Part shown: positions 1 to 64,000 of the stretch, piece by piece
Numbering within the stretch: position 1 is the first letter of the stretch
Layout: every line of letters starts with the position of its first letter
Origin: Acidobacteriota bacterium
GTDB taxonomy: Bacteria; Acidobacteriota; Terriglobia; Acidiferrales; UBA7541
Assembly (NCBI GenBank): GCA_013289585.1
Contig: JABCZR010000012.1
Coordinates: 62,001-126,000 of the forward strand
Direction of reading: 5' to 3'
Length of the DNA: 64,000 bases
Made by a program: the position numbers and the translations under genes
Notes under the pieces: model-generated
What the model saw: the letters and a program-made list of their open reading frames with translations, nothing else
What the model was told of the DNA's origin: nothing
Databases searched by the model: none

Positions 1-1
1 A

Positions 2-1261
2 ATGGCCTATGCCTTGCTTGCGACGAGCTACTCGAATTTGGGAGAGAGGAACCGAGCCGGCGAGATCATGACGAAGGCGTACGAGTTACGCGAGCGGGTG
101 AGCGAACGAGAAAAATACTATATTGAGTCTTATTATCACGACTTGGTCGTCGGTAATCTGGATAAGGCGCTCCAAGTCTATGAACTCTGGGCTCGAGTTT
201 ATCCCCGAGATGACGTACCCGTGGGCAATTTAGGACTCGTGTACGGCTATCTCGGGCAATATGAAAGAAGCCTTGAGGAAACAAGCGAGGCACTTCGCCG
301 TCATCCCGAGAGCAGTCTGAGGTACGCCAACCTCGTCCAGAGCTATTCTCATCTGAATCGCCTGGATGAAGCGCACACAGCGGCCGAGGAGGCGCACGCA
401 AAAAACCTCGATTCTCCTTTTCTGTGCTTCTATTCCTACCGGCTGGCCTTCTTGCAGAATGACGCGAGAGGGATGGCGCGCCAAGTGGCTTGGTCCGCGG
501 ACAAACCGGGAGTACGAGACATGCTTCTGGGAGCCGAGGCGGATACAGCCGCATTTTTCGGCCGACTGGAAAAGGCCCGCGAGTTTTCACGCCAGGCGAT
601 CGCTTCCGCTCAACAAGTAAAAGAGAACGAAACAGCCGCGGGCTATGAAGACGATGCCGCCCTGTGGGAAGCCCTCTTCGGCAATCTCGCCGACGCACGG
701 CGGCACGCAGACGCAGCACTGGCGCTTTCGAATGGCCGGGATGTGACATTTGGAGCAGCGCTTGCTCTGGGCTTTGCAGGCGAAACATTACAAGCGCAAA
801 AACTGGCTGATGGCTTAGCCAAGCGATTTCCGGAAGATACTTTAGTGAGATTCAACTACTTACCAACTATCCGAGCGCAAGTCGCCGTAAACAACCGCGA
901 TTCTGCCAAAGCCATCGAGACTTTAAGCGTTGCGATTCCCTTCGAGTTCGGACAGCCCGGCGATTCTGCTTTTACGCCTTCTCTCTATGCCGTCTATGTG
1001 CGTGGAGAAGCCTATTTGGCTGCGCATAAGGGCAACGAGGCGGCGGCTGAATTCCAGAAAATTCTCAACCATCGTGGGGTAGTAACCAATGAACCGATCG
1101 CAGCACTGGCAGTTCTAGTTATCGCCCGTGCCCGCACCGCGCGGGGAGACACCGCAAAAGCCCGCACCGCCTATCAGGATTTCTTCACGTTCTGGAAAGA
1201 TGCTGACCCTGACATTCCCATCCTGAAGGAAGCCAAAGCCGAATATACGAAGCTGCAATAA
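2..1261 (+). CDS. TPR-repeat protein, C-terminal part (5' end cut by window edge)
   Basis: The frame is open to the first base, so the true start lies outside the window. The visible 419 residues are almost all helical tetratricopeptide repeats (for example the GNLGLVYGYLGQYERSLEE segment), a protein-protein interaction scaffold. The C-terminal end, AYQDFFTFWKDADPDIPILK, resembles the tail of acidobacterial Ser/Thr kinases that carry TPRs after the kinase domain. This is a family impression, not something seen here, because no kinase or DNA-binding domain is in view. A winged-helix/TPR regulator like the one at 40.9-42.6 kb is the alternative. The next gene is convergent. Confidence is high for TPR and low for the missing N-terminal domain. 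Confidence 0.8.
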   Translation: MAYALLATSYSNLGERNRAGEIMTKAYELRERVSEREKYYIESYYHDLVVGNLDKALQVYELWARVYPRDDVPVGNLGLVYGYLGQYERSLEETSEALRRHPESSLRYANLVQSYSHLNRLDEAHTAAEEAHAKNLDSPFLCFYSYRLAFLQNDARGMARQVAWSADKPGVRDMLLGAEADTAAFFGRLEKAREFSRQAIASAQQVKENETAAGYEDDAALWEALFGNLADARRHADAALALSNGRDVTFGAALALGFAGETLQAQKLADGLAKRFPEDTLVRFNYLPTIRAQVAVNNRDSAKAIETLSVAIPFEFGQPGDSAFTPSLYAVYVRGEAYLAAHKGNEAAAEFQKILNHRGVVTNEPIAALAVLVIARARTARGDTAKARTAYQDFFTFWKDADPDIPILKEAKAEYTKLQ

Positions 1262-1348
1262 CCGCCGGCGCGAGGAACTGGATCCGCGAAGCGTATTTTA
1301 CTTGCTTGGGCTTACTCGTCCTGCGGCACCTGTTCGCTCCAGCGATGG

Positions 1349-2818
1349 CTAGACCACATCAAACCGCGCCATCATGTTGTGATCCTCATGCTCAAGATTG
1401 TGGCAGTGCATCAGGTAGCGGCCCCGGTGCCCGTCAAACTTCATGATGATCTTCACTTCTTCTCCCTTGCCCAGCGAAACAGTGTCTTTCCAGCCTCGCT
1501 CCCACGGCTTCGGAGGTTCTCCGTTTCGTTCGAGAATCTGGAAATTGACCAGATGCACGTGCACAGGATGGAGCTTCTCCAGCGATCCAAACTTTCGATT
1601 CTTCAGATGCCAGATTTCCACCTGGCCGTACTCCACGTTCGCCAGGCTCGCATTCGGATTGAATTTTTTGCCGTTAATCGTCCAGATGAGCGGATGAATA
1701 TTAAACTCCATCGAAATTCCAAACTCGATTTCACGCGTCCGCACGGCAAGTTTCGGGTCAAGCGGTTCCCAATCGCTCAGTTTTTCGGGAATGGTATTCT
1801 CGTCGCGTTCCTCGCGCGTTACATCGAAGCGCATGATTTCGCTTTTCGGGCCTTCGCCCCCCACGTTGTTCAAAACAATCTGCGTGCCAAGGGGATATCC
1901 CGAAAAATCGACGATCACCTCGGTCCTCTCAGCCATCGCCAGCGGGATACTCGGACACTCGGTCGGCCTCGTAAGTAATCCGCCTTCCGTCGCAATCTGC
2001 GTCAGCGGCCGCCCGTTTCCAAGCGCGATCTCGAATGCTGTGGCGTTCGAGCCATTCAGGATTCGGAACCGATACTTTCGCGTGGCCACTTCAAAACGCG
2101 GCCACGACACGCCGTTGACCAGCATCACCGCCCCGCGCGCGCCGATGCGACCTGCTCGCCCGGCATGATAGGAAAAGTTGCCGTCCTGGCCGAAGGAGCG
2201 GTCCTGCAGAATCAACGGCACATCGTATTCCCCGCTTGGCAATCCCAGGCCGGCCTCGCTTTCATCCTCAATGATGTAAAGCCCCGCCAGCCCCATGTAC
2301 AGGTTGTGCGCGGTATGATCCATCGCGTGATCGTGGTACCACAGCGTTGCCCCTCGAGCCTGGTTTGGATACACATACGATCTTGATTCGCCCGGCATAA
2401 TCATGTCGGTCGGAAACCCGTCGGAAGCAGGTTCGGTCACGCCTCCATGCAGGTGCACAACGGTATCACCAGGCAGCCGGTTCGTCTGCCGCACGACCGC
2501 GGCTCGGCCACGGCGCGTCTTGATCGTCGGCCCGGGGAACATCCCTTCGTAGCCCCAGATGCGCGTCCGAATCCCCGGCATGAATTCGACGTCCGCTTCT
2601 TTTTGGGTGATCTCGTAGTAGTCCGTCGTCGCGTCACTTCGAACGGGACTTAGTATGGGGGGAACCCGCAGAGGCTGGGAGAATTTCAACTTCGCTAAAT
2701 CTTTCGGACCTTTTTCGCCTTCGAATTCACTTCCGAACTCCAGGCCGCTTCGTCCAATCGCCGCCGCCAGAATTGTCCTGCCTCCGACCTTCAGCAGTTC
2801 GCGCCGCGTGCTCTTCAT
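1349..2818 (-). CDS. Tat-exported multicopper oxidase (CotA/bilirubin-oxidase/SufI-like)
   Basis: Multicopper oxidases oxidise phenolics, bilirubin-like compounds or metal ions and reduce oxygen to water. The N-terminus has a twin-arginine signal (TRRELLKVGG followed by a short hydrophobic stretch), so export of the folded protein is expected. All four copper-binding blocks are present: HLHGG and WYHDH in the N-terminal half, HPVHVH and HCHNLEHEDHNMM near the C-terminus. The last block contains the Cys of the type 1 site, and the Met five residues after its second His fits as axial ligand. The 489-residue length fits a three-cupredoxin enzyme. It stands alone, so the substrate cannot be told; laccase, bilirubin oxidase or metallo-oxidase are all possible. 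Confidence 0.9.
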   Translation of the reverse strand: MKSTRRELLKVGGRTILAAAIGRSGLEFGSEFEGEKGPKDLAKLKFSQPLRVPPILSPVRSDATTDYYEITQKEADVEFMPGIRTRIWGYEGMFPGPTIKTRRGRAAVVRQTNRLPGDTVVHLHGGVTEPASDGFPTDMIMPGESRSYVYPNQARGATLWYHDHAMDHTAHNLYMGLAGLYIIEDESEAGLGLPSGEYDVPLILQDRSFGQDGNFSYHAGRAGRIGARGAVMLVNGVSWPRFEVATRKYRFRILNGSNATAFEIALGNGRPLTQIATEGGLLTRPTECPSIPLAMAERTEVIVDFSGYPLGTQIVLNNVGGEGPKSEIMRFDVTREERDENTIPEKLSDWEPLDPKLAVRTREIEFGISMEFNIHPLIWTINGKKFNPNASLANVEYGQVEIWHLKNRKFGSLEKLHPVHVHLVNFQILERNGEPPKPWERGWKDTVSLGKGEEVKIIMKFDGHRGRYLMHCHNLEHEDHNMMARFDVV

Positions 2819-3319
2819 CCTGATTGCCCCGAGTCACGTGCTGCTCGCATCGTGGAGCTGGTCATGCGGCGCAAGGTCTTTGGCGGCAACACGCCAACAC
2901 CGGCATTCTCGCTTCGCTCCCCGCTCTGTTCGATCCTCCACAAAGCCGCGCGTGACGCTCCAACAACCCGCAAGATGACTCTTCTCACCAACGCCAGTGA
3001 CATCTCACAACTATGCCACCTTGCGAACCGCCAAACTGTCCCGTATAGGACAGCCAGCCTTCGTAATCGGCAGGCGCTCCTGATTGCCTACTAAGATGAA
3101 GTTGCAGTATTTCAGTTTCTTACTTATCCCTATTGAATCCGTGATCGCCTATTCTGCGACGGCAAGCTAATTTCTGATTTGCGGTTTGCGAAGATTCTAC
3201 TTGTGCGATTACCCCGTTTAGCAGGCAAGTAAACAGAGGAATTCTCTTTCGAAATCAAAGAAGTGATGAAATTGTTGCCCGAAGCGAACGGCAAGCTCAA
3301 TCCTATGGAGGAATTTGCC
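2819..3319. other. Gene-free stretch of about 500 bases
   Basis: This stretch lies upstream of the multicopper oxidase and downstream of the xylose-binding-type gene, both on the minus strand. Short frames are present but none has a convincing ribosome binding site or a recognisable product. It should contain the oxidase promoter, but I could not pick a clear -35/-10 pair. No terminator hairpin with a T tract was found. Confidence 0.5.
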
Positions 3320-4363
3320 CTACTTGATCTGTTGATCTTCAGGCAACGCTTGGTTAATGCTCTTTAGCGTCTGGAATCCGTCTTTGACAACCGTTGTCTT
3401 GATATTTTCCTTCGTCACCACTACAGGTTTCAGCATTATGGCAGGCACCTTTACCTTGCCATTGCTTATTGTTCCGTCGGCGTGTGGCTTCTCCCCCTTC
3501 GCCAGGCGAACCGCTTCCTCCGCGGCTTTTTCCGCCTCCCTGATGATGGGCTTGTAAACCGTCATTGTCTGCGTGCCCTGGGCGATGCATACCAAAGCGG
3601 CCAAATCCGCATCCTGGCCGGAAACCGCCACTTTGCCGGCGAGATTGTGTTCGCGGAGCGCTTGAATCGCACCGCCGGCCATTCCGTCATTGGAAGCGAG
3701 AACCGCAGCGATCTGGCCCTGGGCGGAATCAATAGCCTTCAGCGTAAAAAGGTACGCCTCGGAAGGCAGCCATTCTTTGGTATACGCATCCGCGATCACC
3801 TTGATCTCGCCTCGATCAATATAGGGTTGTAGAACGCTCATCTGTGCGTCATGCAGGGTTTTCGCACCCTCATCATTGGGAGAACCCGCGATCAGCACAT
3901 AATTTCCTCTGGGCGCAATTCTTACCAGAGATTCCGCTTGCATCCTGCCGATCTCAACCCGGTCAAAACTCACGTAAAGATCGACATCGCTGTTCAGCAC
4001 CAGGCGATCGTAACTGATGACCTTGACATTGGCCGACTTCGCCGCGTCCACCATCCGGCCGGCCTTCGTAGTATCGTGCGGTAGCAAAACGAGCACTTTG
4101 ATACCGGCCTTGAGCATGTCCTTCACTTGCTGGAACTGGCGATCATCGTCTCCGTTGGCGTCGCTGGAGACCACCTCCGCACCTAACTGCTTAGCCCGCG
4201 CCTCAAAGGAATCCCGGTCCGTCTGCCAACGCTCTCCCTTCATCGCTTCTATGGAAAAACCAATTTGTAGTTTGTTCCCGTCTTGCGCCAGCGCAAGTCG
4301 TCCGTTAAGGAGGATAAGGAACAGCGTGAGCGGAACCGTCAGCCTGCGTCGGGCTTTTATCAA
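3320..4363 (-). CDS. Periplasmic sugar-binding protein, D-xylose type (XylF-like), orphan
   Basis: This is the solute-binding component of a sugar ABC importer, of the periplasmic binding protein type 1 fold. A signal peptide occupies about residues 1-26 (hydrophobic PLTLFLILL, cleavage after ALA). The region ERWQTDRDSFEARAKQLGAEV and the YDRLVLNSDVDLYVSFD segment match the XylF pattern as I know it. The start is TTG, chosen because a strong GGGAGGAAG ribosome binding site precedes it at good spacing. Length (347 residues) is typical. No ATPase (XylG) or permease (XylH) gene is adjacent, so it either serves a transporter encoded elsewhere or acts as a sensor ligand-binding protein. Ligand identity beyond an aldopentose-like sugar is uncertain. 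Confidence 0.85.
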   Translation of the reverse strand: MIKARRRLTVPLTLFLILLNGRLALAQDGNKLQIGFSIEAMKGERWQTDRDSFEARAKQLGAEVVSSDANGDDDRQFQQVKDMLKAGIKVLVLLPHDTTKAGRMVDAAKSANVKVISYDRLVLNSDVDLYVSFDRVEIGRMQAESLVRIAPRGNYVLIAGSPNDEGAKTLHDAQMSVLQPYIDRGEIKVIADAYTKEWLPSEAYLFTLKAIDSAQGQIAAVLASNDGMAGGAIQALREHNLAGKVAVSGQDADLAALVCIAQGTQTMTVYKPIIREAEKAAEEAVRLAKGEKPHADGTISNGKVKVPAIMLKPVVVTKENIKTTVVKDGFQTLKSINQALPEDQQIK

Positions 4364-4777
4364 GATATCTTCCTCCCTTTTTATGCTGGCCTTCCGTGCG
4401 CCAACCTCGAACTGCCCGTGGGCGGCGTAGTCAATGTGTTCGATTAGCCGCGTAAACGCGGCATTACGCAGATCGTAAAGAATCTGGTTCCCGTATTGCT
4501 TTGTCCGAACCTGTCTACATCTGCGATGAGAAGAATGCGGCTGCTTTCAGGTCGCCGTGTCTGGCTGTTTTGGCTTGGTCAGTATCCTTCCGGCTCAGCA
4601 TCTAAGCAACTGTTCGACGCTAATCAGTCAACTCCCGACAAGTAGTCTCGATCATTGGGAGCTTGGGTAGCCCGAAGCAGGATGGTAGCGAGGACACCAA
4701 CTGCCAAGACGATTCGGCAGTTCCCTACAAGCGAACTGTCTCTTGCCTGGTATTCCATTCTATAATCTCGTCCAACC
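4364..4777. other. Divergent intergenic region with a small hairpin
   Basis: This region separates the minus-strand sugar-binding gene from the plus-strand kinase and must hold both promoters. A perfect 6-bp stem with a TAAA loop (GCCGCG/CGCGGC) lies at 4447-4462, within the likely leader of the sugar-binding gene. It has no T tract and may be chance. A consensus -10 box lies at 4761-4766. Nothing coding is supported. Confidence 0.5.
4761..4766 (+). promoter_or_regulatory. Putative -10 box (TATAAT) right before the first kinase gene
   Basis: A perfect TATAAT ends 11 bases before the kinase ATG. Transcription would start about seven bases after the box, leaving a leader of only a few bases and no ribosome binding site, so translation would be nearly leaderless. 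The best -35 candidate, TTGCCT at 4743-4748, is only 12 bases upstream, which is too close for a standard promoter. The call rests mainly on the -10 box. Confidence 0.35.
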
Positions 4778-7459
4778 ATGCCTCTTGCTCCAGGCACCAA
4801 GCTCGGTCCGTATGAAATTCAGTCTCCCCTAGGCGCAGGTGGTATGGGGGAAGTGTACCGCGCTCGCGACACGCGGCTCGACCGCTCGGTTGCCATCAAG
4901 ATTCTTCCGGCGCATCTTTCCGCCGATCCCGCGCGCAAGCTTCGCTTCGAACGCGAAGCCAAAACCATCTCCGCGCTGAATCATCCGAATATCTGTTCTC
5001 TCTTTGACGTCGGCTCACAGAACGGCACGGATTTCCTGGTCATGGAATGTATCGAGGGCGAGAGCCTGGCTGAGCGCTTGGCCAAAGGCCCGCTTCCGAC
5101 GGAGCAGGTTCTAAAAATTGGGACGGAAATCGCCGACGCGCTCGACAAAGCTCACCGCAGCGGCGTCGTCCACCGCGATTTGAAACCCGGCAACATCATG
5201 CTCACCAAGACCGGCGCCAAGCTGCTCGATTTCGGCCTCGCGAAGCCCACCATCGCGCCAGCCGGCGGCGTCACTCTCACCAATGTTGCGGCCAACTCTC
5301 CCGTCACCGAGCAAGGCGCCATCGTCGGCACCTACCAGTACATGTCGCCCGAGCAAGTGGAAGGCAAAGAGCTCGATGGCCGCAGCGACGTCTTTTCATT
5401 CGGCACGGTCCTCTACGAAATGCTCACCGGCAAAAGGGCCTTCGAGGGCAAGAGCCAGTTCAGCGTGGCCTCCGCCATCCTCGAAAAAGAGCCTGCGCCC
5501 ATTTCCAGCATCAAGCCGCTCACGCCTCGCTCACTTGACCACATCGTGCGCCGGTGCCTGGCCAAGGATCCGGACGACCGCTGGCAATCCGCGCGCGACC
5601 TGGCGCTCGAGCTAAAATCCATCTCCAGCAGCGATCCCTCGTCGCAATCGTCCGGCGCTGCGCTCCCGGTAACGCGCAAAAAGAATCGCCGTGAGCTTCT
5701 TGCCTGGTCCTTCGCTGTTCTCGCTTTAATCGCCGCGCTCGGTATTTTCTTTTTGCGCCGTCCCGGTAACCCCACTCCTCCGTTCCCAGTCTTCTCGTCC
5801 ATCATCCCGCCGGCCGGAACTTCCTTCGAGATCGAAGGAGACATGGGCACACAGCCCGCTCTTTCCCCCGATGGCAGCTCTCTCGTTTTCGGCGCAGGGG
5901 GCGAACTTTGGCTTCGCTCTCTGCGCACAGGATCGGAACACACTCTTCCCGGGGCTCATGGCGCCCAGAATCCTTTCTGGTCTCCCGACAGCTTGAGTAT
6001 CGGTTTTTTCACCGACGGCAAACTGAAAACTCTGGAGGTCAATAGCGGTGTTGTGCGCAGTTTGTGTAACGCGCCCGCGTCCCGCGGCGGCGCTTGGGGC
6101 TCCAGCGGCGTCATTCTCTTCACGCCCGGCCCTCGCGACGTTATCCATCAGGTTCCCGTCACCGGTGGCGCTTCCGCTCCCATCACCAAGCTCGATACCA
6201 AACTCCACACCACACATCGCTGGCCTTTCTTTCTCCCGGACGGCCAGCATTTTCTCTACGTTGCTTCCAATCACTCTTCTCCACAGGGTGAGCAAAACGG
6301 CATTTACGTCGCCTCGCTCGATGGCAAACTCAATCGCTTCCTCGTTGCTTCACTTGCCGGCGCGGCTTATGCGCAGGGCAATCTCCTCTACGTCAGGGAC
6401 TCTACTCTCCTTGCGCAGCCTTTCGACCTCCATTCGCTTTCGCTGTCCGGCTCTCCCCACCCGGTGGTTGACAGCGTGGTATTGGACCTCGGCGTCTGGC
6501 ACTCCACCTTTACCGCTTCCCTGGTGTCGAATACGCTGATTTTTCAGACAGGCGCCGCCATGGCCCAGTCCCGCCTCGAATGGGTTGATCGTAGCGGCAA
6601 ACATTTGAGCTATGTCGGCGAGCAAGGCGTTTATCTGGGCCCGCGGCTTTCCAAAGACGGCCAGCGATTTCTGGTAACCAGTGGCGACCCAACGCACGAC
6701 GTGTGGCTCTACAATTCCTCCGGGCCGCAAAAGACGCGTCTAACGTTTGACGGCTTCATCGCGGGGGAACCAACGTGGTCACCCGACGGCTCCCGGTTTA
6801 CCGTCACTCTTGGTATGCCCAACAGCATGTTCCGCGTCGTTACACGTTCCTCTTCCGGCGCAGGGGAATCCACCACGCTTCAGGAACTCCCCTCGGCCGA
6901 TAGCGCCACGGATTGGTCTCCCGATGGACGTTATCTGCTTACGGAAAGCGCCAATCTGACGAGCGGAGATTCGGAAGTCAGCGTTGTTCCGCTTGATTCC
7001 AAGGAAAAACCGCGCGTGCTGCCCGTTGCGAACACCGGGACGCAGACGAGCGGTCAATTCTCGCCGGACGGCAGGTTTATTGCCTTCACTATGCTGGCGA
7101 ACGGGACTCCTCAGATTTTTGTAGTTCCATTCTCGGGCGGAAATGGCATGTGGCAGGCCTCCACCGATGGCGGACACTGGCCGCGCTGGAGCCGCGATGG
7201 CAAGCAGCTCTATTTCATTTCCAGCCGCAACGAAATGATGACCGTCGACATGCGCGAGAAGGACGGAAGCATCGAGGTTGGCCATGCAGTCCGGCTCTTC
7301 TCCTATCGCCCCTCGGTTCGCATCTATCGTGTCGGCATGATCGACTACGATGTCAGTCCCGACGGCAAGCGCTTCCTTCTGGTCGTCGCTGCCGACGAAA
7401 ACAATCGTCCTCTTACCGTTCTCCAGAACTGGACCAGTATCCTTCCCGCCCGTCCCTAA
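4778..7459 (+). CDS. Transmembrane Ser/Thr protein kinase with C-terminal TolB/WD40-like propeller
   Basis: This is a eukaryote-like (Hanks-type) kinase: glycine loop LGAGGMGEVY at 18-27, catalytic Lys 41 in VAIK, HRDLKPGN at 132-139, DFG at 151-153 and an SPE motif at 190-192, so it should be active. A basic linker and one membrane segment at about 308-326 follow. The outer part, about 560 residues, holds repeated blades with SPDG/SPDS turns typical of TolB/PD40 propellers, probably a ligand-sensing or binding domain outside the membrane. The layout implies sensing across the membrane with phosphorylation inside. The next gene encodes a paralogue of exactly the same length. There is no ribosome binding site before the ATG. 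Confidence 0.93.
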   Translation: MPLAPGTKLGPYEIQSPLGAGGMGEVYRARDTRLDRSVAIKILPAHLSADPARKLRFEREAKTISALNHPNICSLFDVGSQNGTDFLVMECIEGESLAERLAKGPLPTEQVLKIGTEIADALDKAHRSGVVHRDLKPGNIMLTKTGAKLLDFGLAKPTIAPAGGVTLTNVAANSPVTEQGAIVGTYQYMSPEQVEGKELDGRSDVFSFGTVLYEMLTGKRAFEGKSQFSVASAILEKEPAPISSIKPLTPRSLDHIVRRCLAKDPDDRWQSARDLALELKSISSSDPSSQSSGAALPVTRKKNRRELLAWSFAVLALIAALGIFFLRRPGNPTPPFPVFSSIIPPAGTSFEIEGDMGTQPALSPDGSSLVFGAGGELWLRSLRTGSEHTLPGAHGAQNPFWSPDSLSIGFFTDGKLKTLEVNSGVVRSLCNAPASRGGAWGSSGVILFTPGPRDVIHQVPVTGGASAPITKLDTKLHTTHRWPFFLPDGQHFLYVASNHSSPQGEQNGIYVASLDGKLNRFLVASLAGAAYAQGNLLYVRDSTLLAQPFDLHSLSLSGSPHPVVDSVVLDLGVWHSTFTASLVSNTLIFQTGAAMAQSRLEWVDRSGKHLSYVGEQGVYLGPRLSKDGQRFLVTSGDPTHDVWLYNSSGPQKTRLTFDGFIAGEPTWSPDGSRFTVTLGMPNSMFRVVTRSSSGAGESTTLQELPSADSATDWSPDGRYLLTESANLTSGDSEVSVVPLDSKEKPRVLPVANTGTQTSGQFSPDGRFIAFTMLANGTPQIFVVPFSGGNGMWQASTDGGHWPRWSRDGKQLYFISSRNEMMTVDMREKDGSIEVGHAVRLFSYRPSVRIYRVGMIDYDVSPDGKRFLLVVAADENNRPLTVLQNWTSILPARP

Positions 7460-7812
7460 GTTAAAGGTAACATCACACCACTTTCTCTAGCACTGGCCAA
7501 GTGGCATTATTGTGCACGGACAGTTGCCTTCTCGGAAGTTATCCTCGGCCCCAATTTGTCCGGCGGCAAATCGCCAACTCATTGAGCCCGCATGCGTTGA
7601 TCGGACATTTGGATTGTTTCTGAATGTGCTCTTACTCTCCCAAATCTGGGAGCGACCCCTCGGAATCTTCCCTAAACACTGCGCGGTTCTTCGTGGCTAA
7701 TTGCATTCTCGCGATTGTTCCGAATACGTTTTTCAATATGCACCCGGTCACGAAAAAATGCCCACTCCGCACTTGGCTGTGACCAACTTTTTCAGTGTAG
7801 AATGGCGCCCAA
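7460..7812 (+). other. Spacer between the two kinase genes, with a putative -10 box
   Basis: These 353 bases separate the paired kinases, and I see no credible gene in them. A TAGAAT box at 7798-7803 ends nine bases before the second kinase ATG. TTGGCT at 7773-7778 is a possible -35 box with a long 19-base spacer. As with the first kinase, no ribosome binding site precedes the ATG, so each kinase may have its own promoter and a near-leaderless transcript. No terminator is visible after the first kinase. Confidence 0.35.
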
Positions 7813-10494
7813 ATGCCACTATCCCCCGGCGTCCGGTTGGGACCCTACGAGATCCTGGCTGCCATCGGCGCGGGCGGGATGGGAGAAGTCTACCGCGCAA
7901 AAGATACGCGGCTCGACCGCACAGTAGCCATAAAAATCCTCCCAGCGCACCTCTCTTCCGATCGTGTCCGCAAGCAACGTTTCGAACGCGAAGCCAAAAC
8001 CATTTCCAGCCTGAATCATCCCCACATTTGCGTGCTCTATGACGTTGGGCAAGAGAACGGGATCGATTACCTGGTTATGGAGTGCGTCGAGGGCGAGTCG
8101 CTGGCACAGCGCCTGGAAAAAGGGGCGTTGCTGCCGGAACAAGTGCTGAAGTACGGGATGCAAATTGCGGATGCGCTCGACAAAGCCCACCGACAAGGAA
8201 TCATCCACCGCGATCTGAAACCCGGCAACATCATGCTGGCAAACTCTGGCACGAAGCTGCTCGATTTCGGGCTGGCCAGAACGTCAGTCCAGCTGTCCAA
8301 CGGCGCGACTCTGACGGCCGCGGTGACGGACGACGCTTCCGTGACACAGCAGGGCACCATCGTCGGAACCTTACGGTATATGTCACCCGAACAACTGGAA
8401 GGGAAAGAAGTGGACGGGCGGAGCGATATTTTTTCCTTTGGAGCCGTGCTCTACGAAATGGTGACTGGACAGCGCGCCTTTCCCGGCAAAAGCCAGTTCA
8501 GCGTGGCCTCGGCGATTCTGGGAAAGGAGCCTGTGGCCATCAGCACGTTGCAGCCCATGGCTCCTCCAGCGCTCGAGCGTGCAGTCAAGCGATGCCTCGC
8601 AAAAGAGCCGGACGACCGCTGGCAGGCGGCACGCGATTTGGAATTGGAGTTGAAATGGATTGCCGACAACAGTTCCCAAGGCCACACTCTCGGGGTTGGC
8701 ACTGCGAGTGCAAACCCTGCGAGTTGGCGAAGAGAGCTGTTGTGGGGAGTGGTCGCCCTGTTTCTGGCGGCGGCCGCGGGCCTTACCGCTTGGAGTCTGA
8801 AGCCCTCCCCGGGACGCCCCGTGAGCCGCCTTACAATCACACTGCCGCAGGACCAACAATTGGTGTTGCTGGAAAACGGTCCGGCAATAGCTCTCTCTCC
8901 CGACGGGACGCGCCTCGCATATGTTGCTATCCGACGTGGCACTCAACAGATTTATTTGCGGGCCATGGATAGTTTGGATGCGAAGCCCATCTCCGGCACC
9001 GAAGGAGCTACCGATCCTTTCTTTTCTCCCGATGGACAGTGGCTCGGATTTTTCGCGGGCCAAAAGCTGAAAAAGATCTCAGTCAGCGGGGGAGCCGCGA
9101 TCACATTGAGCGAGGTTGCACTCGCGAACGGGGCCAGTTGGAGCGACCTTGGAACGATTGCTTTCGCGCCCACAAATAACTCGGTTCTTTTGCAAGTACC
9201 GGACGCGGGGGGCCCATCGCAACCGCTGACTCGTTTCGAAAAAGGTGAGTTTAGCGACCGCTGGCCGGACTTTTTGCCTGGCGGCAAAGCTTTGCTTTTT
9301 GCTACCGGGGCCAACCCCGGTAATTGGACTCGCGCTAAGATCGTGGCCCACTCCAACGTGACGGGCGAGCGGCGCTACCTGGTCAAGGGGGGGACAAGCC
9401 CCCGCTACTCCTCCTCCGGCCACCTGGTTTATGCGCAGGGCGGAACTTTGGTGGCTTCCCCGTTCGACCCACAGCGTCTCTCGGTCCTGGGCCCGCCGGT
9501 CCCCGTCGTTGAAGGCGTTTTGCAATCCTCATCCGTTGGAGACAGCCAATTCAGCATTTCCTCGACAGGATCGCTAGTTTATGTTCCTGGCGGCGTGCAG
9601 TCCGCCCAACGCAGGCTGGTGTGGGTTAGTCGCAACGGAACAGAGCAGCCCTTGGCCGCTCCCCCGCGCGCTTATCGCCAGCCCCAGGCTTCCCCCGATG
9701 GACGTCGGGTTGCCGTAATCATTGACGAGCAGGATACACAGCTCTGGCTCTACGATTTCTCCGACGAAACCTTGAAGCGGCTTACGTTTGAGGGAAATCT
9801 GAATTCCAATCCAGCTTGGGCGCCCGATGGTAAACGCATAGCGTTTCAATCCGGCCCCGAGGGCTCCCTGAACCTTTTCTGGCGGCTGGCTGACGGCAGC
9901 GGAGGGTTGGAAAGACTGACCAACAGTGAAAACCTCCAATCCCCGAATTCCTGGTCCTCGGATGGGCAGCTGCTGGCGTTCATCGAAGTCAACCCTGCCA
10001 CAGGCTATGACATTTGGGTGTTGCGCCTGAGCGATCGCACAGCGCAGCCTTTTCTCCAAACTCGGTTCAACGAGAGCGCGCCTCGCTTTTCTCCCGACTC
10101 GCACTTGCTGGCCTACGTATCGGATGAATCCGGCAGATATGAGGTTTACGTTCAGCCGTATCCGGGCCCTGGCGGCAAGTGGCAAATCTCAACCGAAGGT
10201 GGCACTGAGCCAGTGTGGAACCGCAATGGTCGGGAGCTGTTCTTTCGGAGCGGCGACAAGATGATGGCCGTTGACATTGCCACTCAGCCCCGCTTTTCTG
10301 CAGGTAGGCCTCGCGTGCTATTTGAGGGCCCTTACATTCCTACCCCTTACACGTTTCCCAACTACGACGTTTCTCCCGATGGCCAGCGTTTCCTGATGCT
10401 TAAGCCTAGCGACCAAGGGGCGCCTACGCAAATCATTGTTGTGCTCAACTGGTTTGAAGACCTGAAGCGCCGCGTCCCAACAGCGAGGAAGTAA
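7813..10494 (+). CDS. Second Ser/Thr kinase with TolB/WD40-like propeller (paralogue of the preceding gene)
   Basis: This has the same architecture and the same length (893 residues) as its upstream neighbour: glycine loop IGAGGMGEVY, catalytic VAIK, HRDLKPGN, DFG and SPE motifs, one membrane segment at about 308-328, then a propeller with repeated SPDG turns. The kinase half is very similar to the neighbour, while the propeller half is clearly more divergent. This suggests a tandem duplication in which the inner catalytic domain was kept and the outer domain drifted, perhaps towards a different ligand. All catalytic residues are present. Substrates are unknown; no adjacent FHA or other phospho-binding gene identifies a partner. 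Confidence 0.93.
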   Translation: MPLSPGVRLGPYEILAAIGAGGMGEVYRAKDTRLDRTVAIKILPAHLSSDRVRKQRFEREAKTISSLNHPHICVLYDVGQENGIDYLVMECVEGESLAQRLEKGALLPEQVLKYGMQIADALDKAHRQGIIHRDLKPGNIMLANSGTKLLDFGLARTSVQLSNGATLTAAVTDDASVTQQGTIVGTLRYMSPEQLEGKEVDGRSDIFSFGAVLYEMVTGQRAFPGKSQFSVASAILGKEPVAISTLQPMAPPALERAVKRCLAKEPDDRWQAARDLELELKWIADNSSQGHTLGVGTASANPASWRRELLWGVVALFLAAAAGLTAWSLKPSPGRPVSRLTITLPQDQQLVLLENGPAIALSPDGTRLAYVAIRRGTQQIYLRAMDSLDAKPISGTEGATDPFFSPDGQWLGFFAGQKLKKISVSGGAAITLSEVALANGASWSDLGTIAFAPTNNSVLLQVPDAGGPSQPLTRFEKGEFSDRWPDFLPGGKALLFATGANPGNWTRAKIVAHSNVTGERRYLVKGGTSPRYSSSGHLVYAQGGTLVASPFDPQRLSVLGPPVPVVEGVLQSSSVGDSQFSISSTGSLVYVPGGVQSAQRRLVWVSRNGTEQPLAAPPRAYRQPQASPDGRRVAVIIDEQDTQLWLYDFSDETLKRLTFEGNLNSNPAWAPDGKRIAFQSGPEGSLNLFWRLADGSGGLERLTNSENLQSPNSWSSDGQLLAFIEVNPATGYDIWVLRLSDRTAQPFLQTRFNESAPRFSPDSHLLAYVSDESGRYEVYVQPYPGPGGKWQISTEGGTEPVWNRNGRELFFRSGDKMMAVDIATQPRFSAGRPRVLFEGPYIPTPYTFPNYDVSPDGQRFLMLKPSDQGAPTQIIVVLNWFEDLKRRVPTARK

Positions 10495-10654
10495 GGACCT
10501 CGATCGAGAGATCGCGGGGGTGCCGGCCTCGCGCCTTGGGTCATTGGCTTTGTCTTTACCTACTCTTCTTGGTGCCGCCCATACCGCTAATCCTGCGCGT
10601 GTGGAGCAGCTATGGATTGACAGGACTCAGCCTTTTTAATAGCGTCGAAATCCG

Positions 10655-11431
10655 ATGAACCGCAGCCAGCAGCCTGCCTTGACACTCTTTGCCGTCGGGA
10701 TGATCGGCCTCGGCATCCTCGCTCTGATCTACGGCGATTTCGCGTTGGTCTGGCAACCCGTCGCCGCATGGGTTCCAGGCCGTACGATCCTCGCCTACGG
10801 TTCTGGCTTCCTCATGGTGCTGGGTGGTATTGGACTTCTTTTCACAACCACAGCGGCATGGTCGGCCCGCATCTTGTTCTCCTATCTCGTCGTCTGGGCT
10901 CTGCTGAAGGTACCCGCGCTGGTGGTTGCGCCGCAGATCGAAGCTGTCTGGCTCGGCTTTGGCGAACTGGCTGTGCTTCTCGCCGGAGGATGGGTTCTGT
11001 TTGCCCGACTCGCCGCGCTGCGAGACGGTTCGCCGTTCACTTTCCTCACGGGCGAGAAGGGTATTCGCCTTGCGCGCCTATTCTTTGCCGTTTCTCTCAT
11101 CCCGATCGGACTCTCCCATCTCGTCTATGTCAAGGAGACCGTCGAGTTCGTACCAGCGTGGCTTCCTTATCGTGTGGGCTGGGCCTACCTCACCGGCGCC
11201 GGACAGATCGCCTGCGGCCTCGGTGTGCTGTTCTCCATCTTGCCCCGCATAGCCGTGTGGGCCGAAGCGGGCATGATCAGCGTGTTTACACTTCTCGTTT
11301 GGGCTCCTGCGATCCTCGCCGCCCCCAAAGCCCGGCTGCCGTGGACGGCCTTCTTCATCTCCTGGGCGATTGCCTCCGCCGCATGGGTCGTAGCCCAAAA
11401 CATTGCACCGCAGCGCCCTGCCAAGCCATAG
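10655..11431 (+). CDS. Polytopic membrane protein, DoxX-like
   Basis: The 258 residues are mostly hydrophobic, with about seven predicted membrane spans separated by short loops. The pattern (GFGELAVLLAGGWVLFARL, then a pair of spans around GLSHLVY and GWAYLTGAGQIACGLG) resembles the DoxX/DoxD-like family, whose biochemical role is poorly defined. Its C-terminal half shares the WLPYR...YLTGA...G pattern with the membrane protein at 62.3-63.2 kb, so the two are probably distant relatives. It is transcribed in the direction of the kinases but 160 bases beyond, so an operon is not certain. Confidence 0.7.
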   Translation: MNRSQQPALTLFAVGMIGLGILALIYGDFALVWQPVAAWVPGRTILAYGSGFLMVLGGIGLLFTTTAAWSARILFSYLVVWALLKVPALVVAPQIEAVWLGFGELAVLLAGGWVLFARLAALRDGSPFTFLTGEKGIRLARLFFAVSLIPIGLSHLVYVKETVEFVPAWLPYRVGWAYLTGAGQIACGLGVLFSILPRIAVWAEAGMISVFTLLVWAPAILAAPKARLPWTAFFISWAIASAAWVVAQNIAPQRPAKP

Positions 11432-11520
11432 ATTTGATCAGCGGGTGGGCGCCGTGTCGTTCGACGCAGTCGAAGGGCGGATTTTTTTCTTCTCCCTTTC
11501 TAATTTCCAATTTCTATTTT

Positions 11521-12450
11521 CTACTTGTTCTTGGTCCACAAATCCCAAAATAACTTCACAGTCGACGGCCCATGCCCGGCGTAGTGGTTGTTCGCGAAGG
11601 CAAGAATCCTTCGAATGCGCTTGTCGCTGACCAGCCGCCGCAGCAACTCCACCCATCTCCTCAAATCGTCCTGCCTGTCGATGATCGGTTTGTCCCACGT
11701 CTTCGTCTGTTTTTCGATGCCTTTTCGGTCTCCCAGCCATCGCACGTAGCTAAAGTCCGCGGTGACCAGGTCAAACTGCTCTTTCCTCTCCCACGGCCTT
11801 GGCACAAACGACGTGTCGTTCAGCACCAGCGCGGTGTTGTATTCCCGCAGCACGTCCGCGAACCTGGCATCCAGCCAGCTCTTGTTTCGAATCTCCACCG
11901 CAAACCTGCAGCTGGACATACCCTGTACCCGCTTTAGAAAAAATCGTAGCCGCGGAAGAAATTCCGCGATGCTGTTGAACGCGTATTGGTCGAAGTGCGG
12001 AAACTGCAGGAGCATCGGGCCGAGCTTCTCGCGGAGCAGCTCCATCCGCGTAACGAACTCATCGGTCTCCGCTTCACAGTCCAGTAGCACCTTTTCGTGC
12101 GTGATGATTTGCGGAATTTTTACGGCAAATGGAAAATCCGCCGGCGTCTTCTCATACCATCCAGTTACCGTGGAGGCGCTGGGCGTGCCGTAGAATGTGC
12201 TATCTACCTCCACCGTGCTGAACTGCGTTGCGTAGTAGGAAAGGAACTCGCGTGGCTTCATCCCGGCGGGATAGAAATTGCCTTCCCATCCCGAAGCCGT
12301 GAACGATGACGTGCCGAGATAGATTCCCGGTTCGGAGTACGGCCTCTCGACACCGAGCGAGCTGGCGGGTTTGTTACCCTGATCCAGCTTCTCCATCGGA
12401 AAAAGCGTCGGCGTGCGAATTGCTCCGATTTTTGGGCGTTTCGGTGCCAC
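11521..12450 (-). CDS. DUF72 (YecE-like) TIM-barrel protein
   Basis: The YLGTSSFTASGWEGNFYP opening of the domain, the STVEVDSTFYGTPSASTV segment, FAVKIPQIITHEK, MLLQFPHFD and a C-terminal AFANNHYAGHGPSTV segment are the hallmark blocks of DUF72, a predicted TIM barrel of unknown biochemical function. The core begins near residue 40. The preceding residues are a variable extension and translation might begin at an internal Met. The length (309 residues) is slightly longer than usual. It is convergent with the DoxX-like gene. No function can be stated beyond the family. Confidence 0.88.
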   Translation of the reverse strand: MAPKRPKIGAIRTPTLFPMEKLDQGNKPASSLGVERPYSEPGIYLGTSSFTASGWEGNFYPAGMKPREFLSYYATQFSTVEVDSTFYGTPSASTVTGWYEKTPADFPFAVKIPQIITHEKVLLDCEAETDEFVTRMELLREKLGPMLLQFPHFDQYAFNSIAEFLPRLRFFLKRVQGMSSCRFAVEIRNKSWLDARFADVLREYNTALVLNDTSFVPRPWERKEQFDLVTADFSYVRWLGDRKGIEKQTKTWDKPIIDRQDDLRRWVELLRRLVSDKRIRRILAFANNHYAGHGPSTVKLFWDLWTKNK

Positions 12451-12606
12451 GGCTTGGAGAGCCTAGCACTCGCACTCTTTGTGTGGCAACGCGCCGGTCG
12501 GAGTGGCGATGCCAAGTGCTTGATTCGCCGATGTAATTATTCTCGTGCTAGACTACCGCGCAATTCAGCAGTCTATTTGCAATAGCGAATTCTACTGTCT
12601 ACTGAG

Positions 12607-13914
12607 GTGAGCCTCTTGCGCAGCTCTCTTCGACACCTGCTTTTCATCCTCACGGTTATTCTGTTTTCGACCCCATCGCCCGGAAAGCAAATCTCCCAAC
12701 AGCAGGCGGCTCTCGTTCGCTCCATTGATGAACAAGGGCAAGCGCCGGTTGCGCTGCTCGAACGAATCGTCAACATCAATTCGGGAACCTTCAACACGGC
12801 TGGTGTCCTTGAGGTCGGCAAGGCGCTCGAGCACGAGTTTCAGGCTCTCGGCTTTACCGTCCAATGGGTCCCCATGGATACCGTGAAGCGCGCTCCCTCT
12901 CTCATCGCCGAACACAAGGGCCATCGCGGCAAGCGCGTGCTGCTCATCGGGCACATGGATACCGTCTTCGAGCCCTCCAGCCCGTTTCAGAAATTTGTGC
13001 GTGACGGCGATACCGCTGTTGGCCCGGGGACGGGCGATATGAAGGGTGGAATTGTTGTCATTCTCTCCGCCCTGAAGGCCCTCAAGAGCGTAGGCGCTCT
13101 GGACGCTGCAACGATCACCGTTTTTCTAACCGGTGACGAAGAATCGGTTGGTGACCCGCCGGAAATGGCGCGAAAAGCGCTGGTCGCCGCAGCCAAAAAC
13201 AGCGACGCCGTGTTGTCTTTTGAGCCCGAGATTAGCCAAGGGGGCAAAGACTATGCCGTCACTGCCCGCCGGGGCTCAACCTTTTGGGATTTGCGTGTCC
13301 AGGCCAAATCCGGTCACTCCAGTCAGATCTTTTCTTCCGCAATGGGAGATGGCGCTATTTTTGAGCTGAGCCGGATTCTGTCGCAGTTTCACGACACCCT
13401 GCGTGAGCCCAACATGACCTATAGCGTCGGCATGGCCCTTGGCGGCTCCAATATAAAAGTCGAATCGAGCGGCGAAGCTTCCGTCTTCGGGAAGGCGAAT
13501 ATCGTGCCGGGCGAAGCCCGCGCCAGTGGGGATATTCGGGCGCTCTACCCGGAGCAACTTGCCCATGCGAAGGAAAAGATGCAAGCGATCGTGGCGCGAA
13601 GCCTGCCCGGAACCAATGCCGAAATTCGATTTACGGACGACTACCCGCCGATGCAACCAACTCCTGGCAACCTCGCTCTTTTGGCAAAATTGAACGAAGC
13701 GAATCGCGCGCTGGGCGTGCCGGCAATGGAAGCCATGGACCCCATGTCGCGTGGTGCCGGCGACGCCTCGTTCGTTGCTCCTTTTGCCGACGTTCTGGAT
13801 GGTATCGGCGCTCCCGGAGCAGGTTTTCACGCTCCGGGCGAAAGCGTGGACCTTTCTCGCCTGCCGCTGCAAAGCAAACGTGCCGCGCTCTTGGTCTATA
13901 GCCTGATTCAATAG
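12607..13914 (+). CDS. Secreted M20-family metallopeptidase (glutamate carboxypeptidase-like)
   Basis: M20 enzymes are dinuclear zinc exopeptidases or amidohydrolases. An N-terminal hydrophobic signal (about residues 8-25) implies export. Metal and catalytic residues are in place: HMD at 116-118, GTGDMKGG with Asp 144, GDEES with Glu 178/179, FEPE with Glu 206, and the late GFHAPGES motif with the last His ligand. The inserted dimerisation domain includes SGHSS. Overall length (435 residues) and motif wording resemble carboxypeptidase G2. The start is GTG at 12607, the only one that gives a full signal peptide. Substrate is uncertain: folate glutamates, dipeptides or acyl amino acids. Confidence 0.9.
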   Translation: MSLLRSSLRHLLFILTVILFSTPSPGKQISQQQAALVRSIDEQGQAPVALLERIVNINSGTFNTAGVLEVGKALEHEFQALGFTVQWVPMDTVKRAPSLIAEHKGHRGKRVLLIGHMDTVFEPSSPFQKFVRDGDTAVGPGTGDMKGGIVVILSALKALKSVGALDAATITVFLTGDEESVGDPPEMARKALVAAAKNSDAVLSFEPEISQGGKDYAVTARRGSTFWDLRVQAKSGHSSQIFSSAMGDGAIFELSRILSQFHDTLREPNMTYSVGMALGGSNIKVESSGEASVFGKANIVPGEARASGDIRALYPEQLAHAKEKMQAIVARSLPGTNAEIRFTDDYPPMQPTPGNLALLAKLNEANRALGVPAMEAMDPMSRGAGDASFVAPFADVLDGIGAPGAGFHAPGESVDLSRLPLQSKRAALLVYSLIQ

Positions 13915-14036
13915 GCGCGTGGCCGCGCCGTACTTCCGAAAAGCGCTCTTGCTCTAGTCTCTTTTCTAAATTCTCTATTTTAGTTAGCCGCTGTTTTAAA
14001 CGCGACCCGGGCAGGAGAAGCGTACCTGCAAGAGAT

Positions 14037-14933
14037 CTAGACCGCGCCGGCTGCTTTTCCCTTGAGGAATTTGGTGTCGGCAGCGAGGCCAAAGCCTTCC
14101 AGCACGTTGGCTTGCACCTGCTTCGCGACGGCGTTGATCTCGTCGACACCGAAATTCTGGGGGCTGACGAAATACCTCAACTGCCTCTCTCCCGCGGGAG
14201 TCTCGATAATGCGCAGAACCGCGTCCGCGACTTCCTGCGCATTGCCGGCCGTGGAGGAAAGTGCGCCGTTGATCTTGGCAGGAAACTCCCTGGCAGGTCC
14301 ATAGGTATCGGTGCGACCCTGGTCGGCCGCCGTAACGGTATTGCCGAAAACAGAAGTCTCATATTGACCGGGTTGGAGAATCACGGACTCAATCCCTTGC
14401 GCGGCAAGTTCGTAGCTATAAGCCTCGGCCAGCGCCTCCAATGCAAATTTGCTGGCGCAGTAGAAACCCGCGGAAGGAAGAACCAAGCGGCCGGCGCCGC
14501 TGCTGACGTGCATCAGCATGCCGCTGCGTTGGCGCCGCATGTGCGGCAGCACCGCGCGATCTACGCGCACTGGGCCAAGAAAATTCGTGTCCATCAGGCG
14601 CTGCGCTTGTTCAGTGGTGACCGCTTCCTCCAGCCCGGAAAGGTAGTAACCGGCATTGTTGATGGCCACGTCGATGCGGCCGGCTTTGGCGACGGCGGCA
14701 TCCACAGCCCGCTCCACGGAAGCATCGTTGGTCACGTCCAGCTCAAGGATATGAATGGGCAGGGAATCCTTTTCCGCAAGCGCGCGAATCTCGGAGGCAT
14801 TCTTGGCATTGCGGCCTCCGGGGTCGCGCATCGTCGCGAAAACGGTGTGCCCTTTACGAGCCAGGGTTTCCGTGAACAGCCTGCCAAAGCCGGTGCTGGA
14901 ACCGGTGATGAGAACCACTTGCTTGGAATTCAT
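14037..14933 (-). CDS. Short-chain dehydrogenase/reductase (SDR)
   Basis: This is an NAD(P)-dependent oxidoreductase of the classical SDR type. The cofactor motif TGSSTGFG is at 10-17, the structural NNAG at 92-95, the catalytic Ser in HVSSGAG near 145, and YCASK (Tyr 158, Lys 162). Basic residues after the second strand (ATMRDPGGR) suggest NADP. A strong AAGGAGG ribosome binding site precedes the ATG. It is a single gene convergent with the M20 peptidase gene. Physiological substrate is unknown; a retinol/steroid dehydrogenase-like annotation is common for this subgroup but is not informative in bacteria. Confidence 0.92.
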   Translation of the reverse strand: MNSKQVVLITGSSTGFGRLFTETLARKGHTVFATMRDPGGRNAKNASEIRALAEKDSLPIHILELDVTNDASVERAVDAAVAKAGRIDVAINNAGYYLSGLEEAVTTEQAQRLMDTNFLGPVRVDRAVLPHMRRQRSGMLMHVSSGAGRLVLPSAGFYCASKFALEALAEAYSYELAAQGIESVILQPGQYETSVFGNTVTAADQGRTDTYGPAREFPAKINGALSSTAGNAQEVADAVLRIIETPAGERQLRYFVSPQNFGVDEINAVAKQVQANVLEGFGLAADTKFLKGKAAGAV

Positions 14934-15052
14934 GATCGTCCCTCCTTATGGCAATACAGTGGACCAGTTTGATGCCCGAAGCAATATGAGGTTATAAAAA
15001 TGAATTCAACAGATTGGCGGGTCGGGTCGTTCTCTTTTCCCTTTTCTGATTT

Positions 15053-15481
15053 CTATTCTCTGATCGCCGCAAAAGGGTTCTCAATGAGAAGTCCGGCAAC
15101 TTTCTGCCCCGGGTTCAAATCTTCCGACAGCAGCCGTATCGCGCCACTCTTGGCGGCCGCGGCCATGATAAGCGCATCCCAGAAGCCGATCCGCGATTCG
15201 TCTTCGATTCGAAATGCCGCCGAAAGCTCAGCTGGGGTCGTTTCCACGCACCACAGGGAATAAGTGCTGACCACCAGGCGCGCCGAATCCTTCGGCAGTG
15301 GAGTGCGGATCTTCCGGGTTACATTCACATAGAATTCCTGCAAGACCTGCATGCTCAAAACGCCCGCGCGCTCGCTCCAAAGCTCGCGCAAAATTTTCTT
15401 GGCCGTCGTATGCTTCGATTTTGCATCTACATCGTGAGCGTAAATCAACAAATTGGTATCTACGAAGGTCTTACCGTTCAT
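15053..15481 (-). CDS. PIN-domain ribonuclease toxin (VapC-like)
   Basis: PIN toxins are Mg-dependent endoribonucleases, usually cutting tRNA or rRNA. The 142-residue protein has the expected acidic centre: Asp 8 in FVDTNLLIYA, Glu 49 in MQVLQEFYVN, Asp 102 in FWDALI and Asp 121 in LLSEDLNPG. It overlaps its upstream partner by 11 bases, the usual antitoxin-toxin order, so the two are cotranslated. The substrate RNA cannot be inferred. Confidence 0.9.
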   Translation of the reverse strand: MNGKTFVDTNLLIYAHDVDAKSKHTTAKKILRELWSERAGVLSMQVLQEFYVNVTRKIRTPLPKDSARLVVSTYSLWCVETTPAELSAAFRIEDESRIGFWDALIMAAAAKSGAIRLLSEDLNPGQKVAGLLIENPFAAIRE

Positions 15482-15704
15482 GCAGTTCTTCCCGGCTGGC
15501 CGGCCCGCGGCCTCCCAAGTGAAATCCTTCTTCGAGGAGCGCCACCGCCTGGCGCTCCGCTCGTTCGTAGGCTTCTTCTTCGCCTACCAGGATTTCAATT
15601 TGCTGCGCCAGCAGTCCGCTGATGGAAGTCTCCCGCCGGGCCGCGACAATCTTGGCCTTGCGAATCGTCTGGCGGTCCAGGCTAATGGTCAGATTCTGTT
15701 TCAT
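15471..15704 (-). CDS. Antitoxin partner of the PIN toxin (ribbon-helix-helix-like)
   Basis: This small 77-residue protein begins MKQNLTISLDRQTIRKAKIVAA, a pattern seen in ribbon-helix-helix antitoxins of the DUF6364/VapB sort: a short beta strand that binds DNA followed by a helix. The acidic, helical C-terminal half is expected to wrap around the toxin. The coding end overlaps the toxin start. An inverted repeat directly upstream is a likely autoregulatory operator. Confidence 0.82.
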   Translation of the reverse strand: MKQNLTISLDRQTIRKAKIVAARRETSISGLLAQQIEILVGEEEAYERAERQAVALLEEGFHLGGRGPASREELHER

Positions 15705-15722
15705 ACCCTCCCCTCAATCCGG

Positions 15723-15741
15723 AACACGTGCTACACGTGTT
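15723..15741. promoter_or_regulatory. Inverted-repeat operator candidate of the PIN toxin-antitoxin operon
   Basis: AACACGTG, three bases (CTA), CACGTGTT: two perfect 8-bp arms starting 19 bases upstream of the antitoxin start codon. Antitoxins of this kind commonly repress their own promoter through such a site. The following bases (TTACACG and TATAACACG) repeat parts of the motif, suggesting more than one half-site. Confidence 0.55.
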
Positions 15742-16181
15742 ACACGCAAAATACGTATAACACGGGAGACGCGTAAGCGCAACAGACTCTTCTCTTTTCC
15801 TGGCCTCCACTTGTTCATTGACAGGAACGGTACTTATAAGGTAATATGAGTCGTGACCGTCAGTCACAATCCCCAGCACGCCCCTCTGTCTCGTCACTGC
15901 GGCGAAAAACCCGCCATGGCAACGTTCAAACGCTTCCCGGATCTAAGTCCTTCAGATGTAACACTTATGAACTCCTCCGCCAAGTCTTGTAAACAAAAGA
16001 CTTACCTGGAAGCTAAACCGTTTAGATGCAACACTTACAAAAAAACAGGGGGGAGCTGACTACCTCACGCCACGCACTTCGCGGCGTGCTTACCGGCAAT
16101 TCCCATTCTGGAACGAATTCGCGTCTGGGGGGATCGTCGATGAGGCTACACCCGACAGTTCACTTCAACTCTAGCGAGGGT
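15742..16181. other. Intergenic stretch with short direct and inverted repeats
   Basis: No convincing gene was found. Two related 15-17-base segments, AGATGTAACACTTATGA starting near 15954 and AGATGCAACACTTACAA starting near 16022, lie about 70 bases apart. Between them AAGTCTT and AAGACTT form a 7-bp inverted repeat. The arrangement looks regulatory or like the remnant of a small element. There is no other evidence. Confidence 0.3.
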
Positions 16182-16901
16182 CTAATTCCCAACGGTGAGT
16201 TCGATAGTGGAGGAAGCCGGGATGCGCGCGCCGCCCATCGGGGACTGGTCGATCACCGCGCCGTGCGGCCACTGTGGTGCGGTCACGTAATTCACTTTGC
16301 GCCGCATTTGCGCCACGTCGAGCCGGTGCTGCGCGTCAACCTCATTCAGTCCGATCAAATGCGGCATGACGTAGGCCACGTCGTGCGGTCCCTGAGAGAC
16401 GAGCACATCCACGCGCGGCGTCGCCGCTCCCGCGCCCGGTTTGGGATTTTGAATGACCACCGTATCCATCGGCTCCGCGGGCATCGTCACCGCGGAAACT
16501 TCGCCTACCTGCAATCCCGCGCGCAGCAGCTCGATCCTCGATACGCGCAGGGAATTGCCTTCCAGCAGCGGAATCTGCAATTGCCGCTGCCCCAGGCTCA
16601 GCACCACATGCGCTTGTTGCGAAACCTTCATCAGCAGGCCCGACGGGGGAGTTTGCCGCACGACCACGTTGATCGGTTGGTCGCTGTAAATGCGGTCCGC
16701 CACGCGCAGTACCAATCCTCGCGCCTGCAGCTCCTGGCTGGCCTCGGAAACATTTTTGCCCACCAGGTTGGGCATGGTCACTTCGCGCCCGTGAATCGCA
16801 ATGCGCATCGCCGTGATGGCGCTCAAAAACGCCGCCGACGCCAGGATGAAGATCAGGAACATCATCCGGCCCAGCCACTCAAGTCTTTCGCGCAGGTTCA
16901 T
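16182..16901 (-). CDS. Membrane-anchored protein with three PASTA domains
   Basis: PASTA domains bind peptidoglycan fragments or beta-lactams and normally sit outside kinases or penicillin-binding proteins. Here there is a short cytoplasmic start, one membrane segment (about residues 12-33) and then three PASTA-like units beginning at TMPNLVGKNVSEA, QIPLLEGNSLRVS and VMPHLIGLNEVDA. No kinase or transpeptidase domain is attached, so it may be an accessory cell-wall-sensing subunit. Length is 239 residues. The downstream gene in the same direction lies outside the window of short spacing, so it may be monocistronic. Confidence 0.88.
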   Translation of the reverse strand: MNLRERLEWLGRMMFLIFILASAAFLSAITAMRIAIHGREVTMPNLVGKNVSEASQELQARGLVLRVADRIYSDQPINVVVRQTPPSGLLMKVSQQAHVVLSLGQRQLQIPLLEGNSLRVSRIELLRAGLQVGEVSAVTMPAEPMDTVVIQNPKPGAGAATPRVDVLVSQGPHDVAYVMPHLIGLNEVDAQHRLDVAQMRRKVNYVTAPQWPHGAVIDQSPMGGARIPASSTIELTVGN

Positions 16902-17105
16902 ACAAGAAAGAGTCTACCGTCATCAGTGGATAGTGAACAGTCCGTACTCTGGGGGATGCTGAGTTTGTTGAATATCGCTCTTCGGGCCCGAAGTCGTCGC
17001 TGCAGGGATCGCGGCGTCAACACAAACGCAAATCGCTCGCTTTTTTCCAGTCACCAGTCACGAGTCACCAGTCACCAATCGCCACTTCCCATTCACCGCC
17101 GCATC

Positions 17106-18824
17106 TCACTTCTTCAACGGTGGCGCCGGATAATCCGGCAACTTGTCCTTGCTGGTGTCCGCGCGCTTCACTTCCAGCTCACCGAACAAAAGCGACGGCG
17201 AAATGATCGTGCTTGGTGCGCCGCCGCCGCGATTGCTTACCAGTGGGTCGTTGCCCACGGCGATCAAGTCGTTGCGAATCGCGCGAATATCCAGCTCATT
17301 GAAAACGGCGCCGCGCACCAGTTCCTCGTGGCCGTCTTTCGCGTACACGCGATAAAGCAGCCGCGGCGAATTTCCTGCGCCGAGCGTGTCCACGCGATAG
17401 CCGAACGGCTGGCCCTGATCTTTCACCATCTGAATAACTTTTTGCTTCAGCGCATCGGGTGTCTGCGCTTCCGAACTTTTCACCAGCAGCACGCCGAGGC
17501 TCGGCCCGGGGAGAGATCCCGGCGCCGCGCGGCCATGCCCGTCCGAAACAGGGAAGTCGCGAATAGGCTGGCGGCCCAGCAAATAATTCGTCAGCACGCC
17601 GTTCTCGACGACGTTGACGGCATGGGACTTCACGCCTTCGCTGTCCACCGCGTAATTCCCGACGAGGCTCTTGCCTTGAAAATCTTTCATCGTCGGATCA
17701 TCCACAAGCGTCAGGAAGGCCGGCAACACGCGCGTCTTGTAGCTCGTCGCAAATGCTCCCGTCGTGCGATTCGGTTTTCCGATTTGCGGTTTTCGTCCCA
17801 GCACATTTTGCCCGACGAGTGAAGCGACGATGTCGTTGGCGGCGTCCGCGGCAAACAGCACCGGCCCGCGATAATCCTCGTCGACGATCGGCGCTTGCCG
17901 CAAAGCCACCACGGTATCCAGCATTTTCTTCGCGTCGCTCATCAGCGCAGCGCGCGTGGGAAGTTCATCCTGCCGTTCCACCATGTACGCCGGACTGCGG
18001 CCCAGACGCATGCCATCCGCGGCTTGCGCCGAGCTATTCAATTGCACGCTGCAGAACGTTTTTCCATTGCGCGTCACGGTGCCTTCGGAATTTACGAGGT
18101 ACACGTTGACGGCGGAAAAACGCGCAGACGCGGTCACCGATTGCACGTCGGGATACTGCTGATACAAATTCGTGACTTCTTCGAGAGTTTTTTTCCACGC
18201 GGCTTCGTCCACTTTCAGAGTTACAGTTGGTTCGACCGCGATGACTGCGGGAGCTTTTGCGAAATCATCGACGGGACTGGGATCCGCGCTGAATTGTTTC
18301 AGGGCGGCCTGTTTCTCCGCGAGCGCCTGCCCGGCGGCTTTGTACGCATCATCGGTGGCCAGCCAGATCTGGTGGCGCAGCGCGATGGGATCATTGTCGA
18401 GAGGGAGAATGGTGGTTTCGCCCTGGCCGCGGCCGAAATAGCTGTCGAGTTTGTAATCGCCGATTCGAACGACGACGCGCAAAACGCGGACGTGGACGTG
18501 CTGATTTTCGCGCAGGGCGCCGAACGCGGCCTCCGCGCCAAAGTCGTCCACTTCGTCGACGCGGTATTGAATGAAATAGGGCGGCTGGACTTTATCCATC
18601 TTGAGCTGGGCTTTCGAACGATCGAGTTCGGTGAGCAGCGCTTCAAGAAGCCCATCGCCTTTGGCGGCTTCGTGCGCCGCGGCCATGGCGACGTCCGGAG
18701 CGGGTTGCGCGCTGTCCGCCGCGCGAGTGGCTGGTGCGTGCAGCAAAAATAAAGTGGAGGCAAGAAATCCCGCAATCATTCGAATGAGACGATGCGAGGC
18801 GGTGGATGCGGGCATGATTTTCAT
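17106..18824 (-). CDS. Exported TldE/PmbA-like protein lacking the metal site
   Basis: This belongs to the TldD/TldE (PmbA) family, whose E. coli members form a heterodimeric metalloprotease in the cytoplasm. A signal peptide is present here (hydrophobic FLASTLFLLHAP, cleavage near TRAADS), so export is predicted. Aligned by eye with the neighbouring TldD-like protein, the segment that should be HExxxH reads DIVASLVGQ, and the late Cys ligand region reads LVSNRGGG, so neither zinc-binding element is present. That fits the non-catalytic partner role of TldE. At 572 residues it is longer than the usual 450. Its start overlaps the stop of the upstream gene by four bases, implying translational coupling. 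Confidence 0.85.
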   Translation of the reverse strand: MKIMPASTASHRLIRMIAGFLASTLFLLHAPATRAADSAQPAPDVAMAAAHEAAKGDGLLEALLTELDRSKAQLKMDKVQPPYFIQYRVDEVDDFGAEAAFGALRENQHVHVRVLRVVVRIGDYKLDSYFGRGQGETTILPLDNDPIALRHQIWLATDDAYKAAGQALAEKQAALKQFSADPSPVDDFAKAPAVIAVEPTVTLKVDEAAWKKTLEEVTNLYQQYPDVQSVTASARFSAVNVYLVNSEGTVTRNGKTFCSVQLNSSAQAADGMRLGRSPAYMVERQDELPTRAALMSDAKKMLDTVVALRQAPIVDEDYRGPVLFAADAANDIVASLVGQNVLGRKPQIGKPNRTTGAFATSYKTRVLPAFLTLVDDPTMKDFQGKSLVGNYAVDSEGVKSHAVNVVENGVLTNYLLGRQPIRDFPVSDGHGRAAPGSLPGPSLGVLLVKSSEAQTPDALKQKVIQMVKDQGQPFGYRVDTLGAGNSPRLLYRVYAKDGHEELVRGAVFNELDIRAIRNDLIAVGNDPLVSNRGGGAPSTIISPSLLFGELEVKRADTSKDKLPDYPAPPLKK

Positions 18825-20635
18825 GGCTTCACCGCCGGTTTCGCGGAAGCATCTTTGGCAGCGCCACTGTCTTCGAATCCGGGCGGCGGCAAAAGCGGCG
18901 GACGCTCATGCTCATGCGCGCGCTTCTGAACTTCCATTTCGGAGAAAAGCATTGCCGGTGCCACCGCCGCGACGGGAACCTGGCCGCTCTCGGCACCGCA
19001 AACGCCGTTGAAGACGTGCTGCTGATCGCCGGTGGTGAGAATGCGCGTCAGCGCAGCGAGCGGAGTGCCAACGATGTCCACGCCGCGAACCAATTCGTCG
19101 GGTCGGCCGTCGGCGTAAACTTTGTAAACGATTACCGGCAAAACCTGGAAGGCTTGCGGGAGCGAGCGCGTGGTGAGCGTGAAGCCGCCCTGAATATCGT
19201 CAAAATACAAACCGTAGGGCTTGCCCTGTTTTTTTGCCTCATCGATGAGTTTTTGGCGCAGTTGCGCTTCGGGGACGGTTTGCGAGGAACTGACGATCAA
19301 ATTGCCCTGGCGTCCGGTGGGCATAAGGCCCGGCTGATTGCGCCCGTGGCCGTTCGAATTGCTGAAATCCTTGACGGGCATACGGGACATCAGGAAATTT
19401 TTCAGCACGCCGTCTTGAATAACGTCCACGCGGCGCGAGGGTTCGCCCTCGTTGTCGTAGGCGTAGGCTCCCGCGAGTTTGACCCCGCCAATTTCCTGCG
19501 TGGTCGGATCATCGATGACGCTGAGGAATTTCGGCAGAACTTCCTGACCAACTTTCTTCGTGAAGGTCTGTCCTTCCTCTTCGTCCTTTTGACGATGGCC
19601 CTCGAGGCGGTGGCCGAGCACTTCATGAAAAAAGACCGCGGCAGCGCGACCGCTCAAAAGCGCGGGACCGTCGTAGGGCTCGGCGACGGGGGCTTTGCGC
19701 AACGCGCTTAGATCCGCAGCCATCTTGTCGATCTTGGCGATCAATTCTGTCTCGCTGGGAAGGCCGCCCGCGGAGGGCGCCTGAAATGTTTCGACACGCA
19801 ATAAATCCATGCCGTCGTCGGCGCGCGTCTGCGCTTCAATCACCAGGCGCGCGGACGCGCTGGGAGTGGTGATGGCGCTGCCTTCACTGGAAACCATGCG
19901 CGACTTGGAGTTCTGGACCTGCAGGACCACAGTTGCGTTGTAGACTTCCGGAAATTTCCGGAAAGCGGCGGAGAGACGCTTGATTTCAGCTTCCCAGGCG
20001 GCGCGATCCAGCGCCGGCGATGACGGAATCTCGCCGAGGTGCGTTTGCGGCTTTTCCTTGGAGAAGTCCGGGGATTTGTCTTCTTCCTCGGCGCGGACTG
20101 CCGTGTCGGTTTTCACATTCAATAAGGAAGGAACAGCGCGCTTGTACTCGCGATCGGTAAGTTCCCACAGGACACGCGCGAGAGCGTCCTGGTCATTGCC
20201 GAGCGGAAGAGCGCCGGAAGTGACGCCGCTGGGCCGGCTTTGACCGTGAGTATTATCAAGATCGGGCGTGCCAACACGCATGGTCACGTCGGCGGTACGA
20301 CGCTGGGCAGAGACGCTGTTCAACAGACTGCCGAATGCGCTAACGAGAACGACGAAATCCTGGTCGTAAACGGTGTAAGAGAGGAAGTACGGGGGCTGCT
20401 CAGATTTGCCCAGATCCGTGGTGGCGCGTGCGAGTTCGCCCTGCATGGCTTTGAGGACGGGATCGGTGGAGGGAGACTCCGCGGACGTCTTGGCCGCCGG
20501 CTTGTCGCTCTCCGCGAAAACCGCGGGCGCGCCGGTGAGTTGCGCGGCGAGCGTCCAGGATGCGGCAAGGCGCAAGAGTTTGGCGGCGCGGGAGGGGGTA
20601 TGCACGCGCGTTCGAACGGCTTCAGAAATGGTCAT
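18821..20635 (-). CDS. Exported TldD-like metalloprotease
   Basis: This is the TldD-family metallopeptidase subunit. The zinc motif HEVLGH is at 337-342 and the expected third ligand is probably Cys 546 in NGVCGAESG, so the site looks intact. An N-terminal signal (about residues 22-41, AVFAES cleavage) predicts export, unlike E. coli TldD, which works in the cytoplasm on microcin B17 precursor and CcdA. An internal segment rich in D/E/K around 180-200 and a Pro-rich C-terminus are additions; length is 604 residues against about 480 normally. Paired with the TldE-like gene downstream, it probably forms a heterodimeric protease outside the cytoplasmic membrane. Substrate is unknown. Confidence 0.88.
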   Translation of the reverse strand: MTISEAVRTRVHTPSRAAKLLRLAASWTLAAQLTGAPAVFAESDKPAAKTSAESPSTDPVLKAMQGELARATTDLGKSEQPPYFLSYTVYDQDFVVLVSAFGSLLNSVSAQRRTADVTMRVGTPDLDNTHGQSRPSGVTSGALPLGNDQDALARVLWELTDREYKRAVPSLLNVKTDTAVRAEEEDKSPDFSKEKPQTHLGEIPSSPALDRAAWEAEIKRLSAAFRKFPEVYNATVVLQVQNSKSRMVSSEGSAITTPSASARLVIEAQTRADDGMDLLRVETFQAPSAGGLPSETELIAKIDKMAADLSALRKAPVAEPYDGPALLSGRAAAVFFHEVLGHRLEGHRQKDEEEGQTFTKKVGQEVLPKFLSVIDDPTTQEIGGVKLAGAYAYDNEGEPSRRVDVIQDGVLKNFLMSRMPVKDFSNSNGHGRNQPGLMPTGRQGNLIVSSSQTVPEAQLRQKLIDEAKKQGKPYGLYFDDIQGGFTLTTRSLPQAFQVLPVIVYKVYADGRPDELVRGVDIVGTPLAALTRILTTGDQQHVFNGVCGAESGQVPVAAVAPAMLFSEMEVQKRAHEHERPPLLPPPGFEDSGAAKDASAKPAVKP

Positions 20636-20734
20636 GAAAAATGAGCTCCCAATGTCGTGGTCAGTTCAAGTGTGTTGCAACGCAAGCAAGTAGCGTAGAA
20701 ATCGAGTATGCCCTAGCAATTGGCGGCATGCAAA

Positions 20735-21715
20735 TCAGGTGTTGCCAAAGCGTTCACCTGTTCTTAATCGTGCACCATTGGCGAATTCCGATGCGGAGAC
20801 TTGTTTGCGTCCCTCCAGTTTGACGCTGGAAAGGCGCAAAACGGTTGTGTGCCCGCAGACAACTTGCAAGCTATCTTTTTCAAGGAGCAATGTACCGGGC
20901 GGAATGTTTTTTATCCCCTGTGACCCGGACTTCAGTTCCTCAGACGCTGGCTCCCTTTCTTTAGACACCGACTCGCCCAAGAGGTGGCAGGTCTGGTTGC
21001 GAAAAGTAGTGAACGCGCCGGGCCAGGGGGCGAAGCCGCGCATACGGTTGAAGATTTCGCGGGCCGGGCGGTTCCAGTCGATGCGGCCGTCCTCTCTTTT
21101 CAGAATGGGAGCCATGGTGGCCGCGGAATGATTTTGCGGTTGGGGCAGGACGGTTCCGGCGGCGAGGCCGCGCAAGGTTTCCGCCATGAGCGGCGCGCCG
21201 AGTTCGGAAAGGCGAGTGGTGAGTTCAGGCGCGGTTTCGTTTGCGCCGATTGCGATTTCGCGTTGCAAAAGCGTTTCACCGGTGTCCATGCCGGCATCGA
21301 TGCGCATGGTAGTGACGCCGGTTTTCGTTTCACCGTTGACGATGGCCCAGTTAATGGGTGCGGCGCCTCGGTATTTGGGGAGCAGGGAAGCATGGAGATT
21401 GATCCAGCCGTGCCTGGGAATGGGAAGCAGGCGCGCGGGAATGATCTGGCCGTAGGCGATGATGACGATGGCGTCCGGGGAGTAACCGCTCAAGAGCTCC
21501 TGGACTCCTGGGGCGCGAATTTTCTCGGGTTGGTGGACCGGGAGATTTTCTGCAAGCGCGATTTGTTTAACGGGGGAAAAGGAGACTTCCTGGCCGCGGC
21601 CGCTGGGGCGGTCGGGCTGGGTGATGACGGCGAGAATCTCGAAGTCAGGTTGCGCGAGGAAGTGTTTGAGAGTGGGAACGGCGAATTGGGGTGTGCCGCA
21701 GAAGAGTAAGCGCAC
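20735..21715 (-). CDS. fmt: Methionyl-tRNA formyltransferase
   Basis: Fmt formylates initiator Met-tRNA using 10-formyltetrahydrofolate. The protein starts MRLLFCGTPQFAVP, contains the folate-binding SLLPKYRGAAPINWAI block with its catalytic Asn/His/Asp neighbours (NLHASLLP, DAGMDTG), and ends in a typical OB-like C-terminal domain. Length of 326 residues is normal. The start codon is GTG. It lies downstream of def in the same direction, the common fmt/def pairing, because Def later removes the formyl group. Confidence 0.96.
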   Translation of the reverse strand: MRLLFCGTPQFAVPTLKHFLAQPDFEILAVITQPDRPSGRGQEVSFSPVKQIALAENLPVHQPEKIRAPGVQELLSGYSPDAIVIIAYGQIIPARLLPIPRHGWINLHASLLPKYRGAAPINWAIVNGETKTGVTTMRIDAGMDTGETLLQREIAIGANETAPELTTRLSELGAPLMAETLRGLAAGTVLPQPQNHSAATMAPILKREDGRIDWNRPAREIFNRMRGFAPWPGAFTTFRNQTCHLLGESVSKEREPASEELKSGSQGIKNIPPGTLLLEKDSLQVVCGHTTVLRLSSVKLEGRKQVSASEFANGARLRTGERFGNT

Positions 21716-21788
21716 GAGATTAATCCGATGAAACGAATTGATCCGTAGAGTTAGAACGGCGCGTTTCGGGTAGAGCTAAAGGAGCGGC

Positions 21789-21804
21789 CCGCCTCAGAAG
21801 GCGG
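21789..21804. other. Hairpin between def and fmt
   Basis: CCGCCT, a CAGA loop and AGGCGG form a perfect 6-bp stem in the 147-base gap between def and fmt. No T tract follows on either strand, so it is not a standard terminator. It could be an RNA processing or stability element, or part of a dispersed intergenic repeat. Confidence 0.35.
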
Positions 21805-21862
21805 ACCCTACAAGGAATGTGGATCAGCGCATGTTGCTCCATGAGAGCCAACGCGGGTAAGA

Positions 21863-22474
21863 CTACCACTCGCCGAGTTTCCGGAGCTTTTTGATTTTGC
21901 GCTTGATGAGGTCGCGTTTGAGCATACTGAGGTGCTGGAGAAAGAGGATGCCGTTCAGGTGATCGATTTCGTGGCAGAAAGCGCGAGCGAGAAGATTTTC
22001 GCCGCGAATCTCGAAGGGTTCGCCTTTGGCGTTTTGTGCCTTGATGGTTACAAATTGCGGGCGCATGACATAGCCGCGGAAGCCGGGAATGGAGAGGCAA
22101 CCTTCCTCTTCGCGGACTTCACCTTCGGCGTGAATGATTTCCGGATTGGCAAGGACGATTTTGGCTTCGGGGTTTTTTCCGGCGGTGACGTCGACGACGG
22201 CGAGGCGAAGGCTCAAACCAATTTGCGGCGCGGCGAGACCGACGCCTTGCGCGGCGTACATGGACGCGAACATATCCTCGGCGAGCTGCTCGAGGTCAGC
22301 GTCAAATTTTTTTACGGATGCGCCGGGCTTTTCAAGGATGGGATCGCCGAATTTGACGATGGGATAAATCTTCACCGGCTTGGCCGGTGTTTCCGGGGCG
22401 GCGACCGCGGCCGTTTCCTGTGCCGCGGAACTGGCCGCGGGCAATGTTTTAGAACTCGTCGATTTGTCGGGCAT
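21863..22474 (-). CDS. def: Peptide deformylase
   Basis: Def removes the N-formyl group from nascent proteins with an Fe or Zn centre. The three signature motifs are present: GVGLAAPQIG, EEGCLSIP (metal Cys) and HEIDH (two metal His and the catalytic Glu). An Ala/Pro/Thr-rich N-terminal extension of about 35 residues precedes the fold. I chose the internal ATG at 22474 because the longer frame would overlap aroC by 89 bases; with this start the overlap is 26 bases. The basic tail KRDLIKRKIKKLRKLGEW is usual. It belongs to the aroC-def-fmt minus-strand run. Confidence 0.95.
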   Translation of the reverse strand: MPDKSTSSKTLPAASSAAQETAAVAAPETPAKPVKIYPIVKFGDPILEKPGASVKKFDADLEQLAEDMFASMYAAQGVGLAAPQIGLSLRLAVVDVTAGKNPEAKIVLANPEIIHAEGEVREEEGCLSIPGFRGYVMRPQFVTIKAQNAKGEPFEIRGENLLARAFCHEIDHLNGILFLQHLSMLKRDLIKRKIKKLRKLGEW

Positions 22475-23618
22475 AGTGGTCGAAATTCCGCCGCGTCTCG
22501 GCGAGGGAGTCTCCTCCAAATTTTTGCAGAAAAGCATCGGCTAACACAAGGGCGACCATTGCTTCTCCGGCAACACCGGCGGCGGGGACCACGCACCAGT
22601 CGGAGCGCTCGTAGGCGGCCTGGACGGGTTCCTTGGTGACCATATCGGCGGTGCCGAGTGCGCGGCGAAGCGTGGAAATGGGTTTCAAATAGCCGCGGAC
22701 GATGACGTCTTCGCCGTTGGTGATGCCGCCTTCGAGGCCGCCGGCGCGATTGGAAGAGCGGTGAAAGCGGCGGGCGGACTTATCGTACGAGATTTCGTCC
22801 TGAACTTCGCTGCCGTAAGAGCCTGCGGCGGTCACACCTGCGCCGATTTCGACGCCTTTGACGGCTTGAATACTCATGACGGCCTGGGCGAGCTTGCCAT
22901 CGAGTTTTTCGTCCCACTGGGCGTGGCTGCCGAGGCCGACGGGAATGTTGTGGGCGACGACTTCGAAAATTCCGCCGACGGTGTCGCCGGCTTTGAGGGC
23001 TGCATCCACTTCGGCTTTCATTTTTTCTTCGGTCGCGGGATCCACGCAGCGCAGGGGGGATTCCAGATTGCCGCTGATGTTGCGAATTTGTTCCCAGGTT
23101 GCGGCGCGATCGAGTTTTATATGGCCCACTTGGATAGTGTGGCTGGCGATTTCCGCACCAAGTTCGCGGAGAAATAATTTTGCGAAGGCACCGGCGGCTA
23201 CGCGGGCAGCGGTTTCGCGGGCGGAGGCGCGCTCGAGGATGTAGCGGGCGTCGTGGTAATTAAATTTTTGCGAGCCTGCGAGATCGGCGTGGCCCGGACG
23301 CGGGGCGACGAGTTTTTTTGTGCCGGGATCGTCTTCGGAAGCCTCGACGGGGAGGATTTTTTCCCAGTTGGACCAATCGCGGTTTTCAATGCGCAGGGCG
23401 ACGGGCGCGCCGATGGTTTTTCCATGACGCACGCCGGCAAAAATCTCGGCGCGGTCCTTTTCGATTTTCTGGCGGCCGCCGCGTCCATAGCCGAGCTGGC
23501 GGCGGTGCAGCTCCTGATTGATGAAGTCGACGTCAATGGGGAGTTGCGCGGGCAGGCCGGAGACGAACGCGAGGAGCGCTTGTCCGTGCGATTCACCGGC
23601 AGTATAGAAACGCAGCAT
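22449..23618 (-). CDS. aroC: Chorismate synthase
   Basis: AroC makes chorismate from 5-enolpyruvylshikimate-3-phosphate with reduced FMN, the last step of the shikimate pathway. MLRFYTAGESHG at the start, RYGRGGRQ-like residues (GYGRGGRQKIE), RPGHADLAG, ERASARETAARVA and SNRAGGLEGGITNG are the conserved blocks. The start at 23618 is preferred over an upstream one because it places MLRFYTAGESHG at the N-terminus and has a GGAGAG ribosome binding site. The 3' end overlaps def. It is the first gene of the aroC-def-fmt set. Confidence 0.96.
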   Translation of the reverse strand: MLRFYTAGESHGQALLAFVSGLPAQLPIDVDFINQELHRRQLGYGRGGRQKIEKDRAEIFAGVRHGKTIGAPVALRIENRDWSNWEKILPVEASEDDPGTKKLVAPRPGHADLAGSQKFNYHDARYILERASARETAARVAAGAFAKLFLRELGAEIASHTIQVGHIKLDRAATWEQIRNISGNLESPLRCVDPATEEKMKAEVDAALKAGDTVGGIFEVVAHNIPVGLGSHAQWDEKLDGKLAQAVMSIQAVKGVEIGAGVTAAGSYGSEVQDEISYDKSARRFHRSSNRAGGLEGGITNGEDVIVRGYLKPISTLRRALGTADMVTKEPVQAAYERSDWCVVPAAGVAGEAMVALVLADAFLQKFGGDSLAETRRNFDHYARQIDEF

Positions 23619-23712
23619 TGCTCTCCGCGCCTTCTCGGCAGCCCATTGTTGCTGTCGTAAAAACAATCAGTGTAACGGCAGCGTTGCTGCCCGTCCAGTT
23701 GCAAGGAGGGCA

Positions 23713-23741
23713 AGCAGCGGGTCAGTTTCCGATTAGCGCTG
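23713..23741 (+). repeat. Dispersed hairpin repeat, copy 1
   Basis: Stem GCAGCG (23713-23718) pairs with CGCTGC (23736-23741). The loop carries the conserved TCAGTTTCCGATTA. Related copies are at 24221-24250, 24889-24916 (inverted) and 51192-51218. Stem bases differ from copy to copy but remain paired in this one and in the 51.2-kb copy. Confidence 0.6.
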
Positions 23742-23783
23742 CGTTTATGACTTGGAGCAGAATCGTCGGCTAATTTGCAGAAT

Positions 23784-24058
23784 CTATTGAACATAAATAG
23801 AGAAACTCAGAATACTTATGCAAAGAGCGATAAGTCCATAAATGAATGGCCTCTCTTTGGCTAGCGAGATGCACGCAAGTACAAACGAAATTAAGACGGC
23901 TAAGCCGCCTAAACCAACCATTCTAATGGCCAACGCTGACTCGGGTCGCCACATACCGCGCCGATGGAGATAATAAATAGTTGAGACCGAACCAGAGCTG
24001 TGCCTACGGTAACCAACATTGACAGAAAGCTCCATCGATGCTTTGCGACGAATTTCAT
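23784..24058 (-). pseudogene. Small membrane protein, apparently frameshifted
   Basis: Two overlapping minus-strand frames each encode half of a plausible hydrophobic protein. The first begins at 24058 (MKFVAKHRWSFLSMLVTVG, preceded by an AAGGAG site) and has one membrane-like span. The second, read to 23784, contributes two more spans (GLGGLAVLISFVLACIS and FIYGLIALCISILSFSI). Joining them by a shift between about 23950 and 24035 gives a protein of roughly 90 residues. The alternative is that the second frame alone (start 24035, 83 residues) is the real gene. No family is recognised. It lies between two copies of the hairpin repeat. Confidence 0.4.
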
Positions 24059-24220
24059 TGTTTCCCCGCTTGGTAGCTCCTTAGTGACACGCGTTCGTAG
24101 TCTTGCGAATAGTATCGCAAACTCGATGCCAAACTCCCGATTAGTCAATCACGAGTTGAGACGCATCACTCGACGGATCCAGAAGGTTCGCCCCATGGTT
24201 TGTTGCAACGAGGAAAGGTC

Positions 24221-24250
24221 GCAGGGCGGTTTCCGATTAGCGCTAATCGG
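24221..24250 (+). repeat. Dispersed hairpin repeat, copy 2 (palindromic variant)
   Basis: TTTCCGATTAGCGCT is shared exactly with copy 1 (23725-23739). Here the second half forms an 18-bp perfect palindrome, CCGATTAGCGCTAATCGG at 24233-24250. The following GGAGTT also gives an inverted match to AACTCCCGATTAG near 24132, so related sequence has been duplicated locally. Confidence 0.55.
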
Positions 24251-24269
24251 GAGTTGGCCCGGAGCGGCT

Positions 24270-24821
24270 CTATTTTTGCTTGTGGAGTCCCAGAGTTAAA
24301 AAATGTTCCTTGAAGTCAGGATAAGAGCAGAGCCTTTGAGCTACCTCAGGTAAACTTCTTTGAAGTGCCGTGAGAATCTCGATGGACTCAGGCTCCGACA
24401 CATCCTGGCAGACCTTAACTGTCCTCCGACCTACCTTGCACTTCAGCGCCTCTCGTTCACCCTCTGAGCCCTCTGACCATTCTAGTTCACTGCATGCTTC
24501 GGTTTTGTATTCCTTCTTTCGCTCCCAGCCATGGATTTCCTTGCACAGGGTCATGCGTTGCGAGTCGAGGTCAACGATTTGCGTGACTGAAAGTTGGTAA
24601 ATCAGTGCCAGAGCAGTGCTGACAAATCCCCAGATGAAGAGCACGTGAAACAAGGTAGAGATTTTCGTCCAAAAGCCGTAAACCCATATCACCCCAACCA
24701 AAAACACTGCGATTTCAAACAAAATCAAAAGCCAAGAACGTCTGGGAGGAATCGTCACACGAAGCATCCCTGAACTGGAAACAATGCGAATCCTTGTGCC
24801 AGCCTTAGAAGGTCCCATCAA
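24270..24821 (-). CDS. Hypothetical protein with two membrane spans
   Basis: Up to 183 residues, no family recognised. There is a short basic start, two adjacent hydrophobic segments (WLLILFEIAVFLVGVIWVYGF and LFHVLFIWGFVSTALALIY), then a hydrophilic cytoplasmic-type domain of about 95 residues with four Cys and a DLDSQRMTLCKEIHGWERKKEY segment. The membrane hairpin followed by a beta-rich segment is reminiscent of PH-like bacterial membrane proteins, but this is only a resemblance. It is flanked by copies of the hairpin repeat on both sides and transcribed in the same direction as the preceding small membrane gene. Confidence 0.55.
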   Translation of the reverse strand: MMGPSKAGTRIRIVSSSGMLRVTIPPRRSWLLILFEIAVFLVGVIWVYGFWTKISTLFHVLFIWGFVSTALALIYQLSVTQIVDLDSQRMTLCKEIHGWERKKEYKTEACSELEWSEGSEGEREALKCKVGRRTVKVCQDVSEPESIEILTALQRSLPEVAQRLCSYPDFKEHFLTLGLHKQK

Positions 24822-24888
24822 CCGCCTTTTCTTGGGGTACTGTAACGAAAAGGGGAACGCTACGCCACTTCACAATCCATTGTGCCTG

Positions 24889-24916
24889 GTAAGTCGGCTA
24901 ACGGGAAACTGACGGA
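24889..24916 (-). repeat. Dispersed hairpin repeat, copy 3 (inverted)
   Basis: Read on the minus strand, the segment contains GTCAGTTTCCCGTTAGCCGAC, which matches the copy at 51.2 kb (GTCAGTTTCCGATTATCCGAC) in 18 of 21 positions when one base shift is allowed. Its stem is imperfect (AGTC/GACT ends). Confidence 0.5.
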
Positions 24917-24963
24917 CTAGACGACTGCAAGGCATAGTGAGGAACAGATACTGGAGTGCGGCG

Positions 24964-27432
24964 CTATTCGAAGCGCAGGGCGACTAAAGGGCTGACGCGG
25001 GTGGCGCGGCGGGCTGGGATCCAACAAGCCAGCAGCGCGACGACGAGCAGGAGAGTGGCGACGGCCGCGTAGGTGACGGGATCGCTGGGCGTTACGCCGT
25101 AGAACAGGTCGGAAAGCAGGCGTGTGCCGGCGAAGGCGGCAGCAAGGCCGACAACTACTCCGAGGCTGACGATACCAAAGCCCTGGCGAAGGACCATTTT
25201 CAGGATGTCGCGGGGCGTGGCACCGATGGCCATGCGGATGCCGATTTCGTGGGTACGCTGGACCGCGGCGTAGGAAGCGACGCTGTAAACGCCAACGACG
25301 GCGAGAATGAGACCGAGAAGGCCCATGGTGCCGGTTAATTGCGCGCCGAGGCGGTAGAGCAGGAAGCCGTTCACACCTTGCAGCGCCTGATCCATGGTTT
25401 GCAATTGCGAGACGGAGAGATTGGGAGCGAGATTGCGGATTTGTGATTGTAGTTGCATGGAAAGATTTTCCGGCGGGACGGAAGTGCGAAGGTGGAAGGT
25501 GCGCAGCGGTATGTAGGATTGATTCAGCGGCTGATAGAAGAACGGTGTGGGAGTTTCGACTACAGCCTTGTACTTGCCATCCTGAACGACGCCGACAACT
25601 TCCAGAAAGGGCCCGCTGGCGCCCTTGGTGCTGAAGCGTTTCCCGAGAGGATCCTGATCGGGCCAGAATTGTTTGGCCATGGTCTGGTTGATGATGGCCA
25701 CTTTGGGCGAGTTTTCATCGTCGGCATCGGTGAATGTTCGGCCGCGGTGAACGGGAATACGCAAGGTATCGAAATAGGCGGGAGAGACCGTGTTGTTGTC
25801 CGCGATGGGGGGCTGCTGGCCGGCTTCCAGAGGATGACCTTCGACGGTGATCTGAGCGGAAGCGCTCATGACGCCCATGGGAACGGTGAAGGCCTGGGCG
25901 ACGGAGACGACACCGGGAAGGGTGCGCAGGCGCGATTCGAGTTCGCGATAGAAGGCGCGGCCCTGAACTTCCTGATAGCCAACCTGCTGAACATCGAGAG
26001 AAAAATTGAGGACGTTGCTGGGATTGAAACCGAGATAAATGGTTTGCGCTTTGCCGAGGCTGCGAATGAAGAGGCCGGCGACGATGAGCAAAACCAATGA
26101 GCCAGCGACTTGCGCGACGACGAGCGAGCCGCGAGCGAATTGACGGCCGCGGCCATCGGAAGAGCCGCGGCCACCTTCGTGGAGGACGGAACTGACGTCG
26201 CGGCGGGCTACGCGCAGGGCGGGGAAGACTCCAACGATTACGCCGGTGAAGAGGGCTGCGCCGAGCGCGAAGAGATAGACGTGGGCGTCAGGCATGAAGT
26301 TGAATTGAATGGGTAAGTCCGTACCGAGAGAAAGAGTGCTGAGATAACGCATGGCCCAATAGGCGAGAAGCATGCCGCCGCCGGCGCCGAGAAAAGCGAG
26401 GAGCAAGCTTTCTGTGAGGTACTGGCGAACGAGGCGAGAGCGGCCGGCGCCGAGAGCGGCGCGGATGGCCATTTCCCGCTGGCGCGAAGTAGCGCGGACC
26501 AACAGGACGTTGGTGACGTTGAAGCAAGCGACGAGAAGAACGAGAGCGGCAAGGGCCATGAATGCGGCGGCGGTTGCGGGAAGGGAATTGTCGGGGTCAG
26601 GTTCGGGGCGAGCGAGCTTTTCCGGGAAGCCGAGGATGGAGATGCCCTTGTCGGTATCGGGATGCTGCTGCGCGATGCGCTGGGCAACGACATTGAGGGA
26701 AGACTGGGCTTGCTTCAGGCTGACGCCGGGCTTCAGGCGGACCATGAGAGAGAGCGAGCGGTCGGCGCGATGCGTCCAGGTGTCCTGGACGGGAGTTTCG
26801 TCGTGGGTGGTGATGATGGCGCTCAGGGGGATGTAAAGGTCGGAATCGACGATGGAATAGGTGCCGTGGAATTCCTTGGATGCGACACCGACGATGGTGA
26901 CGGGGTGACGGTTGATCTCGACCTGCCTGCCGAGAATGTTTTTGTCGCCGGCGAAGCGCTTTTGCCAGTAAGAGTAACCGAGGACGAGGATGGGATCGGA
27001 GCCGGGAGTCTGGCCCTCGCTGGGAAGAAACAATCTGCCGAGTGCGGGCTGGACGCCAAGGACGGAGAAATAGTTGCCGGAGACGCGTGTGACGATGCAA
27101 TGGTCACCGCGGTTGTCGGCGGAGAGGCCGGCGAGAGTAAGCCGGTAGGCGATGATGTCGGTGAAGGAAGCGGATTGATCGCGGAGCTCGACATAATCGG
27201 GGTAGGAGAATTTTTGCAGGGAATGATCGCCGGATTGCTGGAGGCTGAGGACAGCGAGCTGTTCGGCGGCGGGGACCGGCAAGGGACGCAAGATGAAGCC
27301 GTTAATGATGCTGAAGATGGAGGTGTTGACGGCGATGCCGAGGGAAAGCGTGACGACGGCGAGAGCAGCAAACCAGGGCGATGTGCGCAACGCGCGGAAG
27401 GCGTAGCGCAAATCCTGCCAGAAACTCTGCAT
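24964..27432 (-). CDS. MacB/ADOP-type ABC transporter permease, orphan
   Basis: This is a large permease (822 residues) with two MacB-like periplasmic core domains and two FtsX-type membrane domains. The N-terminal span (ALAVVTLSLGIAVNTSIFSIING) is followed by a periplasmic region, three spans around 295-410, a second periplasmic core, and three terminal spans ending ACWIPARRATRVSPLVALRFE. The ATRVSPLVALR tail is typical of acidobacterial duplicated permeases (ADOP). The ATG at 27432 has a GAGGTG ribosome binding site six bases upstream and is preferred over a GTG nine bases earlier. No ATPase gene is adjacent, which is common for this group. The substrate is unknown. Confidence 0.92.
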   Translation of the reverse strand: MQSFWQDLRYAFRALRTSPWFAALAVVTLSLGIAVNTSIFSIINGFILRPLPVPAAEQLAVLSLQQSGDHSLQKFSYPDYVELRDQSASFTDIIAYRLTLAGLSADNRGDHCIVTRVSGNYFSVLGVQPALGRLFLPSEGQTPGSDPILVLGYSYWQKRFAGDKNILGRQVEINRHPVTIVGVASKEFHGTYSIVDSDLYIPLSAIITTHDETPVQDTWTHRADRSLSLMVRLKPGVSLKQAQSSLNVVAQRIAQQHPDTDKGISILGFPEKLARPEPDPDNSLPATAAAFMALAALVLLVACFNVTNVLLVRATSRQREMAIRAALGAGRSRLVRQYLTESLLLAFLGAGGGMLLAYWAMRYLSTLSLGTDLPIQFNFMPDAHVYLFALGAALFTGVIVGVFPALRVARRDVSSVLHEGGRGSSDGRGRQFARGSLVVAQVAGSLVLLIVAGLFIRSLGKAQTIYLGFNPSNVLNFSLDVQQVGYQEVQGRAFYRELESRLRTLPGVVSVAQAFTVPMGVMSASAQITVEGHPLEAGQQPPIADNNTVSPAYFDTLRIPVHRGRTFTDADDENSPKVAIINQTMAKQFWPDQDPLGKRFSTKGASGPFLEVVGVVQDGKYKAVVETPTPFFYQPLNQSYIPLRTFHLRTSVPPENLSMQLQSQIRNLAPNLSVSQLQTMDQALQGVNGFLLYRLGAQLTGTMGLLGLILAVVGVYSVASYAAVQRTHEIGIRMAIGATPRDILKMVLRQGFGIVSLGVVVGLAAAFAGTRLLSDLFYGVTPSDPVTYAAVATLLLVVALLACWIPARRATRVSPLVALRFE

Positions 27433-27612
27433 GGGTGGCACCTCGAAGGATTTTTCCGAGAAGGATGAAGCAACTGCATTTCCTAAACGTGAAAGGTAGA
27501 TATCTTATTGAAAATTTATGGGTTAGGAGAAATTGCAAGGGGCTGTAAAGTGATAGAGTGTGCGATTCCGGGACGGCCTTGTGGCGCAAGCGGACGGCTG
27601 GATGCGTCCAAG

Positions 27613-27996
27613 TCAGGCGGGGTTTCGAGGGGGACTTTCTACGAATTCGAGGCGATTGCCCCAGGGGTCTTCGGCGTGGAAGCGGCGAGTGCCTGGGATT
27701 GAATCGTCGTCGGAGACCTTGATGCCACGAGCGAGGAGAGCCTGACGGAGTTCATCGAGATCGCTGGTGAAGAACGCGGGATGAGCTTTTTTGGCGGGGC
27801 TGAAGTTTTGTTCGATGCCGACGTGAACTTGCTGGTTGCCGCACTGAAACCAGCATCCGCCGCGTGAGCGAAGCGACTCTGGCTTTTCGATCTCTTGCAG
27901 GCCAAGGAGCGAGCCATAGAATTCGCGAGCAGCGGCTTCGCAGCCTTGCGGAGCGGCGATCTGGATGTGATCGAACCTGGTGACGCGCACACTCAT
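27613..27996 (-). CDS. VOC/glyoxalase-fold protein
   Basis: A 127-residue protein with the paired beta-alpha-beta-beta-beta units of the vicinal oxygen chelate superfamily: FDHIQIAAP at the start (metal His), FYGSLLGLQEIEKP, HVGIEQN and the terminal FHAEDPWGNRLEFVE with the last Glu ligand. Members include glyoxalases, dioxygenases and antibiotic-binding proteins, and the sequence alone does not say which. The start at 27996 (MSVRVTRFDHI) is preferred because homologues normally begin a few residues before the first strand. It diverges from the Mla-type operon. Confidence 0.88.
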   Translation of the reverse strand: MSVRVTRFDHIQIAAPQGCEAAAREFYGSLLGLQEIEKPESLRSRGGCWFQCGNQQVHVGIEQNFSPAKKAHPAFFTSDLDELRQALLARGIKVSDDDSIPGTRRFHAEDPWGNRLEFVESPPRNPA

Positions 27997-28147
27997 ACTT
28001 GAACAGAATATCAGTATGCAGCGGCATGCGTCGCGCAACGGACGCAGGGAAATCGCTTACTTGACGTGCTGTTGCCGCACGGTTAGGCTTTCGTGCAGTA
28101 ATGCTGTCGAGAAGTTCATCGCGGAAGGCCAACGCGAAAAGGGACTC

Positions 28148-28990
28148 GTGGCAGACACATCTTTCCAGGTAACTGGCGGAGAATCCAAGCAGGAACCTAG
28201 CCTATCGGTCATGGACTTGATGGTGGATACCGCCAAGGGAGCGGTGGCCAACGTACAAGACTACGCACTGTTATCCGGGCATGCGGTGGCCAACATCTTT
28301 ACAAGCCCGCACTACTTTCAAGACACACTGGAACAGATGGATTTTATAGGCGCGGGATCGCTGCCGATTATTTTGTTGTCGGGTTTCTTCATCGGCGCGG
28401 TCATGGTTCTGCAAACGGGGTCGCAATTCGTGCGATTCGGACAGAGTTCGTTGACGGGGGATGTCGTCTCGATAGCGCTGGTGCGCGAACTGGGGCCGGC
28501 GTTTACAGGCTTGCTGGTAACGGGGCGGTGCGCGACGGGAATCGCGTCGGAGCTGGGGTCCATGCTGGTGACCGAGCAAGTGGACGCCATGCGAGCAATG
28601 GGGACGGATCCAAACCGCAAACTGGTGACGCCGCGAGTGATCGCGGCGATCCTGATGCTGCCGTTGTTGACGGCGATCATGGATTTTATCGGTCTGCTGG
28701 GTGGCTGCGCTTCATCGGTTTTTTCGCTGCGCCTGGGAGCGGTGGAATTCTGGCGGCGCGCGATTGATGCCCTGGATTTCGCGGACTTGATGCAGGGATT
28801 CACGAAGCCGGTGGTCTTCGGTTTCATTCTAGCGACTATCGGATGTTACAAGGGATTGACGGTACGAGGCGGCACGCAGGGTGTTGGGCGCGCGACGACG
28901 CAAGCGGCCGTGCTAGGTTCCGTGCTGATCATCGTGGCCGATGCATTCTTGACGAAACTAGCGCTGTACCTTGCCAACAAAGGTTTCTGA
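28148..28990 (+). CDS. MlaE-family ABC transporter permease
   Basis: This is the membrane subunit of an Mla-type system that moves phospholipids between outer and inner membranes. The MlaE pattern is clear: LPIILLSGFFIGAVMVLQTG, the conserved SIALVRELGPAFTGLLVTGR segment, a EQVDAMRAMGTDPNRKLVTPR cytoplasmic loop and five or so spans. The N-terminus is uncertain. I chose GTG at 28148 after an AAAAGGGA site, giving 280 residues; an ATG at 28211 would give about 260, and longer frames overlap the divergent VOC gene. The ATPase and MCE genes follow at once, as in mla loci. Confidence 0.93.
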   Translation: MADTSFQVTGGESKQEPSLSVMDLMVDTAKGAVANVQDYALLSGHAVANIFTSPHYFQDTLEQMDFIGAGSLPIILLSGFFIGAVMVLQTGSQFVRFGQSSLTGDVVSIALVRELGPAFTGLLVTGRCATGIASELGSMLVTEQVDAMRAMGTDPNRKLVTPRVIAAILMLPLLTAIMDFIGLLGGCASSVFSLRLGAVEFWRRAIDALDFADLMQGFTKPVVFGFILATIGCYKGLTVRGGTQGVGRATTQAAVLGSVLIIVADAFLTKLALYLANKGF

Positions 28991-29078
28991 CGAGAGAGAT
29001 GCTGCCACCTGGCCGGCTGCCCCATCCATTCCGAAGAGAGAACGAGATTTCCCGCTATAATCGCAGGCGTGGCCGATA

Positions 29079-29912
29079 ATGGCCGCGTCTATGCCCACAC
29101 CTGGATCAACCGCGGCAATCACGTTTGAAGATGTACACATCGGATTCGAAGAAGGAGAGATCCTTCGAGGCGTATCGTTCTCCGTGCGCGAACGGGAGAC
29201 GCTGGTCTTGCTGGGCGAGACCGGCACGGGGAAGACGCTTACCTTGAAAATGGCGGCAGGATTGCTGCGGCCGGCGCGAGGAAATGTGAGAGTTCTCGGC
29301 CAAGATATTTCACGGATGCCGGAGAAGGATTTGCTGGATTTTCGAAGGAAAGTTGGATTCGTTTTCCAGGAAGGCGCGCTGTTTGATTCGATGACGGTGG
29401 CCGACAACGTGGCTTACCGGCTGCACGAAGATCACGTTCCTGCGGAAGAGATAGAGCCGCGGGTCCTCGAGGTGCTGCGATTCGTCGAACTGGAAGACAC
29501 GCTGGATCTGGTTCCTTCGGAACTGTCCGGAGGCATGAGGCGCCGGGTGTCCATCGCGCGGGCGCTGATCAACCATCCGCCCATCGTGCTGTACGACTCG
29601 CCGACCGCGGGACTCGATCCAGTGACATCGCAGACGATCATTACGCTGATCTTGCGGCTGAGGGACGTTTACGGAGTCACGGCGCTGATGGCGACGCCGC
29701 GCTTGCAAGACGGTTTTGGCCTGGCGAATTTTCATTTTGATGCAGAGAGCAAGCGAGTGGTGCAGAACAATCAAAACGGAAGTGCCGGAGGACCAGCGAA
29801 GGCACCGATCACGCGATTCCTGGTTTATCGTGACGGAGGAATCTATTTCGAAGGAGAACCGGCGGAGCTAGCAGGTTCCGCGGACCCGTACCTTAAGCGC
29901 TTTCTTGAGTAG
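29079..29912 (+). CDS. MlaF-like ABC ATPase with altered catalytic residues
   Basis: This is the nucleotide-binding subunit expected to power the Mla-type transporter. Walker A GETGTGKT at 46-53, Q-loop FQEGALFD (Gln 97) and signature LSGGM at 149-153 are intact. The Walker B motif reads IVLYDSPTAGLD, with Ser 174 in place of the catalytic Glu. The switch region reads ALMATPRLQD, with Pro 207 where the H-loop His is expected. Both residues needed for ATP hydrolysis in ordinary ABC ATPases are therefore missing, although ATP binding should be possible. The C-terminal part (about 215-277) is longer than in E. coli MlaF. It sits between the permease and MCE genes. Confidence 0.9.
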   Translation: MAASMPTPGSTAAITFEDVHIGFEEGEILRGVSFSVRERETLVLLGETGTGKTLTLKMAAGLLRPARGNVRVLGQDISRMPEKDLLDFRRKVGFVFQEGALFDSMTVADNVAYRLHEDHVPAEEIEPRVLEVLRFVELEDTLDLVPSELSGGMRRRVSIARALINHPPIVLYDSPTAGLDPVTSQTIITLILRLRDVYGVTALMATPRLQDGFGLANFHFDAESKRVVQNNQNGSAGGPAKAPITRFLVYRDGGIYFEGEPAELAGSADPYLKRFLE

Positions 29913-29956
29913 TCTTGGGGTAGTCTGTTGGACAGGATGTCGGGAGGGAAGCAGCC

Positions 29957-31042
29957 ATGGCGAGTAGAAAACAACTTACCTGGACGGAATTGCGGGTGGG
30001 ACTGTTCGTGCTTGTCGGTTTGTTCGTGCTGGCCTCGGGCATCTTCTACGTCACCGGCTCGGGATTTCTGGGGCCCAAGTATACGTTGAAGACCTATCTC
30101 CCGGAGGTCTCGGGGCTAACGAATGGAGCACCGGTGCGGGTGGATGGCGTCGAAGTCGGCAACGTGGAAAATGTCCGGCTGTTGCCGCGGACACCCGGCA
30201 AGCCGCTGGAAAAAAACAAGAATATCGAAGTGGTGATGCGCGTGGACCGGCGATTCGAAAATGACATCCTCACGGATTCGGCCGCCAGTCTGGTAACCGA
30301 GGGTCTGCTGGGCAACCGCTACGTGAACATTACGCGCGGATTCACCGGGAAGCCCCTCAGCGACAAAGGCGTGATTCCCGGGGCGGAAGAAAAGGCCATG
30401 AAAGAGGTGGTAGAACGGAGCGCGGAAGTGCTGGGAAATCTTAACGCGCTCTCCGACGAAATCCGCGAGCTGATTCAAGGCGTGAAAGAAGGGAAGGGGT
30501 CGCTGGGGAAATTGCTGACCGATGAACAGGCGTACAACCATTTGAACGGGATTCTGGCGAAGAGCGAAGCCATGGTGACCAATGTTCAGGCCGGGCAAGG
30601 CACCTTGGGGAAACTGATCGCTTCGGACGAAATGTATTCGAAAGTGGATAAAGGCCTGGACAATGTAAATGTAATCCTGACGGACGTCCGGGCGCAGAAG
30701 GGAACGATCGGAAAGCTGCTGTATGACCCGTCGCTGTATGACCAGGCCAAGCAGGCACTGGCCAACGGGAACGCCACGCTGGATGACGTGCGAGCGGGAA
30801 AGGGCACGCTGGGCAAGCTGGTAACGGATGACACTCTCTACAACAAGATGCGTGACACCAGTTCGAACCTGGCGACGGCCACCGCCAAGCTGAATGAAAA
30901 CACGAATACGGCGGGCAAGATTTTCTCCGACCCAAAGTTATATGACAACCTGACGCAGTTGACGGGTGACATGCGGCTGCTGATTTCGGATTTCCGCGCG
31001 AATCCGAAAAAGTTCCTGCACATCAAGGTCACGCTTTTCTAA
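29957..31042 (+). CDS. MlaD-family MCE protein with five 34-residue C-terminal repeats
   Basis: MCE proteins form hexameric rings that carry lipids across the periplasm. One membrane anchor (residues 13-34) is followed by a single MCE domain (about 42-125; YLPEVSGLTNGAPVRVDGV). From residue 179 to 348 there are five tandem units of exactly 34 residues, each starting with a (G/Q)xGxxGKL-like motif and a (D/E)xxxY pair, such as GKGSLGKLLTDEQAY, GQGTLGKLIASDEMY and QKGTIGKLLYDPSLY. The protein ends with a short basic tail. Repeated helical extensions may form a tube or tether in the hexamer. It is coupled to the upstream ATPase gene by a 44-base gap. Confidence 0.93.
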   Translation: MASRKQLTWTELRVGLFVLVGLFVLASGIFYVTGSGFLGPKYTLKTYLPEVSGLTNGAPVRVDGVEVGNVENVRLLPRTPGKPLEKNKNIEVVMRVDRRFENDILTDSAASLVTEGLLGNRYVNITRGFTGKPLSDKGVIPGAEEKAMKEVVERSAEVLGNLNALSDEIRELIQGVKEGKGSLGKLLTDEQAYNHLNGILAKSEAMVTNVQAGQGTLGKLIASDEMYSKVDKGLDNVNVILTDVRAQKGTIGKLLYDPSLYDQAKQALANGNATLDDVRAGKGTLGKLVTDDTLYNKMRDTSSNLATATAKLNENTNTAGKIFSDPKLYDNLTQLTGDMRLLISDFRANPKKFLHIKVTLF

Positions 31043-31145
31043 AATACATGCGAGCGCTTTGCAGGAAGTGCCGTCTGTGTTGTAATGCGACAGTAACAAT
31101 ATGAGATTAATTTGATAATTTGAGCGGCTTCCCCTAAAGAGAATC

Positions 31146-31907
31146 ATGGAAAATCAGGACGTAACGCAGAAGGCCTCGAGGACCGAGGCGTCGAAATCCA
31201 CACTTCCGCAGCCAGGGAGGCCGGTGCCGAGCCGCGCGTATCCCGGGGCGCTCATCGTGGTGGAAGGCACCGACGGATCAGGCAAGAGCACGCAACTGTA
31301 TTTGCTGAAGCGCTGGCTGGAAATCGGCGGGTACCGGCTGCATTTTACGGAATGGAATTCTTCGCCACTGGTGAAATCGGCGACGCGCCGCGGCAAACAA
31401 CGGCGGCTGTTGACGCCGGCGACATTTTCGCTGCTGCATGCGGCGGATTTTGCGGACCGTTGCGAGCGGCAGATCATGCCGTTGCTGCAGGGCGACTACC
31501 TGGTGCTTGCGGATCGCTACATTTATACGGCGTTCGCGCGGGACGCGGCGCGCGGCTGCCCGCCTCGCTGGCTGCGAAACCTGTATCGTTTCGCGCCGAT
31601 TCCGGACATCACGTTTTATTTTCGCGCGCCGCTGGATGTTGCCGTGCACCGCATACTGAGCGGGCGCCCGAAACTGAAATATTACGAAGCGGGGATGGAT
31701 CTGGGGATGTCTTATGACCGCGCGGAGAGTTTTCGATTGTTTCAGGCGCGGATCCTGGAGGAGTACGACAAAATGGTGGACTCCGACAATTTCGTGGTAC
31801 TCGACGGCACGCTGCCCGTGAATAAATTGCAAAAGCAGATGCGGGATATCGTGGCGTCCAAGATCGATTTGAAGCGATTCGCTCCGCGCGCGCAGGAGCC
31901 AGAGTGA
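31146..31907 (+). CDS. Thymidylate-kinase-like P-loop kinase, copy 1
   Basis: A P-loop kinase of the thymidylate kinase fold: VVEGTDGSGKST at 39-49, VLADRYIYTAFARD corresponding to the DRY motif, and a C-terminal helix. The TREPGGT motif of genuine TMP kinases is missing: the corresponding segment reads HFTEWNSSPLVKS. A distinctive YYEAGMDLGMSYD motif follows in the lid region and recurs in the next gene. It may therefore phosphorylate something other than dTMP. Residues 1-33 are a polar extension. The gene overlaps the next by four bases and is followed by phosphatase genes suggestive of polyphosphate or phosphate signalling. Confidence is high for fold, low for substrate. Confidence 0.85.
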   Translation: MENQDVTQKASRTEASKSTLPQPGRPVPSRAYPGALIVVEGTDGSGKSTQLYLLKRWLEIGGYRLHFTEWNSSPLVKSATRRGKQRRLLTPATFSLLHAADFADRCERQIMPLLQGDYLVLADRYIYTAFARDAARGCPPRWLRNLYRFAPIPDITFYFRAPLDVAVHRILSGRPKLKYYEAGMDLGMSYDRAESFRLFQARILEEYDKMVDSDNFVVLDGTLPVNKLQKQMRDIVASKIDLKRFAPRAQEPE

Positions 31908-32752
31908 CCATGCCGGATCAGGACAAAGACAAAACTCCGGCGGCAGCGATTCCGGCCGAACTTCCGACGGCGTCCACCACAGTCCCAGCCAAAGCTGCAG
32001 CGGCCGTGGAAGAGGCTTCAGCACATTATTTTTTTGGTGAGCCGCTGGTGGGATTTGATCCCAGTGAAATTACGGGAAGCCTGGTGGTGATCGAGGGCAT
32101 GGACGGTTCCGGCCGGTCGACGCAGATCGCCCTTCTGCAGGAATGGCTGGAATCCGAGGGCTTCGCGGTGCAGACGAGCGGGCTGCGGCGTTCGAATCTG
32201 GTGGGCCGCGACATCGATGAGCTGCTGGCGAAAAACGCGGTGACACGGCTTACACTGGCGCTGATGTATGCGACGGACTTCTTCGACCAGGTCGAACACC
32301 GCATTCTTCCCGCGCTACGTTCCGGCACGGTGGTTCTCGCCGACCGCTTTATTTTCACGTTGATCGCGCGAGGTGTGGTGCGTGGGATCAATCGCGACTA
32401 TATGAGCGGACTTTACGCCATGGCGCTGCGACCGCATCTGACTTTTTGGCTTAACGTGCGGCCGGAGACGGCATTCGGGCGCGAATTCAAGAAGGCGCAG
32501 GCCATCAGCTATTGGGAAGCAGGGCGGGACATGTCCCTGTCTCACGATCTTTATTGGTCTTTTATCCGCTACCAGACGATGATCAAGCGTGAATTCGAAG
32601 TGATGGCCAAGCGGCACAGCTTCATCGAACTGGACGGCGAGGCCAGCGTTTCCACGGTGAACAAGCAGCTTCGCCAGCGCATCAGCGAACAGCTGGGAAT
32701 CCGCAGCACGAAGTACACGCCTTCTGCGGCGCTTGCGCATCTCTGGCGGTAG
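31904..32752 (+). CDS. Thymidylate-kinase-like protein, copy 2, with Arg in the P-loop
   Basis: This is a diverged tandem relative of the preceding gene: VVIEGMDGSGRST, VLADRFIFTLIARG, then YWEAGRDMSLSHD matching the YYEAGMDLGMSYD of copy 1. Residue 71, normally the invariant Walker A Lys, is Arg (codon CGG), which usually cripples phosphate binding. It also lacks the TREPGGT motif. A 55-residue Ala/Pro/Thr-rich leader precedes the domain. The GTG start at 31904 is preferred over ATG at 31910 because an AGGAG site lies seven bases upstream. It may be a regulatory or heterodimer partner of copy 1 rather than an active kinase. Eight bases separate it from the next gene. Confidence 0.85.
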   Translation: MTMPDQDKDKTPAAAIPAELPTASTTVPAKAAAAVEEASAHYFFGEPLVGFDPSEITGSLVVIEGMDGSGRSTQIALLQEWLESEGFAVQTSGLRRSNLVGRDIDELLAKNAVTRLTLALMYATDFFDQVEHRILPALRSGTVVLADRFIFTLIARGVVRGINRDYMSGLYAMALRPHLTFWLNVRPETAFGREFKKAQAISYWEAGRDMSLSHDLYWSFIRYQTMIKREFEVMAKRHSFIELDGEASVSTVNKQLRQRISEQLGIRSTKYTPSAALAHLWR

Positions 32753-32760
32753 ATCCCTCA

Positions 32761-34302
32761 ATGCCTGAGCCGGTTCACATTGCCGCCATCGACGCCGGCT
32801 CCAACGCGCTCCGCCTGTCCGTGGCGCGAGCATATTCGGCGCTCGATATCGAGCCGGTACATGACGAACGGTATTCGCTGCGTTTGGGTGAAGGCGTGTT
32901 TCTGCGCCACCGATTCAGCGAGGAAGTTTTCAAACGGACAGCGAAAGCCTTCCGCCACTTCCGTGAAGTGATGGATGAATTCGGAGTGACGCGTTATCGG
33001 GCTGTGGCTACGAGCGCGACGCGCGAAGCGCAAAATCGCAAGCCCTTTGTTCGCGCAATCAAGAAAAAATCAGGAATCGCGCTGGAAGTCATCAGCGCCG
33101 CGGAAGAGTCGCGGCTTGGAAGGGAAGCGGTGCTGGCAGCGTTTGGAGCGGAGGCGCCGAGGTGCATCGTCGATCTAGGGGGTGGGAGCCTGGAAATCAG
33201 CATCCTCCAGGACCACACCGTGGAGCAGGCGGCACAACTGCCGGTGGGTACCGTGCGGTTGATGACCACTTTGAATCTTCGCGGCGCGATTCGTCCGGCG
33301 CAGGGCGAGCAGGTGCGGCGCTACGTGCGCGCGCTGCTGGAGTCGAAATTGGCGCCACGGCCGAATCTCGGCGAAAGCATCGCCGTGGCGCTGGGAGGAA
33401 ATGCTGAAACGCTGGCAAATGTGGCGCCGGGACCGCGGCAGCATGGGCTGCAGACGGTGGAACTTTCGCTCTTGCGCGAACGACTTCCGGACATTCTCAA
33501 GCGCAACGTGCGAGAACGGATGAAGGCGTATGCGGTGCGGCGCGACCGCGCCGACGTGATGGGCATTGCCGCCATCACCATCATCACTCTTGGACGATTC
33601 CTGAATCTGCGCACATTCGCGATACCCGGTGTTGGGGTGCGCGACGGAGTCCTGCAAGAGATTGCGCGCGAGGCATTTTCACGCAAAGAGCCGCACCACT
33701 ACAATGTTGCCGCGCGGCAGCTCATTGTCGGAACACGCAGTTTTGCGCGGCGGCTCGGATACGACCCGCAGCATGCCGAGCATGTGCGGGAGCTGAGCAT
33801 TCTGCTTTTCGATCAGTTGCAGGCGCTGCATCATCTTCCAGCGCAGGCCCGGGTGCTCCTGGAGGCCGGGGCGCTAATGCACGATACGGGGCACCTGGTG
33901 GGGGACCGCGGGCATCACAAGCATGGCGAGTATTTAGCGCTGAACGGCGACGTGCCGGGGCTGGAAGGGCGGGACCGCGCGATCGTCGCGGCTCTCGTGC
34001 GATACCATAATCGCAAGTCGGAACCGGCGCAGCATCACGCGGCTTATTCATCGTTGAACAACGCCGACCAGCGAATTACCAGGAGGCTGGCGGCGATTTT
34101 GCGGATTGCCGAGGCGCTCGATCATGCACACCGCCAGCGAGTGCTGAAAATTCGAGCTTCGTTTCAGCGCGGCACCGTCGGGTTGCAAGTGACCGCGCGA
34201 GGCGATGCAGCGGAAGACATGCGCGACGCGAGCCGCAGCGCGGAGTTGTTTGAGAAAGAGTTTCACGTGAGGGTTTATTTCCGGCAGGCGCCGGCAAGTT
34301 AA
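32761..34302 (+). CDS. Ppx/GppA-family phosphatase with C-terminal HD domain
   Basis: This hydrolyses terminal phosphates of polyphosphate and/or pppGpp. The ASKHA-fold phosphatase half shows AAIDAGSNALRLSV, ATSATREAQN, AEESRLG and the phosphate-binding VDLGGGSLEI. The C-terminal half is HD-like, with LMHDTGHLVG and a later VRYHNRKSEP...AILRIAEALDHAHRQ stretch. At 513 residues it matches full-length Ppx. It is eight bases downstream of the kinase-like pair and therefore probably cotranscribed, and upstream of sixA. Whether it prefers polyphosphate or pppGpp cannot be told from the sequence. Confidence 0.93.
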   Translation: MPEPVHIAAIDAGSNALRLSVARAYSALDIEPVHDERYSLRLGEGVFLRHRFSEEVFKRTAKAFRHFREVMDEFGVTRYRAVATSATREAQNRKPFVRAIKKKSGIALEVISAAEESRLGREAVLAAFGAEAPRCIVDLGGGSLEISILQDHTVEQAAQLPVGTVRLMTTLNLRGAIRPAQGEQVRRYVRALLESKLAPRPNLGESIAVALGGNAETLANVAPGPRQHGLQTVELSLLRERLPDILKRNVRERMKAYAVRRDRADVMGIAAITIITLGRFLNLRTFAIPGVGVRDGVLQEIAREAFSRKEPHHYNVAARQLIVGTRSFARRLGYDPQHAEHVRELSILLFDQLQALHHLPAQARVLLEAGALMHDTGHLVGDRGHHKHGEYLALNGDVPGLEGRDRAIVAALVRYHNRKSEPAQHHAAYSSLNNADQRITRRLAAILRIAEALDHAHRQRVLKIRASFQRGTVGLQVTARGDAAEDMRDASRSAELFEKEFHVRVYFRQAPAS

Positions 34303-34392
34303 GAGTGAACAGTTGGCGGCGGGAGAACAAGGTTTCAACTACGGGCCCGGATCCCTGAGACGCTCGCTTTAAGATCGAGTTGAGAGGAAACC

Positions 34393-34893
34393 ATGCAGCT
34401 CTACATCGTTCGCCACGGAATTGCGATCGACCGTGAAAATCCGAAGTGTCCGCCGGATGCGGAGCGGTACTTGACAGAAGAAGGCGTGGAGAAGACCAAG
34501 CAGGTGGCGAAGGGAGTGGCGGCGCTGGGGGCCACGGCAGAGTTGTTGCTCTCGAGTCCCTACACGCGGGCGACGCAGACCGCGGAGATTTTTGCCGGGG
34601 CTCTCGACTACGCGAAGCAGAAAATCCGCAGGACGGATTTGCTGCTTCCGGGGGCGGATCCCTCGTTCTTATTCCGCGAGCTGGCGAAGGATAAGCAGTA
34701 CTCTTCCATCTTTCTGTTTGGCCACGCGCCGCAACTCGACGACATCATTGCCATGGCATTGGGCTCAAAGCATCACATCAGTTCACTGAAAAAGGCGGGT
34801 GTGGCGCTGGTCGAGTTGAAGCGCATCTCACCGCCGCTCGGCCAGCTGGCGTGGCTGGCGACACCGAAGCTGCTGCGGCGATCCGCGAAATAG
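34393..34893 (+). CDS. sixA: SixA-like phosphohistidine phosphatase
   Basis: This is a short member of the histidine phosphatase superfamily: IVRHGIAIDRE at the start (catalytic His 8 in RHG), SSPYTRATQTAEIF with the conserved Arg, and the late FLFGHAPQLDDI with the second catalytic His. Length of 166 residues fits SixA, which removes phosphate from phosphohistidine in phosphotransfer proteins. A role on another phosphoester is possible given its neighbours. The CHAD-domain gene ends 51 bases away on the opposite strand; the SixA/CHAD/Ppx neighbourhood is recurrent in bacteria. Confidence 0.9.
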   Translation: MQLYIVRHGIAIDRENPKCPPDAERYLTEEGVEKTKQVAKGVAALGATAELLLSSPYTRATQTAEIFAGALDYAKQKIRRTDLLLPGADPSFLFRELAKDKQYSSIFLFGHAPQLDDIIAMALGSKHHISSLKKAGVALVELKRISPPLGQLAWLATPKLLRRSAK

Positions 34894-34944
34894 TCGAGAC
34901 ATGTAAAGAGTTTTCAGCGCAGATTCCGCTGGGGAATGATTTGC

Positions 34945-36462
34945 TCAGTCGGAAGCGGCCGAAAACGCGGGGACCTGCGTCACTGGAAGGGTGACGACTT
35001 TTTCCGGCCGGGCGATGGGCTTTGCGATCAAGGGTATCTGCAGAAATTCTTCCAGCAAGTGCTTGCCGGCGGCGAGGCGGGCGGCGATTTGCACATCATC
35101 CACGAGGCCGGGAACGCGGAGAATGATGGCCTCGGAGGACTTTTCCGCGCGAAAACCGGCGCCGCTTTCCACTCCGCACTTGCGCATTGCGCGCGCAAAG
35201 CGCAGCAACCCCGCGAGCACTTGAACTTTCTTCTGCCGTTCCGCGGACAGCTTCGAAAAATGACCGCTCTCAGTGCTCGGTTCGGCTCCACGATGGTAGC
35301 GCACCGCGGAAGCCAGCAGTTCCCATTCTTCATTGGTCCAACCCGGAGGAAGCGCCAGACCGAGTAGAAACTTGCTGGCGCTTTTTTGCGGAGACTTGTT
35401 GCTGTGTGACTTGGCTACACCGTGCAAGCGCGCGGCGGCAAGCAAGATGCGGCGAAAAGTTGCATCGCTAAATGCGGATGCCGCGTTTGCCCGCCGGAAG
35501 GAGTCAAAGAGCGCGACCGCAATGCGAGAGATCTGTGAGGTTCGGCGCGGGCGCGGATCGATGGCACGCGCGGTCGCGCGCAGACGGGCCATGGTGGCTG
35601 CTTCGACCCGGCCGTTCGTCGGGAGACCAGAACGCCATTCGTGCCATAAACTGGTTTTGCCCAAGGTGAGCTGGCGATAGGTTTCAATGCGCTCGTGGTG
35701 TTCGCGCCCAATCGTTTCTTCCCAGGCTTTCCGCGAGTCTTCCGTTTCGACGGAATCGGATTCCTTCACGCTTGCGGCCAAGATATCGAGATCATGGATA
35801 TCGCCGAGCAGGTCCTGGACGCGTTTGAGGTTTTCACTCCAGGCTGCGTAATGCTCTGGGAGCAGGGATTCGACGGTGTAACGGAAGCGCTTTACGCCAA
35901 TGCGAAGCGCGTGCCAAGGCCTGGGCTTTTCCGTGCGCAGCGCCTTAGTGTGAAGATCCCGGGCGCGTTCGAATCGTTCGAGCGCCAGACATTCGGCGGC
36001 AAGACTGCCGACGGGGACGAGACGCGCGCGCTGGCGAAGTGTTCGCGCGAGGCGGTTCCAGGATTTTTCATCGAACTTGCTCGCAGCGCGGATGGCGGCG
36101 GCACGCAACGCAGGTTCGCTGGATTCGAATGCGGATTGTAGATGACCTCGAACGGCGTCGGTTTCAGGAGCGAGCTTTTTCACCCACTCGTTCATCACCT
36201 GCGCATCGCGAAGGGCTCCGAGACTGCGAAAGAGTTTGCGCCCGAGTTTGCGCATGGCCGGCCAGGCGGGATCGGGGTCTACCTCTTCCATCACGGCGGC
36301 CACGGAGCGGCAGCGCCGGATTGCGACACGGAGATCGTGGACGGCATCCGCGTCAGGGGACGAGCGGACATTTTTCAGCTCCACCAGGACGCGGTCCATC
36401 CAAAAGGGCAGACCGCGGTGCTCGGCTTGAGCCCCGGAAGCAAGGGGAGTGACAGTAGCCAT
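34945..36462 (-). CDS. CHAD-domain protein fused to a Ppx-C/HD-like domain
   Basis: CHAD domains are helical bundles rich in conserved basic residues that bind polyphosphate. The conserved blocks are clear: AVHDLRVAIRRCRS, LGALRDAQVM, WHALRIGVKRFRYTVE and LLGDIHDLDIL, over about residues 20-270. After a linker, residues about 330-480 look like the C-terminal domain of the Ppx protein encoded nearby: LLAAARLHGVAKSH versus LMHDTGHLVG, then VRYHRGAEPS versus VRYHNRKSEP, then LAGLLRFARAMRKC versus LAAILRIAEALDHA. The HD pair has become HG here, so the domain is probably non-catalytic. It converges on sixA. Confidence 0.88.
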   Translation of the reverse strand: MATVTPLASGAQAEHRGLPFWMDRVLVELKNVRSSPDADAVHDLRVAIRRCRSVAAVMEEVDPDPAWPAMRKLGRKLFRSLGALRDAQVMNEWVKKLAPETDAVRGHLQSAFESSEPALRAAAIRAASKFDEKSWNRLARTLRQRARLVPVGSLAAECLALERFERARDLHTKALRTEKPRPWHALRIGVKRFRYTVESLLPEHYAAWSENLKRVQDLLGDIHDLDILAASVKESDSVETEDSRKAWEETIGREHHERIETYRQLTLGKTSLWHEWRSGLPTNGRVEAATMARLRATARAIDPRPRRTSQISRIAVALFDSFRRANAASAFSDATFRRILLAAARLHGVAKSHSNKSPQKSASKFLLGLALPPGWTNEEWELLASAVRYHRGAEPSTESGHFSKLSAERQKKVQVLAGLLRFARAMRKCGVESGAGFRAEKSSEAIILRVPGLVDDVQIAARLAAGKHLLEEFLQIPLIAKPIARPEKVVTLPVTQVPAFSAASD

Positions 36463-36613
36463 CTACATCCTCAGAAAACCGTTCGATCGTCTCGTGGGCA
36501 AAGACCCCTGTCGAACGGGCCCTACAGGTTAACGCTTGAGTGCAACCAAGTCCAGTCGGTGGCCTGTTGATATCTTGAGCGGGCGGCGCGGGCGTGCTAT
36601 TTTGGATTGCTGT

Positions 36614-36701
36614 CCCGGAGTGGCGGAACTGGCAGACGCGCTGGACTCAAAATCCAGTGGTACTTAGTACCGTGTGGGTTCGACCCCCTCCTCCGGGACC
36701 A
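36614..36701 (+). tRNA. tRNA-Leu (anticodon CAA)
   Basis: This is a class II tRNA of 88 bases. Acceptor CCCGGAG (36614-36620) pairs with CTCCGGG (36691-36697), followed by discriminator A and encoded CCA. The anticodon arm is CTGGA, loop CTCAAAA, TCCAG, giving anticodon CAA. The long variable arm GGTAC TTA GTACC is typical of leucine. The T arm (GTGGG, TTCGACC, CCCTC) has one U-U mismatch at its second pair, and the first pair of the acceptor is C-G rather than G-C; both are slightly unusual. Confidence 0.93.
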
Positions 36702-37065
36702 ACAACTGCTGAAAATAACGAGGTCTTTTGCCGGTACATTTTTTTTTCGCTTGCGCGATAATTCCCTCATCTTGTGGAAACGACGGACCTCCTAGCGCAG
36801 AAGCTGCGACCTCCGTGCAGGCCGATGAAAATTGGGTTTCCGATAAATCTTGATGCGCGATTGAGTTCTGGGGCATAGGGTAATTTTTTCACTGTCTGTC
36901 GTAGGAAACGAATCAAAATCCCCGTACCGGTACCAATCTAAACTGGTTCTGCAATTCCCCTAAAATCAAAAAAATGTTTGGCTTAGGCAGGTTGGCAGCG
37001 CATGTGCTTTCTCCAGAGGCGTTGTAAATCCGGTGCGGCCCACACCAACAAGGAGGAATTGTCCG
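36702..37065. other. Intergenic region after the tRNA
   Basis: No gene is supported in this stretch. A run of eight T residues follows the tRNA by about 35 bases (near 36740), and could serve as a termination signal though no clear stem precedes it. A strong ribosome binding site (AGGAGG, 37051-37056) belongs to the small ORF that follows. Confidence 0.4.
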
Positions 37066-37215
37066 ATGTCACGTGGACACAGATATTTTTCTTCAATTTT
37101 GTTCTCGTGCCGCACACCCGCTAAACACTACGGGCGAGAGTTCAAGAGGCGAAACTCCGATGAGCAAAAGGAATATTGGACCTGGCGGCACAATCATCCC
37201 GACGACAAGCGGTAA
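37066..37215 (+). CDS. Small hypothetical protein (49 residues) with a strong ribosome binding site
   Basis: An AGGAGG sequence lies nine bases before the ATG, one of the best ribosome binding sites in the window. The product, MSRGHRYFSSILFSC at its start, is basic and hydrophilic, with an Arg/Lys/Asp-rich C-terminal half ending in RHNHPDDKR. No family is recognised and no membrane span is evident. The strong initiation signal is the main argument that it is translated. It could be a short regulatory or leader peptide. Confidence 0.4.
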   Translation: MSRGHRYFSSILFSCRTPAKHYGREFKRRNSDEQKEYWTWRHNHPDDKR

Positions 37216-37280
37216 GAACCACGTGGCAAGCTAATCCAGCCCAGCCCCACGCATTAAAGAGTCTGAAGGCCCGCCCATGA

Positions 37281-37629
37281 GCCCATTTTGCAAAACCATC
37301 TTTCCCCTTCGAGGCGAATCCACTCGCGAGTCGAGGCACGAGGAAGCGTGTACGTCTAATGGCGTTCCGCGGGTGAAGAAGATATTGCGCCGGTGCGCAA
37401 TCTAAGCATGGGTGGTTTGTTCATCGAAACGCATGCACCCAAAACGCCGGGAGTATCGGCAAAGCTTCATTTCCTGGTCCAAGAAGGCCAGATAAGGGTT
37501 GACGCGGTTGTGCGGCATACGAATCCCGGCCGTGGTTTAGGACTAAGATTCACGGCCGTACACAATGATGACCGCCAGCGTCTGGCGGAATTGATGAGAC
37601 GGCTTAGGCGTTCGTATTTATCCGGTTGA
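37281..37629 (+). pseudogene. PilZ-domain protein, apparently frameshifted
   Basis: The frame starting with GTG at 37393 encodes the second half of a PilZ domain: VRNLSMGGLFIET, then LHFLVQEGQIRVDAVVRHTNPGRGLGLRF and a helical end. PilZ binds cyclic di-GMP through an N-terminal RxxxR and the (D/N)xSxxG motif. The expected Arg-rich start (SRGTRKRVRLMAFRG) is found immediately upstream but in another frame, closed by a stop at the junction around 37372. One base of shift would restore a full domain. Either the gene is broken, the sequence has an error, or a short half-domain protein is made. Confidence 0.5.
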
Positions 37630-37758
37630 CTTCCAGACCCAATTCTTCATTTTTCCCGTTGCGTCCAATGATTCCTTGCCGGCGCTAAATCCCGGTGTCA
37701 AAAACGGGCGAGAGGGGTATAAACTGGTGTGGTTTTTGTGGGCAAAGGGTATTTGCAG

Positions 37759-38010
37759 ATGAAACGGATTGCTGTTTTCACGCTGCTGGCCGCCTTGAGT
37801 CTTGCGTGGTCGACACCGGCCACGGCTCAGCGCCTTGACATGGAACAAAGTGCGCGCAAGTCACAGAAGGATGCCAAGAAGCAACAAAAGATGTACAAGA
37901 AGGCGGACAAGAATCAGCAGAAAGCAATCAAGAAATACCAGAAGTCGCAAGAAAAGGCGCAACGGAAAGCGAACAAGCAGGCGAGTCAACGCGCCAAGCA
38001 CACGGTATAA
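37759..38010 (+). CDS. Small secreted Lys/Gln-rich protein
   Basis: The product is 83 residues. A clear signal peptide (MKRIAVFTLLAALSLAW, cleavage after ATA) is followed by a mature region of about 60 residues dominated by Lys, Gln, Ala and Ser in KxxKKxxKxQxK-type patterns, probably a single highly charged helix. No family is recognised. The ATG at 37759 is chosen because it yields the signal peptide; the frame extends ten codons upstream without a better start. Such polycationic exported peptides may bind nucleic acid, polyphosphate or envelope polymers, but this is speculation. Confidence 0.65.
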   Translation: MKRIAVFTLLAALSLAWSTPATAQRLDMEQSARKSQKDAKKQQKMYKKADKNQQKAIKKYQKSQEKAQRKANKQASQRAKHTV

Positions 38011-38165
38011 ATCGGGATTCTTCCGGGTGCAATTCAAACGGCTGCGCCAACACCTCCATGCCGGCGTCCCGCAACACTCCACCACGAAATAATAGAGACG
38101 AAGCGTATTGAATCGGTTTAAGATTGGGTTCGCGAGAGTTATTCAATTTATCAGTGTGAGGGAAC

Positions 38166-40841
38166 ATGCTCCGTTTCAAGTCCGTATTTGTGCCGGCAAC
38201 ACTTGCCGCGGTCTCTTTTATCGCGCCTGCAGCCAGAGCTGGCGCCGCCGATAACGCGCTGAACTCTACGCTGAATCTGAACGAGGGCTGGCAGATTCAA
38301 TCGTCTTGCGACGCGAAGGCCGCGGGGGAGCAAGTCTCGATGGCGGGGTTCGCGGCGACCGGATGGCACAAGACGACGGTGCCGAATACGGTGGTCGGCA
38401 CATTGGTTGACGACAAGACTTATCCTGACCCGATGTTTGGACTGAATCTGAAAAAACTTCCGGGGATGGATCACCCGGATAAGACGTTTTTTGCGAATCA
38501 GGATATGCCGGAGGGGAGCCCGTTTCGGTGCTCGTGGTGGTGGCGGACGGAATTCACGCTGCGGCCGCCATCTACAGGGAATCATTTCTGGCTGCATTTT
38601 CCGGGCATCAATTACCGCGCGAACGTGTGGGTGAACGGCAAGAAAATCGCGGATGCCAAGGAAGTCGCCGGGACATTTCGGACTTTTGAGTTTGATGTGA
38701 CTTCCGCGCTCAATTTGAACGGACCAAATGCGGTGGCGCTGGAGATCTTCGCGCCGGAAAAAAATGATCTGGGGATTACCTGGGTCGATTGGAATCCCAC
38801 GCCTCCGGACAAGGACATGGGAATCTGGAAAGAGGTCACGCTGACGTCGAATGGCGCGGTGGCGCTGCGGAATGCTTTCGCCAGGTCCAAGCTCGACGCG
38901 AATTACAAAAGCGCGGAGTTGACACTGAGCGCGGACGCTCACAATCAGGCGGAAAAGCCGGTCAAAGGCGTGTTGGTGGCGGAAGTGGACGGCCAGACCT
39001 TGAAACAAACTGTGGAACTGGCGGCGGGCGAGACGAAGACGGTACGCTTCGAGGCAACGCAGTTTCCGAGCTTGAAGCTGGCCAGCCCAAAGCTCTGGTT
39101 GCCTTACACCATCGGAACGCCGAATTTGTACACTGCCGCTTTCCATTTCGAAGTGGATGGCGGGGCAAATGCTTCCGACCGGGCGGAGGTGACGTTTGGC
39201 ATTCGCGAGGTAACTTCGGAGCTCACCGACAAGGGCCACCGCCTATTCAAAATCAATGGTCGTCCGATTCTGATTCGGGGCGCGGCATGGGCCCCAGACA
39301 TGTTCCTTCGTCCGATGTCCCAGAAACTTCAGGCGGACCTGGCTTATGTGCGCGACATGGGGATGAACACGATTCGCCTTGAAGGTCGCATCGATCGCGA
39401 TGAATTGTTTGATACGGCGGACAAACTCGGCATTCTGGTGATGCCGGGGTGGACCTGCTGCGACGCTTGGGAAAAGTGGAAGCGCTGGACACCGGAGACC
39501 TATGCCATTGCCAAAGCATCCATGAGGGACCAGGCGCGACGCCTGCGCAATCATGCCAGCGTGTTCGTGTGGCTCTATGGCAGCGATAATCCTCCGCCCG
39601 CCGACGTGGAGCAGATGTACCTGGACGTTCTGAAGGAGACCGAGTGGCCGAATCCCGCGGTATCCTCAGCGAGTGAACAGAAAACTAAAGTGACCGGCGT
39701 CTCTGGCGTAAAAATGACGGGGCCGTATGAATACGTGCCGCCGGTCTACTGGCTGTCCGATACCAAAGCGGGCGGCGCGTACGGTTACAACACGGAGACC
39801 AGCCCTGGCCCAGCCATTCCGCCGCGAGAGTCACTGGAAAAATTTATTCCCAAAGATCATCTCTGGCCGATTGATGAGTACTGGAATTTCCACGCGGGGA
39901 AGGAGCGATTCACCACGGTGAATGTCTTCACCGACGGTCTGACGCGGCGCTATGGCGCGGCGACTTCGCTCGACGACTATGAACGCAAGGCGCAGGCCAT
40001 GACTTATGACGGCCAGCGCGCCATGTTCGAGGCATACGGCAGAAATAAATACACTGCGACGGGAGTGATTCAGTGGATGCTCAACAACTCGTGGCCGTCG
40101 CTCATCTGGCATCTGTATGATTATTATCTGGTGCCCGCGGGAGGCTACTTCGGCACGAAAAAAGCTTGCGAGCCGGTTCACGTGCAGTATTCCTACGACG
40201 ACAACACCGTCGGGGTGGTCAACAGCACCTACGAATCGTTCAACGGGATGAAAGTCAGCGCGAAGATTTACAACATCGATGCCAAGGAAAAAGCATCACA
40301 GGACGCGACGCTGGATATCGGTCCGGACAGCAGCACCAAAGCACTCGATTTGCCAAAGGTAGACGGGCTTTCGACGACGTACTTTCTCCGCTTGCAGCTG
40401 CATGATTCCGCGGGGAAGCTGGTGAGCGACAACTTCTACTGGCTTTCCACGAAGCTCGATACGCTGGATTGGGCGAAGAAAAAAGATACGGTTTACACGC
40501 CACAAAAAGATTTCGCGGATCTAAGCGGGCTGAACTCCTTGCCCCAGGTGACACTCTCCAGCAGCGTGGTCACAAGCAGCGCGGCTGGAAGGGATGCCGT
40601 CACGGTCACGGTAAAAAATCCCAGCAGCAGCGTCGCGTTTATGACGCATTTGCGTCTGACGCGCGGGCAGGGTGGCGATGATGTAGTGCCCATCTTCTGG
40701 GGCGAAAACTATTTTTCACTGCTTCCGGGAGAGGAACGTCGAGTAACCGGAACTTACGCTTCGTCGGTCCTTGAGGGTAAACCAGCCGTCCTTCTGGTGG
40801 ATGGGTACAACGTCGTGCCCGGTTCTTTACCGGCGAAATAG
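38166..40841 (+). CDS. Exported GH2 glycosidase, exo-beta-D-glucosaminidase (CsxA)-like
   Basis: Family 2 glycoside hydrolase with signal peptide (cleavage near ARAGAADN), N-terminal jelly-roll sugar-binding domain, immunoglobulin-like domain and catalytic TIM barrel (891 residues). The acid/base motif WLYGSDNPP places Asp 474 where classic beta-galactosidases have NE; this GSD form is what I recall for CsxA exo-glucosaminidases, and the candidate nucleophile is Glu 544 in YNTETSPGP. The predicted reaction removes glucosamine from the non-reducing end of chitosan. Mannosidase activity is the main alternative. A winged-helix/TPR regulator gene is convergent downstream. Confidence 0.85.
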   Translation: MLRFKSVFVPATLAAVSFIAPAARAGAADNALNSTLNLNEGWQIQSSCDAKAAGEQVSMAGFAATGWHKTTVPNTVVGTLVDDKTYPDPMFGLNLKKLPGMDHPDKTFFANQDMPEGSPFRCSWWWRTEFTLRPPSTGNHFWLHFPGINYRANVWVNGKKIADAKEVAGTFRTFEFDVTSALNLNGPNAVALEIFAPEKNDLGITWVDWNPTPPDKDMGIWKEVTLTSNGAVALRNAFARSKLDANYKSAELTLSADAHNQAEKPVKGVLVAEVDGQTLKQTVELAAGETKTVRFEATQFPSLKLASPKLWLPYTIGTPNLYTAAFHFEVDGGANASDRAEVTFGIREVTSELTDKGHRLFKINGRPILIRGAAWAPDMFLRPMSQKLQADLAYVRDMGMNTIRLEGRIDRDELFDTADKLGILVMPGWTCCDAWEKWKRWTPETYAIAKASMRDQARRLRNHASVFVWLYGSDNPPPADVEQMYLDVLKETEWPNPAVSSASEQKTKVTGVSGVKMTGPYEYVPPVYWLSDTKAGGAYGYNTETSPGPAIPPRESLEKFIPKDHLWPIDEYWNFHAGKERFTTVNVFTDGLTRRYGAATSLDDYERKAQAMTYDGQRAMFEAYGRNKYTATGVIQWMLNNSWPSLIWHLYDYYLVPAGGYFGTKKACEPVHVQYSYDDNTVGVVNSTYESFNGMKVSAKIYNIDAKEKASQDATLDIGPDSSTKALDLPKVDGLSTTYFLRLQLHDSAGKLVSDNFYWLSTKLDTLDWAKKKDTVYTPQKDFADLSGLNSLPQVTLSSSVVTSSAAGRDAVTVTVKNPSSSVAFMTHLRLTRGQGGDDVVPIFWGENYFSLLPGEERRVTGTYASSVLEGKPAVLLVDGYNVVPGSLPAK

Positions 40842-40886
40842 CCGCCCGTCAATCCAAAGGGAGCAGCGGGGCAGCGCTGACATCCC

Positions 40887-42638
40887 TTAAACGGCCACAG
40901 CAAGCGATGTGGGCACGGCGGCGAAGCCGGCGCGCTTGAGAAATTCCTGAAAGCGCGGAACCCGCCGAATGGGGTCATAGACGGGATCCGTTTTCAGGAA
41001 AACGTTCCAGTAGGAGCGTTCCTCGAGGCCTTTGCCAAGCCATTCGAGCGCCTGGTCAATCTCCCCAAGACCGAGATGGACGCGCGCAATCATCGGCGCG
41101 GCGATGTAAGAGCCGTCGCGATTCTGCTTCAACTGATCCAGAATCCGACGCCCTTCGGAAGTTCTGCCTGAGAGCGCGTAGGCGTGCGCAAGGGCCGGCA
41201 GGCCTTCGCCGCTGCCGGAGAACTGTATCGCCTTTTCGAACGCCGCAATCGCTTCCTCGTAACTCTCGATTTGAACGTACGCGCGGCCAAGATTAAAAAG
41301 GGCGGGAGAAAATCGCGGCTCCTGTTCCAGGAGGGCGAGCAAGTGCCGGATCGCGCGGTCATATTCCCGCCCATAGAAAAATGGATCCGCGGCGTTCATA
41401 TTCAGCATCAACGAGAGCGGGTCGAGTTCGCGTGCGCGTTTCAGCTCCGCATGCGCTTCTTGCAGGCGTCCCATGGCCGTCAGGTAGCAGGCATACCACT
41501 GGCGGGCGGGAGCATAGCTGGGATTCAGCTCGATGGAGCGGAGGAAAGCTGCTTCGGCGGCCTGCCAATCCCACTCGTACCAGAATTTGACCAGACCTAT
41601 CGAAGCATGTGGTTCGCTGAGAGTAGGATCGATCTCAATGGCGCGCGCAGCCGCCGCTCCCGCGCGAACTCCTGCTTCCTTTGCCGAAAGAGCTCCAAAC
41701 CAGGATAGCAGGCTGGAGCAGTCCGCGATGCCGGACAAGGAACGCGCGCATCTGGGCTCGATGCGCAGCGCCGATTCGAACGAAACAAGAGCCTTCTGCA
41801 GGCTTTCCACGGATCGCTGGCCAAAATAGAATCGTCCGCGAAGATAGAACTCGTGAGCACTCGGATCGAAGGCCAGGGAATCCGCCGATTCGCCAGGGAG
41901 TAATTCGAAAGCCAGCGCTTTCCCGACTTGCCGCGCCACGTCCGCCTGCATGCCAAGGACATCGCGCAAATCGCGGTCGTAAGTAGCAGACCACAGGTGA
42001 GCCTGATCCTGCGTCTCGATCAGCTGCGCTGTAATTCGAACGCGCCGGCCCTCCCGGCGCACGCTGCCTTCGAGGACGTAGTCTACTTGCAATTCATCCG
42101 CGATCTGGGCGATGGATTTTTTCGTGTCCTTGAACTGGTTGGAAGACGTGCGGGCAATGACGCCTAGCCGCTTGGGATTCAGCTGTCCCAGGTGTGCAAT
42201 CATTTCCTCGGTGAGTCCGTCTGCGAAATACTCCTGCTCGGGAATGCCGCTCAAATTCTCCAAAGGGAGAACTGCAAGCATCTTTTTCCCGCCGCGCGAA
42301 CTGGCGCGGCTGGGCTTGATGACCGGTGCGATGAAACGGTAGCCCACTCTCGGCACGGTTTCCACGAAGCGTGGACTTTGCGCGGAGTCCCCCAGCAATT
42401 CTCGGAGTTTGTTGATGGCGGTGTTCAGGCTGTGCTCATAGCCAACATGGGTGTCTGGCCAGAGCCGTTCCCGAAGTAACTTGCGTGTAACAACCTGGCC
42501 CGCATGATCAAGGAGCATTTCCAGAATCTGGAAGGGCTTTTCCTCCATACGCATGCGCATGCCATTTTTTCGCAATTCCCGGGATTGCAGGTCAACTTCA
42601 AAGGTGCCGAAATGCACTGTGGTTTCCACCTGGTTCAT
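40887..42638 (-). CDS. Winged-helix DNA-binding regulator with TolB-like and TPR domains
   Basis: The N-terminal OmpR/CadC-type winged helix (about residues 8-105; FGTFEVDLQSRELRKNG...VGYRFIAPV) binds DNA. It is followed by a TolB-N-like domain (KMLAVLPLENLSGIPEQEYFADGLTEE) and about eight TPR units, the layout seen in acidobacterial CadC/adenylate-cyclase-like regulators. The start at 42638 (MNQVETTVHFG) is chosen over an upstream one because GGGAG lies eight bases before it. No membrane span is seen, so it is probably cytoplasmic. It could control the GH2 gene convergent with it or the divergent TIGR03118 gene; no operator was identified. Confidence 0.9.
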   Translation of the reverse strand: MNQVETTVHFGTFEVDLQSRELRKNGMRMRMEEKPFQILEMLLDHAGQVVTRKLLRERLWPDTHVGYEHSLNTAINKLRELLGDSAQSPRFVETVPRVGYRFIAPVIKPSRASSRGGKKMLAVLPLENLSGIPEQEYFADGLTEEMIAHLGQLNPKRLGVIARTSSNQFKDTKKSIAQIADELQVDYVLEGSVRREGRRVRITAQLIETQDQAHLWSATYDRDLRDVLGMQADVARQVGKALAFELLPGESADSLAFDPSAHEFYLRGRFYFGQRSVESLQKALVSFESALRIEPRCARSLSGIADCSSLLSWFGALSAKEAGVRAGAAAARAIEIDPTLSEPHASIGLVKFWYEWDWQAAEAAFLRSIELNPSYAPARQWYACYLTAMGRLQEAHAELKRARELDPLSLMLNMNAADPFFYGREYDRAIRHLLALLEQEPRFSPALFNLGRAYVQIESYEEAIAAFEKAIQFSGSGEGLPALAHAYALSGRTSEGRRILDQLKQNRDGSYIAAPMIARVHLGLGEIDQALEWLGKGLEERSYWNVFLKTDPVYDPIRRVPRFQEFLKRAGFAAVPTSLAVAV

Positions 42639-42867
42639 TTCCGAGCTCCCTAGGGCTTTCCGCCAGGGTTCATGAGCCACCCACCGGCGAGATCTGTTTA
42701 GACGTGATGTTTCTCCGTAAGTCTTTTCGGCTGAAAGCGCCATCCCTTGATAAAGACTTGTTCCACCGATGATTTATTCCCCTCTCATTTGCACCATCTA
42801 ACCCCCCAGAACAATTAGGCATACGTCATAACGGCTGCCTTAACTTAAACAGGAGCAATCGCCAATT

Positions 42868-44541
42868 ATGAAGAAGTTCTGTTCTTTCTTACTGGGGCTG
42901 GTTTTCGTCAACGCCTTGCCTCTCCCGTCTGCTCATGCACAAACGAACAGCTACAAACAAACCAATCTTGTTTCCGATATGGCGGGAATCGCGCCAAACA
43001 CCGACGCCAAACTGGTGAATCCTTGGGGAATCGCTTTTATCCCCGGCAGTCCCTTCTGGATTTCCGACAACAACAGCGGGTTTACAACGTTGTACGACCA
43101 GACTGGCGCGTCGAGCGGCTCGTTTAAGATCGCCCCTCCGAATGGCAGTTCGAATCCGGCGACGCCAACAGGAATTGTTGCGCCAGCTAACGGCGTGACT
43201 TTTAATGTGAACGGCCAGCCCGGGATTTTCATCTTCGACACCGAAGACGGAACGATCTCAGCATGGACGGGCGGAAACACAACAATTCTGGCGGTGGACA
43301 ATTCCACGGTTCCCTCCGCCGCCACGGGCGCGGTTTACAAAGGCCTGGCGCTGATCACCAATGCGACCGGCAGTTTTCTCCTGGCCACCAATTTCAGGTC
43401 CGGCAAGGTCGAGGTATACGACAGCAGCATTAAGCAAACGCAGATTCTCGGGCCCGGAGCGTTCAATGATCCAGCGCTGCCGGCAGTTCCTACGGGCTCG
43501 GGGTCTCCAGGATACGCACCGTTCGGCATACACGTAATCAACGTCAACAACACATCCATGGTGGTGGTCACGTACGCACTCCAGGACACGCCCATGCACG
43601 ATCCCCTGCCTATCGCTGGTGCGAGCTTTGTGGATCTCTTTAGTGCCGACGGCACCATGCTTCGTCGAATCACTAGCGACGCTCATCTCAACGCCCCCTG
43701 GGGGGTGGTTATCCCTCCAGCCGGTTTCGGCTCACTAGCGGGGGATTTGCTGGTTGGGAATTTCGGCGATGGCACGATTAACGCCTACAACTTCTCCACT
43801 GGCGCTTTCATCGACCAAATGAAGGATCAGAACGGGACGGTCATCACAAATGCCTCACTGTGGGACATGGTCTTTGGCGGCGGAGGGACTTCCGGCAATT
43901 CCAACACGATGTACATTACTGCGGGCCTGGCCAACGAGCAACACGGACTTTTCTCGGCCATCACCGCGAATGCCGCGCCGGCTCCCACCTCAGATTTCAA
44001 CATCAGCGCATCACCAATGACCAGGACGATTGCTGCGGGGCAGACCGCTTCCTTCACCGTGACGCTAGGCGGGCTCAACGGCTTTAACTCCGCTGTGACG
44101 CTTGGTTGCTCTGGGCAGCCGAACGGCTCCACCTGCAGTTTCTCGCCGGCGTCTGTTTCGCCGGCGAGTGGCGGAACAGCCACCTCAACACTAACCATCA
44201 TGACTTCCTCCTCGCCCTACATGCCGGCGGCAGTGATGGCTAGCAATTCTACCGGCGGCGTTTTTGCGTTGCTGCTTCCAATCCCCGCGCTGGGGCTCTT
44301 GGGCTTGCTTGTTGCGGGGAAGGGAAACCGTCAACGAATTTCGGGGGTGAGTTGGATTCACTACATCACGGGTAGCCTCGCTCTGCTTATCGTCGCAGGT
44401 TTCCTCCTTGGCGCAGGCGGCTGCGGCTACAACGCAAATAATGCCGGGAACGGCACGCAGCGGGGCACGGCCACGGTCATGATCACGGGGACATCCGGCA
44501 GTCTCTCCCACTCAACTTCAGTCAGCCTCACCGTCCAGTAA
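42868..44541 (+). CDS. Secreted TIGR03118-family protein with Ig-like region
   Basis: The signal peptide (LGLVFVNALPLPSAHAQ) is followed by the TIGR03118 pattern: NLVSDMAGIAPNTDAKLVNPWGIAFIPGSPFWISDNNSG, a beta-propeller-like repeat region with LxNPWGI and GNFGDGTINAY, to about residue 370. An Ig-like DFNISASPMTRTIAAGQTASFTVTL domain follows, then a membrane segment (FALLLPIPALGLLGLLVAG), a second hydrophobic stretch (LALLIVAGFLLGAGGCGY), and a TATVMITGTSG tail common in acidobacterial surface proteins. The role of the family is unknown. A terminator follows. Confidence 0.88.
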   Translation: MKKFCSFLLGLVFVNALPLPSAHAQTNSYKQTNLVSDMAGIAPNTDAKLVNPWGIAFIPGSPFWISDNNSGFTTLYDQTGASSGSFKIAPPNGSSNPATPTGIVAPANGVTFNVNGQPGIFIFDTEDGTISAWTGGNTTILAVDNSTVPSAATGAVYKGLALITNATGSFLLATNFRSGKVEVYDSSIKQTQILGPGAFNDPALPAVPTGSGSPGYAPFGIHVINVNNTSMVVVTYALQDTPMHDPLPIAGASFVDLFSADGTMLRRITSDAHLNAPWGVVIPPAGFGSLAGDLLVGNFGDGTINAYNFSTGAFIDQMKDQNGTVITNASLWDMVFGGGGTSGNSNTMYITAGLANEQHGLFSAITANAAPAPTSDFNISASPMTRTIAAGQTASFTVTLGGLNGFNSAVTLGCSGQPNGSTCSFSPASVSPASGGTATSTLTIMTSSSPYMPAAVMASNSTGGVFALLLPIPALGLLGLLVAGKGNRQRISGVSWIHYITGSLALLIVAGFLLGAGGCGYNANNAGNGTQRGTATVMITGTSGSLSHSTSVSLTVQ

Positions 44542-44546
44542 AAGAG

Positions 44547-44577
44547 AGGGGCTGGCGCCCGGCCGCTAGCCCCTTTT
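44547..44577 (+). terminator. Rho-independent terminator after the TIGR03118 gene
   Basis: AGGGGCT (44547-44553) pairs with AGCCCCT (44568-44574) around a GC-rich loop and is followed by TTTTCC. It starts six bases after the stop codon. Confidence 0.75.
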
Positions 44578-44842
44578 CCTTAGTTTATGAGTGCGTTCGA
44601 ATCTGGCGGCAGCGAAGCCGGCAATGCGGACACCAATTCTTCTCTCGATAATCTTCAGAACAGCATTCAGCTCACTGTCATCAGTTTGGTGCCTCTGCAG
44701 CCTGCGCAACCCTTCGCTGCTTAGTCGCCATCCAATGCGGTAGAATTGTGGGACATTTGGGTGCGTGGGAGAAGAGTGCGGAGATCACGAAGGTCACGAA
44801 GGTCACGGAGGTCAGTCAAATTTCCGCCTGAGGGAGAGCGCG
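44578..44842. repeat. Intergenic region containing a 9-bp tandem repeat
   Basis: Units GATCACGAA, GGTCACGAA, GGTCACGGA and GGTCAGTCA run head to tail at 44783-44818, just before the next gene. Reading through them makes a Cys/His/Gly-rich N-terminus (GDHEGHEGHGG) in the longer frame of that gene, which I regard as artefactual. Nothing else is identified. Confidence 0.6.
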
Positions 44843-45700
44843 ATGAAAAAATGGGACTCTTTTTTGGCTGCGGGAGCCTTGGTACTGATTTTTGCGGGGA
44901 GCGCGTCGGCCGATACGCTGGAATTCAAGGACGGGCGCGTGCTGACCGGCAGGTACCTTGGCGGAACGCAAGCTGTTTTGCGCTTTGAGGTGAATGGGGA
45001 GGTCCAGACTTTCCACACAATTGATATCGTTGCGCTGACGTTTACAGGTCGCTCCGATAACAATCCTCCCCCGGCGGATCCGGCCCCAGCCCCAGCGGTA
45101 ACACCCCAGGATGCAACACCTGCTGCGGCAGCGCCGGCTCCGGCTGCGCCAATCCCCGCGGCTAACGCCGCTTCCAGCAGTGACATTACGATTCCAGCTG
45201 GGCAATCCCTGCTGGTGCGGATGATTGATGGTGTGGACTCCAAGAAAAACAACGTAGGTGACGTCTTCCACGCGAGCCTGGAGACGGATCTGGTGGTGAA
45301 CGATACTTTAGTGGCGCGCAAGGGCAGCGATATTTATGGGCGACTGGCGGTAGCCAAAGAGGCAGGCCACATGGCTGGCAGCTCGGAACTGCAGCTGGAG
45401 CTCACTCGCATGGTAATCGACGGCCGGGACTACCCGGTCGTCAGCAGCGATTACACCTTGAAAGGGAAAGGGCGCGGGTCAGACACGGCGAAGAAAGTAG
45501 GCGGTGGTGCAGCGCTTGGCGCGATTATCGGGGCCATTGCCGGCGGCGGAACGGGCGCGGCGATTGGAGCTGGTGTTGGTTCGGCGGCGGGTGCGGGAGT
45601 TCAAGTATTCACACGTGGCCAGCAGGTCAAAGTGCCAAGCGAGACTTTGTTGGAGTTCCGATTGCAACAACAGGTCTTGGTCTCGCCGACTCAACAATGA
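44843..45700 (+). CDS. Secreted protein with Pro/Ala linker and C-terminal glycine zipper
   Basis: The start at 44843 gives a signal peptide ([19 protein letters not shown], cleavage after ASA) and follows an AGGGAGAG site. After it, [31 protein letters not shown] is a small beta-barrel-like motif. A Pro/Ala-rich linker of about 50 residues follows. A second globular domain then begins at [20 protein letters not shown], and a Gly-zipper ([17 protein letters not shown]) likely inserts in the outer membrane. Acidobacteria often carry this architecture but the function is unknown. Length is 285 residues. Confidence 0.75.
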
Positions 45701-45894
45701 GTTGGATTGACTGAGCAGAACAGCCCAGCGCAGCAGGGAGTCCTGTGGGGTGGGCTTGGCTCATCCTTAAGCGAGTTATCCGCCAACCTGCGCGGGGCAT
45801 TGCACCCCCGTATCGCATTGGAACCATCGACGCAAAATCCCCCCTTGCTACTCCTACTGTTAGTCAGTAAGATACCCCCTCTGGTGAGGAGACC

Positions 45895-46314
45895 ATGCCA
45901 AAAGAAAAACCTCGCGTAAACATCGGGGAAGTCATCAAGAGTTACCGCAGCCAGCGCGGATTGTCCCAGGGCGACATCGAGCGCCGCACCGGGCTGCTGC
46001 GCTGTTATTTGTCTCGTGTTGAAAACGGGCACACCGTGCCGTCGCTCGAAACCCTGGCCAAGATTGCGGAAGCTATGGACATCTCGCTTGCGGACTTTTT
46101 CCCAGGGACCGAGACGCCGCGTGATCGCGAAACGCAGAAAGCTCTCGGTGAGCTTTCGCAGGACGAGATCCGCTTTCTTGCGGAGATCAAAAAGTTCAGC
46201 ACCACGCTTTCTGATGGCGACAAGCGGCTGGTGCTGGCCATGATTCGAAAGATGGCTACGTTGATTCCGCCGGCAGCCACGAAGAAATTGATCGTGCGGC
46301 GTCCTACGGTCTGA
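45895..46314 (+). CDS. XRE-family transcriptional regulator
   Basis: The product is 139 residues. The HTH_3 domain at about 9-66 is complete: IGEVIKSYRSQRGLSQGDIERRTGLLRCYLSRVENG...PSLETLAKIAEAMDIS. The remainder is helical (LSQDEIRFLAEIKKF, then DGDKRLVLAMIRKMA) and probably mediates dimerisation. GAGGAG lies five bases before the ATG. No metabolite-binding domain is visible. It is convergent with the ABC exporter, from which it is separated by a strong bidirectional terminator. Confidence 0.9.
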   Translation: MPKEKPRVNIGEVIKSYRSQRGLSQGDIERRTGLLRCYLSRVENGHTVPSLETLAKIAEAMDISLADFFPGTETPRDRETQKALGELSQDEIRFLAEIKKFSTTLSDGDKRLVLAMIRKMATLIPPAATKKLIVRRPTV

Positions 46315-46333
46315 AGTTTTCCCCAATTTGATG

Positions 46334-46375
46334 AAAAAGAAAATGCGCGGCCCATTTGCTGCGCATTTTCTTTTT
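46334..46375. terminator. Bidirectional terminator between the XRE gene and the ABC exporter gene
   Basis: AAAAAGAAAATGCGC (46334-46348) and GCGCATTTTCTTTTT (46361-46375) are perfect 15-bp arms around a 12-base loop, with A-rich and T-rich ends so that it works in both directions between convergent genes. Confidence 0.88.
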
Positions 46376-46391
46376 GAACGGGGGACAGCAG

Positions 46392-48308
46392 CTAGCTGCT
46401 TTGTCCGCGGATGATTCGAATCGCGTCGGGGAGAGCACCACCCGTGCGGCCGTTGCTGCCGGAGGAAGATTCGGAGCCGCCCGTGTCCTCGGCATAGCTG
46501 CCCTCGCCGGGAGCGAGGAAGAGGTTTGTTTCCACGGCGTGCTGCTTGGTATAGAGATCGAAGTAGCGTCCGCCAAGCGCATAGAGAGTAGCATGCGTGC
46601 CGCGCTCGATAATGCGGCCATCCTCGACGACGAGGATCTGGTCTGCGCGGCGAATCGTGGAGAGTCGGTGGGCGATCACAAACGTTGTGCGGCCGCGCAT
46701 CAGGTAGCGCAGACCTTCCTGGATGAGCGCCTCGGACTCGGAATCGAGGCTGGAGGTGGCTTCGTCGAGGATCAGGATCCGCGGATCGGCGAGGATCGCA
46801 CGAGCGATGGAGACGCGCTGCTTCTGTCCGCCGGAAAGTTTCACGCCGCGTTCGCCGACCAGCGTGTCGTATCTGTTTTCGAAAGACTCGGCAAATTCGT
46901 CCACGCGCGCGATGTGGCACGCGGCCAGAATTTCTTCCTCCGTGGCATCAGGCCGTGCGAAAGCCACATTTTCCCGAATCGTTCCGTCGAAGAGAAATGT
47001 TTCCTGCAAAACTACGCCCAGCTGTGTGCGATAGGAACTCAGCTTCACGGTCGAAAGATCCACGCCGTCCACAATAACGCGCCCGCTTGACGGCACGTAA
47101 AACGCCGCGATCAGGCCGATGATGGTGGACTTTCCAGCGCCCGATGGGCCGACGAGCGCCGTTACCGTTCCAGGTTCCGATTGGAAACCGACGTCGTGGA
47201 GGACTTCCTTGCGGGAATCATACGCGAAGCTGACATGTTCCAGCGCCACCCGCCCCTGGATGCGGCCAAGCGTGACGGTCCGGCCGGGAGCCGCGTCTTC
47301 GAGCTTCTCGTTCAGAATTTCGCGTGTGCGTTCAAGGCCGGTGATGGCTTCGGTAATTTGCGTTCCGATGGCCACGATCTGGAACACCGGAGCGATGAGC
47401 AGGCCCAGGAACACGTTGAAGGCGAAGAATTCGCCCAACGTCATAGTGTTGGCGAGCATGCGGTGTGCTCCCAGTTCCATGATGAAGGCGCTGACGATGC
47501 CCATGAGGCCTGCGGCCGAGAGGCTCATGAGGGAAGTCGCGGTAAGCGTCTTCAAGACATTGTCGAGCAATCGCTGAACGCCGGCGCCGAAGATTTTCTC
47601 TTCCCGCTCCTCCGCGTGGTAGCCCTTCACGACACGGACGCCGCCGAGAGATTCTGTCAGCCGGCCAGTGACTTCGGCGGTAATTTTCGGGCGCGCTCGG
47701 AAAATCGGGCGAATCGTGGCGAACGCTTTGTTGATGCCGAATCCAAAAACGAGCAGAATCGCGAAGGCCGCGGCGGTCATGGCCACGCTGGTGTGAATCA
47801 AATAAACGAGGGCGATCGCCGCGGTCATCAGACCGCCCACGAATTCCACCAGGCCGGTACCGACCAAATTGCGGATACCTTCGACGTCGCTCATGATTCG
47901 AGAAACGAGTACGCCGGACTTGTTGGCATCGTAAAAGGCTACGGGAAGACGCCCGATGTGCGCCTGCACCTGGCGCCGCAAATCGGTGATCATCTTCTGT
48001 GCGGATTTGGAGAGCAACTGCGTAAGGCTGAAGGAAGTGAGTCCTTGCACAATCGTGGCAGCGAGGACGCCTAGCACAATAGGAGTCAGAAGATGGACCT
48101 GCCTCTTGGTCACCACATTATCAACGAAATACTTGGTGGAGGCCGGCAGAACCAGACCGGAAAGGCGATTGATGGCCATGAGCACGAAGCCCAGAGCGAG
48201 CAAGCCCCGGCGCGGCTTGATCAGGGCGATAACGTCAGGGAGATTTTTCCACGCGTTCTTGCGCTTTTCACTTTTCGTCGGCGATTTCGTTTCTTTTTCG
48301 GTGGCCAT
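46392..48308 (-). CDS. ABC exporter, MsbA/half-transporter type
   Basis: This is a fused membrane and ATPase half-transporter (638 residues) that should work as a homodimer. The first 340 residues hold six spans of the exporter type (GFVLMAINRLSGLVLPASTKYF, later GEFFAFNVFLGLLIAPVFQ). The ATPase has VGPSGAGKST, LSGGQKQRVSIARAIL and ILILDEATSSLDSE, and a switch VIAHRLSTI, so it is complete. A Gly/Ser-rich tail follows. The flavoprotein gene is upstream on the same strand, only 90 bases away. The substrate may be a lipid, as in MsbA, or a drug. Confidence 0.93.
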   Translation of the reverse strand: MATEKETKSPTKSEKRKNAWKNLPDVIALIKPRRGLLALGFVLMAINRLSGLVLPASTKYFVDNVVTKRQVHLLTPIVLGVLAATIVQGLTSFSLTQLLSKSAQKMITDLRRQVQAHIGRLPVAFYDANKSGVLVSRIMSDVEGIRNLVGTGLVEFVGGLMTAAIALVYLIHTSVAMTAAAFAILLVFGFGINKAFATIRPIFRARPKITAEVTGRLTESLGGVRVVKGYHAEEREEKIFGAGVQRLLDNVLKTLTATSLMSLSAAGLMGIVSAFIMELGAHRMLANTMTLGEFFAFNVFLGLLIAPVFQIVAIGTQITEAITGLERTREILNEKLEDAAPGRTVTLGRIQGRVALEHVSFAYDSRKEVLHDVGFQSEPGTVTALVGPSGAGKSTIIGLIAAFYVPSSGRVIVDGVDLSTVKLSSYRTQLGVVLQETFLFDGTIRENVAFARPDATEEEILAACHIARVDEFAESFENRYDTLVGERGVKLSGGQKQRVSIARAILADPRILILDEATSSLDSESEALIQEGLRYLMRGRTTFVIAHRLSTIRRADQILVVEDGRIIERGTHATLYALGGRYFDLYTKQHAVETNLFLAPGEGSYAEDTGGSESSSGSNGRTGGALPDAIRIIRGQSS

Positions 48309-48398
48309 GATAGGTGGAAAGAACTATACCCGCAAGTTGGATGCTGGCGGGGGGAATATAACTATATTGGAGAAAAGAATCGGAACGCCCAGCGCGAT

Positions 48399-49589
48399 TC
48401 AGTCGCCGGCCGTGCCTGCGCGGGGCACTCGGGTTGCTGCGCTACGATCGAGGTTCAACACACTGGAGATAAATTCGCTGAGCGTGATGCCCAGGTGGCC
48501 CCAGAGGCGGCGCTTCAGACTGGAGTAGTCCTGTGTTCCGCTGAAAAGATCGCTCATCAGCTGGCGGAAGACCGGGCTCCGTCGCAAGAACTGGACCATG
48601 CGCGTCGTGACCGCGCTGCCCAGGAACGACCCGCGATAGAAGCGGCGCACGATGCGCGCGGCAAATTCGAGCTCGGTGGAGAAGGAGGCCTTCACCCATG
48701 CCGGATACTTTTCCGGTTGTCCTTCCGCGAGGGAGCGGCCGAGCAGCTCGCCCGAGCGAATCGCGTAGAAGAGGCCTTCACCGGTCAAAGGATCGACCCA
48801 AGCGGCGGCATCGCCGATGAGCGCCCAGTTTTTCCCAACGACGACGCGATCGGAAAGGGTGCGTTCTTTCGGAGAGGGCAGCACGTGGCTGTAAAACTTT
48901 GCGCCCTCGGTCGAAATATCATGCTTGTTCACAAACGTTTGCAGATGGCCGCGCAGCTCCGTGCTGGTATGCGAGGCCATACTGCCGCAAATGCCCACCG
49001 ACAAATGATCGCAGCGCGGGAAGGACCAGATGTAGCCTTCGAAGTGGGGAAGGAATTTTATGGTGATCGCGTCGGCCGTCTGCGGGACGAAGTAGCCCTG
49101 GGTCATTTCCAGTTCGTCGCGTTCGAGAGGGCGAGACTCCGGAACCAGTTGATTCCGGGCGCCCGCCGCAAGCACCAGGAAGTCGGCCTCATGCCATTCT
49201 CCCTCGACGCAGTAGCGCGGTTTCGTGGTTGCCGTTTCCACGCCCATCACGCGGGATTGCTGGACGTTGCAGCCCGCGGTCTTCGCGCGATCGAGAAGCA
49301 TTCCGTTCAGCACGGTGCGAGAGTAGATGACGATCGGATGCGGCATGTCGAGCGTAGCCTGATGTTCTTCGCTGCTGATCAGCTCGACCGAATGCACCAG
49401 TTTTTTGGGATAGGAATTATCGAGGAGGAAAGGGAAGCACTCGATGGCTTTGTGCGTCAATCCGCCGCCGCAGGGTTTTTCCCACACGAGGTGCTCGTCC
49501 AAAATACTTACTTTGTGACCCGCGCGCGCGAGCTGTTCACCGCACATTGCGCCGGAGGGGCCGCCGCCGACGATTGCAATCTCTGCCAT
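48399..49589 (-). CDS. Geranylgeranyl-reductase-family FAD-dependent oxidoreductase
   Basis: The N-terminal dinucleotide motif IVGGGPSGAMCGEQLARAG and the later ALIGDAAAWVDPLTGEGLFYAI FAD-binding segment mark the geranylgeranyl reductase / halogenase-like flavoprotein family. The CGGGLTHKAIE motif near residue 40 is typical of the reductase branch that reduces isoprenoid chains of lipids, quinones or pigments, so a polyprenyl substrate is plausible. Length is 396 residues. It lies between the hydrolase/membrane fusion gene and the exporter gene on the same strand. Other alkene-reducing or hydroxylating roles cannot be excluded. Confidence 0.88.
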   Translation of the reverse strand: MAEIAIVGGGPSGAMCGEQLARAGHKVSILDEHLVWEKPCGGGLTHKAIECFPFLLDNSYPKKLVHSVELISSEEHQATLDMPHPIVIYSRTVLNGMLLDRAKTAGCNVQQSRVMGVETATTKPRYCVEGEWHEADFLVLAAGARNQLVPESRPLERDELEMTQGYFVPQTADAITIKFLPHFEGYIWSFPRCDHLSVGICGSMASHTSTELRGHLQTFVNKHDISTEGAKFYSHVLPSPKERTLSDRVVVGKNWALIGDAAAWVDPLTGEGLFYAIRSGELLGRSLAEGQPEKYPAWVKASFSTELEFAARIVRRFYRGSFLGSAVTTRMVQFLRRSPVFRQLMSDLFSGTQDYSSLKRRLWGHLGITLSEFISSVLNLDRSAATRVPRAGTAGD

Positions 49590-49668
49590 GCTTGTGTCTC
49601 TCTGCGTGCCTTGAATTTCGTCCCCTGCGCGATACCCCGGCTGGAGGGGGTGTGAAAGAGACGAGTCC

Positions 49669-51177
49669 TTACGTGATGGGGAAAATCACCAGGCAAAAAC
49701 CAGCCTGAAGTATAGCACCGAATAGTGCCGTCGCCGCCGCCGAACCGGTCTCATTACGCACTACGTCCATGGCGCTCCGCTGTAACATATTGAACAGTGC
49801 CATATAGAGTGCCAGCAGGCCCATCAGAATTTCACCGTTGTGCAGAAAAAGTACGCCTCCCATGATCGCTCCCCAGAGGATCAGTCGCAGCGATAGTGCC
49901 AGTGCCAGCCTGCGCCCTCCTTTCCCGGGTTTCACCGGACCGAGTAGCGTCTCTTCTGCGATGTGATAGGGAAGCAGCGCGATGAGAAGCACGGGGAATC
50001 GCGCCCATTTCGAAGCCGTCAGCCAGGCTTCGGAAAACGTCAAATCAAACCACGCGGTAGTCAATATGAGCAGCAGGAGCCCCGCGAATGCAGCTGCAAG
50101 CACGGCACGGGGCGAACCGGCGAGAGCGGAGCGTACCGCGCTCCAGTGAGCTGCCACCAGTGCTATCCCAAGCAGCAGGAGGAAACTCGCAAGATAGTCG
50201 CCCTGAAAAACGGCCACACCTTTCAACGGAATCCAGAATCGCAGCAGCAGCACGACAAGAACCGCGCCCGCTGCGATTTCTAGAATGAGCCGTGGCTGGC
50301 CGATCGGAGCGCTTGCTGTCTCGGCGGTTTCTTTCCCAATTTTCCCGACCGCTTCCCGCAGGAAAGGCCCAGCTATGAGCAAAATCCCCGCGAAGCCTGC
50401 CAGCGCACCGGCGATCGCGCGGTGCGACGGCAGCGTCGTGGTCGGCAAGAATCGCAGGAATTTAGCCGACCACTCCTGCGCTGCGCGCATCGCGGAGCTG
50501 CTGAATAGAATGCTGACGTGCGAAACCCGCGGAATGTCCAGGTATTTTGCGGATTCGTCCTTGTTGGAAGCAACCAGGTCCATGGCATTGCCGCGCATGG
50601 ACTCCAATTCGAGCTCGCCAACGATTACCAGGGAATGCGGGGGCAAATCCGGCGGATCAGTGAACAGCAGCTTCTCGCGCGACACCCCGTGTGTCGCTTT
50701 CATTGGAGCGGGAGAGATGGCGATCACTGCGGCAACCGGAACGCGGGAAGCGATGCGCACGGCGATCGCGCCTCCCATGGAATGGCCCGCAAGAATCGTG
50801 CGCTCTGGGGTGATGGCTCCGCGTGCGAGGAGTTCGCGGACCAGCGACTCTCCGCATTCTTCCGCGCGCGCGGGGGAAAACGGTCCTGGCGTGCGTCCGT
50901 GGCCTGGCAAATCTGGAACGTAAACTCGAAGACCTTCTTCGGCCAAGCCGCGCGCCAGATACGACATGATTTTCTTGTTCGCGGAGATTCCGTGAAAGAG
51001 GACCACCGACCCTTTCGTCGCACCTGCAGGCTTTTCCACGATGGTGGTTTCCAATTGGCACCCGCCGGCGCCGATGATGTAGTTCTTCTCGCGATACGGA
51101 GAGGGAAGCGCCAGCCAGAGCCCGACACCGCAGAGTAACACTCCCACAATTGCTCGAATGACTTGTCGTGATTTCAT
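49669..51177 (-). CDS. Alpha/beta hydrolase fused to a C-terminal membrane domain
   Basis: A membrane anchor at the N-terminus (residues 8-24) is followed by an alpha/beta hydrolase domain with oxyanion-hole HGIS, nucleophile Ser 133 in GHSMGG and probable catalytic His 220 in RVSHVSILF. From about residue 255 to the end there are eight or nine hydrophobic spans, so half of the 502-residue protein is in the membrane. The combination suggests hydrolysis of a lipid-linked or membrane-derived ester. The acid member of the triad is uncertain. It lies upstream of the flavoprotein gene on the same strand (79-base gap). Confidence 0.85.
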   Translation of the reverse strand: MKSRQVIRAIVGVLLCGVGLWLALPSPYREKNYIIGAGGCQLETTIVEKPAGATKGSVVLFHGISANKKIMSYLARGLAEEGLRVYVPDLPGHGRTPGPFSPARAEECGESLVRELLARGAITPERTILAGHSMGGAIAVRIASRVPVAAVIAISPAPMKATHGVSREKLLFTDPPDLPPHSLVIVGELELESMRGNAMDLVASNKDESAKYLDIPRVSHVSILFSSSAMRAAQEWSAKFLRFLPTTTLPSHRAIAGALAGFAGILLIAGPFLREAVGKIGKETAETASAPIGQPRLILEIAAGAVLVVLLLRFWIPLKGVAVFQGDYLASFLLLLGIALVAAHWSAVRSALAGSPRAVLAAAFAGLLLLILTTAWFDLTFSEAWLTASKWARFPVLLIALLPYHIAEETLLGPVKPGKGGRRLALALSLRLILWGAIMGGVLFLHNGEILMGLLALYMALFNMLQRSAMDVVRNETGSAAATALFGAILQAGFCLVIFPIT

Positions 51178-51507
51178 CGCCCGCCGCTAGTAGTCGGTCA
51201 GTTTCCGATTATCCGACTTCCTCGGCAAGTGAAATTACTTCCGAGTTGCCCGTCATTCCTGATGAATCTGGCATATTCGATTGACCCGCAGCATAAGTTC
51301 GAAACCACGCTACTGCACTTGAGACTGAAAGACCCTAGGGCGCCTGAACGCTGGCGGCGATGGATTGGTTTTCGATTTGAGCCAGTTCCTCGCGCAGTCG
51401 TGCCGCTTCGGCGCGATACGTTGCGTCAGAGTTGCCCGTCATTCGTCCGAAATCGGCGTCACGCGCCAACGGGACTCCCATTTCGCTCAACGGTAAGCCC
51501 CGGATGC
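51178..51507. other. Intergenic region with a hairpin repeat and a 16-bp direct repeat
   Basis: GAGTTGCCCGTCATTC occurs at 51243-51258 and 51429-51444. On the minus strand each copy begins a tiny frame reading MTGNS. The longer, 51335-51442, would encode a 35-residue, helix-like peptide (MTGNSDATYRAEAARLREEL at the start). It is not convincing as a gene because no good ribosome binding site is seen. Copy 4 of the hairpin repeat lies at 51192-51218. Confidence 0.4.
51192..51218 (+). repeat. Dispersed hairpin repeat, copy 4
   Basis: Stem AGTCGG (51192-51197) and CCGACT (51213-51218) flank a 15-base loop, TCAGTTTCCGATTAT. The loop shares 14 bases with copy 1, while the stem is entirely different and still perfectly paired. 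Confidence 0.6.
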
Positions 51508-52740
51508 TTACTCAATCTCCCGCACTTGTTTCTGGAACGAAGCCCCAACGGCAGTCAGCACCATGAGTCCTCCGGCAAGCAGAAACATGAGCTTCAGGCT
51601 CCACGCAACCAGGAATCCTGCAACCGCGAGGGAGATGGGGGTTATGCCGTAGGAGGCAAGCATGAGCACGCTCGCAACTCGCCCGCGCACCGCGACATCG
51701 ATCCGCTGCATGACCCAGGCGCCGATGTGGATGTTGACCATTCCCGCCGCTGCGCCCATGACCAGCAGCACGCTGGCGATGCTCCATATTTTCCCCAGCA
51801 GGCCGATGGATCCCAGGCAGGCACCCAACGCCAGCGACACCAGAAGAATCATCACGCCGCGCCGGCGAATCTTCCAGACACCGGCCAGTAGCGCGCCCAG
51901 TAAACTTCCCGCGGCAACCGCCGAGATCACAATGCCGTACACGGCAGGCGAGCCGAATCTCGTCTTTGTCATGTACGCCAGACCAATCGAAACCGGCCCG
52001 GCAATGCAGAAGTTCAAAATCATGGCCAACAGCATCAGCGAGCGCAGCGGCACATCTTTTCCCACGTAGGCGATTCCCTCCACGATCGAGTGCAACATCG
52101 CTTTCCGGGCTGTCTGAGGCTTAGGTGGATCCGGCAGCTTCCACAGCGCGCCAATGATAAACAAGAAACTGATCGCATCCACGAAAAAGGCCCATGCCAC
52201 ACCCAGCGTTTTGATCACAAACCCGGCTGGAACAGGACCAACAATGCTCGTCATCTGCGCCGTGCTTTGGCTGACCGACGATGCCGCAACCAGTTGTTCA
52301 CGCTTCAACAGCGAGGGCATATAGGCCGTTTGTGCAGGAGCGGCAAAAGCATCGGCCACGCCAAAAGCAACCGCCAGAGCGTATAGCTCCCAGGTTCGCA
52401 GGACGCGAAGCCACACTAGAACGCCAATCACTGTGACGCAGATGGTGCGCGCCGCTGCCGTGGCAATCATGATCTTGCGCGCGGAGATGCGATCGCTGAC
52501 GGCGCCGCCCATGAGCATGAGCAGAGCGCGCGGAATAGCGCCGGCCATCATGATGGCGCCCATGGCCACGGCGGAGCCGGTCTGCTGCAAGACGAGCCAG
52601 GGCAAAGCGACAAAATAGAACTGGTCGCCCAGCAGCGAAATCGTGCCGCCGATCAGCCAGAGGCGATAATTCGGGTTGCGCAGCGGATGCTCGACGGTTG
52701 TGGTGGGCACATTTGCAGTGGAGACGGTTGCGGCAGCCAT
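51508..52740 (-). CDS. MFS transporter (DHA/enterobactin-exporter-like)
   Basis: Twelve hydrophobic segments can be counted in 410 residues. The first halves show NPNYRLWLIGGTISLLGDQFYFVALPW and GAIPRALLMLMGGAVSDRISARKIM, a form of the MFS loop 2-3 signature (GGxxxDRxxxRK) found in multidrug and siderophore exporters. A GAGGAG site precedes the ATG. It is divergent from a TetR-type gene with an inverted repeat between, so the regulator probably represses it and responds to a transported compound. Confidence 0.92.
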   Translation of the reverse strand: MAAATVSTANVPTTTVEHPLRNPNYRLWLIGGTISLLGDQFYFVALPWLVLQQTGSAVAMGAIMMAGAIPRALLMLMGGAVSDRISARKIMIATAAARTICVTVIGVLVWLRVLRTWELYALAVAFGVADAFAAPAQTAYMPSLLKREQLVAASSVSQSTAQMTSIVGPVPAGFVIKTLGVAWAFFVDAISFLFIIGALWKLPDPPKPQTARKAMLHSIVEGIAYVGKDVPLRSLMLLAMILNFCIAGPVSIGLAYMTKTRFGSPAVYGIVISAVAAGSLLGALLAGVWKIRRRGVMILLVSLALGACLGSIGLLGKIWSIASVLLVMGAAAGMVNIHIGAWVMQRIDVAVRGRVASVLMLASYGITPISLAVAGFLVAWSLKLMFLLAGGLMVLTAVGASFQKQVREIE

Positions 52741-52816
52741 AAGAATCTCCTCAATGCGTTTACCGGCGGGCCAAAGCCCCGGAAAAGCATTTTGCCGGCG
52801 GGCGTTTGCTGCATCT

Positions 52817-52844
52817 AATGTAAATGTATATTTACATTTACATT
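52817..52844. promoter_or_regulatory. Operator-like inverted repeat between the MFS and TetR genes
   Basis: AATGTAAATGT (52817-52827), six bases, then ACATTTACATT (52834-52844): two perfect 11-bp arms in the AT-rich centre of the 147-base divergent intergenic region. This is the expected site for a dimeric TetR-type repressor acting on both promoters. Confidence 0.8.
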
Positions 52845-52887
52845 CGTGTCAAGCATTATCTTTGCTCAGCTGATATAAAGGAAAGCC

Positions 52888-53544
52888 ATGGCCGATAAGA
52901 CACTCGCTCCCCAACAAGCCCGCAGCCGGGAATCGATGCGCAAATTGTTGAAGGCCGCGGCGGAAGTGCTGGGACAGCACGGACTAGAGGGCGCCACTAT
53001 TCCGCGCATCGCCCAGCACGCGGGATTGACGCCCGGGGCCATCTATCGCCGTTTTCCTGACAAGGACGCGCTGCTCGAAACGGTGATCATCGGCATCTTG
53101 GAGCGCCAGGACAAGAGGCTGCGCATGATGCTCACGCCCGCCATGGCGCGCCAGATTCCGCTGGCCGTGTTTGCCGAGCAGCTCATCAACAACATGCTGG
53201 TCAGCTACCGCGCTAACGCTGGACTGTTACGTGCCCTCCGCCAGTTCGCGCAGGGCCGCGATCACACATCGTTTTACAGGAAAGTGACCAGGTTGGAGAT
53301 GCGCACCTACCAGTACCTGGTCGACTTGTTCTTGGAGCATCGCAAAGAGGTCAAGCATCCCGACCCGCAAATGGCGGTGTCTTTTGCCCTTGTGACTCTG
53401 ATCAGCACGCTGATAGAGCTGATTCTGGTGGATCATGATATGCAGTGCTGGCAGGCCGTAATTCCAAAGGATGACCTGTCACTTAAGCGCGAGCTTCTGC
53501 GCTCATTTCTGCGCTACTTGGGCATCGAGCAGAAGGGTTCCTGA
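52888..53544 (+). CDS. TetR-family transcriptional repressor
   Basis: The N-terminal helix-turn-helix (GLEGATIPRIAQHAGLTPGAIYRRFPDKDALLETVI, about residues 33-68) is a good TetR_N match. The C-terminal helical ligand-binding domain (residues 80-218) is divergent, as usual, and does not identify the inducer. AAGGA lies a few bases upstream of the ATG. The gene is divergent from an MFS exporter with a palindromic operator in between, so autorepression and control of the exporter are the likely roles. Confidence 0.93.
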   Translation: MADKTLAPQQARSRESMRKLLKAAAEVLGQHGLEGATIPRIAQHAGLTPGAIYRRFPDKDALLETVIIGILERQDKRLRMMLTPAMARQIPLAVFAEQLINNMLVSYRANAGLLRALRQFAQGRDHTSFYRKVTRLEMRTYQYLVDLFLEHRKEVKHPDPQMAVSFALVTLISTLIELILVDHDMQCWQAVIPKDDLSLKRELLRSFLRYLGIEQKGS

Positions 53545-53630
53545 GCGCTGTGCTAATAGTGACAGCCCCCGGCTCGCGCCCGCCTATCCTCCCGCGCGTG
53601 ATAAACTGATTTTTCGCGGAGTTCACTCAG

Positions 53631-54155
53631 TTGTTTTCCGGCCCGCATGGAGACCCATTGCATTCATCAGTCTTGACACTTGAGGAAGCGATTCTGCGGT
53701 TCGGCCGCAAGAATCGCAACGGTCGCCGCGTCGTTTTCACCAACGGCTGCTTCGACTTGCTGCATCCCGGCCACATTCGCAGCCTGGAGCAAGCGCGCGA
53801 ATTGGGCGACGCGCTCGTCATCGGGCTCAATAGCGACGCCAGCGTGCGGCAATTGAAGGGCGAAGGCCGTCCTGTAATCGCGGAGCGCGAGCGCGCGGAA
53901 ATTCTCGCGGCGCTGGAGTCCGTGGATGCCGTGGTGATTTTCGACGATCTCACGCCGCGCGAGGTCATCTCGCGATTGCTCCCGGACGTTCTCGTAAAGG
54001 GCGGCGATTGGCCGGGTGACCAGATCGTGGGCCGCGAAGAAGTGGAAGCCGCGGGCGGTCGCGTCGTCTCCGTTCCCGTCGTTCCGGGTTATTCGACGAC
54101 TGCTATTCTCCAGAAAATTCGAGAAGGGACGCGCGGCTCCCGCGCGGAATCCTGA
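53631..54155 (+). CDS. D-glycero-beta-D-manno-heptose 1-phosphate adenylyltransferase-like (RfaE2/HldE C-terminal)
   Basis: This is a nucleotidyltransferase of the cytidylyltransferase-like fold: [23 protein letters not shown] with the catalytic HPGH, then [18 protein letters not shown] and a final [13 protein letters not shown] (ST in the ISSS-like position). It makes ADP-heptose for LPS core or related glycans. The standalone form (174 residues) corresponds to the C-terminal half of E. coli HldE. The apparent start is TTG at 53631; the next TTG, at 53658, is an alternative. The mfd gene begins 10 bases downstream. Confidence 0.9.
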
Positions 54156-54165
54156 CCGCTACAAC

Positions 54166-57100
54166 ATGATACTTCCTGCCGTCCGCGAAAGATTGGAGGC
54201 CTTGCTTCGTCATGCAGCGATGGAAGGCGCGCTCGCTGCCTTGCGTTCCGGCGCGAGCCACATTTCGTTCACCGGCCTGCACGACGTGGCGAAAGCTCTT
54301 GTCGCTGCCTATCTGACCCACGAGTTGCGGCGCCCCGCTTTTTTCGTGACGGGATCCAACCGCCGGGCCGAAGCGCTCTCTGAAACGCTGCGCTTCTGCA
54401 GCGGCATTTTCCCCGGAACAGTCGGTGGGGTGGCCACGCTTCCCGCTTTCGATACGCTCCCCTGGCAAACGCAAAGCCCCCACGCGGACATCTTGGAGCG
54501 GCGCGCTGCCACGCTTTTTCGCTTGGCCGACGGACAGATCTCGATGGTGATCGCGCCTGTCGCGGCCGCGCTGTGGCGTTACCAGGATCCCGCGGCGTAT
54601 TTGTATTTGACGCGCACGCTTGCGAAAGATACGGATATCCCGCATGACGAATTGCTGACACATTTGGGTTCCGTCGGTTACACGCGCACCGAAATGGTGG
54701 AACTGCCGGGGCAATTCGCAGTTCGCGGCGGAATCTTCGATATCTTTTCACCGGAAGCGCCGCGCCCCGTTCGAATCGAATTGCTTGGCGACACCGTTGA
54801 ATCGGTCCGCGAATTCGACCCGCGCACGCAGCGTTCGATCGCGCCGGTCCAGCGCACCACGCTCTTGCCGTTGACCGAATGGTCTGTCCCCGAACCTGAG
54901 AAGGCCGAACTCAACTCCGAAACCGCTTGGGAAAATCCATCCTATTTTGGGCCGGCCCGCGAACCGGGCTCCACTTCTCTCTTTGAGCTGGCGGAAAGTT
55001 CGTTGCGGCCGATCGTATTCCTGGATGAACCGCAATTGCTGCGCGAGGCGGCGACGAAGCATCTGGCCGCGGCCACCGAGAATTACGAACGCCACGGGCA
55101 GGCCAATTCTCCGGCGGTCGCTCACTATTTTTGGACGGAAAGGGAATTTTCCGCAACGCTCGAAAAAACCTCGCAGATTCACATCGAGCAACTGGCGCTC
55201 GGCATCGGATCCACGCCGCAGTTTGAACTTTCATCGCGGCCCAGCGCGCGATTCCACGGCGATGTTGTGGCTTGCATGGGTGCGGTGAAATCGCAGCTCG
55301 CTTCCGGCGGGACGGTTTTTCTTACCGCCGCCAGCACCGGCGAGATCGAGCGCTTCGCGGACATCTGCCGCGAATACGAAGTCCCTTACGTTCTTGGCGA
55401 ATCGGAGGATGCCGCGGCGGGATTCACCGCGGAAGGCGCGCACGAGTCCGCGGCCATGCTGCTGATTCGCGCGCCGTTCGCCGAAGGTGTGACCTTTCCC
55501 GAAGCGAAGCTGACACTCTACGGCCACGCCGATCTTTTCGACGTTACGCCGACGGTGGAGCGCCCCAGCCGCAAGATTCGCACGTCCGGATTTTTCGGGG
55601 ACTTCGCCGAGCTTAAGCCCGGCGATTTTGTCGTCCATGTGGACCACGGCATCGGGCAGTTCGAAGGACTCCGGCAAATCGAATCCGGCGGACACCACGG
55701 CGAGTTCATGCTGCTCAAATACGCCGACGATGCGCGGCTCTACGTCCCACTGGAAAGAATGGACCTGGTCCAGAACTATCGCGTCGTCGAGGGAGCGCAT
55801 CCGCCGCTCGATAAACTCGGCGGCACCGCCTGGAACACGCGGAAGACGCGCGCGCGCAAATCGGTCGAGGATATGGCGGAACAGCTTCTGGCGCTTTACG
55901 CGGAGAGAAAAACAGCGCCGGGCTTTGCGTTTTCGCCGGATGGCAATTTCCAGCGCGAATTCGAAGACGCCTTCGAATTCGAGGAAACGGTCGACCAGAT
56001 CACCGCGATCGGCGACATCAAGCGCGACATGGAGCGCGCCGAACCGATGGATCGCCTGCTCTGTGGCGACGTTGGATACGGCAAGACGGAAGTCGCCATG
56101 CGCGCTGCTTTCAAGGCCGTCGCCGACGGCAAACAAGTTGCGGTTCTCGCGCCCACGACGGTTCTGGCCTTCCAGCATTTCGAAACCTTTAAGCAACGGT
56201 TCGCGGCGTTTGCGGCGCGGATCGAGATGCTCAGCCGTTTTCGCAACCCGGCAGAGCAAAAGAAAATCCTGGCCGACCTGGAAGCCGGGAAGGTGGATGT
56301 GGTTATTGGAACGCACCGCTTGCTTTCGAAAGACGTGAAATTTTCCGACCTCGGTCTGCTGATCGTGGATGAGGAGCAGCGCTTCGGCGTAGCCCACAAG
56401 GAGCGTCTCAAGGAAATGCGCAAGAATGTGGATGCGCTCGCGCTTTCCGCGACACCAATCCCGCGCACCCTGCACATGTCGCTGGTCGGCCTCCGTGACA
56501 TGTCCGTAATCGAAACGGCGCCGCGCGACCGCCTGGCCATTCAGACCGTGGTCGCACCCTTTCAGGAAGATCTTGTGCAGCGCGCCATTGAAACCGAACT
56601 TGCGCGCGAAGGACAAGTGTTTTTCATCCACAACCGCGTCGAATCGATCTATTCGCTCGGAGCCCTGGTGGCGAAGCTTGTTCCCAAGGCCCGCGTCGTG
56701 GTCGCCCACGGCCAGATGGGCGAGAAAGAACTCGAGAGCGTGATGCTGAAATTCATCCGCGACGAAGCCGATGTGCTGGTGGCCACCACGATTGTCGAAA
56801 ATGGCCTGGACATCCCGCGCGCCAACACGATTCTGATCAATCGCGCGGACCGCCTGGGCCTCGCCGAGCTGTATCAGTTGCGCGGGCGCGTTGGACGTTC
56901 CAGTCACCGCGCTTATGCTTATCTTCTCGTTCCCACGGAGACGGTGCTCTCCGATATCGCCAGAAAGCGCCTTTCCGCCATGAAGGAGTTCAGCGAACTC
57001 GGCGCAGGTTTCCGCATCGCCGCCCTGGACCTCGAACTGCGCGGTGCCGGCAACATGCTGGGCAGGCAGCAGCACGGGCACATCGAGGCGATCGGTTTCG

Positions 57101-57600
57101 ACATGTATTGCCGGATGCTGGAACGCGCAGTTTCAAAACTCAAGGGCGAGGAAGCCGCGCCGGAATTGCGCACCACGCTAAACCTGGGTTTTGACGTGCG
57201 CATCCCGCAGGACTATATCCCCAGCGAAAATCTGCGGTTGCGAACCTATAAGCGAATCTCCTCGATCGCCACCGAAGCGGACAAGCAGGACGTTCGAAAG
57301 GAGCTGGAAGACCGCTTTGGAGCTCCCCCCTCCTCGGTAGAAAACCTTTTGGAGTACGCCGTCCTCAAATCCATGTGTGAACGTCTGCGCATTTCCGCGG
57401 TGGAACGGCAGGCAAGCCGCATCGCCGTGCGCTTCCATCCGGAGACCACCCTGGACCCCGCAAAACTGGTCAGCGTGGTACGCTCAAGGAGCGGCATTAA
57501 GCTTGATCCCAGCGGCGTGCTCTGGATGGAAGTGAAGCGGGGTGAGTCGGTCCCTGCGGCTTTGAGAAACGTATTGCTCGGCCTTCAAGGGCAGAGCTAA
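54166..57600 (+). CDS. mfd: Transcription-repair coupling factor
   Basis: Mfd displaces stalled RNA polymerase at DNA damage and recruits UvrA. In order: UvrB-like N-terminal domain (about 1-470, DTLPWQTQSPHADILERR), RNA-polymerase-interacting domain (about 485-560, LKPGDFVVHVDHGIGQFEG), translocase with GDVGYGKTEVAMRA (Walker A), DEEQRFG (motif II), SATPIPRTLHMS and QLRGRVGRSS (motif VI), then the C-terminal TRCF domain. I start at ATG 54166 (MILPAVRERLEALL): the longer frame overlaps the adenylyltransferase gene and reads a poor N-terminus. Length 1144 residues is normal. Confidence 0.96.
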   Translation: MILPAVRERLEALLRHAAMEGALAALRSGASHISFTGLHDVAKALVAAYLTHELRRPAFFVTGSNRRAEALSETLRFCSGIFPGTVGGVATLPAFDTLPWQTQSPHADILERRAATLFRLADGQISMVIAPVAAALWRYQDPAAYLYLTRTLAKDTDIPHDELLTHLGSVGYTRTEMVELPGQFAVRGGIFDIFSPEAPRPVRIELLGDTVESVREFDPRTQRSIAPVQRTTLLPLTEWSVPEPEKAELNSETAWENPSYFGPAREPGSTSLFELAESSLRPIVFLDEPQLLREAATKHLAAATENYERHGQANSPAVAHYFWTEREFSATLEKTSQIHIEQLALGIGSTPQFELSSRPSARFHGDVVACMGAVKSQLASGGTVFLTAASTGEIERFADICREYEVPYVLGESEDAAAGFTAEGAHESAAMLLIRAPFAEGVTFPEAKLTLYGHADLFDVTPTVERPSRKIRTSGFFGDFAELKPGDFVVHVDHGIGQFEGLRQIESGGHHGEFMLLKYADDARLYVPLERMDLVQNYRVVEGAHPPLDKLGGTAWNTRKTRARKSVEDMAEQLLALYAERKTAPGFAFSPDGNFQREFEDAFEFEETVDQITAIGDIKRDMERAEPMDRLLCGDVGYGKTEVAMRAAFKAVADGKQVAVLAPTTVLAFQHFETFKQRFAAFAARIEMLSRFRNPAEQKKILADLEAGKVDVVIGTHRLLSKDVKFSDLGLLIVDEEQRFGVAHKERLKEMRKNVDALALSATPIPRTLHMSLVGLRDMSVIETAPRDRLAIQTVVAPFQEDLVQRAIETELAREGQVFFIHNRVESIYSLGALVAKLVPKARVVVAHGQMGEKELESVMLKFIRDEADVLVATTIVENGLDIPRANTILINRADRLGLAELYQLRGRVGRSSHRAYAYLLVPTETVLSDIARKRLSAMKEFSELGAGFRIAALDLELRGAGNMLGRQQHGHIEAIGFDMYCRMLERAVSKLKGEEAAPELRTTLNLGFDVRIPQDYIPSENLRLRTYKRISSIATEADKQDVRKELEDRFGAPPSSVENLLEYAVLKSMCERLRISAVERQASRIAVRFHPETTLDPAKLVSVVRSRSGIKLDPSGVLWMEVKRGESVPAALRNVLLGLQGQS

Positions 57601-57621
57601 ACTTTAGAGGTGAGGGATTTG

Positions 57622-58848
57622 ATGCGAAAACTAGCTCTAATCGTGGCGCTTTGCGCTGCCCTGCCGATCGCGGCACAGGAAAAACCTTCGGACCCGCAGG
57701 CAAAGCCTCCCGCTCCCGTATTGGAAAAGCCCGGAATGGCACCCGAGACTGCAAAAGATGCTCCTGCAGTGGTCGCGAAGAAGGTGGCGGTGGATCCCAA
57801 TGCGGGCAAGACCGTCGAGGAAATTGTCGCCAGGGTCAACAACGAGATCATTACGCGCTCCGAATACGATAAGGCGCGGCAGACCGCCCAAGAGGACGCC
57901 AGGCAGGAATGCCAGAACCGCTGCACACCCGAACAGCTGAAAACCGTCATCGAGGACCGCGATAAAACCACGCTGAGAGATCTGATCGATCAGTCGCTGT
58001 TGGTACAGCGCGCCAAGGACATGGGAATAAGCGTCGAGCCCGAAGTGATCAAAAAGCTGGATCAGATTCGAATCGACAACAAGTTGTCGAGCATGGAAGA
58101 CCTTGAAAAAGCGGTATCCGGCCAGGGAATGAACTGGGAGGACTTCAAAAATAATCTCCGCAACACGTTGCTCACGCAGCGCGTGATCAGCAGCGAGGTC
58201 GGCTCGCACATCACCATCAGCGATGACGAAATAGCGAAATATTACGAGGCGCACAAGACGGAGTTCATGAGGCCGGAGCAGGTGGCGCTTCGGGAAATTG
58301 AGATCAGCACGCAGGGAAAGAGCCCGGAAGAGATTCCCGAGCTGAAGAAAAAGGCGGAAACCGCGCTGAAGCGCGTACAAGATGGCGAGGACTTTGGAGA
58401 AATCGCCAAGCGTTTTTCCGACGGCAGCACCAAGAACCAGGGCGGTTTCCTGGGAATCTATAAGCGCGGAGAACTCTCTCCCGAACTGGAAGCCACCGTT
58501 TTCAAAATGAAGAAGAATGACTTGACCGAAGTGATGGAGACGAAGCAGGGCTTCCTGATCCTACAGGTTCTGGAGCATTACGACGAAGGCGAGCAGTCGC
58601 TGGCCAAAGTCAAAAACGAAATCATGGATAAGCTTTACAGCGCGCGAATGGAGCCGGCGATGCGCGAATACCTGAAGACGCTGCGTGAAGAAAGTTTTGT
58701 GGTCATCAAGCCGGGATACCAGGATGCGGCGGGCGGCGGCGGGAACTCCGAGATTCAGGAAGTTAGCGCGACTCCGGAAGTGACGAAGCAGAAGAAAGCA
58801 CACAAGAAATATCTCTTGTTCGGGAAAAAGCCGGATTCGGGGCAATGA
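57622..58848 (+). CDS. SurA/PpiC-like periplasmic peptidyl-prolyl isomerase
   Basis: The signal peptide (MRKLALIVALCAALPIAAQ) starts at the ATG at 57622, after GAGGTG; an in-frame GTG at 57610 is the alternative. Residues 60-200 form a SurA_N-like helical chaperone region (EIVARVNNEIITRSEYDKAR). The parvulin domain is around 220-320 (DGEDFGEIAKRFSDGSTKNQGGFLG, KQGFLILQVLEH). A Lys-rich tail follows. It should assist folding of outer membrane proteins. Its last codons overlap the next gene by four bases, so translation is coupled. Confidence 0.93.
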   Translation: MRKLALIVALCAALPIAAQEKPSDPQAKPPAPVLEKPGMAPETAKDAPAVVAKKVAVDPNAGKTVEEIVARVNNEIITRSEYDKARQTAQEDARQECQNRCTPEQLKTVIEDRDKTTLRDLIDQSLLVQRAKDMGISVEPEVIKKLDQIRIDNKLSSMEDLEKAVSGQGMNWEDFKNNLRNTLLTQRVISSEVGSHITISDDEIAKYYEAHKTEFMRPEQVALREIEISTQGKSPEEIPELKKKAETALKRVQDGEDFGEIAKRFSDGSTKNQGGFLGIYKRGELSPELEATVFKMKKNDLTEVMETKQGFLILQVLEHYDEGEQSLAKVKNEIMDKLYSARMEPAMREYLKTLREESFVVIKPGYQDAAGGGGNSEIQEVSATPEVTKQKKAHKKYLLFGKKPDSGQ

Positions 58849-59852
58849 AGACGTCGTTTGTCACGGATCTCGGCTCCGAGCAGAGCGTCACTTCGTTTTT
58901 TCTCGTCCACGAAAAAGAAATCCGCAACACCCGCGAAGGCAAAGCCTATTTGCGCCTCGAGCTTGGCGATCGCAGCGGCACTATCGAAGCGCGCATGTGG
59001 GACCAGTTCGACGCCGCGGTCAAGGACATCAACCGCGACGATTTCGTAAAAGTGCAGGCGCGCGTCGAGATTTACCGCAACAAGCCGCAGCTTTCTTTAC
59101 AAAATCTTCGCCTGGCGAAGCCGGAAGAGATTGACCTGGCCGATTTTCTTCCGCAAACCAAAGCAGATGTCGGAAAGTTGTACGCAGAGTTGCTTCAATA
59201 CGCCGGCTCCATCGCAAATCCCTGGCTCAAGAAGTTGACGACCGGCATCCTCAGCGATCCAAAAATCGCCGTGCGCTACAAACGCGCGCCCGCCGCGAAG
59301 GTCATGCACCACGCATATCTCGGAGGCTTGCTCGAGCACGTTGTCGGTTTGTGCGGCCTGGCGAAGCAGATTGCTTCGCACTACCCGGAACTGGACGTCG
59401 ATCTGCTCCTCACCGCCGCGATTTTGCACGATGTCGGCAAACTCGACGAACTCTGTTACGAGCGCGCCATTGGCTACACCATTGAAGGCCAGCTTCTCGG
59501 CCACATCATGATGGAGTTCGAAACCGTCTCCAAAGCCATGGACGCCATCGAAGGTTTTCCGCCGAATCTGAAAACCGTCGTCCAGCACATGCTCATCAGC
59601 CATCACGGCCAATATGAATTCGGCTCGCCCAAGCTCCCCATGATCCGCGAAGCGATGGCTTTCCATTACATGGACGATCTCGATTCCAAGCTCGCAGCCG
59701 TCCGCGCCGCCCTGGCCCTCGATACCGGCGAACCCGAATGGTCCGCCTATAGCGGCGCCCTCGGCCGCAAATTCCTCCGCCTCGACGAATTCCTGAGGTC
59801 CACTACTGCCAAAGCGGAAGAAAACGTTCCCAATCCAAAGCTGTTTCCGTGA
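58845..59852 (+). CDS. YhaM-like 3'-5' exoribonuclease (OB-fold plus HD domain)
   Basis: The N-terminal OB-fold (about residues 15-95; VHEKEIRNTREGKAYLRLELGDRSGTIEARMWD) is followed by an HD domain: VMHHAYLGGLLEHVVGL, LLTAAILHDVGKLDEL and a further H in ISHHGQYEFG. This order is that of YhaM/CBF1 nucleases, which trim single-stranded RNA or DNA from the 3' end with metal. Length 335 residues is typical. It overlaps the SurA-like gene by four bases. Confidence 0.92.
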   Translation: MKTSFVTDLGSEQSVTSFFLVHEKEIRNTREGKAYLRLELGDRSGTIEARMWDQFDAAVKDINRDDFVKVQARVEIYRNKPQLSLQNLRLAKPEEIDLADFLPQTKADVGKLYAELLQYAGSIANPWLKKLTTGILSDPKIAVRYKRAPAAKVMHHAYLGGLLEHVVGLCGLAKQIASHYPELDVDLLLTAAILHDVGKLDELCYERAIGYTIEGQLLGHIMMEFETVSKAMDAIEGFPPNLKTVVQHMLISHHGQYEFGSPKLPMIREAMAFHYMDDLDSKLAAVRAALALDTGEPEWSAYSGALGRKFLRLDEFLRSTTAKAEENVPNPKLFP

Positions 59853-59922
59853 CGATAGTGATGAAATCCGGAAGAACCGCGCCCCTCCTACGGTGGGCAC
59901 GCAAGTGCGCGGTACTCGGCAG

Positions 59923-60525
59923 TCAGTCTGACTTCCCCCGGCTGGCTGGCGGCACAATCCCGTTCATGCGCAAGTACTCGACCATCTGCCCGTAGTGATC
60001 ATAAGCGTGGGCGACACCGAAATTAGCCAGGCGCAGCCGGGTTGACTTGCTGCTCCCCGGGGTCTGCAACATGTTCTCCGTCGTCAACGTAGCCGCGGCT
60101 TTGTGTCCCAGCGCAAAAGAATCCTTCAGGAACTTGATGATGTCCGCTTTGCTCTTCAACTCCGCAGGACCATTCCCGTCCTTTATGTTTTCTGGCACCT
60201 TATCTCCCGTAAGCGGCGACCAAATGAAATAGTTGGAAGAGGCGATATGCTTGACCTGCACGGCAAACGTGCGCACACCCTTGTAGTCGCCGCCTGGAAT
60301 GTTCAAGCTCTCCGGAGAGAAGTTGAACTTATCTTCCGGCATGGCTTCCGCAGCGCTCAAGATTAGGTTTTCGATGGCGCTGATCTCCCGGTCCACGACG
60401 GAAGCTACGGTTGGCGAAGGCTGCTGCGCCCCCTGCGTTTGCTGCCCCTGAGGAGAATTCGCGGCGGTGGCGCCCACGGCGAAAATCAGTGCTGCCAATA
60501 GCAAGAAGCTTCGCATTCGTTTCAT
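59923..60525 (-). CDS. Secreted DinB-family protein
   Basis: DinB/YfiT-like proteins are four-helix bundles with a metal site made of three His. Here the signal peptide (about 1-22) is followed by VKHIASSNYFIW (first His) and AHAYDHYGQMVEYL (the HxxxH pair) at the expected distance. Length is 200 residues. Some family members are thiol-dependent S-transferases (bacillithiol-type), but export of this one argues for another role. A strong GGAGGGAG site precedes the ATG. It converges on the HD-nuclease gene, with a weak inverted repeat (ACCGCGC/GCGCGGT, 59876-59913) between. Confidence 0.82.
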   Translation of the reverse strand: MKRMRSFLLLAALIFAVGATAANSPQGQQTQGAQQPSPTVASVVDREISAIENLILSAAEAMPEDKFNFSPESLNIPGGDYKGVRTFAVQVKHIASSNYFIWSPLTGDKVPENIKDGNGPAELKSKADIIKFLKDSFALGHKAAATLTTENMLQTPGSSKSTRLRLANFGVAHAYDHYGQMVEYLRMNGIVPPASRGKSD

Positions 60526-60680
60526 TCGAGTCTCCCTCCTCCATTTGTTCCCCGCCTCCGCTTAGACGCAACGAACGCTAACTCGTCTTACCGAAGCGCA
60601 TCTGTCATGGATGCCCCAGGCGCCCATTCTCGGCGTCCTGCGCTACTATTATCCTTCGTGAGGTGCCGCAGGAGGTGCAC

Positions 60681-61043
60681 ATGCCAGCGCGGAACGATGC
60701 TCTGAAAGACCGCCTTTCCCACGTTCGCGAAATCGAAATCAGTGTGACGGGCAGGAATTCAGGACGTACGATTTCCATCCCGGTCTGGTTCGTATTGGAA
60801 GGCGAGAGGCTTTACCTGTTGCCGGTGCAGGGTTCGGATACCCAGTGGTACAAGAACGCGCTCAAGAACCCGACGATTCGCATCGATGCGCGCGGCGCAG
60901 AGGCGAAACTTCAAGCCGTTCGTATCACGGATGCCAAAGAGGTCTCGTCTGTGGTCGAGAAATTCCGCACCAAGTACGGGCCCGGCGATGTGAAGAAGTA
61001 CTATTCAAAGTTCGACGTTGCCGTTCTCGCCCAGATGTCCTGA
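60681..61043 (+). CDS. Split beta-barrel flavin/deazaflavin-binding-like protein (DUF385/Ddn-like)
   Basis: The 120-residue protein has GRNSGRTISIPVWFVLEGERLYLLP, QWYKNALKNPTIRIDARG and a final helical stretch, the pattern of small PNPOx-like split barrels such as the F420-dependent Ddn and the DUF385 or DUF2255 groups. Cofactor binding by FMN or F420 is plausible but unproven. The start at 60681 has AGGAGG five bases upstream and is favoured over a GTG six codons earlier. It is a single gene divergent from the DinB-like one. Confidence 0.75.
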   Translation: MPARNDALKDRLSHVREIEISVTGRNSGRTISIPVWFVLEGERLYLLPVQGSDTQWYKNALKNPTIRIDARGAEAKLQAVRITDAKEVSSVVEKFRTKYGPGDVKKYYSKFDVAVLAQMS

Positions 61044-61190
61044 CCGCGTTGTGACTAAACCCACCACCTGATTAAGGTTCAAACCCCACACGCATAGGCC
61101 TCGGGAAAAATAGCGCGTGTCAGGCCCAGGCATCGGGGCTTACAATCCCGGTTGCTGCTGATGCCACGCCTGACCTTCAAGGGGGACACC

Positions 61191-62078
61191 ATGCGATCCC
61201 GCTTCTCGTTTGCTCTTGTCGTCCTTCTCTTTCTGCTACCTTGTCTCGGTGCTGCCCAGTCCGGCAATCGCGTCACGATTCTCTATGACGCATTCGGAAA
61301 GGCTCCGGCGATGACGAAAGCCTGGGGCTTTTCCGCGCTAGTGGAGTATGGCGGCAAGCGCATACTTTTCGACACCGGCGGGAATGCTGAGATTTTCGAG
61401 CATAACGTCAAGGCACTCGGAGTGGATCTCACCAAGCTGGACTTCGTCGTGCTGTCCCACCGGCACGGCGACCACATCAGCGGTCTGAACTATCTGCTGC
61501 GCATCAATCCGACGGTGAAGATTTACACTCCGGCGGAACCGTGGGGGCCATTCGGGTGGGGACCCCCGAACAGCTTCTACCGCAAAGACGAGTCGCTGGC
61601 CGCGAACATGCGCTACTTTGACGGCAATCCGCCCGATACTATTTCGGCGAGCACCCCGTGGCCTCAGGCGAACTTCGTAAGAGTGGATGCAACGACGGAG
61701 ATCGCGCCGGGCATTTTTCTTGTCCCGACCATCTCCCAGGTCACCGGGACGCTCGAACTTCGTGAAATCTCGATGGCCATTCGCGGCCCCCAGGGCCTGA
61801 TCATTGTGGACGGGTGTTCTCACGCGGGCGTGGAGAAGGTCCTCGAAGCCGCGGTCAAAATAGACCCGCATGTCCGCGTTGTGTTTGGAGGGCTCCATCT
61901 CGTAGGGGCGTCGGACGCCGATATTCAGAAAATCTCGGCTGCGTTGCGCGATCAATGGAAGCTGGATTACATCGCCATCGGCCACTGCACGGGAGAGCCG
62001 ACTTTTGCCGCTCTGCAAAAAAGCTTTGGCGACCGCTACCTTTACGCCGGCGTCGGGGCGGTGGTCAACATCCCCTGA
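61191..62078 (+). CDS. Exported metallo-beta-lactamase-fold hydrolase
   Basis: The N-terminal signal (MRSRFSFALVVLLFLLP, cleavage near GAAQ) is followed by the MBL fold: ILFDTGG, the metal motif VVLSHRHGDHISG, then IIVDGCSHAGVEKV and AIGHCTGEP with further His ligands. The wording is closest to the dihydropterin-ribofuranosylaminobenzene-phosphate synthase-like group of MBL proteins. Substrate is unknown. The start at 61191 is chosen because AAGGGGGA precedes it; an upstream start would spoil the signal peptide. Length is 295 residues. Confidence 0.87.
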   Translation: MRSRFSFALVVLLFLLPCLGAAQSGNRVTILYDAFGKAPAMTKAWGFSALVEYGGKRILFDTGGNAEIFEHNVKALGVDLTKLDFVVLSHRHGDHISGLNYLLRINPTVKIYTPAEPWGPFGWGPPNSFYRKDESLAANMRYFDGNPPDTISASTPWPQANFVRVDATTEIAPGIFLVPTISQVTGTLELREISMAIRGPQGLIIVDGCSHAGVEKVLEAAVKIDPHVRVVFGGLHLVGASDADIQKISAALRDQWKLDYIAIGHCTGEPTFAALQKSFGDRYLYAGVGAVVNIP

Positions 62079-62257
62079 CAAGATGAACGACCTCCTGGAG
62101 CCTCATTGACCTTCGCTCGCACGCGGGTGGCTGCGTCTTAATTCCAAAAAACGCCGTTGGGGTGGGTGTATACTTCTGACCGTTTTTGAACCAAAAAAGG
62201 AGATTCCGGCCCAGTTGGAGCACAGATCGAGCACGCAGCCTTACGCCAGCCATTCCC

Positions 62258-63157
62258 ATGCACACAACCCTTCTCGCCACATTTTTTGATATCTCTCGCC
62301 CGGTGGTTTTTATGTGCAGCGCCGGCATCCTGCTTTTCCTGGTTGCGCTGTGGGCCGCGAAGGCCGATATCGCGCGGGCCGCAGGCCTGGGCAAGATCGT
62401 AACATTGAGCAATTTGTGTTTTGCCGTCCCCCTGGCGGTCTTCGGAGCGGAGCATCTCTCGTTCGCAAAATTCATCATGCTCGGCGTGCCCTCGTACATG
62501 CCGTGGCCCTTGTTTTGGGCCTATTTCGTCGGCTTTGCGTTGCTGGCCGCGTCCCTGAGCATTGCCACAAAAATACAGGTGCGCTGGTCCGGCCTGCTGT
62601 TCGGGATCATGATGGTTATTTTTGTGGCCATGGTGCATATCCCGCGAGCTCTCGCCAGCCCCGGAAACAGGATTCCCTGGACGATTGTCATCCGCGAAAT
62701 GTCGTTCGCCGGCGGAGCCTGGATTCTTGCCGGAAACGCGATGCGCGGGCCAGGCAAAAGCAAGCTCATCATCGTGGGCCGCGTGTTGCTCGCGATCGCC
62801 GCTCTATTTTTTGGCGTAGAGCATTTTCTGCACCCCGCGGGATGCCCCGGAGTCCCGCTCGAAAAACTGACGCCTGCGTGGATTCCGGGGCGCTTGCTCA
62901 TTGGCTATCTGACGGGCGCAATTCTTCTCCTTGCCGGTGCAAGCTTTCTCCTAGCCAGGAAGACGCGGATGGCGGCAACATATCTTGGTACCTGGATGGT
63001 GCTGCTGGTCTTGTTTATCTATGGGCCGATCCTGATCGCGCAGATGTCCGACCCGAGCACTGCGGCCCAGGTTGAGGGCGTCAACTACTTTGCGGACACC
63101 CTGTTGTTCGCCGGAGCGATTCTCGCCCTCGCCAGCGCGACGCCACCCACGGATTAA
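62258..63157 (+). CDS. Polytopic membrane protein, DoxX-like
   Basis: Eight or so hydrophobic spans in 299 residues. The second half, GVEHFLHPAGCPGVP..WIPGRLLIGYLTGAILLLAGASFLLARK, has the WxPxR..YLTGA pattern of DoxX-like membrane proteins and resembles the protein encoded at 10.7-11.4 kb. The start is uncertain: ATG at 62258 begins a reasonable N-terminus but has no ribosome binding site, whereas an AAGGAG at 62196-62201 precedes no suitable start in frame. Function unknown. Confidence 0.72.
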   Translation: MHTTLLATFFDISRPVVFMCSAGILLFLVALWAAKADIARAAGLGKIVTLSNLCFAVPLAVFGAEHLSFAKFIMLGVPSYMPWPLFWAYFVGFALLAASLSIATKIQVRWSGLLFGIMMVIFVAMVHIPRALASPGNRIPWTIVIREMSFAGGAWILAGNAMRGPGKSKLIIVGRVLLAIAALFFGVEHFLHPAGCPGVPLEKLTPAWIPGRLLIGYLTGAILLLAGASFLLARKTRMAATYLGTWMVLLVLFIYGPILIAQMSDPSTAAQVEGVNYFADTLLFAGAILALASATPPTD

Positions 63158-63194
63158 GATGGCGGGCGGCCGCTCCTTACTTCCGAAAGACACC

Positions 63195-63380
63195 TTATGG
63201 CCGGGGGACTTCCAGCTGTTTGCAGATCGCCCGAACCGTCCCTTCCTTGATTTCGCGATGCCGTGGGACGCTGGCGATCTTATGCGACGCAGGGTTGAGC
63301 CAAATGCTATGGGCAGCACCTTCGCGATACAAAGCGCAGCCATGCAGGCGCAGATGGCGTTCCAATTCCGCGAGTTTCAT
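63195..63380 (-). CDS. HicA-like mRNA interferase toxin
   Basis: A 61-residue protein with the HicA pattern: LERHLRLHGCALYREGAAHSIWLNP, then SVPRHREIKEGTVRAICKQLEV. The His in AAHSIW is the expected catalytic residue, in a AAH rather than the usual GSH context. HicA cuts mRNA independently of translation. The gene overlaps the upstream hicB by four bases. Confidence 0.87.
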   Translation of the reverse strand: MKLAELERHLRLHGCALYREGAAHSIWLNPASHKIASVPRHREIKEGTVRAICKQLEVPRP

Positions 63381-63595
63381 GCTTCCGCTATTTCGAAAAC
63401 CTCGCGCACGGCATGTGGGGAAAGGCCTTTTTCCGCAAGCTCACGCTGGCACCGCAGCGCCAGTTTTAGCGCGTCGGCAAGATTGGCTTTAGCCTCTTCA
63501 ATGGTTTCACCTTGCGAAATCGCGGCGGGAAATTCCTCCACGAAGCAGGTATAACCACCCTCTTTCGCGGGTTCAAACACGGCTGTCAATTTCAT
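63377..63595 (-). CDS. HicB-like antitoxin (short form)
   Basis: The 72-residue product has the HicB N-terminal fold: EPAKEGGYTCFVEEFPAAISQGETIEEAKANLADALKL. No separate DNA-binding domain follows, so regulation of its own operon would need another factor, or this is a short HicB type. It precedes hicA with a four-base overlap. The order antitoxin then toxin is the less common one for hicAB but is known. Confidence 0.87.
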   Translation of the reverse strand: MKLTAVFEPAKEGGYTCFVEEFPAAISQGETIEEAKANLADALKLALRCQRELAEKGLSPHAVREVFEIAEA

Positions 63596-63733
63596 GGCTC
63601 TAGATTATCACATCCGCTAATGGGGGCGGAGACGAAGGAGTGGCTTGGCGAGCGCCTCCTGCCTGCGGCAGGCAAGAGTGGGGTTTTTCTCTTGTCCCTT
63701 TTCTAATTGCTATTTTCCAGTTCGGCGGGGCGA

Positions 63734-64000
63734 CTAGCTTTTCCGTCTTCGAGAGGATTTTCGACGCGGATGTTCTTCCGCCAGGTGGGAAAGGAAGACC
63801 GGCGAGCGGTCGGGAAACTGGGCAACGATGCGCAGGTCGCCACCCATGGCTTTGACGGTTTTTCGCAGCGTGGAAAGCAGCAGGTCGCTGCGTTTTTCAA
63901 GCCGGGAGACGCTGTCCTGGGTGATCCCGAGGGTCTTGGCAACGCTGGTCTGCGTAAGCTTGCGGGCCTTTCGCAGGTCGCGCAAGCTCATTTCCTCCGC
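63734..64000 (-). CDS. XRE-type antitoxin (HigA/HipB-like), 5' end beyond the window
   Basis: The frame remains open to the right edge (residues AEE before MSLRDLRKARKL), so the true start probably lies outside. The helix-turn-helix KLTQTSVAKTLGITQDSVSRLEKRSDLLLSTLRKTVKAMGG is followed by LRIVAQFPDRSPV, the pattern of XRE antitoxins in HigBA- or RelE-type modules, where a toxin gene is expected next, upstream of this one. A Lys/Arg-rich tail ends the protein. Confidence 0.8.
   Translation of the reverse strand, partial: AEEMSLRDLRKARKLTQTSVAKTLGITQDSVSRLEKRSDLLLSTLRKTVKAMGGDLRIVAQFPDRSPVFLSHLAEEHPRRKSSRRRKS

Follow-up and report, generated by a model that had tools for sequence, protein, structure and literature searches.

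A conserved pair of thymidylate-kinase-fold proteins in Acidobacteriota as a likely bacterial polyphosphate kinase 3

An 'archaeal family 3 polyphosphate kinase' (PPK3) has been reported from Sulfolobus acidocaldarius (Hofmann et al., bioRxiv 2024, doi 10.1101/2024.08.28.610084; J Biol Chem 2026, 10.1016/j.jbc.2026.111283). Overexpression of ppx in Sulfolobus removes polyphosphate (polyP), the literature on this overexpression knowing of no PPK homologue, and the protein SsCHAD binds polyP with a KD of 45 nM. A second described relative of the proteins treated here is ST1543 of Sulfolobus tokodaii which, to judge from its PDB entries (2plr, 4nzy, 4rzx, 5h70), was deposited and published as a dTMP kinase. 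Here, we describe two neighbouring genes, T1 and T2, in a stretch of 64,000 nucleotides from an acidobacterial genome (the window), and consider it likely that they constitute a bacterial PPK3 in which T1 is the catalytic subunit and T2 an obligate, probably non-catalytic partner. This reading draws on orthology, gene neighbourhood, complementarity with PPK1 and residue patterns, from which we infer the reaction, a mixed dimer and the inactivity of T2. The features of the locus are as follows.

31146-31907, plus strand: T1, TMK-fold P-loop kinase of 253 aa (Pfam PF02223), the proposed catalytic subunit of bacterial PPK3
31284..31286, plus strand: codon of the T1 Walker A lysine, K47 in EGTDGSGKST (K in 111/111 T1)
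31350..31364, plus strand: EWNSS of T1, replacing the bacterial TREPGGT (W70, N71, S72 and S73 each in 111/111)
31680..31700, plus strand: T1 lid motif YYEAGMD (E, A and G in 111/111, D in 110/111)
31904-32752, plus strand: T2, paralogous TMK-fold protein of 282 aa (PF02223), the proposed obligate partner, with an altered Walker A
32114..32116, plus strand: T2 Walker A position, arginine R71 and not lysine, in EGMDGSGRST (R in 107/107 T2)
32180..32194, plus strand: GLRRS of T2, replacing TREPGGT (second R in 104/107, S in 104/107)
32510..32530, plus strand: T2 lid motif YWEAGRD (E205, G207 and D209 invariant in set A2)
32761-34302, plus strand: Ppx/GppA exopolyphosphatase-type phosphatase with HD domain III (PF02541 at 161 bits, PF21447, PF01966)
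34393-34893, plus strand: SixA-type histidine-phosphatase-fold protein (TIGR00249 at 79.7 bits, NCBIfam cut-off 74.5)
34945-36462, minus strand: convergent CHAD protein (PF05235 at 113 bits)

All five genes lie where a preliminary description of this DNA had placed them, and coordinates and domain matches bear out its succession of a Ppx/GppA-HD gene starting eight bases past the T2 stop, then sixA, then a convergent CHAD gene. The overlap that it saw between the kinase genes amounts to 4 nt (GTGA) with the GTG start of T2 and disappears (zero overlap) if the in-frame ATG at 31910, two codons downstream, is used. The Ppx/GppA protein scores 199 bits against TIGR03706, under the cut-off of 307, and the CHAD protein carries in addition a C-terminal Ppx-GppA_III/HD-like domain (PF21447, 39 bits).

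The pairing of T1 with T2 is not due to chance, since all of the 80 top-ranking loci in a scan with T1 through bacteria and archaea hold the pair. At least one of PPX, SixA and CHAD accompanies it in 52 of these loci, all three in 21 and none in 28, some of the contigs being short. The expectation that the gene set would be conserved in relatives was confirmed in other families of Acidobacteriota, with at least one of Ppx, SixA and CHAD in 25 of 30 core loci and none in five (the window and its genus contributing four loci), and also in archaea. Among 24 relatives from the same genus, 22 possess the pair, one has T2 together with the end of T1, cut off by a contig edge, and G009 lacks both genes. 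Natural fusions of T1 and T2 were not found among the loci scanned with the T1 profile.

The archaeal counterparts show the gene order SixA-PPX-T1-T2-CHAD-like in each of the 12 loci examined from Sulfolobaceae, including the genome with a 100% match to 2plr, the CHAD calls being weak in that one of four checked reaches the Pfam cut-off (19-26 bits vs 25.6). In an IQ-TREE analysis of 73 rows, bacterial T1 groups with archaeal T1 and T2 with archaeal T2, the two being separated by a branch with support 100/95. Tree and gene order thus both identify the window genes as orthologs of the two TMK-like genes in the polyP cluster of Sulfolobaceae. The ppx of S. acidocaldarius is Saci_2018; on this basis and on the logic of the locus, the PPK3 characterised in that organism is presumably the T1 ortholog. 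The bacterial and archaeal systems would then probably share the same orthologous pair as well as the same gene set, and differ in that the bacterial host has PPK1 and two PPK2s and that the window T2 has an arginine in its Walker A.

The distribution of the pair is complementary to that of PPK1. In 247 genomes of Acidobacteriota, PPK1 was found in 6 of the 33 that carry the pair and in 145 of the 214 that lack it (p 1e-7, Fisher test, phylogeny being taken into account in these tests at genus level only); of 46 genomes with a match, six with a kinase of a third lineage (see below) and seven with weak matches only were counted as pair-negative, and G259, whose sole match is a member of the T2 clade at the end of a contig, as pair-positive. 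The tables at genus and family level comprise Ppx-positive genomes only; at genus level, where the mixed genus g54 counts on both sides, the figures for PPK1 were 6/20 with the pair and 67/70 without. Among PPK1-negative genomes, Ppx occurred in 21/27 with the pair against 4/69 without, and identical proportions were obtained for PPK2 (21/27 and 4/69), Ppx matches that were weak or partial (six genomes) and weak PPK2 matches (ten genomes) having been scored as negative. PPK1 is retained by six pair-positive Acidobacteriota, among them the window genome, where it lies away from the pair; in each of the families f20 and f33, the genome with both Ppx and the pair shares PPK1 with its relatives. 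Of the pair-bearing genomes reached by the scan, 5 of 49 (0 of 21 archaeal) had PPK1, an absence that may partly reflect missing sequence since these are mostly MAGs whose completeness is not established. The pair is present in 21 of the 25 surveyed Acidobacteriota with a clear Ppx but no PPK1, and is therefore a concrete candidate for the enzyme that is missing there; it may fill this place in several bacterial phyla, in genomes that handle polyP without PPK1.

These numbers also bear on the direction of the reaction. The pair could mainly be a polyP-driven nucleotide kinase similar to PPK2, converting NMP or NDP and polyP into NDP or NTP and so recharging nucleotides. A common P-loop kinase ancestor has been proposed for PPK2 and thymidylate kinases, and class II PPK2C joins an inactive to an active domain (both as described in PMC8776046); moreover, the window genome already has PPK1. 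However, the pair is complementary to PPK1 and not to PPK2, which co-occurs with it in PPK1-negative genomes, and the polyP of Sulfolobus needs a maker; searches in S. acidocaldarius, run as a control, gave no PPK1 and no PPK2 match. We therefore regard a mainly PPK2-like role as unlikely.

Compared with the established families, the pair resembles PPK2 class II (PF03976) in its TMK-like P-loop fold and in the polyP chemistry and the active and inactive halves proposed for it, but consists of two genes and not of one fused protein. Membership of PPK2 was rejected because neither T1 nor T2 matched PF03976 at E 0.001; the T2 profile gave one weak PPK2 match (E 0.28). PPK2 chains were absent from the 50 structure matches listed for either model, which is not evidence of a different fold. 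With PPK1 (PF02503) the pair shares a proposed role in polyP synthesis, while belonging to another protein family: at E 0.001 T1 and T2 have no Pfam domain besides PF02223, and thus no PP_kinase domain.

In searches of structure and family databases, the nearest solved relative of T1 was ST1543 (2plr, 204 bits), other TMKs reaching at most 56; with T1 as the profile the scores were 275 and 77. T1 and the S. tokodaii protein share about 47% identity, and the predicted model of T1 (pLDDT 88) aligns to 5h70 with a VIA-align Z of 27.9. The T2 model (pLDDT 87) has 2plr as its top Foldseek match. Both proteins share the fold, the P-loop (in T2 with the Walker A Lys changed to Arg) and the DR motif with canonical tmk, and differ from it at the positions that read the substrate. 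The preliminary description had pointed out that both lack TREPGGT, and this holds family-wide: T1 has (T/S)EWNSS (E in 106/111), and T2 mostly G-L-[K/R]-R-S. The thymine-contact position, an Arg in the aligned TMK of T. thermophilus, is Phe in 110/111 T1 and 106/107 T2. This Arg and that of TREPGG, which we take to be the residues of dTMP recognition, are both absent from T1. The lid motif described as common to both proteins is kept across the wider family as E-A/S-G-x-D, with E in 106/107, G in 107/107 and D in 107/107 T2. A second reading of the window copies reproduced the EWNSS, GLRRS and both lid motifs as well as the T2 Walker A. ST1543 itself, a T1 ortholog, has EWNSS, the EAG-x-D lid and the Phe; it differs in being annotated as a dTMP kinase. 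The T1 set of 111 comprises 104 rows from a FastTree analysis, to which seven were added manually, namely 2plr, the Sulfolobus locus L107 and five Thermoplasmata.

T1 and T2 both pass the TIGR00041 cut-off of 83.25 (86.5 and 85.6), but the separate tmk of the same genome does not (64.9), which points to misannotation. This separate tmk-type gene, anticipated by the preliminary description, lies at C2:206492-207010 beside a holB-like gene (best NCBIfam match holB, 161 bits, under the cut-off of 180.6), so that T1 is not alone in this genome as a tmk. All 26 pair-bearing Sulfolobaceae likewise have a third tmk-like match that is unlinked, and in the genome with the 100% match to 2plr another tmk-like gene outscores ST1543 on TIGR00041 (152.7 vs 109.4). 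Three points led us to reject an ordinary dTMP kinase as the main reading: the separate tmk, the replaced recognition residues and the complementarity with PPK1. A role of T1 as an additional kinase for dTMP (or another dNMP), with incidental polyP neighbours, would agree with the TMK fold, the equivalog score and the deposition of ST1543; it is improbable in view of the same three points and of the link to Ppx, SixA and CHAD across both domains. In addition, among the titles of the four ST1543 entries a ligand is named only in the ADP one, while many other TMK entries name TMP. The earlier suggestion of a substrate linked to polyP instead of dTMP gains support from the PPK3-linked archaeal cluster, the separate tmk, the conserved gene set and the PPK1 complementarity.

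As a bacterial PPK3, T1 would combine a complete P-loop and DR motif with replaced dTMP-recognition positions, and most likely moves the gamma-phosphate of ATP onto polyP, reversibly. T2 is probably without ATP turnover because its Walker A lysine is an arginine in most sequences, including four short copies outside the tally of 107; the four are among 11 kinase fragments below 185 aa left out of the counts, the other seven being P-loop-less partners of the third lineage. In 12 Sulfolobaceae loci the residue is R in eight and K in four, so T2 may be active in some of these. On these sequence patterns T2 is probably an obligate, non-catalytic partner, which would form a mixed TMK-like dimer with T1 and there hold or guide the chain, or regulate T1. 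Ppx would break the polymer down and CHAD bind it. It is very improbable that the pair serves in regulation or signalling, with SixA, Ppx or some other protein as its target and no link to polyP except a regulatory one: SixA lies within the cluster and T2 is pseudokinase-like, as partners of regulators commonly are, but a polyP-synthesising enzyme would better explain why the pair fills the gap left by PPK1 in genomes with Ppx, and neither protein has a further Pfam domain.

The PPK3 reading implies that in many Acidobacteriota the pair stands in place of an absent PPK1, while in the window genome it would add a third system to the PPK1 and the two PPK2s present there. Judged from sequence comparison, the pair is common to archaea and many bacteria, mostly where PPK1 is missing, and is probably a third kind of polyP-making system. 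On balance we also lean towards the broader view that this third synthase, a catalytic kinase with an obligate Lys to Arg partner, is found in many bacterial phyla and archaea, has repeatedly replaced PPK1 and accounts for the polyP of many bacteria that lack PPK1 and in which it is labelled 'dTMP kinase'. If T2 is inactive, an old kinase-pseudokinase pair has been preserved in both domains.

T2 probably stems from an old duplication and has been retained together with T1. The two trees disagree on its origin: in FastTree (230 rows, rooted on one tmk) T2 forms a single clade (support 1.0) nested within a paraphyletic T1, whereas in IQ-TREE T1 (clade support 96/80) and T2 (100/95) stand next to each other, its five canonical tmk rows being long branches flagged by the program. 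A third kinase lineage also exists, with partners that lack the P-loop (seven fragments).

The preliminary description had placed a tmk-like gene pair, a Ppx gene, sixA and a convergent CHAD gene side by side in the window, and all five were located accordingly, downstream of an mla gene set.

Genes of the T1-T2 locus in the window
27980-31042, mlaE, mlaF and mlaD, upstream of T1
31146-31907, + strand, T1, kinase-like gene, PF02223 only
31904-32752, + strand, T2, kinase-like gene, PF02223 only
32761-34302, + strand, Ppx/GppA-HD gene, Ppx-GppA plus domain III and HD
34393-34893, + strand, sixA, TIGR00249 SixA, above cut-off
34945-36462, - strand, convergent CHAD gene, CHAD plus C-terminal Ppx-GppA_III/HD-like domain (38.9 bits)

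By eye, the HD pair in the C-terminal domain of the CHAD protein is seemingly degenerate. The mlaE-mlaF-mlaD genes also lie directly upstream of T1 in three members of the genus (L101, L102 and L106), and no MlaE or MlaD matches were found beside the pair in the compared loci outside the window and these three.

The pair probably constitutes a bacterial family 3 polyphosphate (polyP) kinase, PPK3. We infer a T1-T2 heterodimer in which T1 would bind ATP and the gamma-phosphate would be transferred, reversibly, to the end of a polyP chain lying in a basic channel that T1, T2 or both provide; Ppx would shorten the chain and CHAD would bind it. The search of structure and family databases proposed earlier assigned both kinases to PF02223, with ST1543 of Sulfolobus tokodaii (2plr), deposited as a dTMP kinase, as their nearest relative. 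T1 scored 204 bits against 2plr and at most 56 against any other PDB sequence listed, and T2 scored 135 bits against at most 52; in profile comparison the values were 275 versus 77 for the next match (T1) and 194 versus 71 (T2). The predicted structures were confident (pLDDT 88 for T1 and 87 for T2), and ST1543 was the best match of both the T1 model (VIA-align Z 27.9 with 207 residues aligned at rmsd 1.7; the second-best TMK gave 24.2) and the T2 model (Foldseek). Among the four ST1543 entry titles a ligand is named in the ADP entry only.

T1 with an adjacent T2 and a third tmk-like match elsewhere was found in 26 of 31 Sulfolobaceae genomes, the remaining five having one tmk-like match each. 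The gene order SixA-PPX-T1-T2-CHAD-like was present in all 12 Sulfolobaceae loci read, including that of the genome with the 100% match to 2plr. PPX is spread over two frames in L202 and L209, and the CHAD calls are weak, one of four checked reaching the Pfam cut-off (19-26 bits versus 25.6); in L199 PPX and the SixA-like gene were clear matches in the Pfam check. In L202 (7185-10584, genome G345) some 2.7 kb of foreign sequence interrupts T2, which lies partly 3 kb off, and T1, SixA, the two-frame PPX and the CHAD-like gene are retained. The control genome of S. acidocaldarius scored for Ppx, and searches for PPK1 and PPK2 gave no match in it. The gene of Hofmann's polyP-synthesising enzyme reportedly carried a thymidylate kinase annotation. 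Published work describes a gene neighbourhood of CHAD that is conserved in archaea and has PPX nearby, with SixA, PPX, dTMP kinase and CHAD abbreviated in a figure legend (PMC10892726); overexpression of ppx (Saci_2018) eliminates polyP, and no archaeal PPK homologue had so far been found (PMC7831078); the S. solfataricus CHAD protein binds polyP with a KD of 45 nM (PMC6537752); the enzyme that makes polyP in Crenarchaeota has been characterised in S. acidocaldarius (PMC11677633); and the enzyme of Hofmann (JBC 2026) is cited as a distinct PPK type (PMC13318637). The type of polyP kinase to which the pair is assigned is already reported in archaea. Our literature search found no bacterial TMK-like polyP kinase pair, and the Hofmann reports, which lay outside that search, may cover bacteria; most likely to be new are the combination of a kinase with a Walker A-arginine partner and the repeated replacement of PPK1.

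A scan with the T1 alignment yielded at least 522 relatives, and record titles among the matches listed included Sulfolobus, Thermoplasmata, Nitrososphaeria, Methanoliparum and Bathyarchaeota in the archaea and, among others, Verrucomicrobiota, Planctomycetota, Chloroflexi, Acidobacteria and Deltaproteobacteria in the bacteria. Within the best 80 of these at least 522, a second kinase of the same family was found in all 80 loci, and PPX, CHAD and SixA were neighbours in 41, 34 and 30 loci, respectively; 52 loci had at least one of these neighbours, 21 had all three and 28 had none. In each of the 76 loci where gene order could be measured, T1 lay 5' of T2 and both were on one strand. All 33 strong T1 matches (>245 bits) in Acidobacteriota had an adjacent T2 match. 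The preliminary description had suggested looking for the gene set in other Acidobacteriota; of 30 core loci, four of which were the window and its genus, 25 had at least one of Ppx, SixA and CHAD, 12 all three and five none. Three loci have a PPK2 gene close to the pair, namely L074 (8990-9985, by phmmer), L119 (9383-10900) and L128 (13711-15324), the latter two with two PF03976 stretches each.

Across 247 Acidobacteriota genomes of at least 90% completeness, the pair and PPK1 occurred together in six, the pair alone in 27, PPK1 alone in 145 and neither in 69 (Fisher p 1e-7); for the 152 genomes with a clear Ppx the counts were six, 21, 121 and four. Among the 96 PPK1-negative genomes Ppx was present in 21/27 with the pair versus 4/69 without (p 3e-12), and PPK2 paralleled Ppx (21/27 versus 4/69). 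At genus level, PPK1 was found in 6/20 pair genera versus 67/70 others among Ppx-positive genomes. In the Ppx-positive genomes of families f37, f40 and f54 PPK1 was absent where the pair was present and present where it was absent; in f20 and f33 the pair-bearing genome also had PPK1, and f17 and f26 were mixed. Of 49 pair-bearing genomes drawn from 50 of the best 80 scan loci (of at least 522), completeness unstated, five had PPK1, including none of the 21 archaeal ones. The window genome itself has PPK1 and two PPK2s, so the pair is not the sole polyP-kinase candidate there.

In a tree of 73 rows, 34 T1 and 34 T2, each of the two fell wholly to one side of a branch, archaeal and bacterial sequences together (support 100/95, 100% of 200 bootstrap trees); a larger FastTree differs, with T2 as a clade nested within T1. 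The Walker A residue is lysine in 111/111 T1 and arginine in 107/107 T2, as well as in four short T2 copies left out of that tally; in the 12 Sulfolobaceae loci T1 has lysine in all and T2 arginine in eight and lysine in four. The aspartate of Walker A and the DR pair are retained in T2, as are invariant arginines, and T2 mostly has an extra arginine where T1 has serine (104/107). We read T2 as probably offering a pocket that binds phosphate or polyP and turns over little, if at all. Class II PPK2C, with one inactive and one active domain (PMC8776046), is a fitting parallel.

That T1 or T2 is the housekeeping tmk was rejected, since the search for a tmk elsewhere, as earlier suggested, found a separate PF02223 gene on contig C2 (206492-207010) adjoining a gene with holB as its best NCBIfam match (161.1 bits, under the 180.6 cut-off); a deoxynucleoside kinase gene lies on contig C1. 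TIGR00041 (cut-off 83.25) is passed by T1 (86.5) and T2 (85.6) of the window, which automatic pipelines are therefore likely to name dTMP kinase, and T2 from two other loci falls under it (80.0 and 44.6). The separate tmk reaches neither cut-off of the two NCBIfam dTMP kinase models scored (top model NF005923, 135 bits, cut-off 193), so that the wrong genes may be annotated as tmk.

A third lineage of pairs, an intact kinase followed by a partner with a lost P-loop, was observed in other Acidobacteriota (L091:5674-7067, L094:5522-7083, L100:445-1885, L088, L090, L092 and L093). Its intact kinase carries motifs such as TRWASS or TKWNSS, and EAGQD, and the L091 pair adjoins genes for 2-oxoglutarate dehydrogenase E1 and E2 and CotH. 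Six survey genomes carry this lineage and lack the core pair, and PPK1 was present in five of them.
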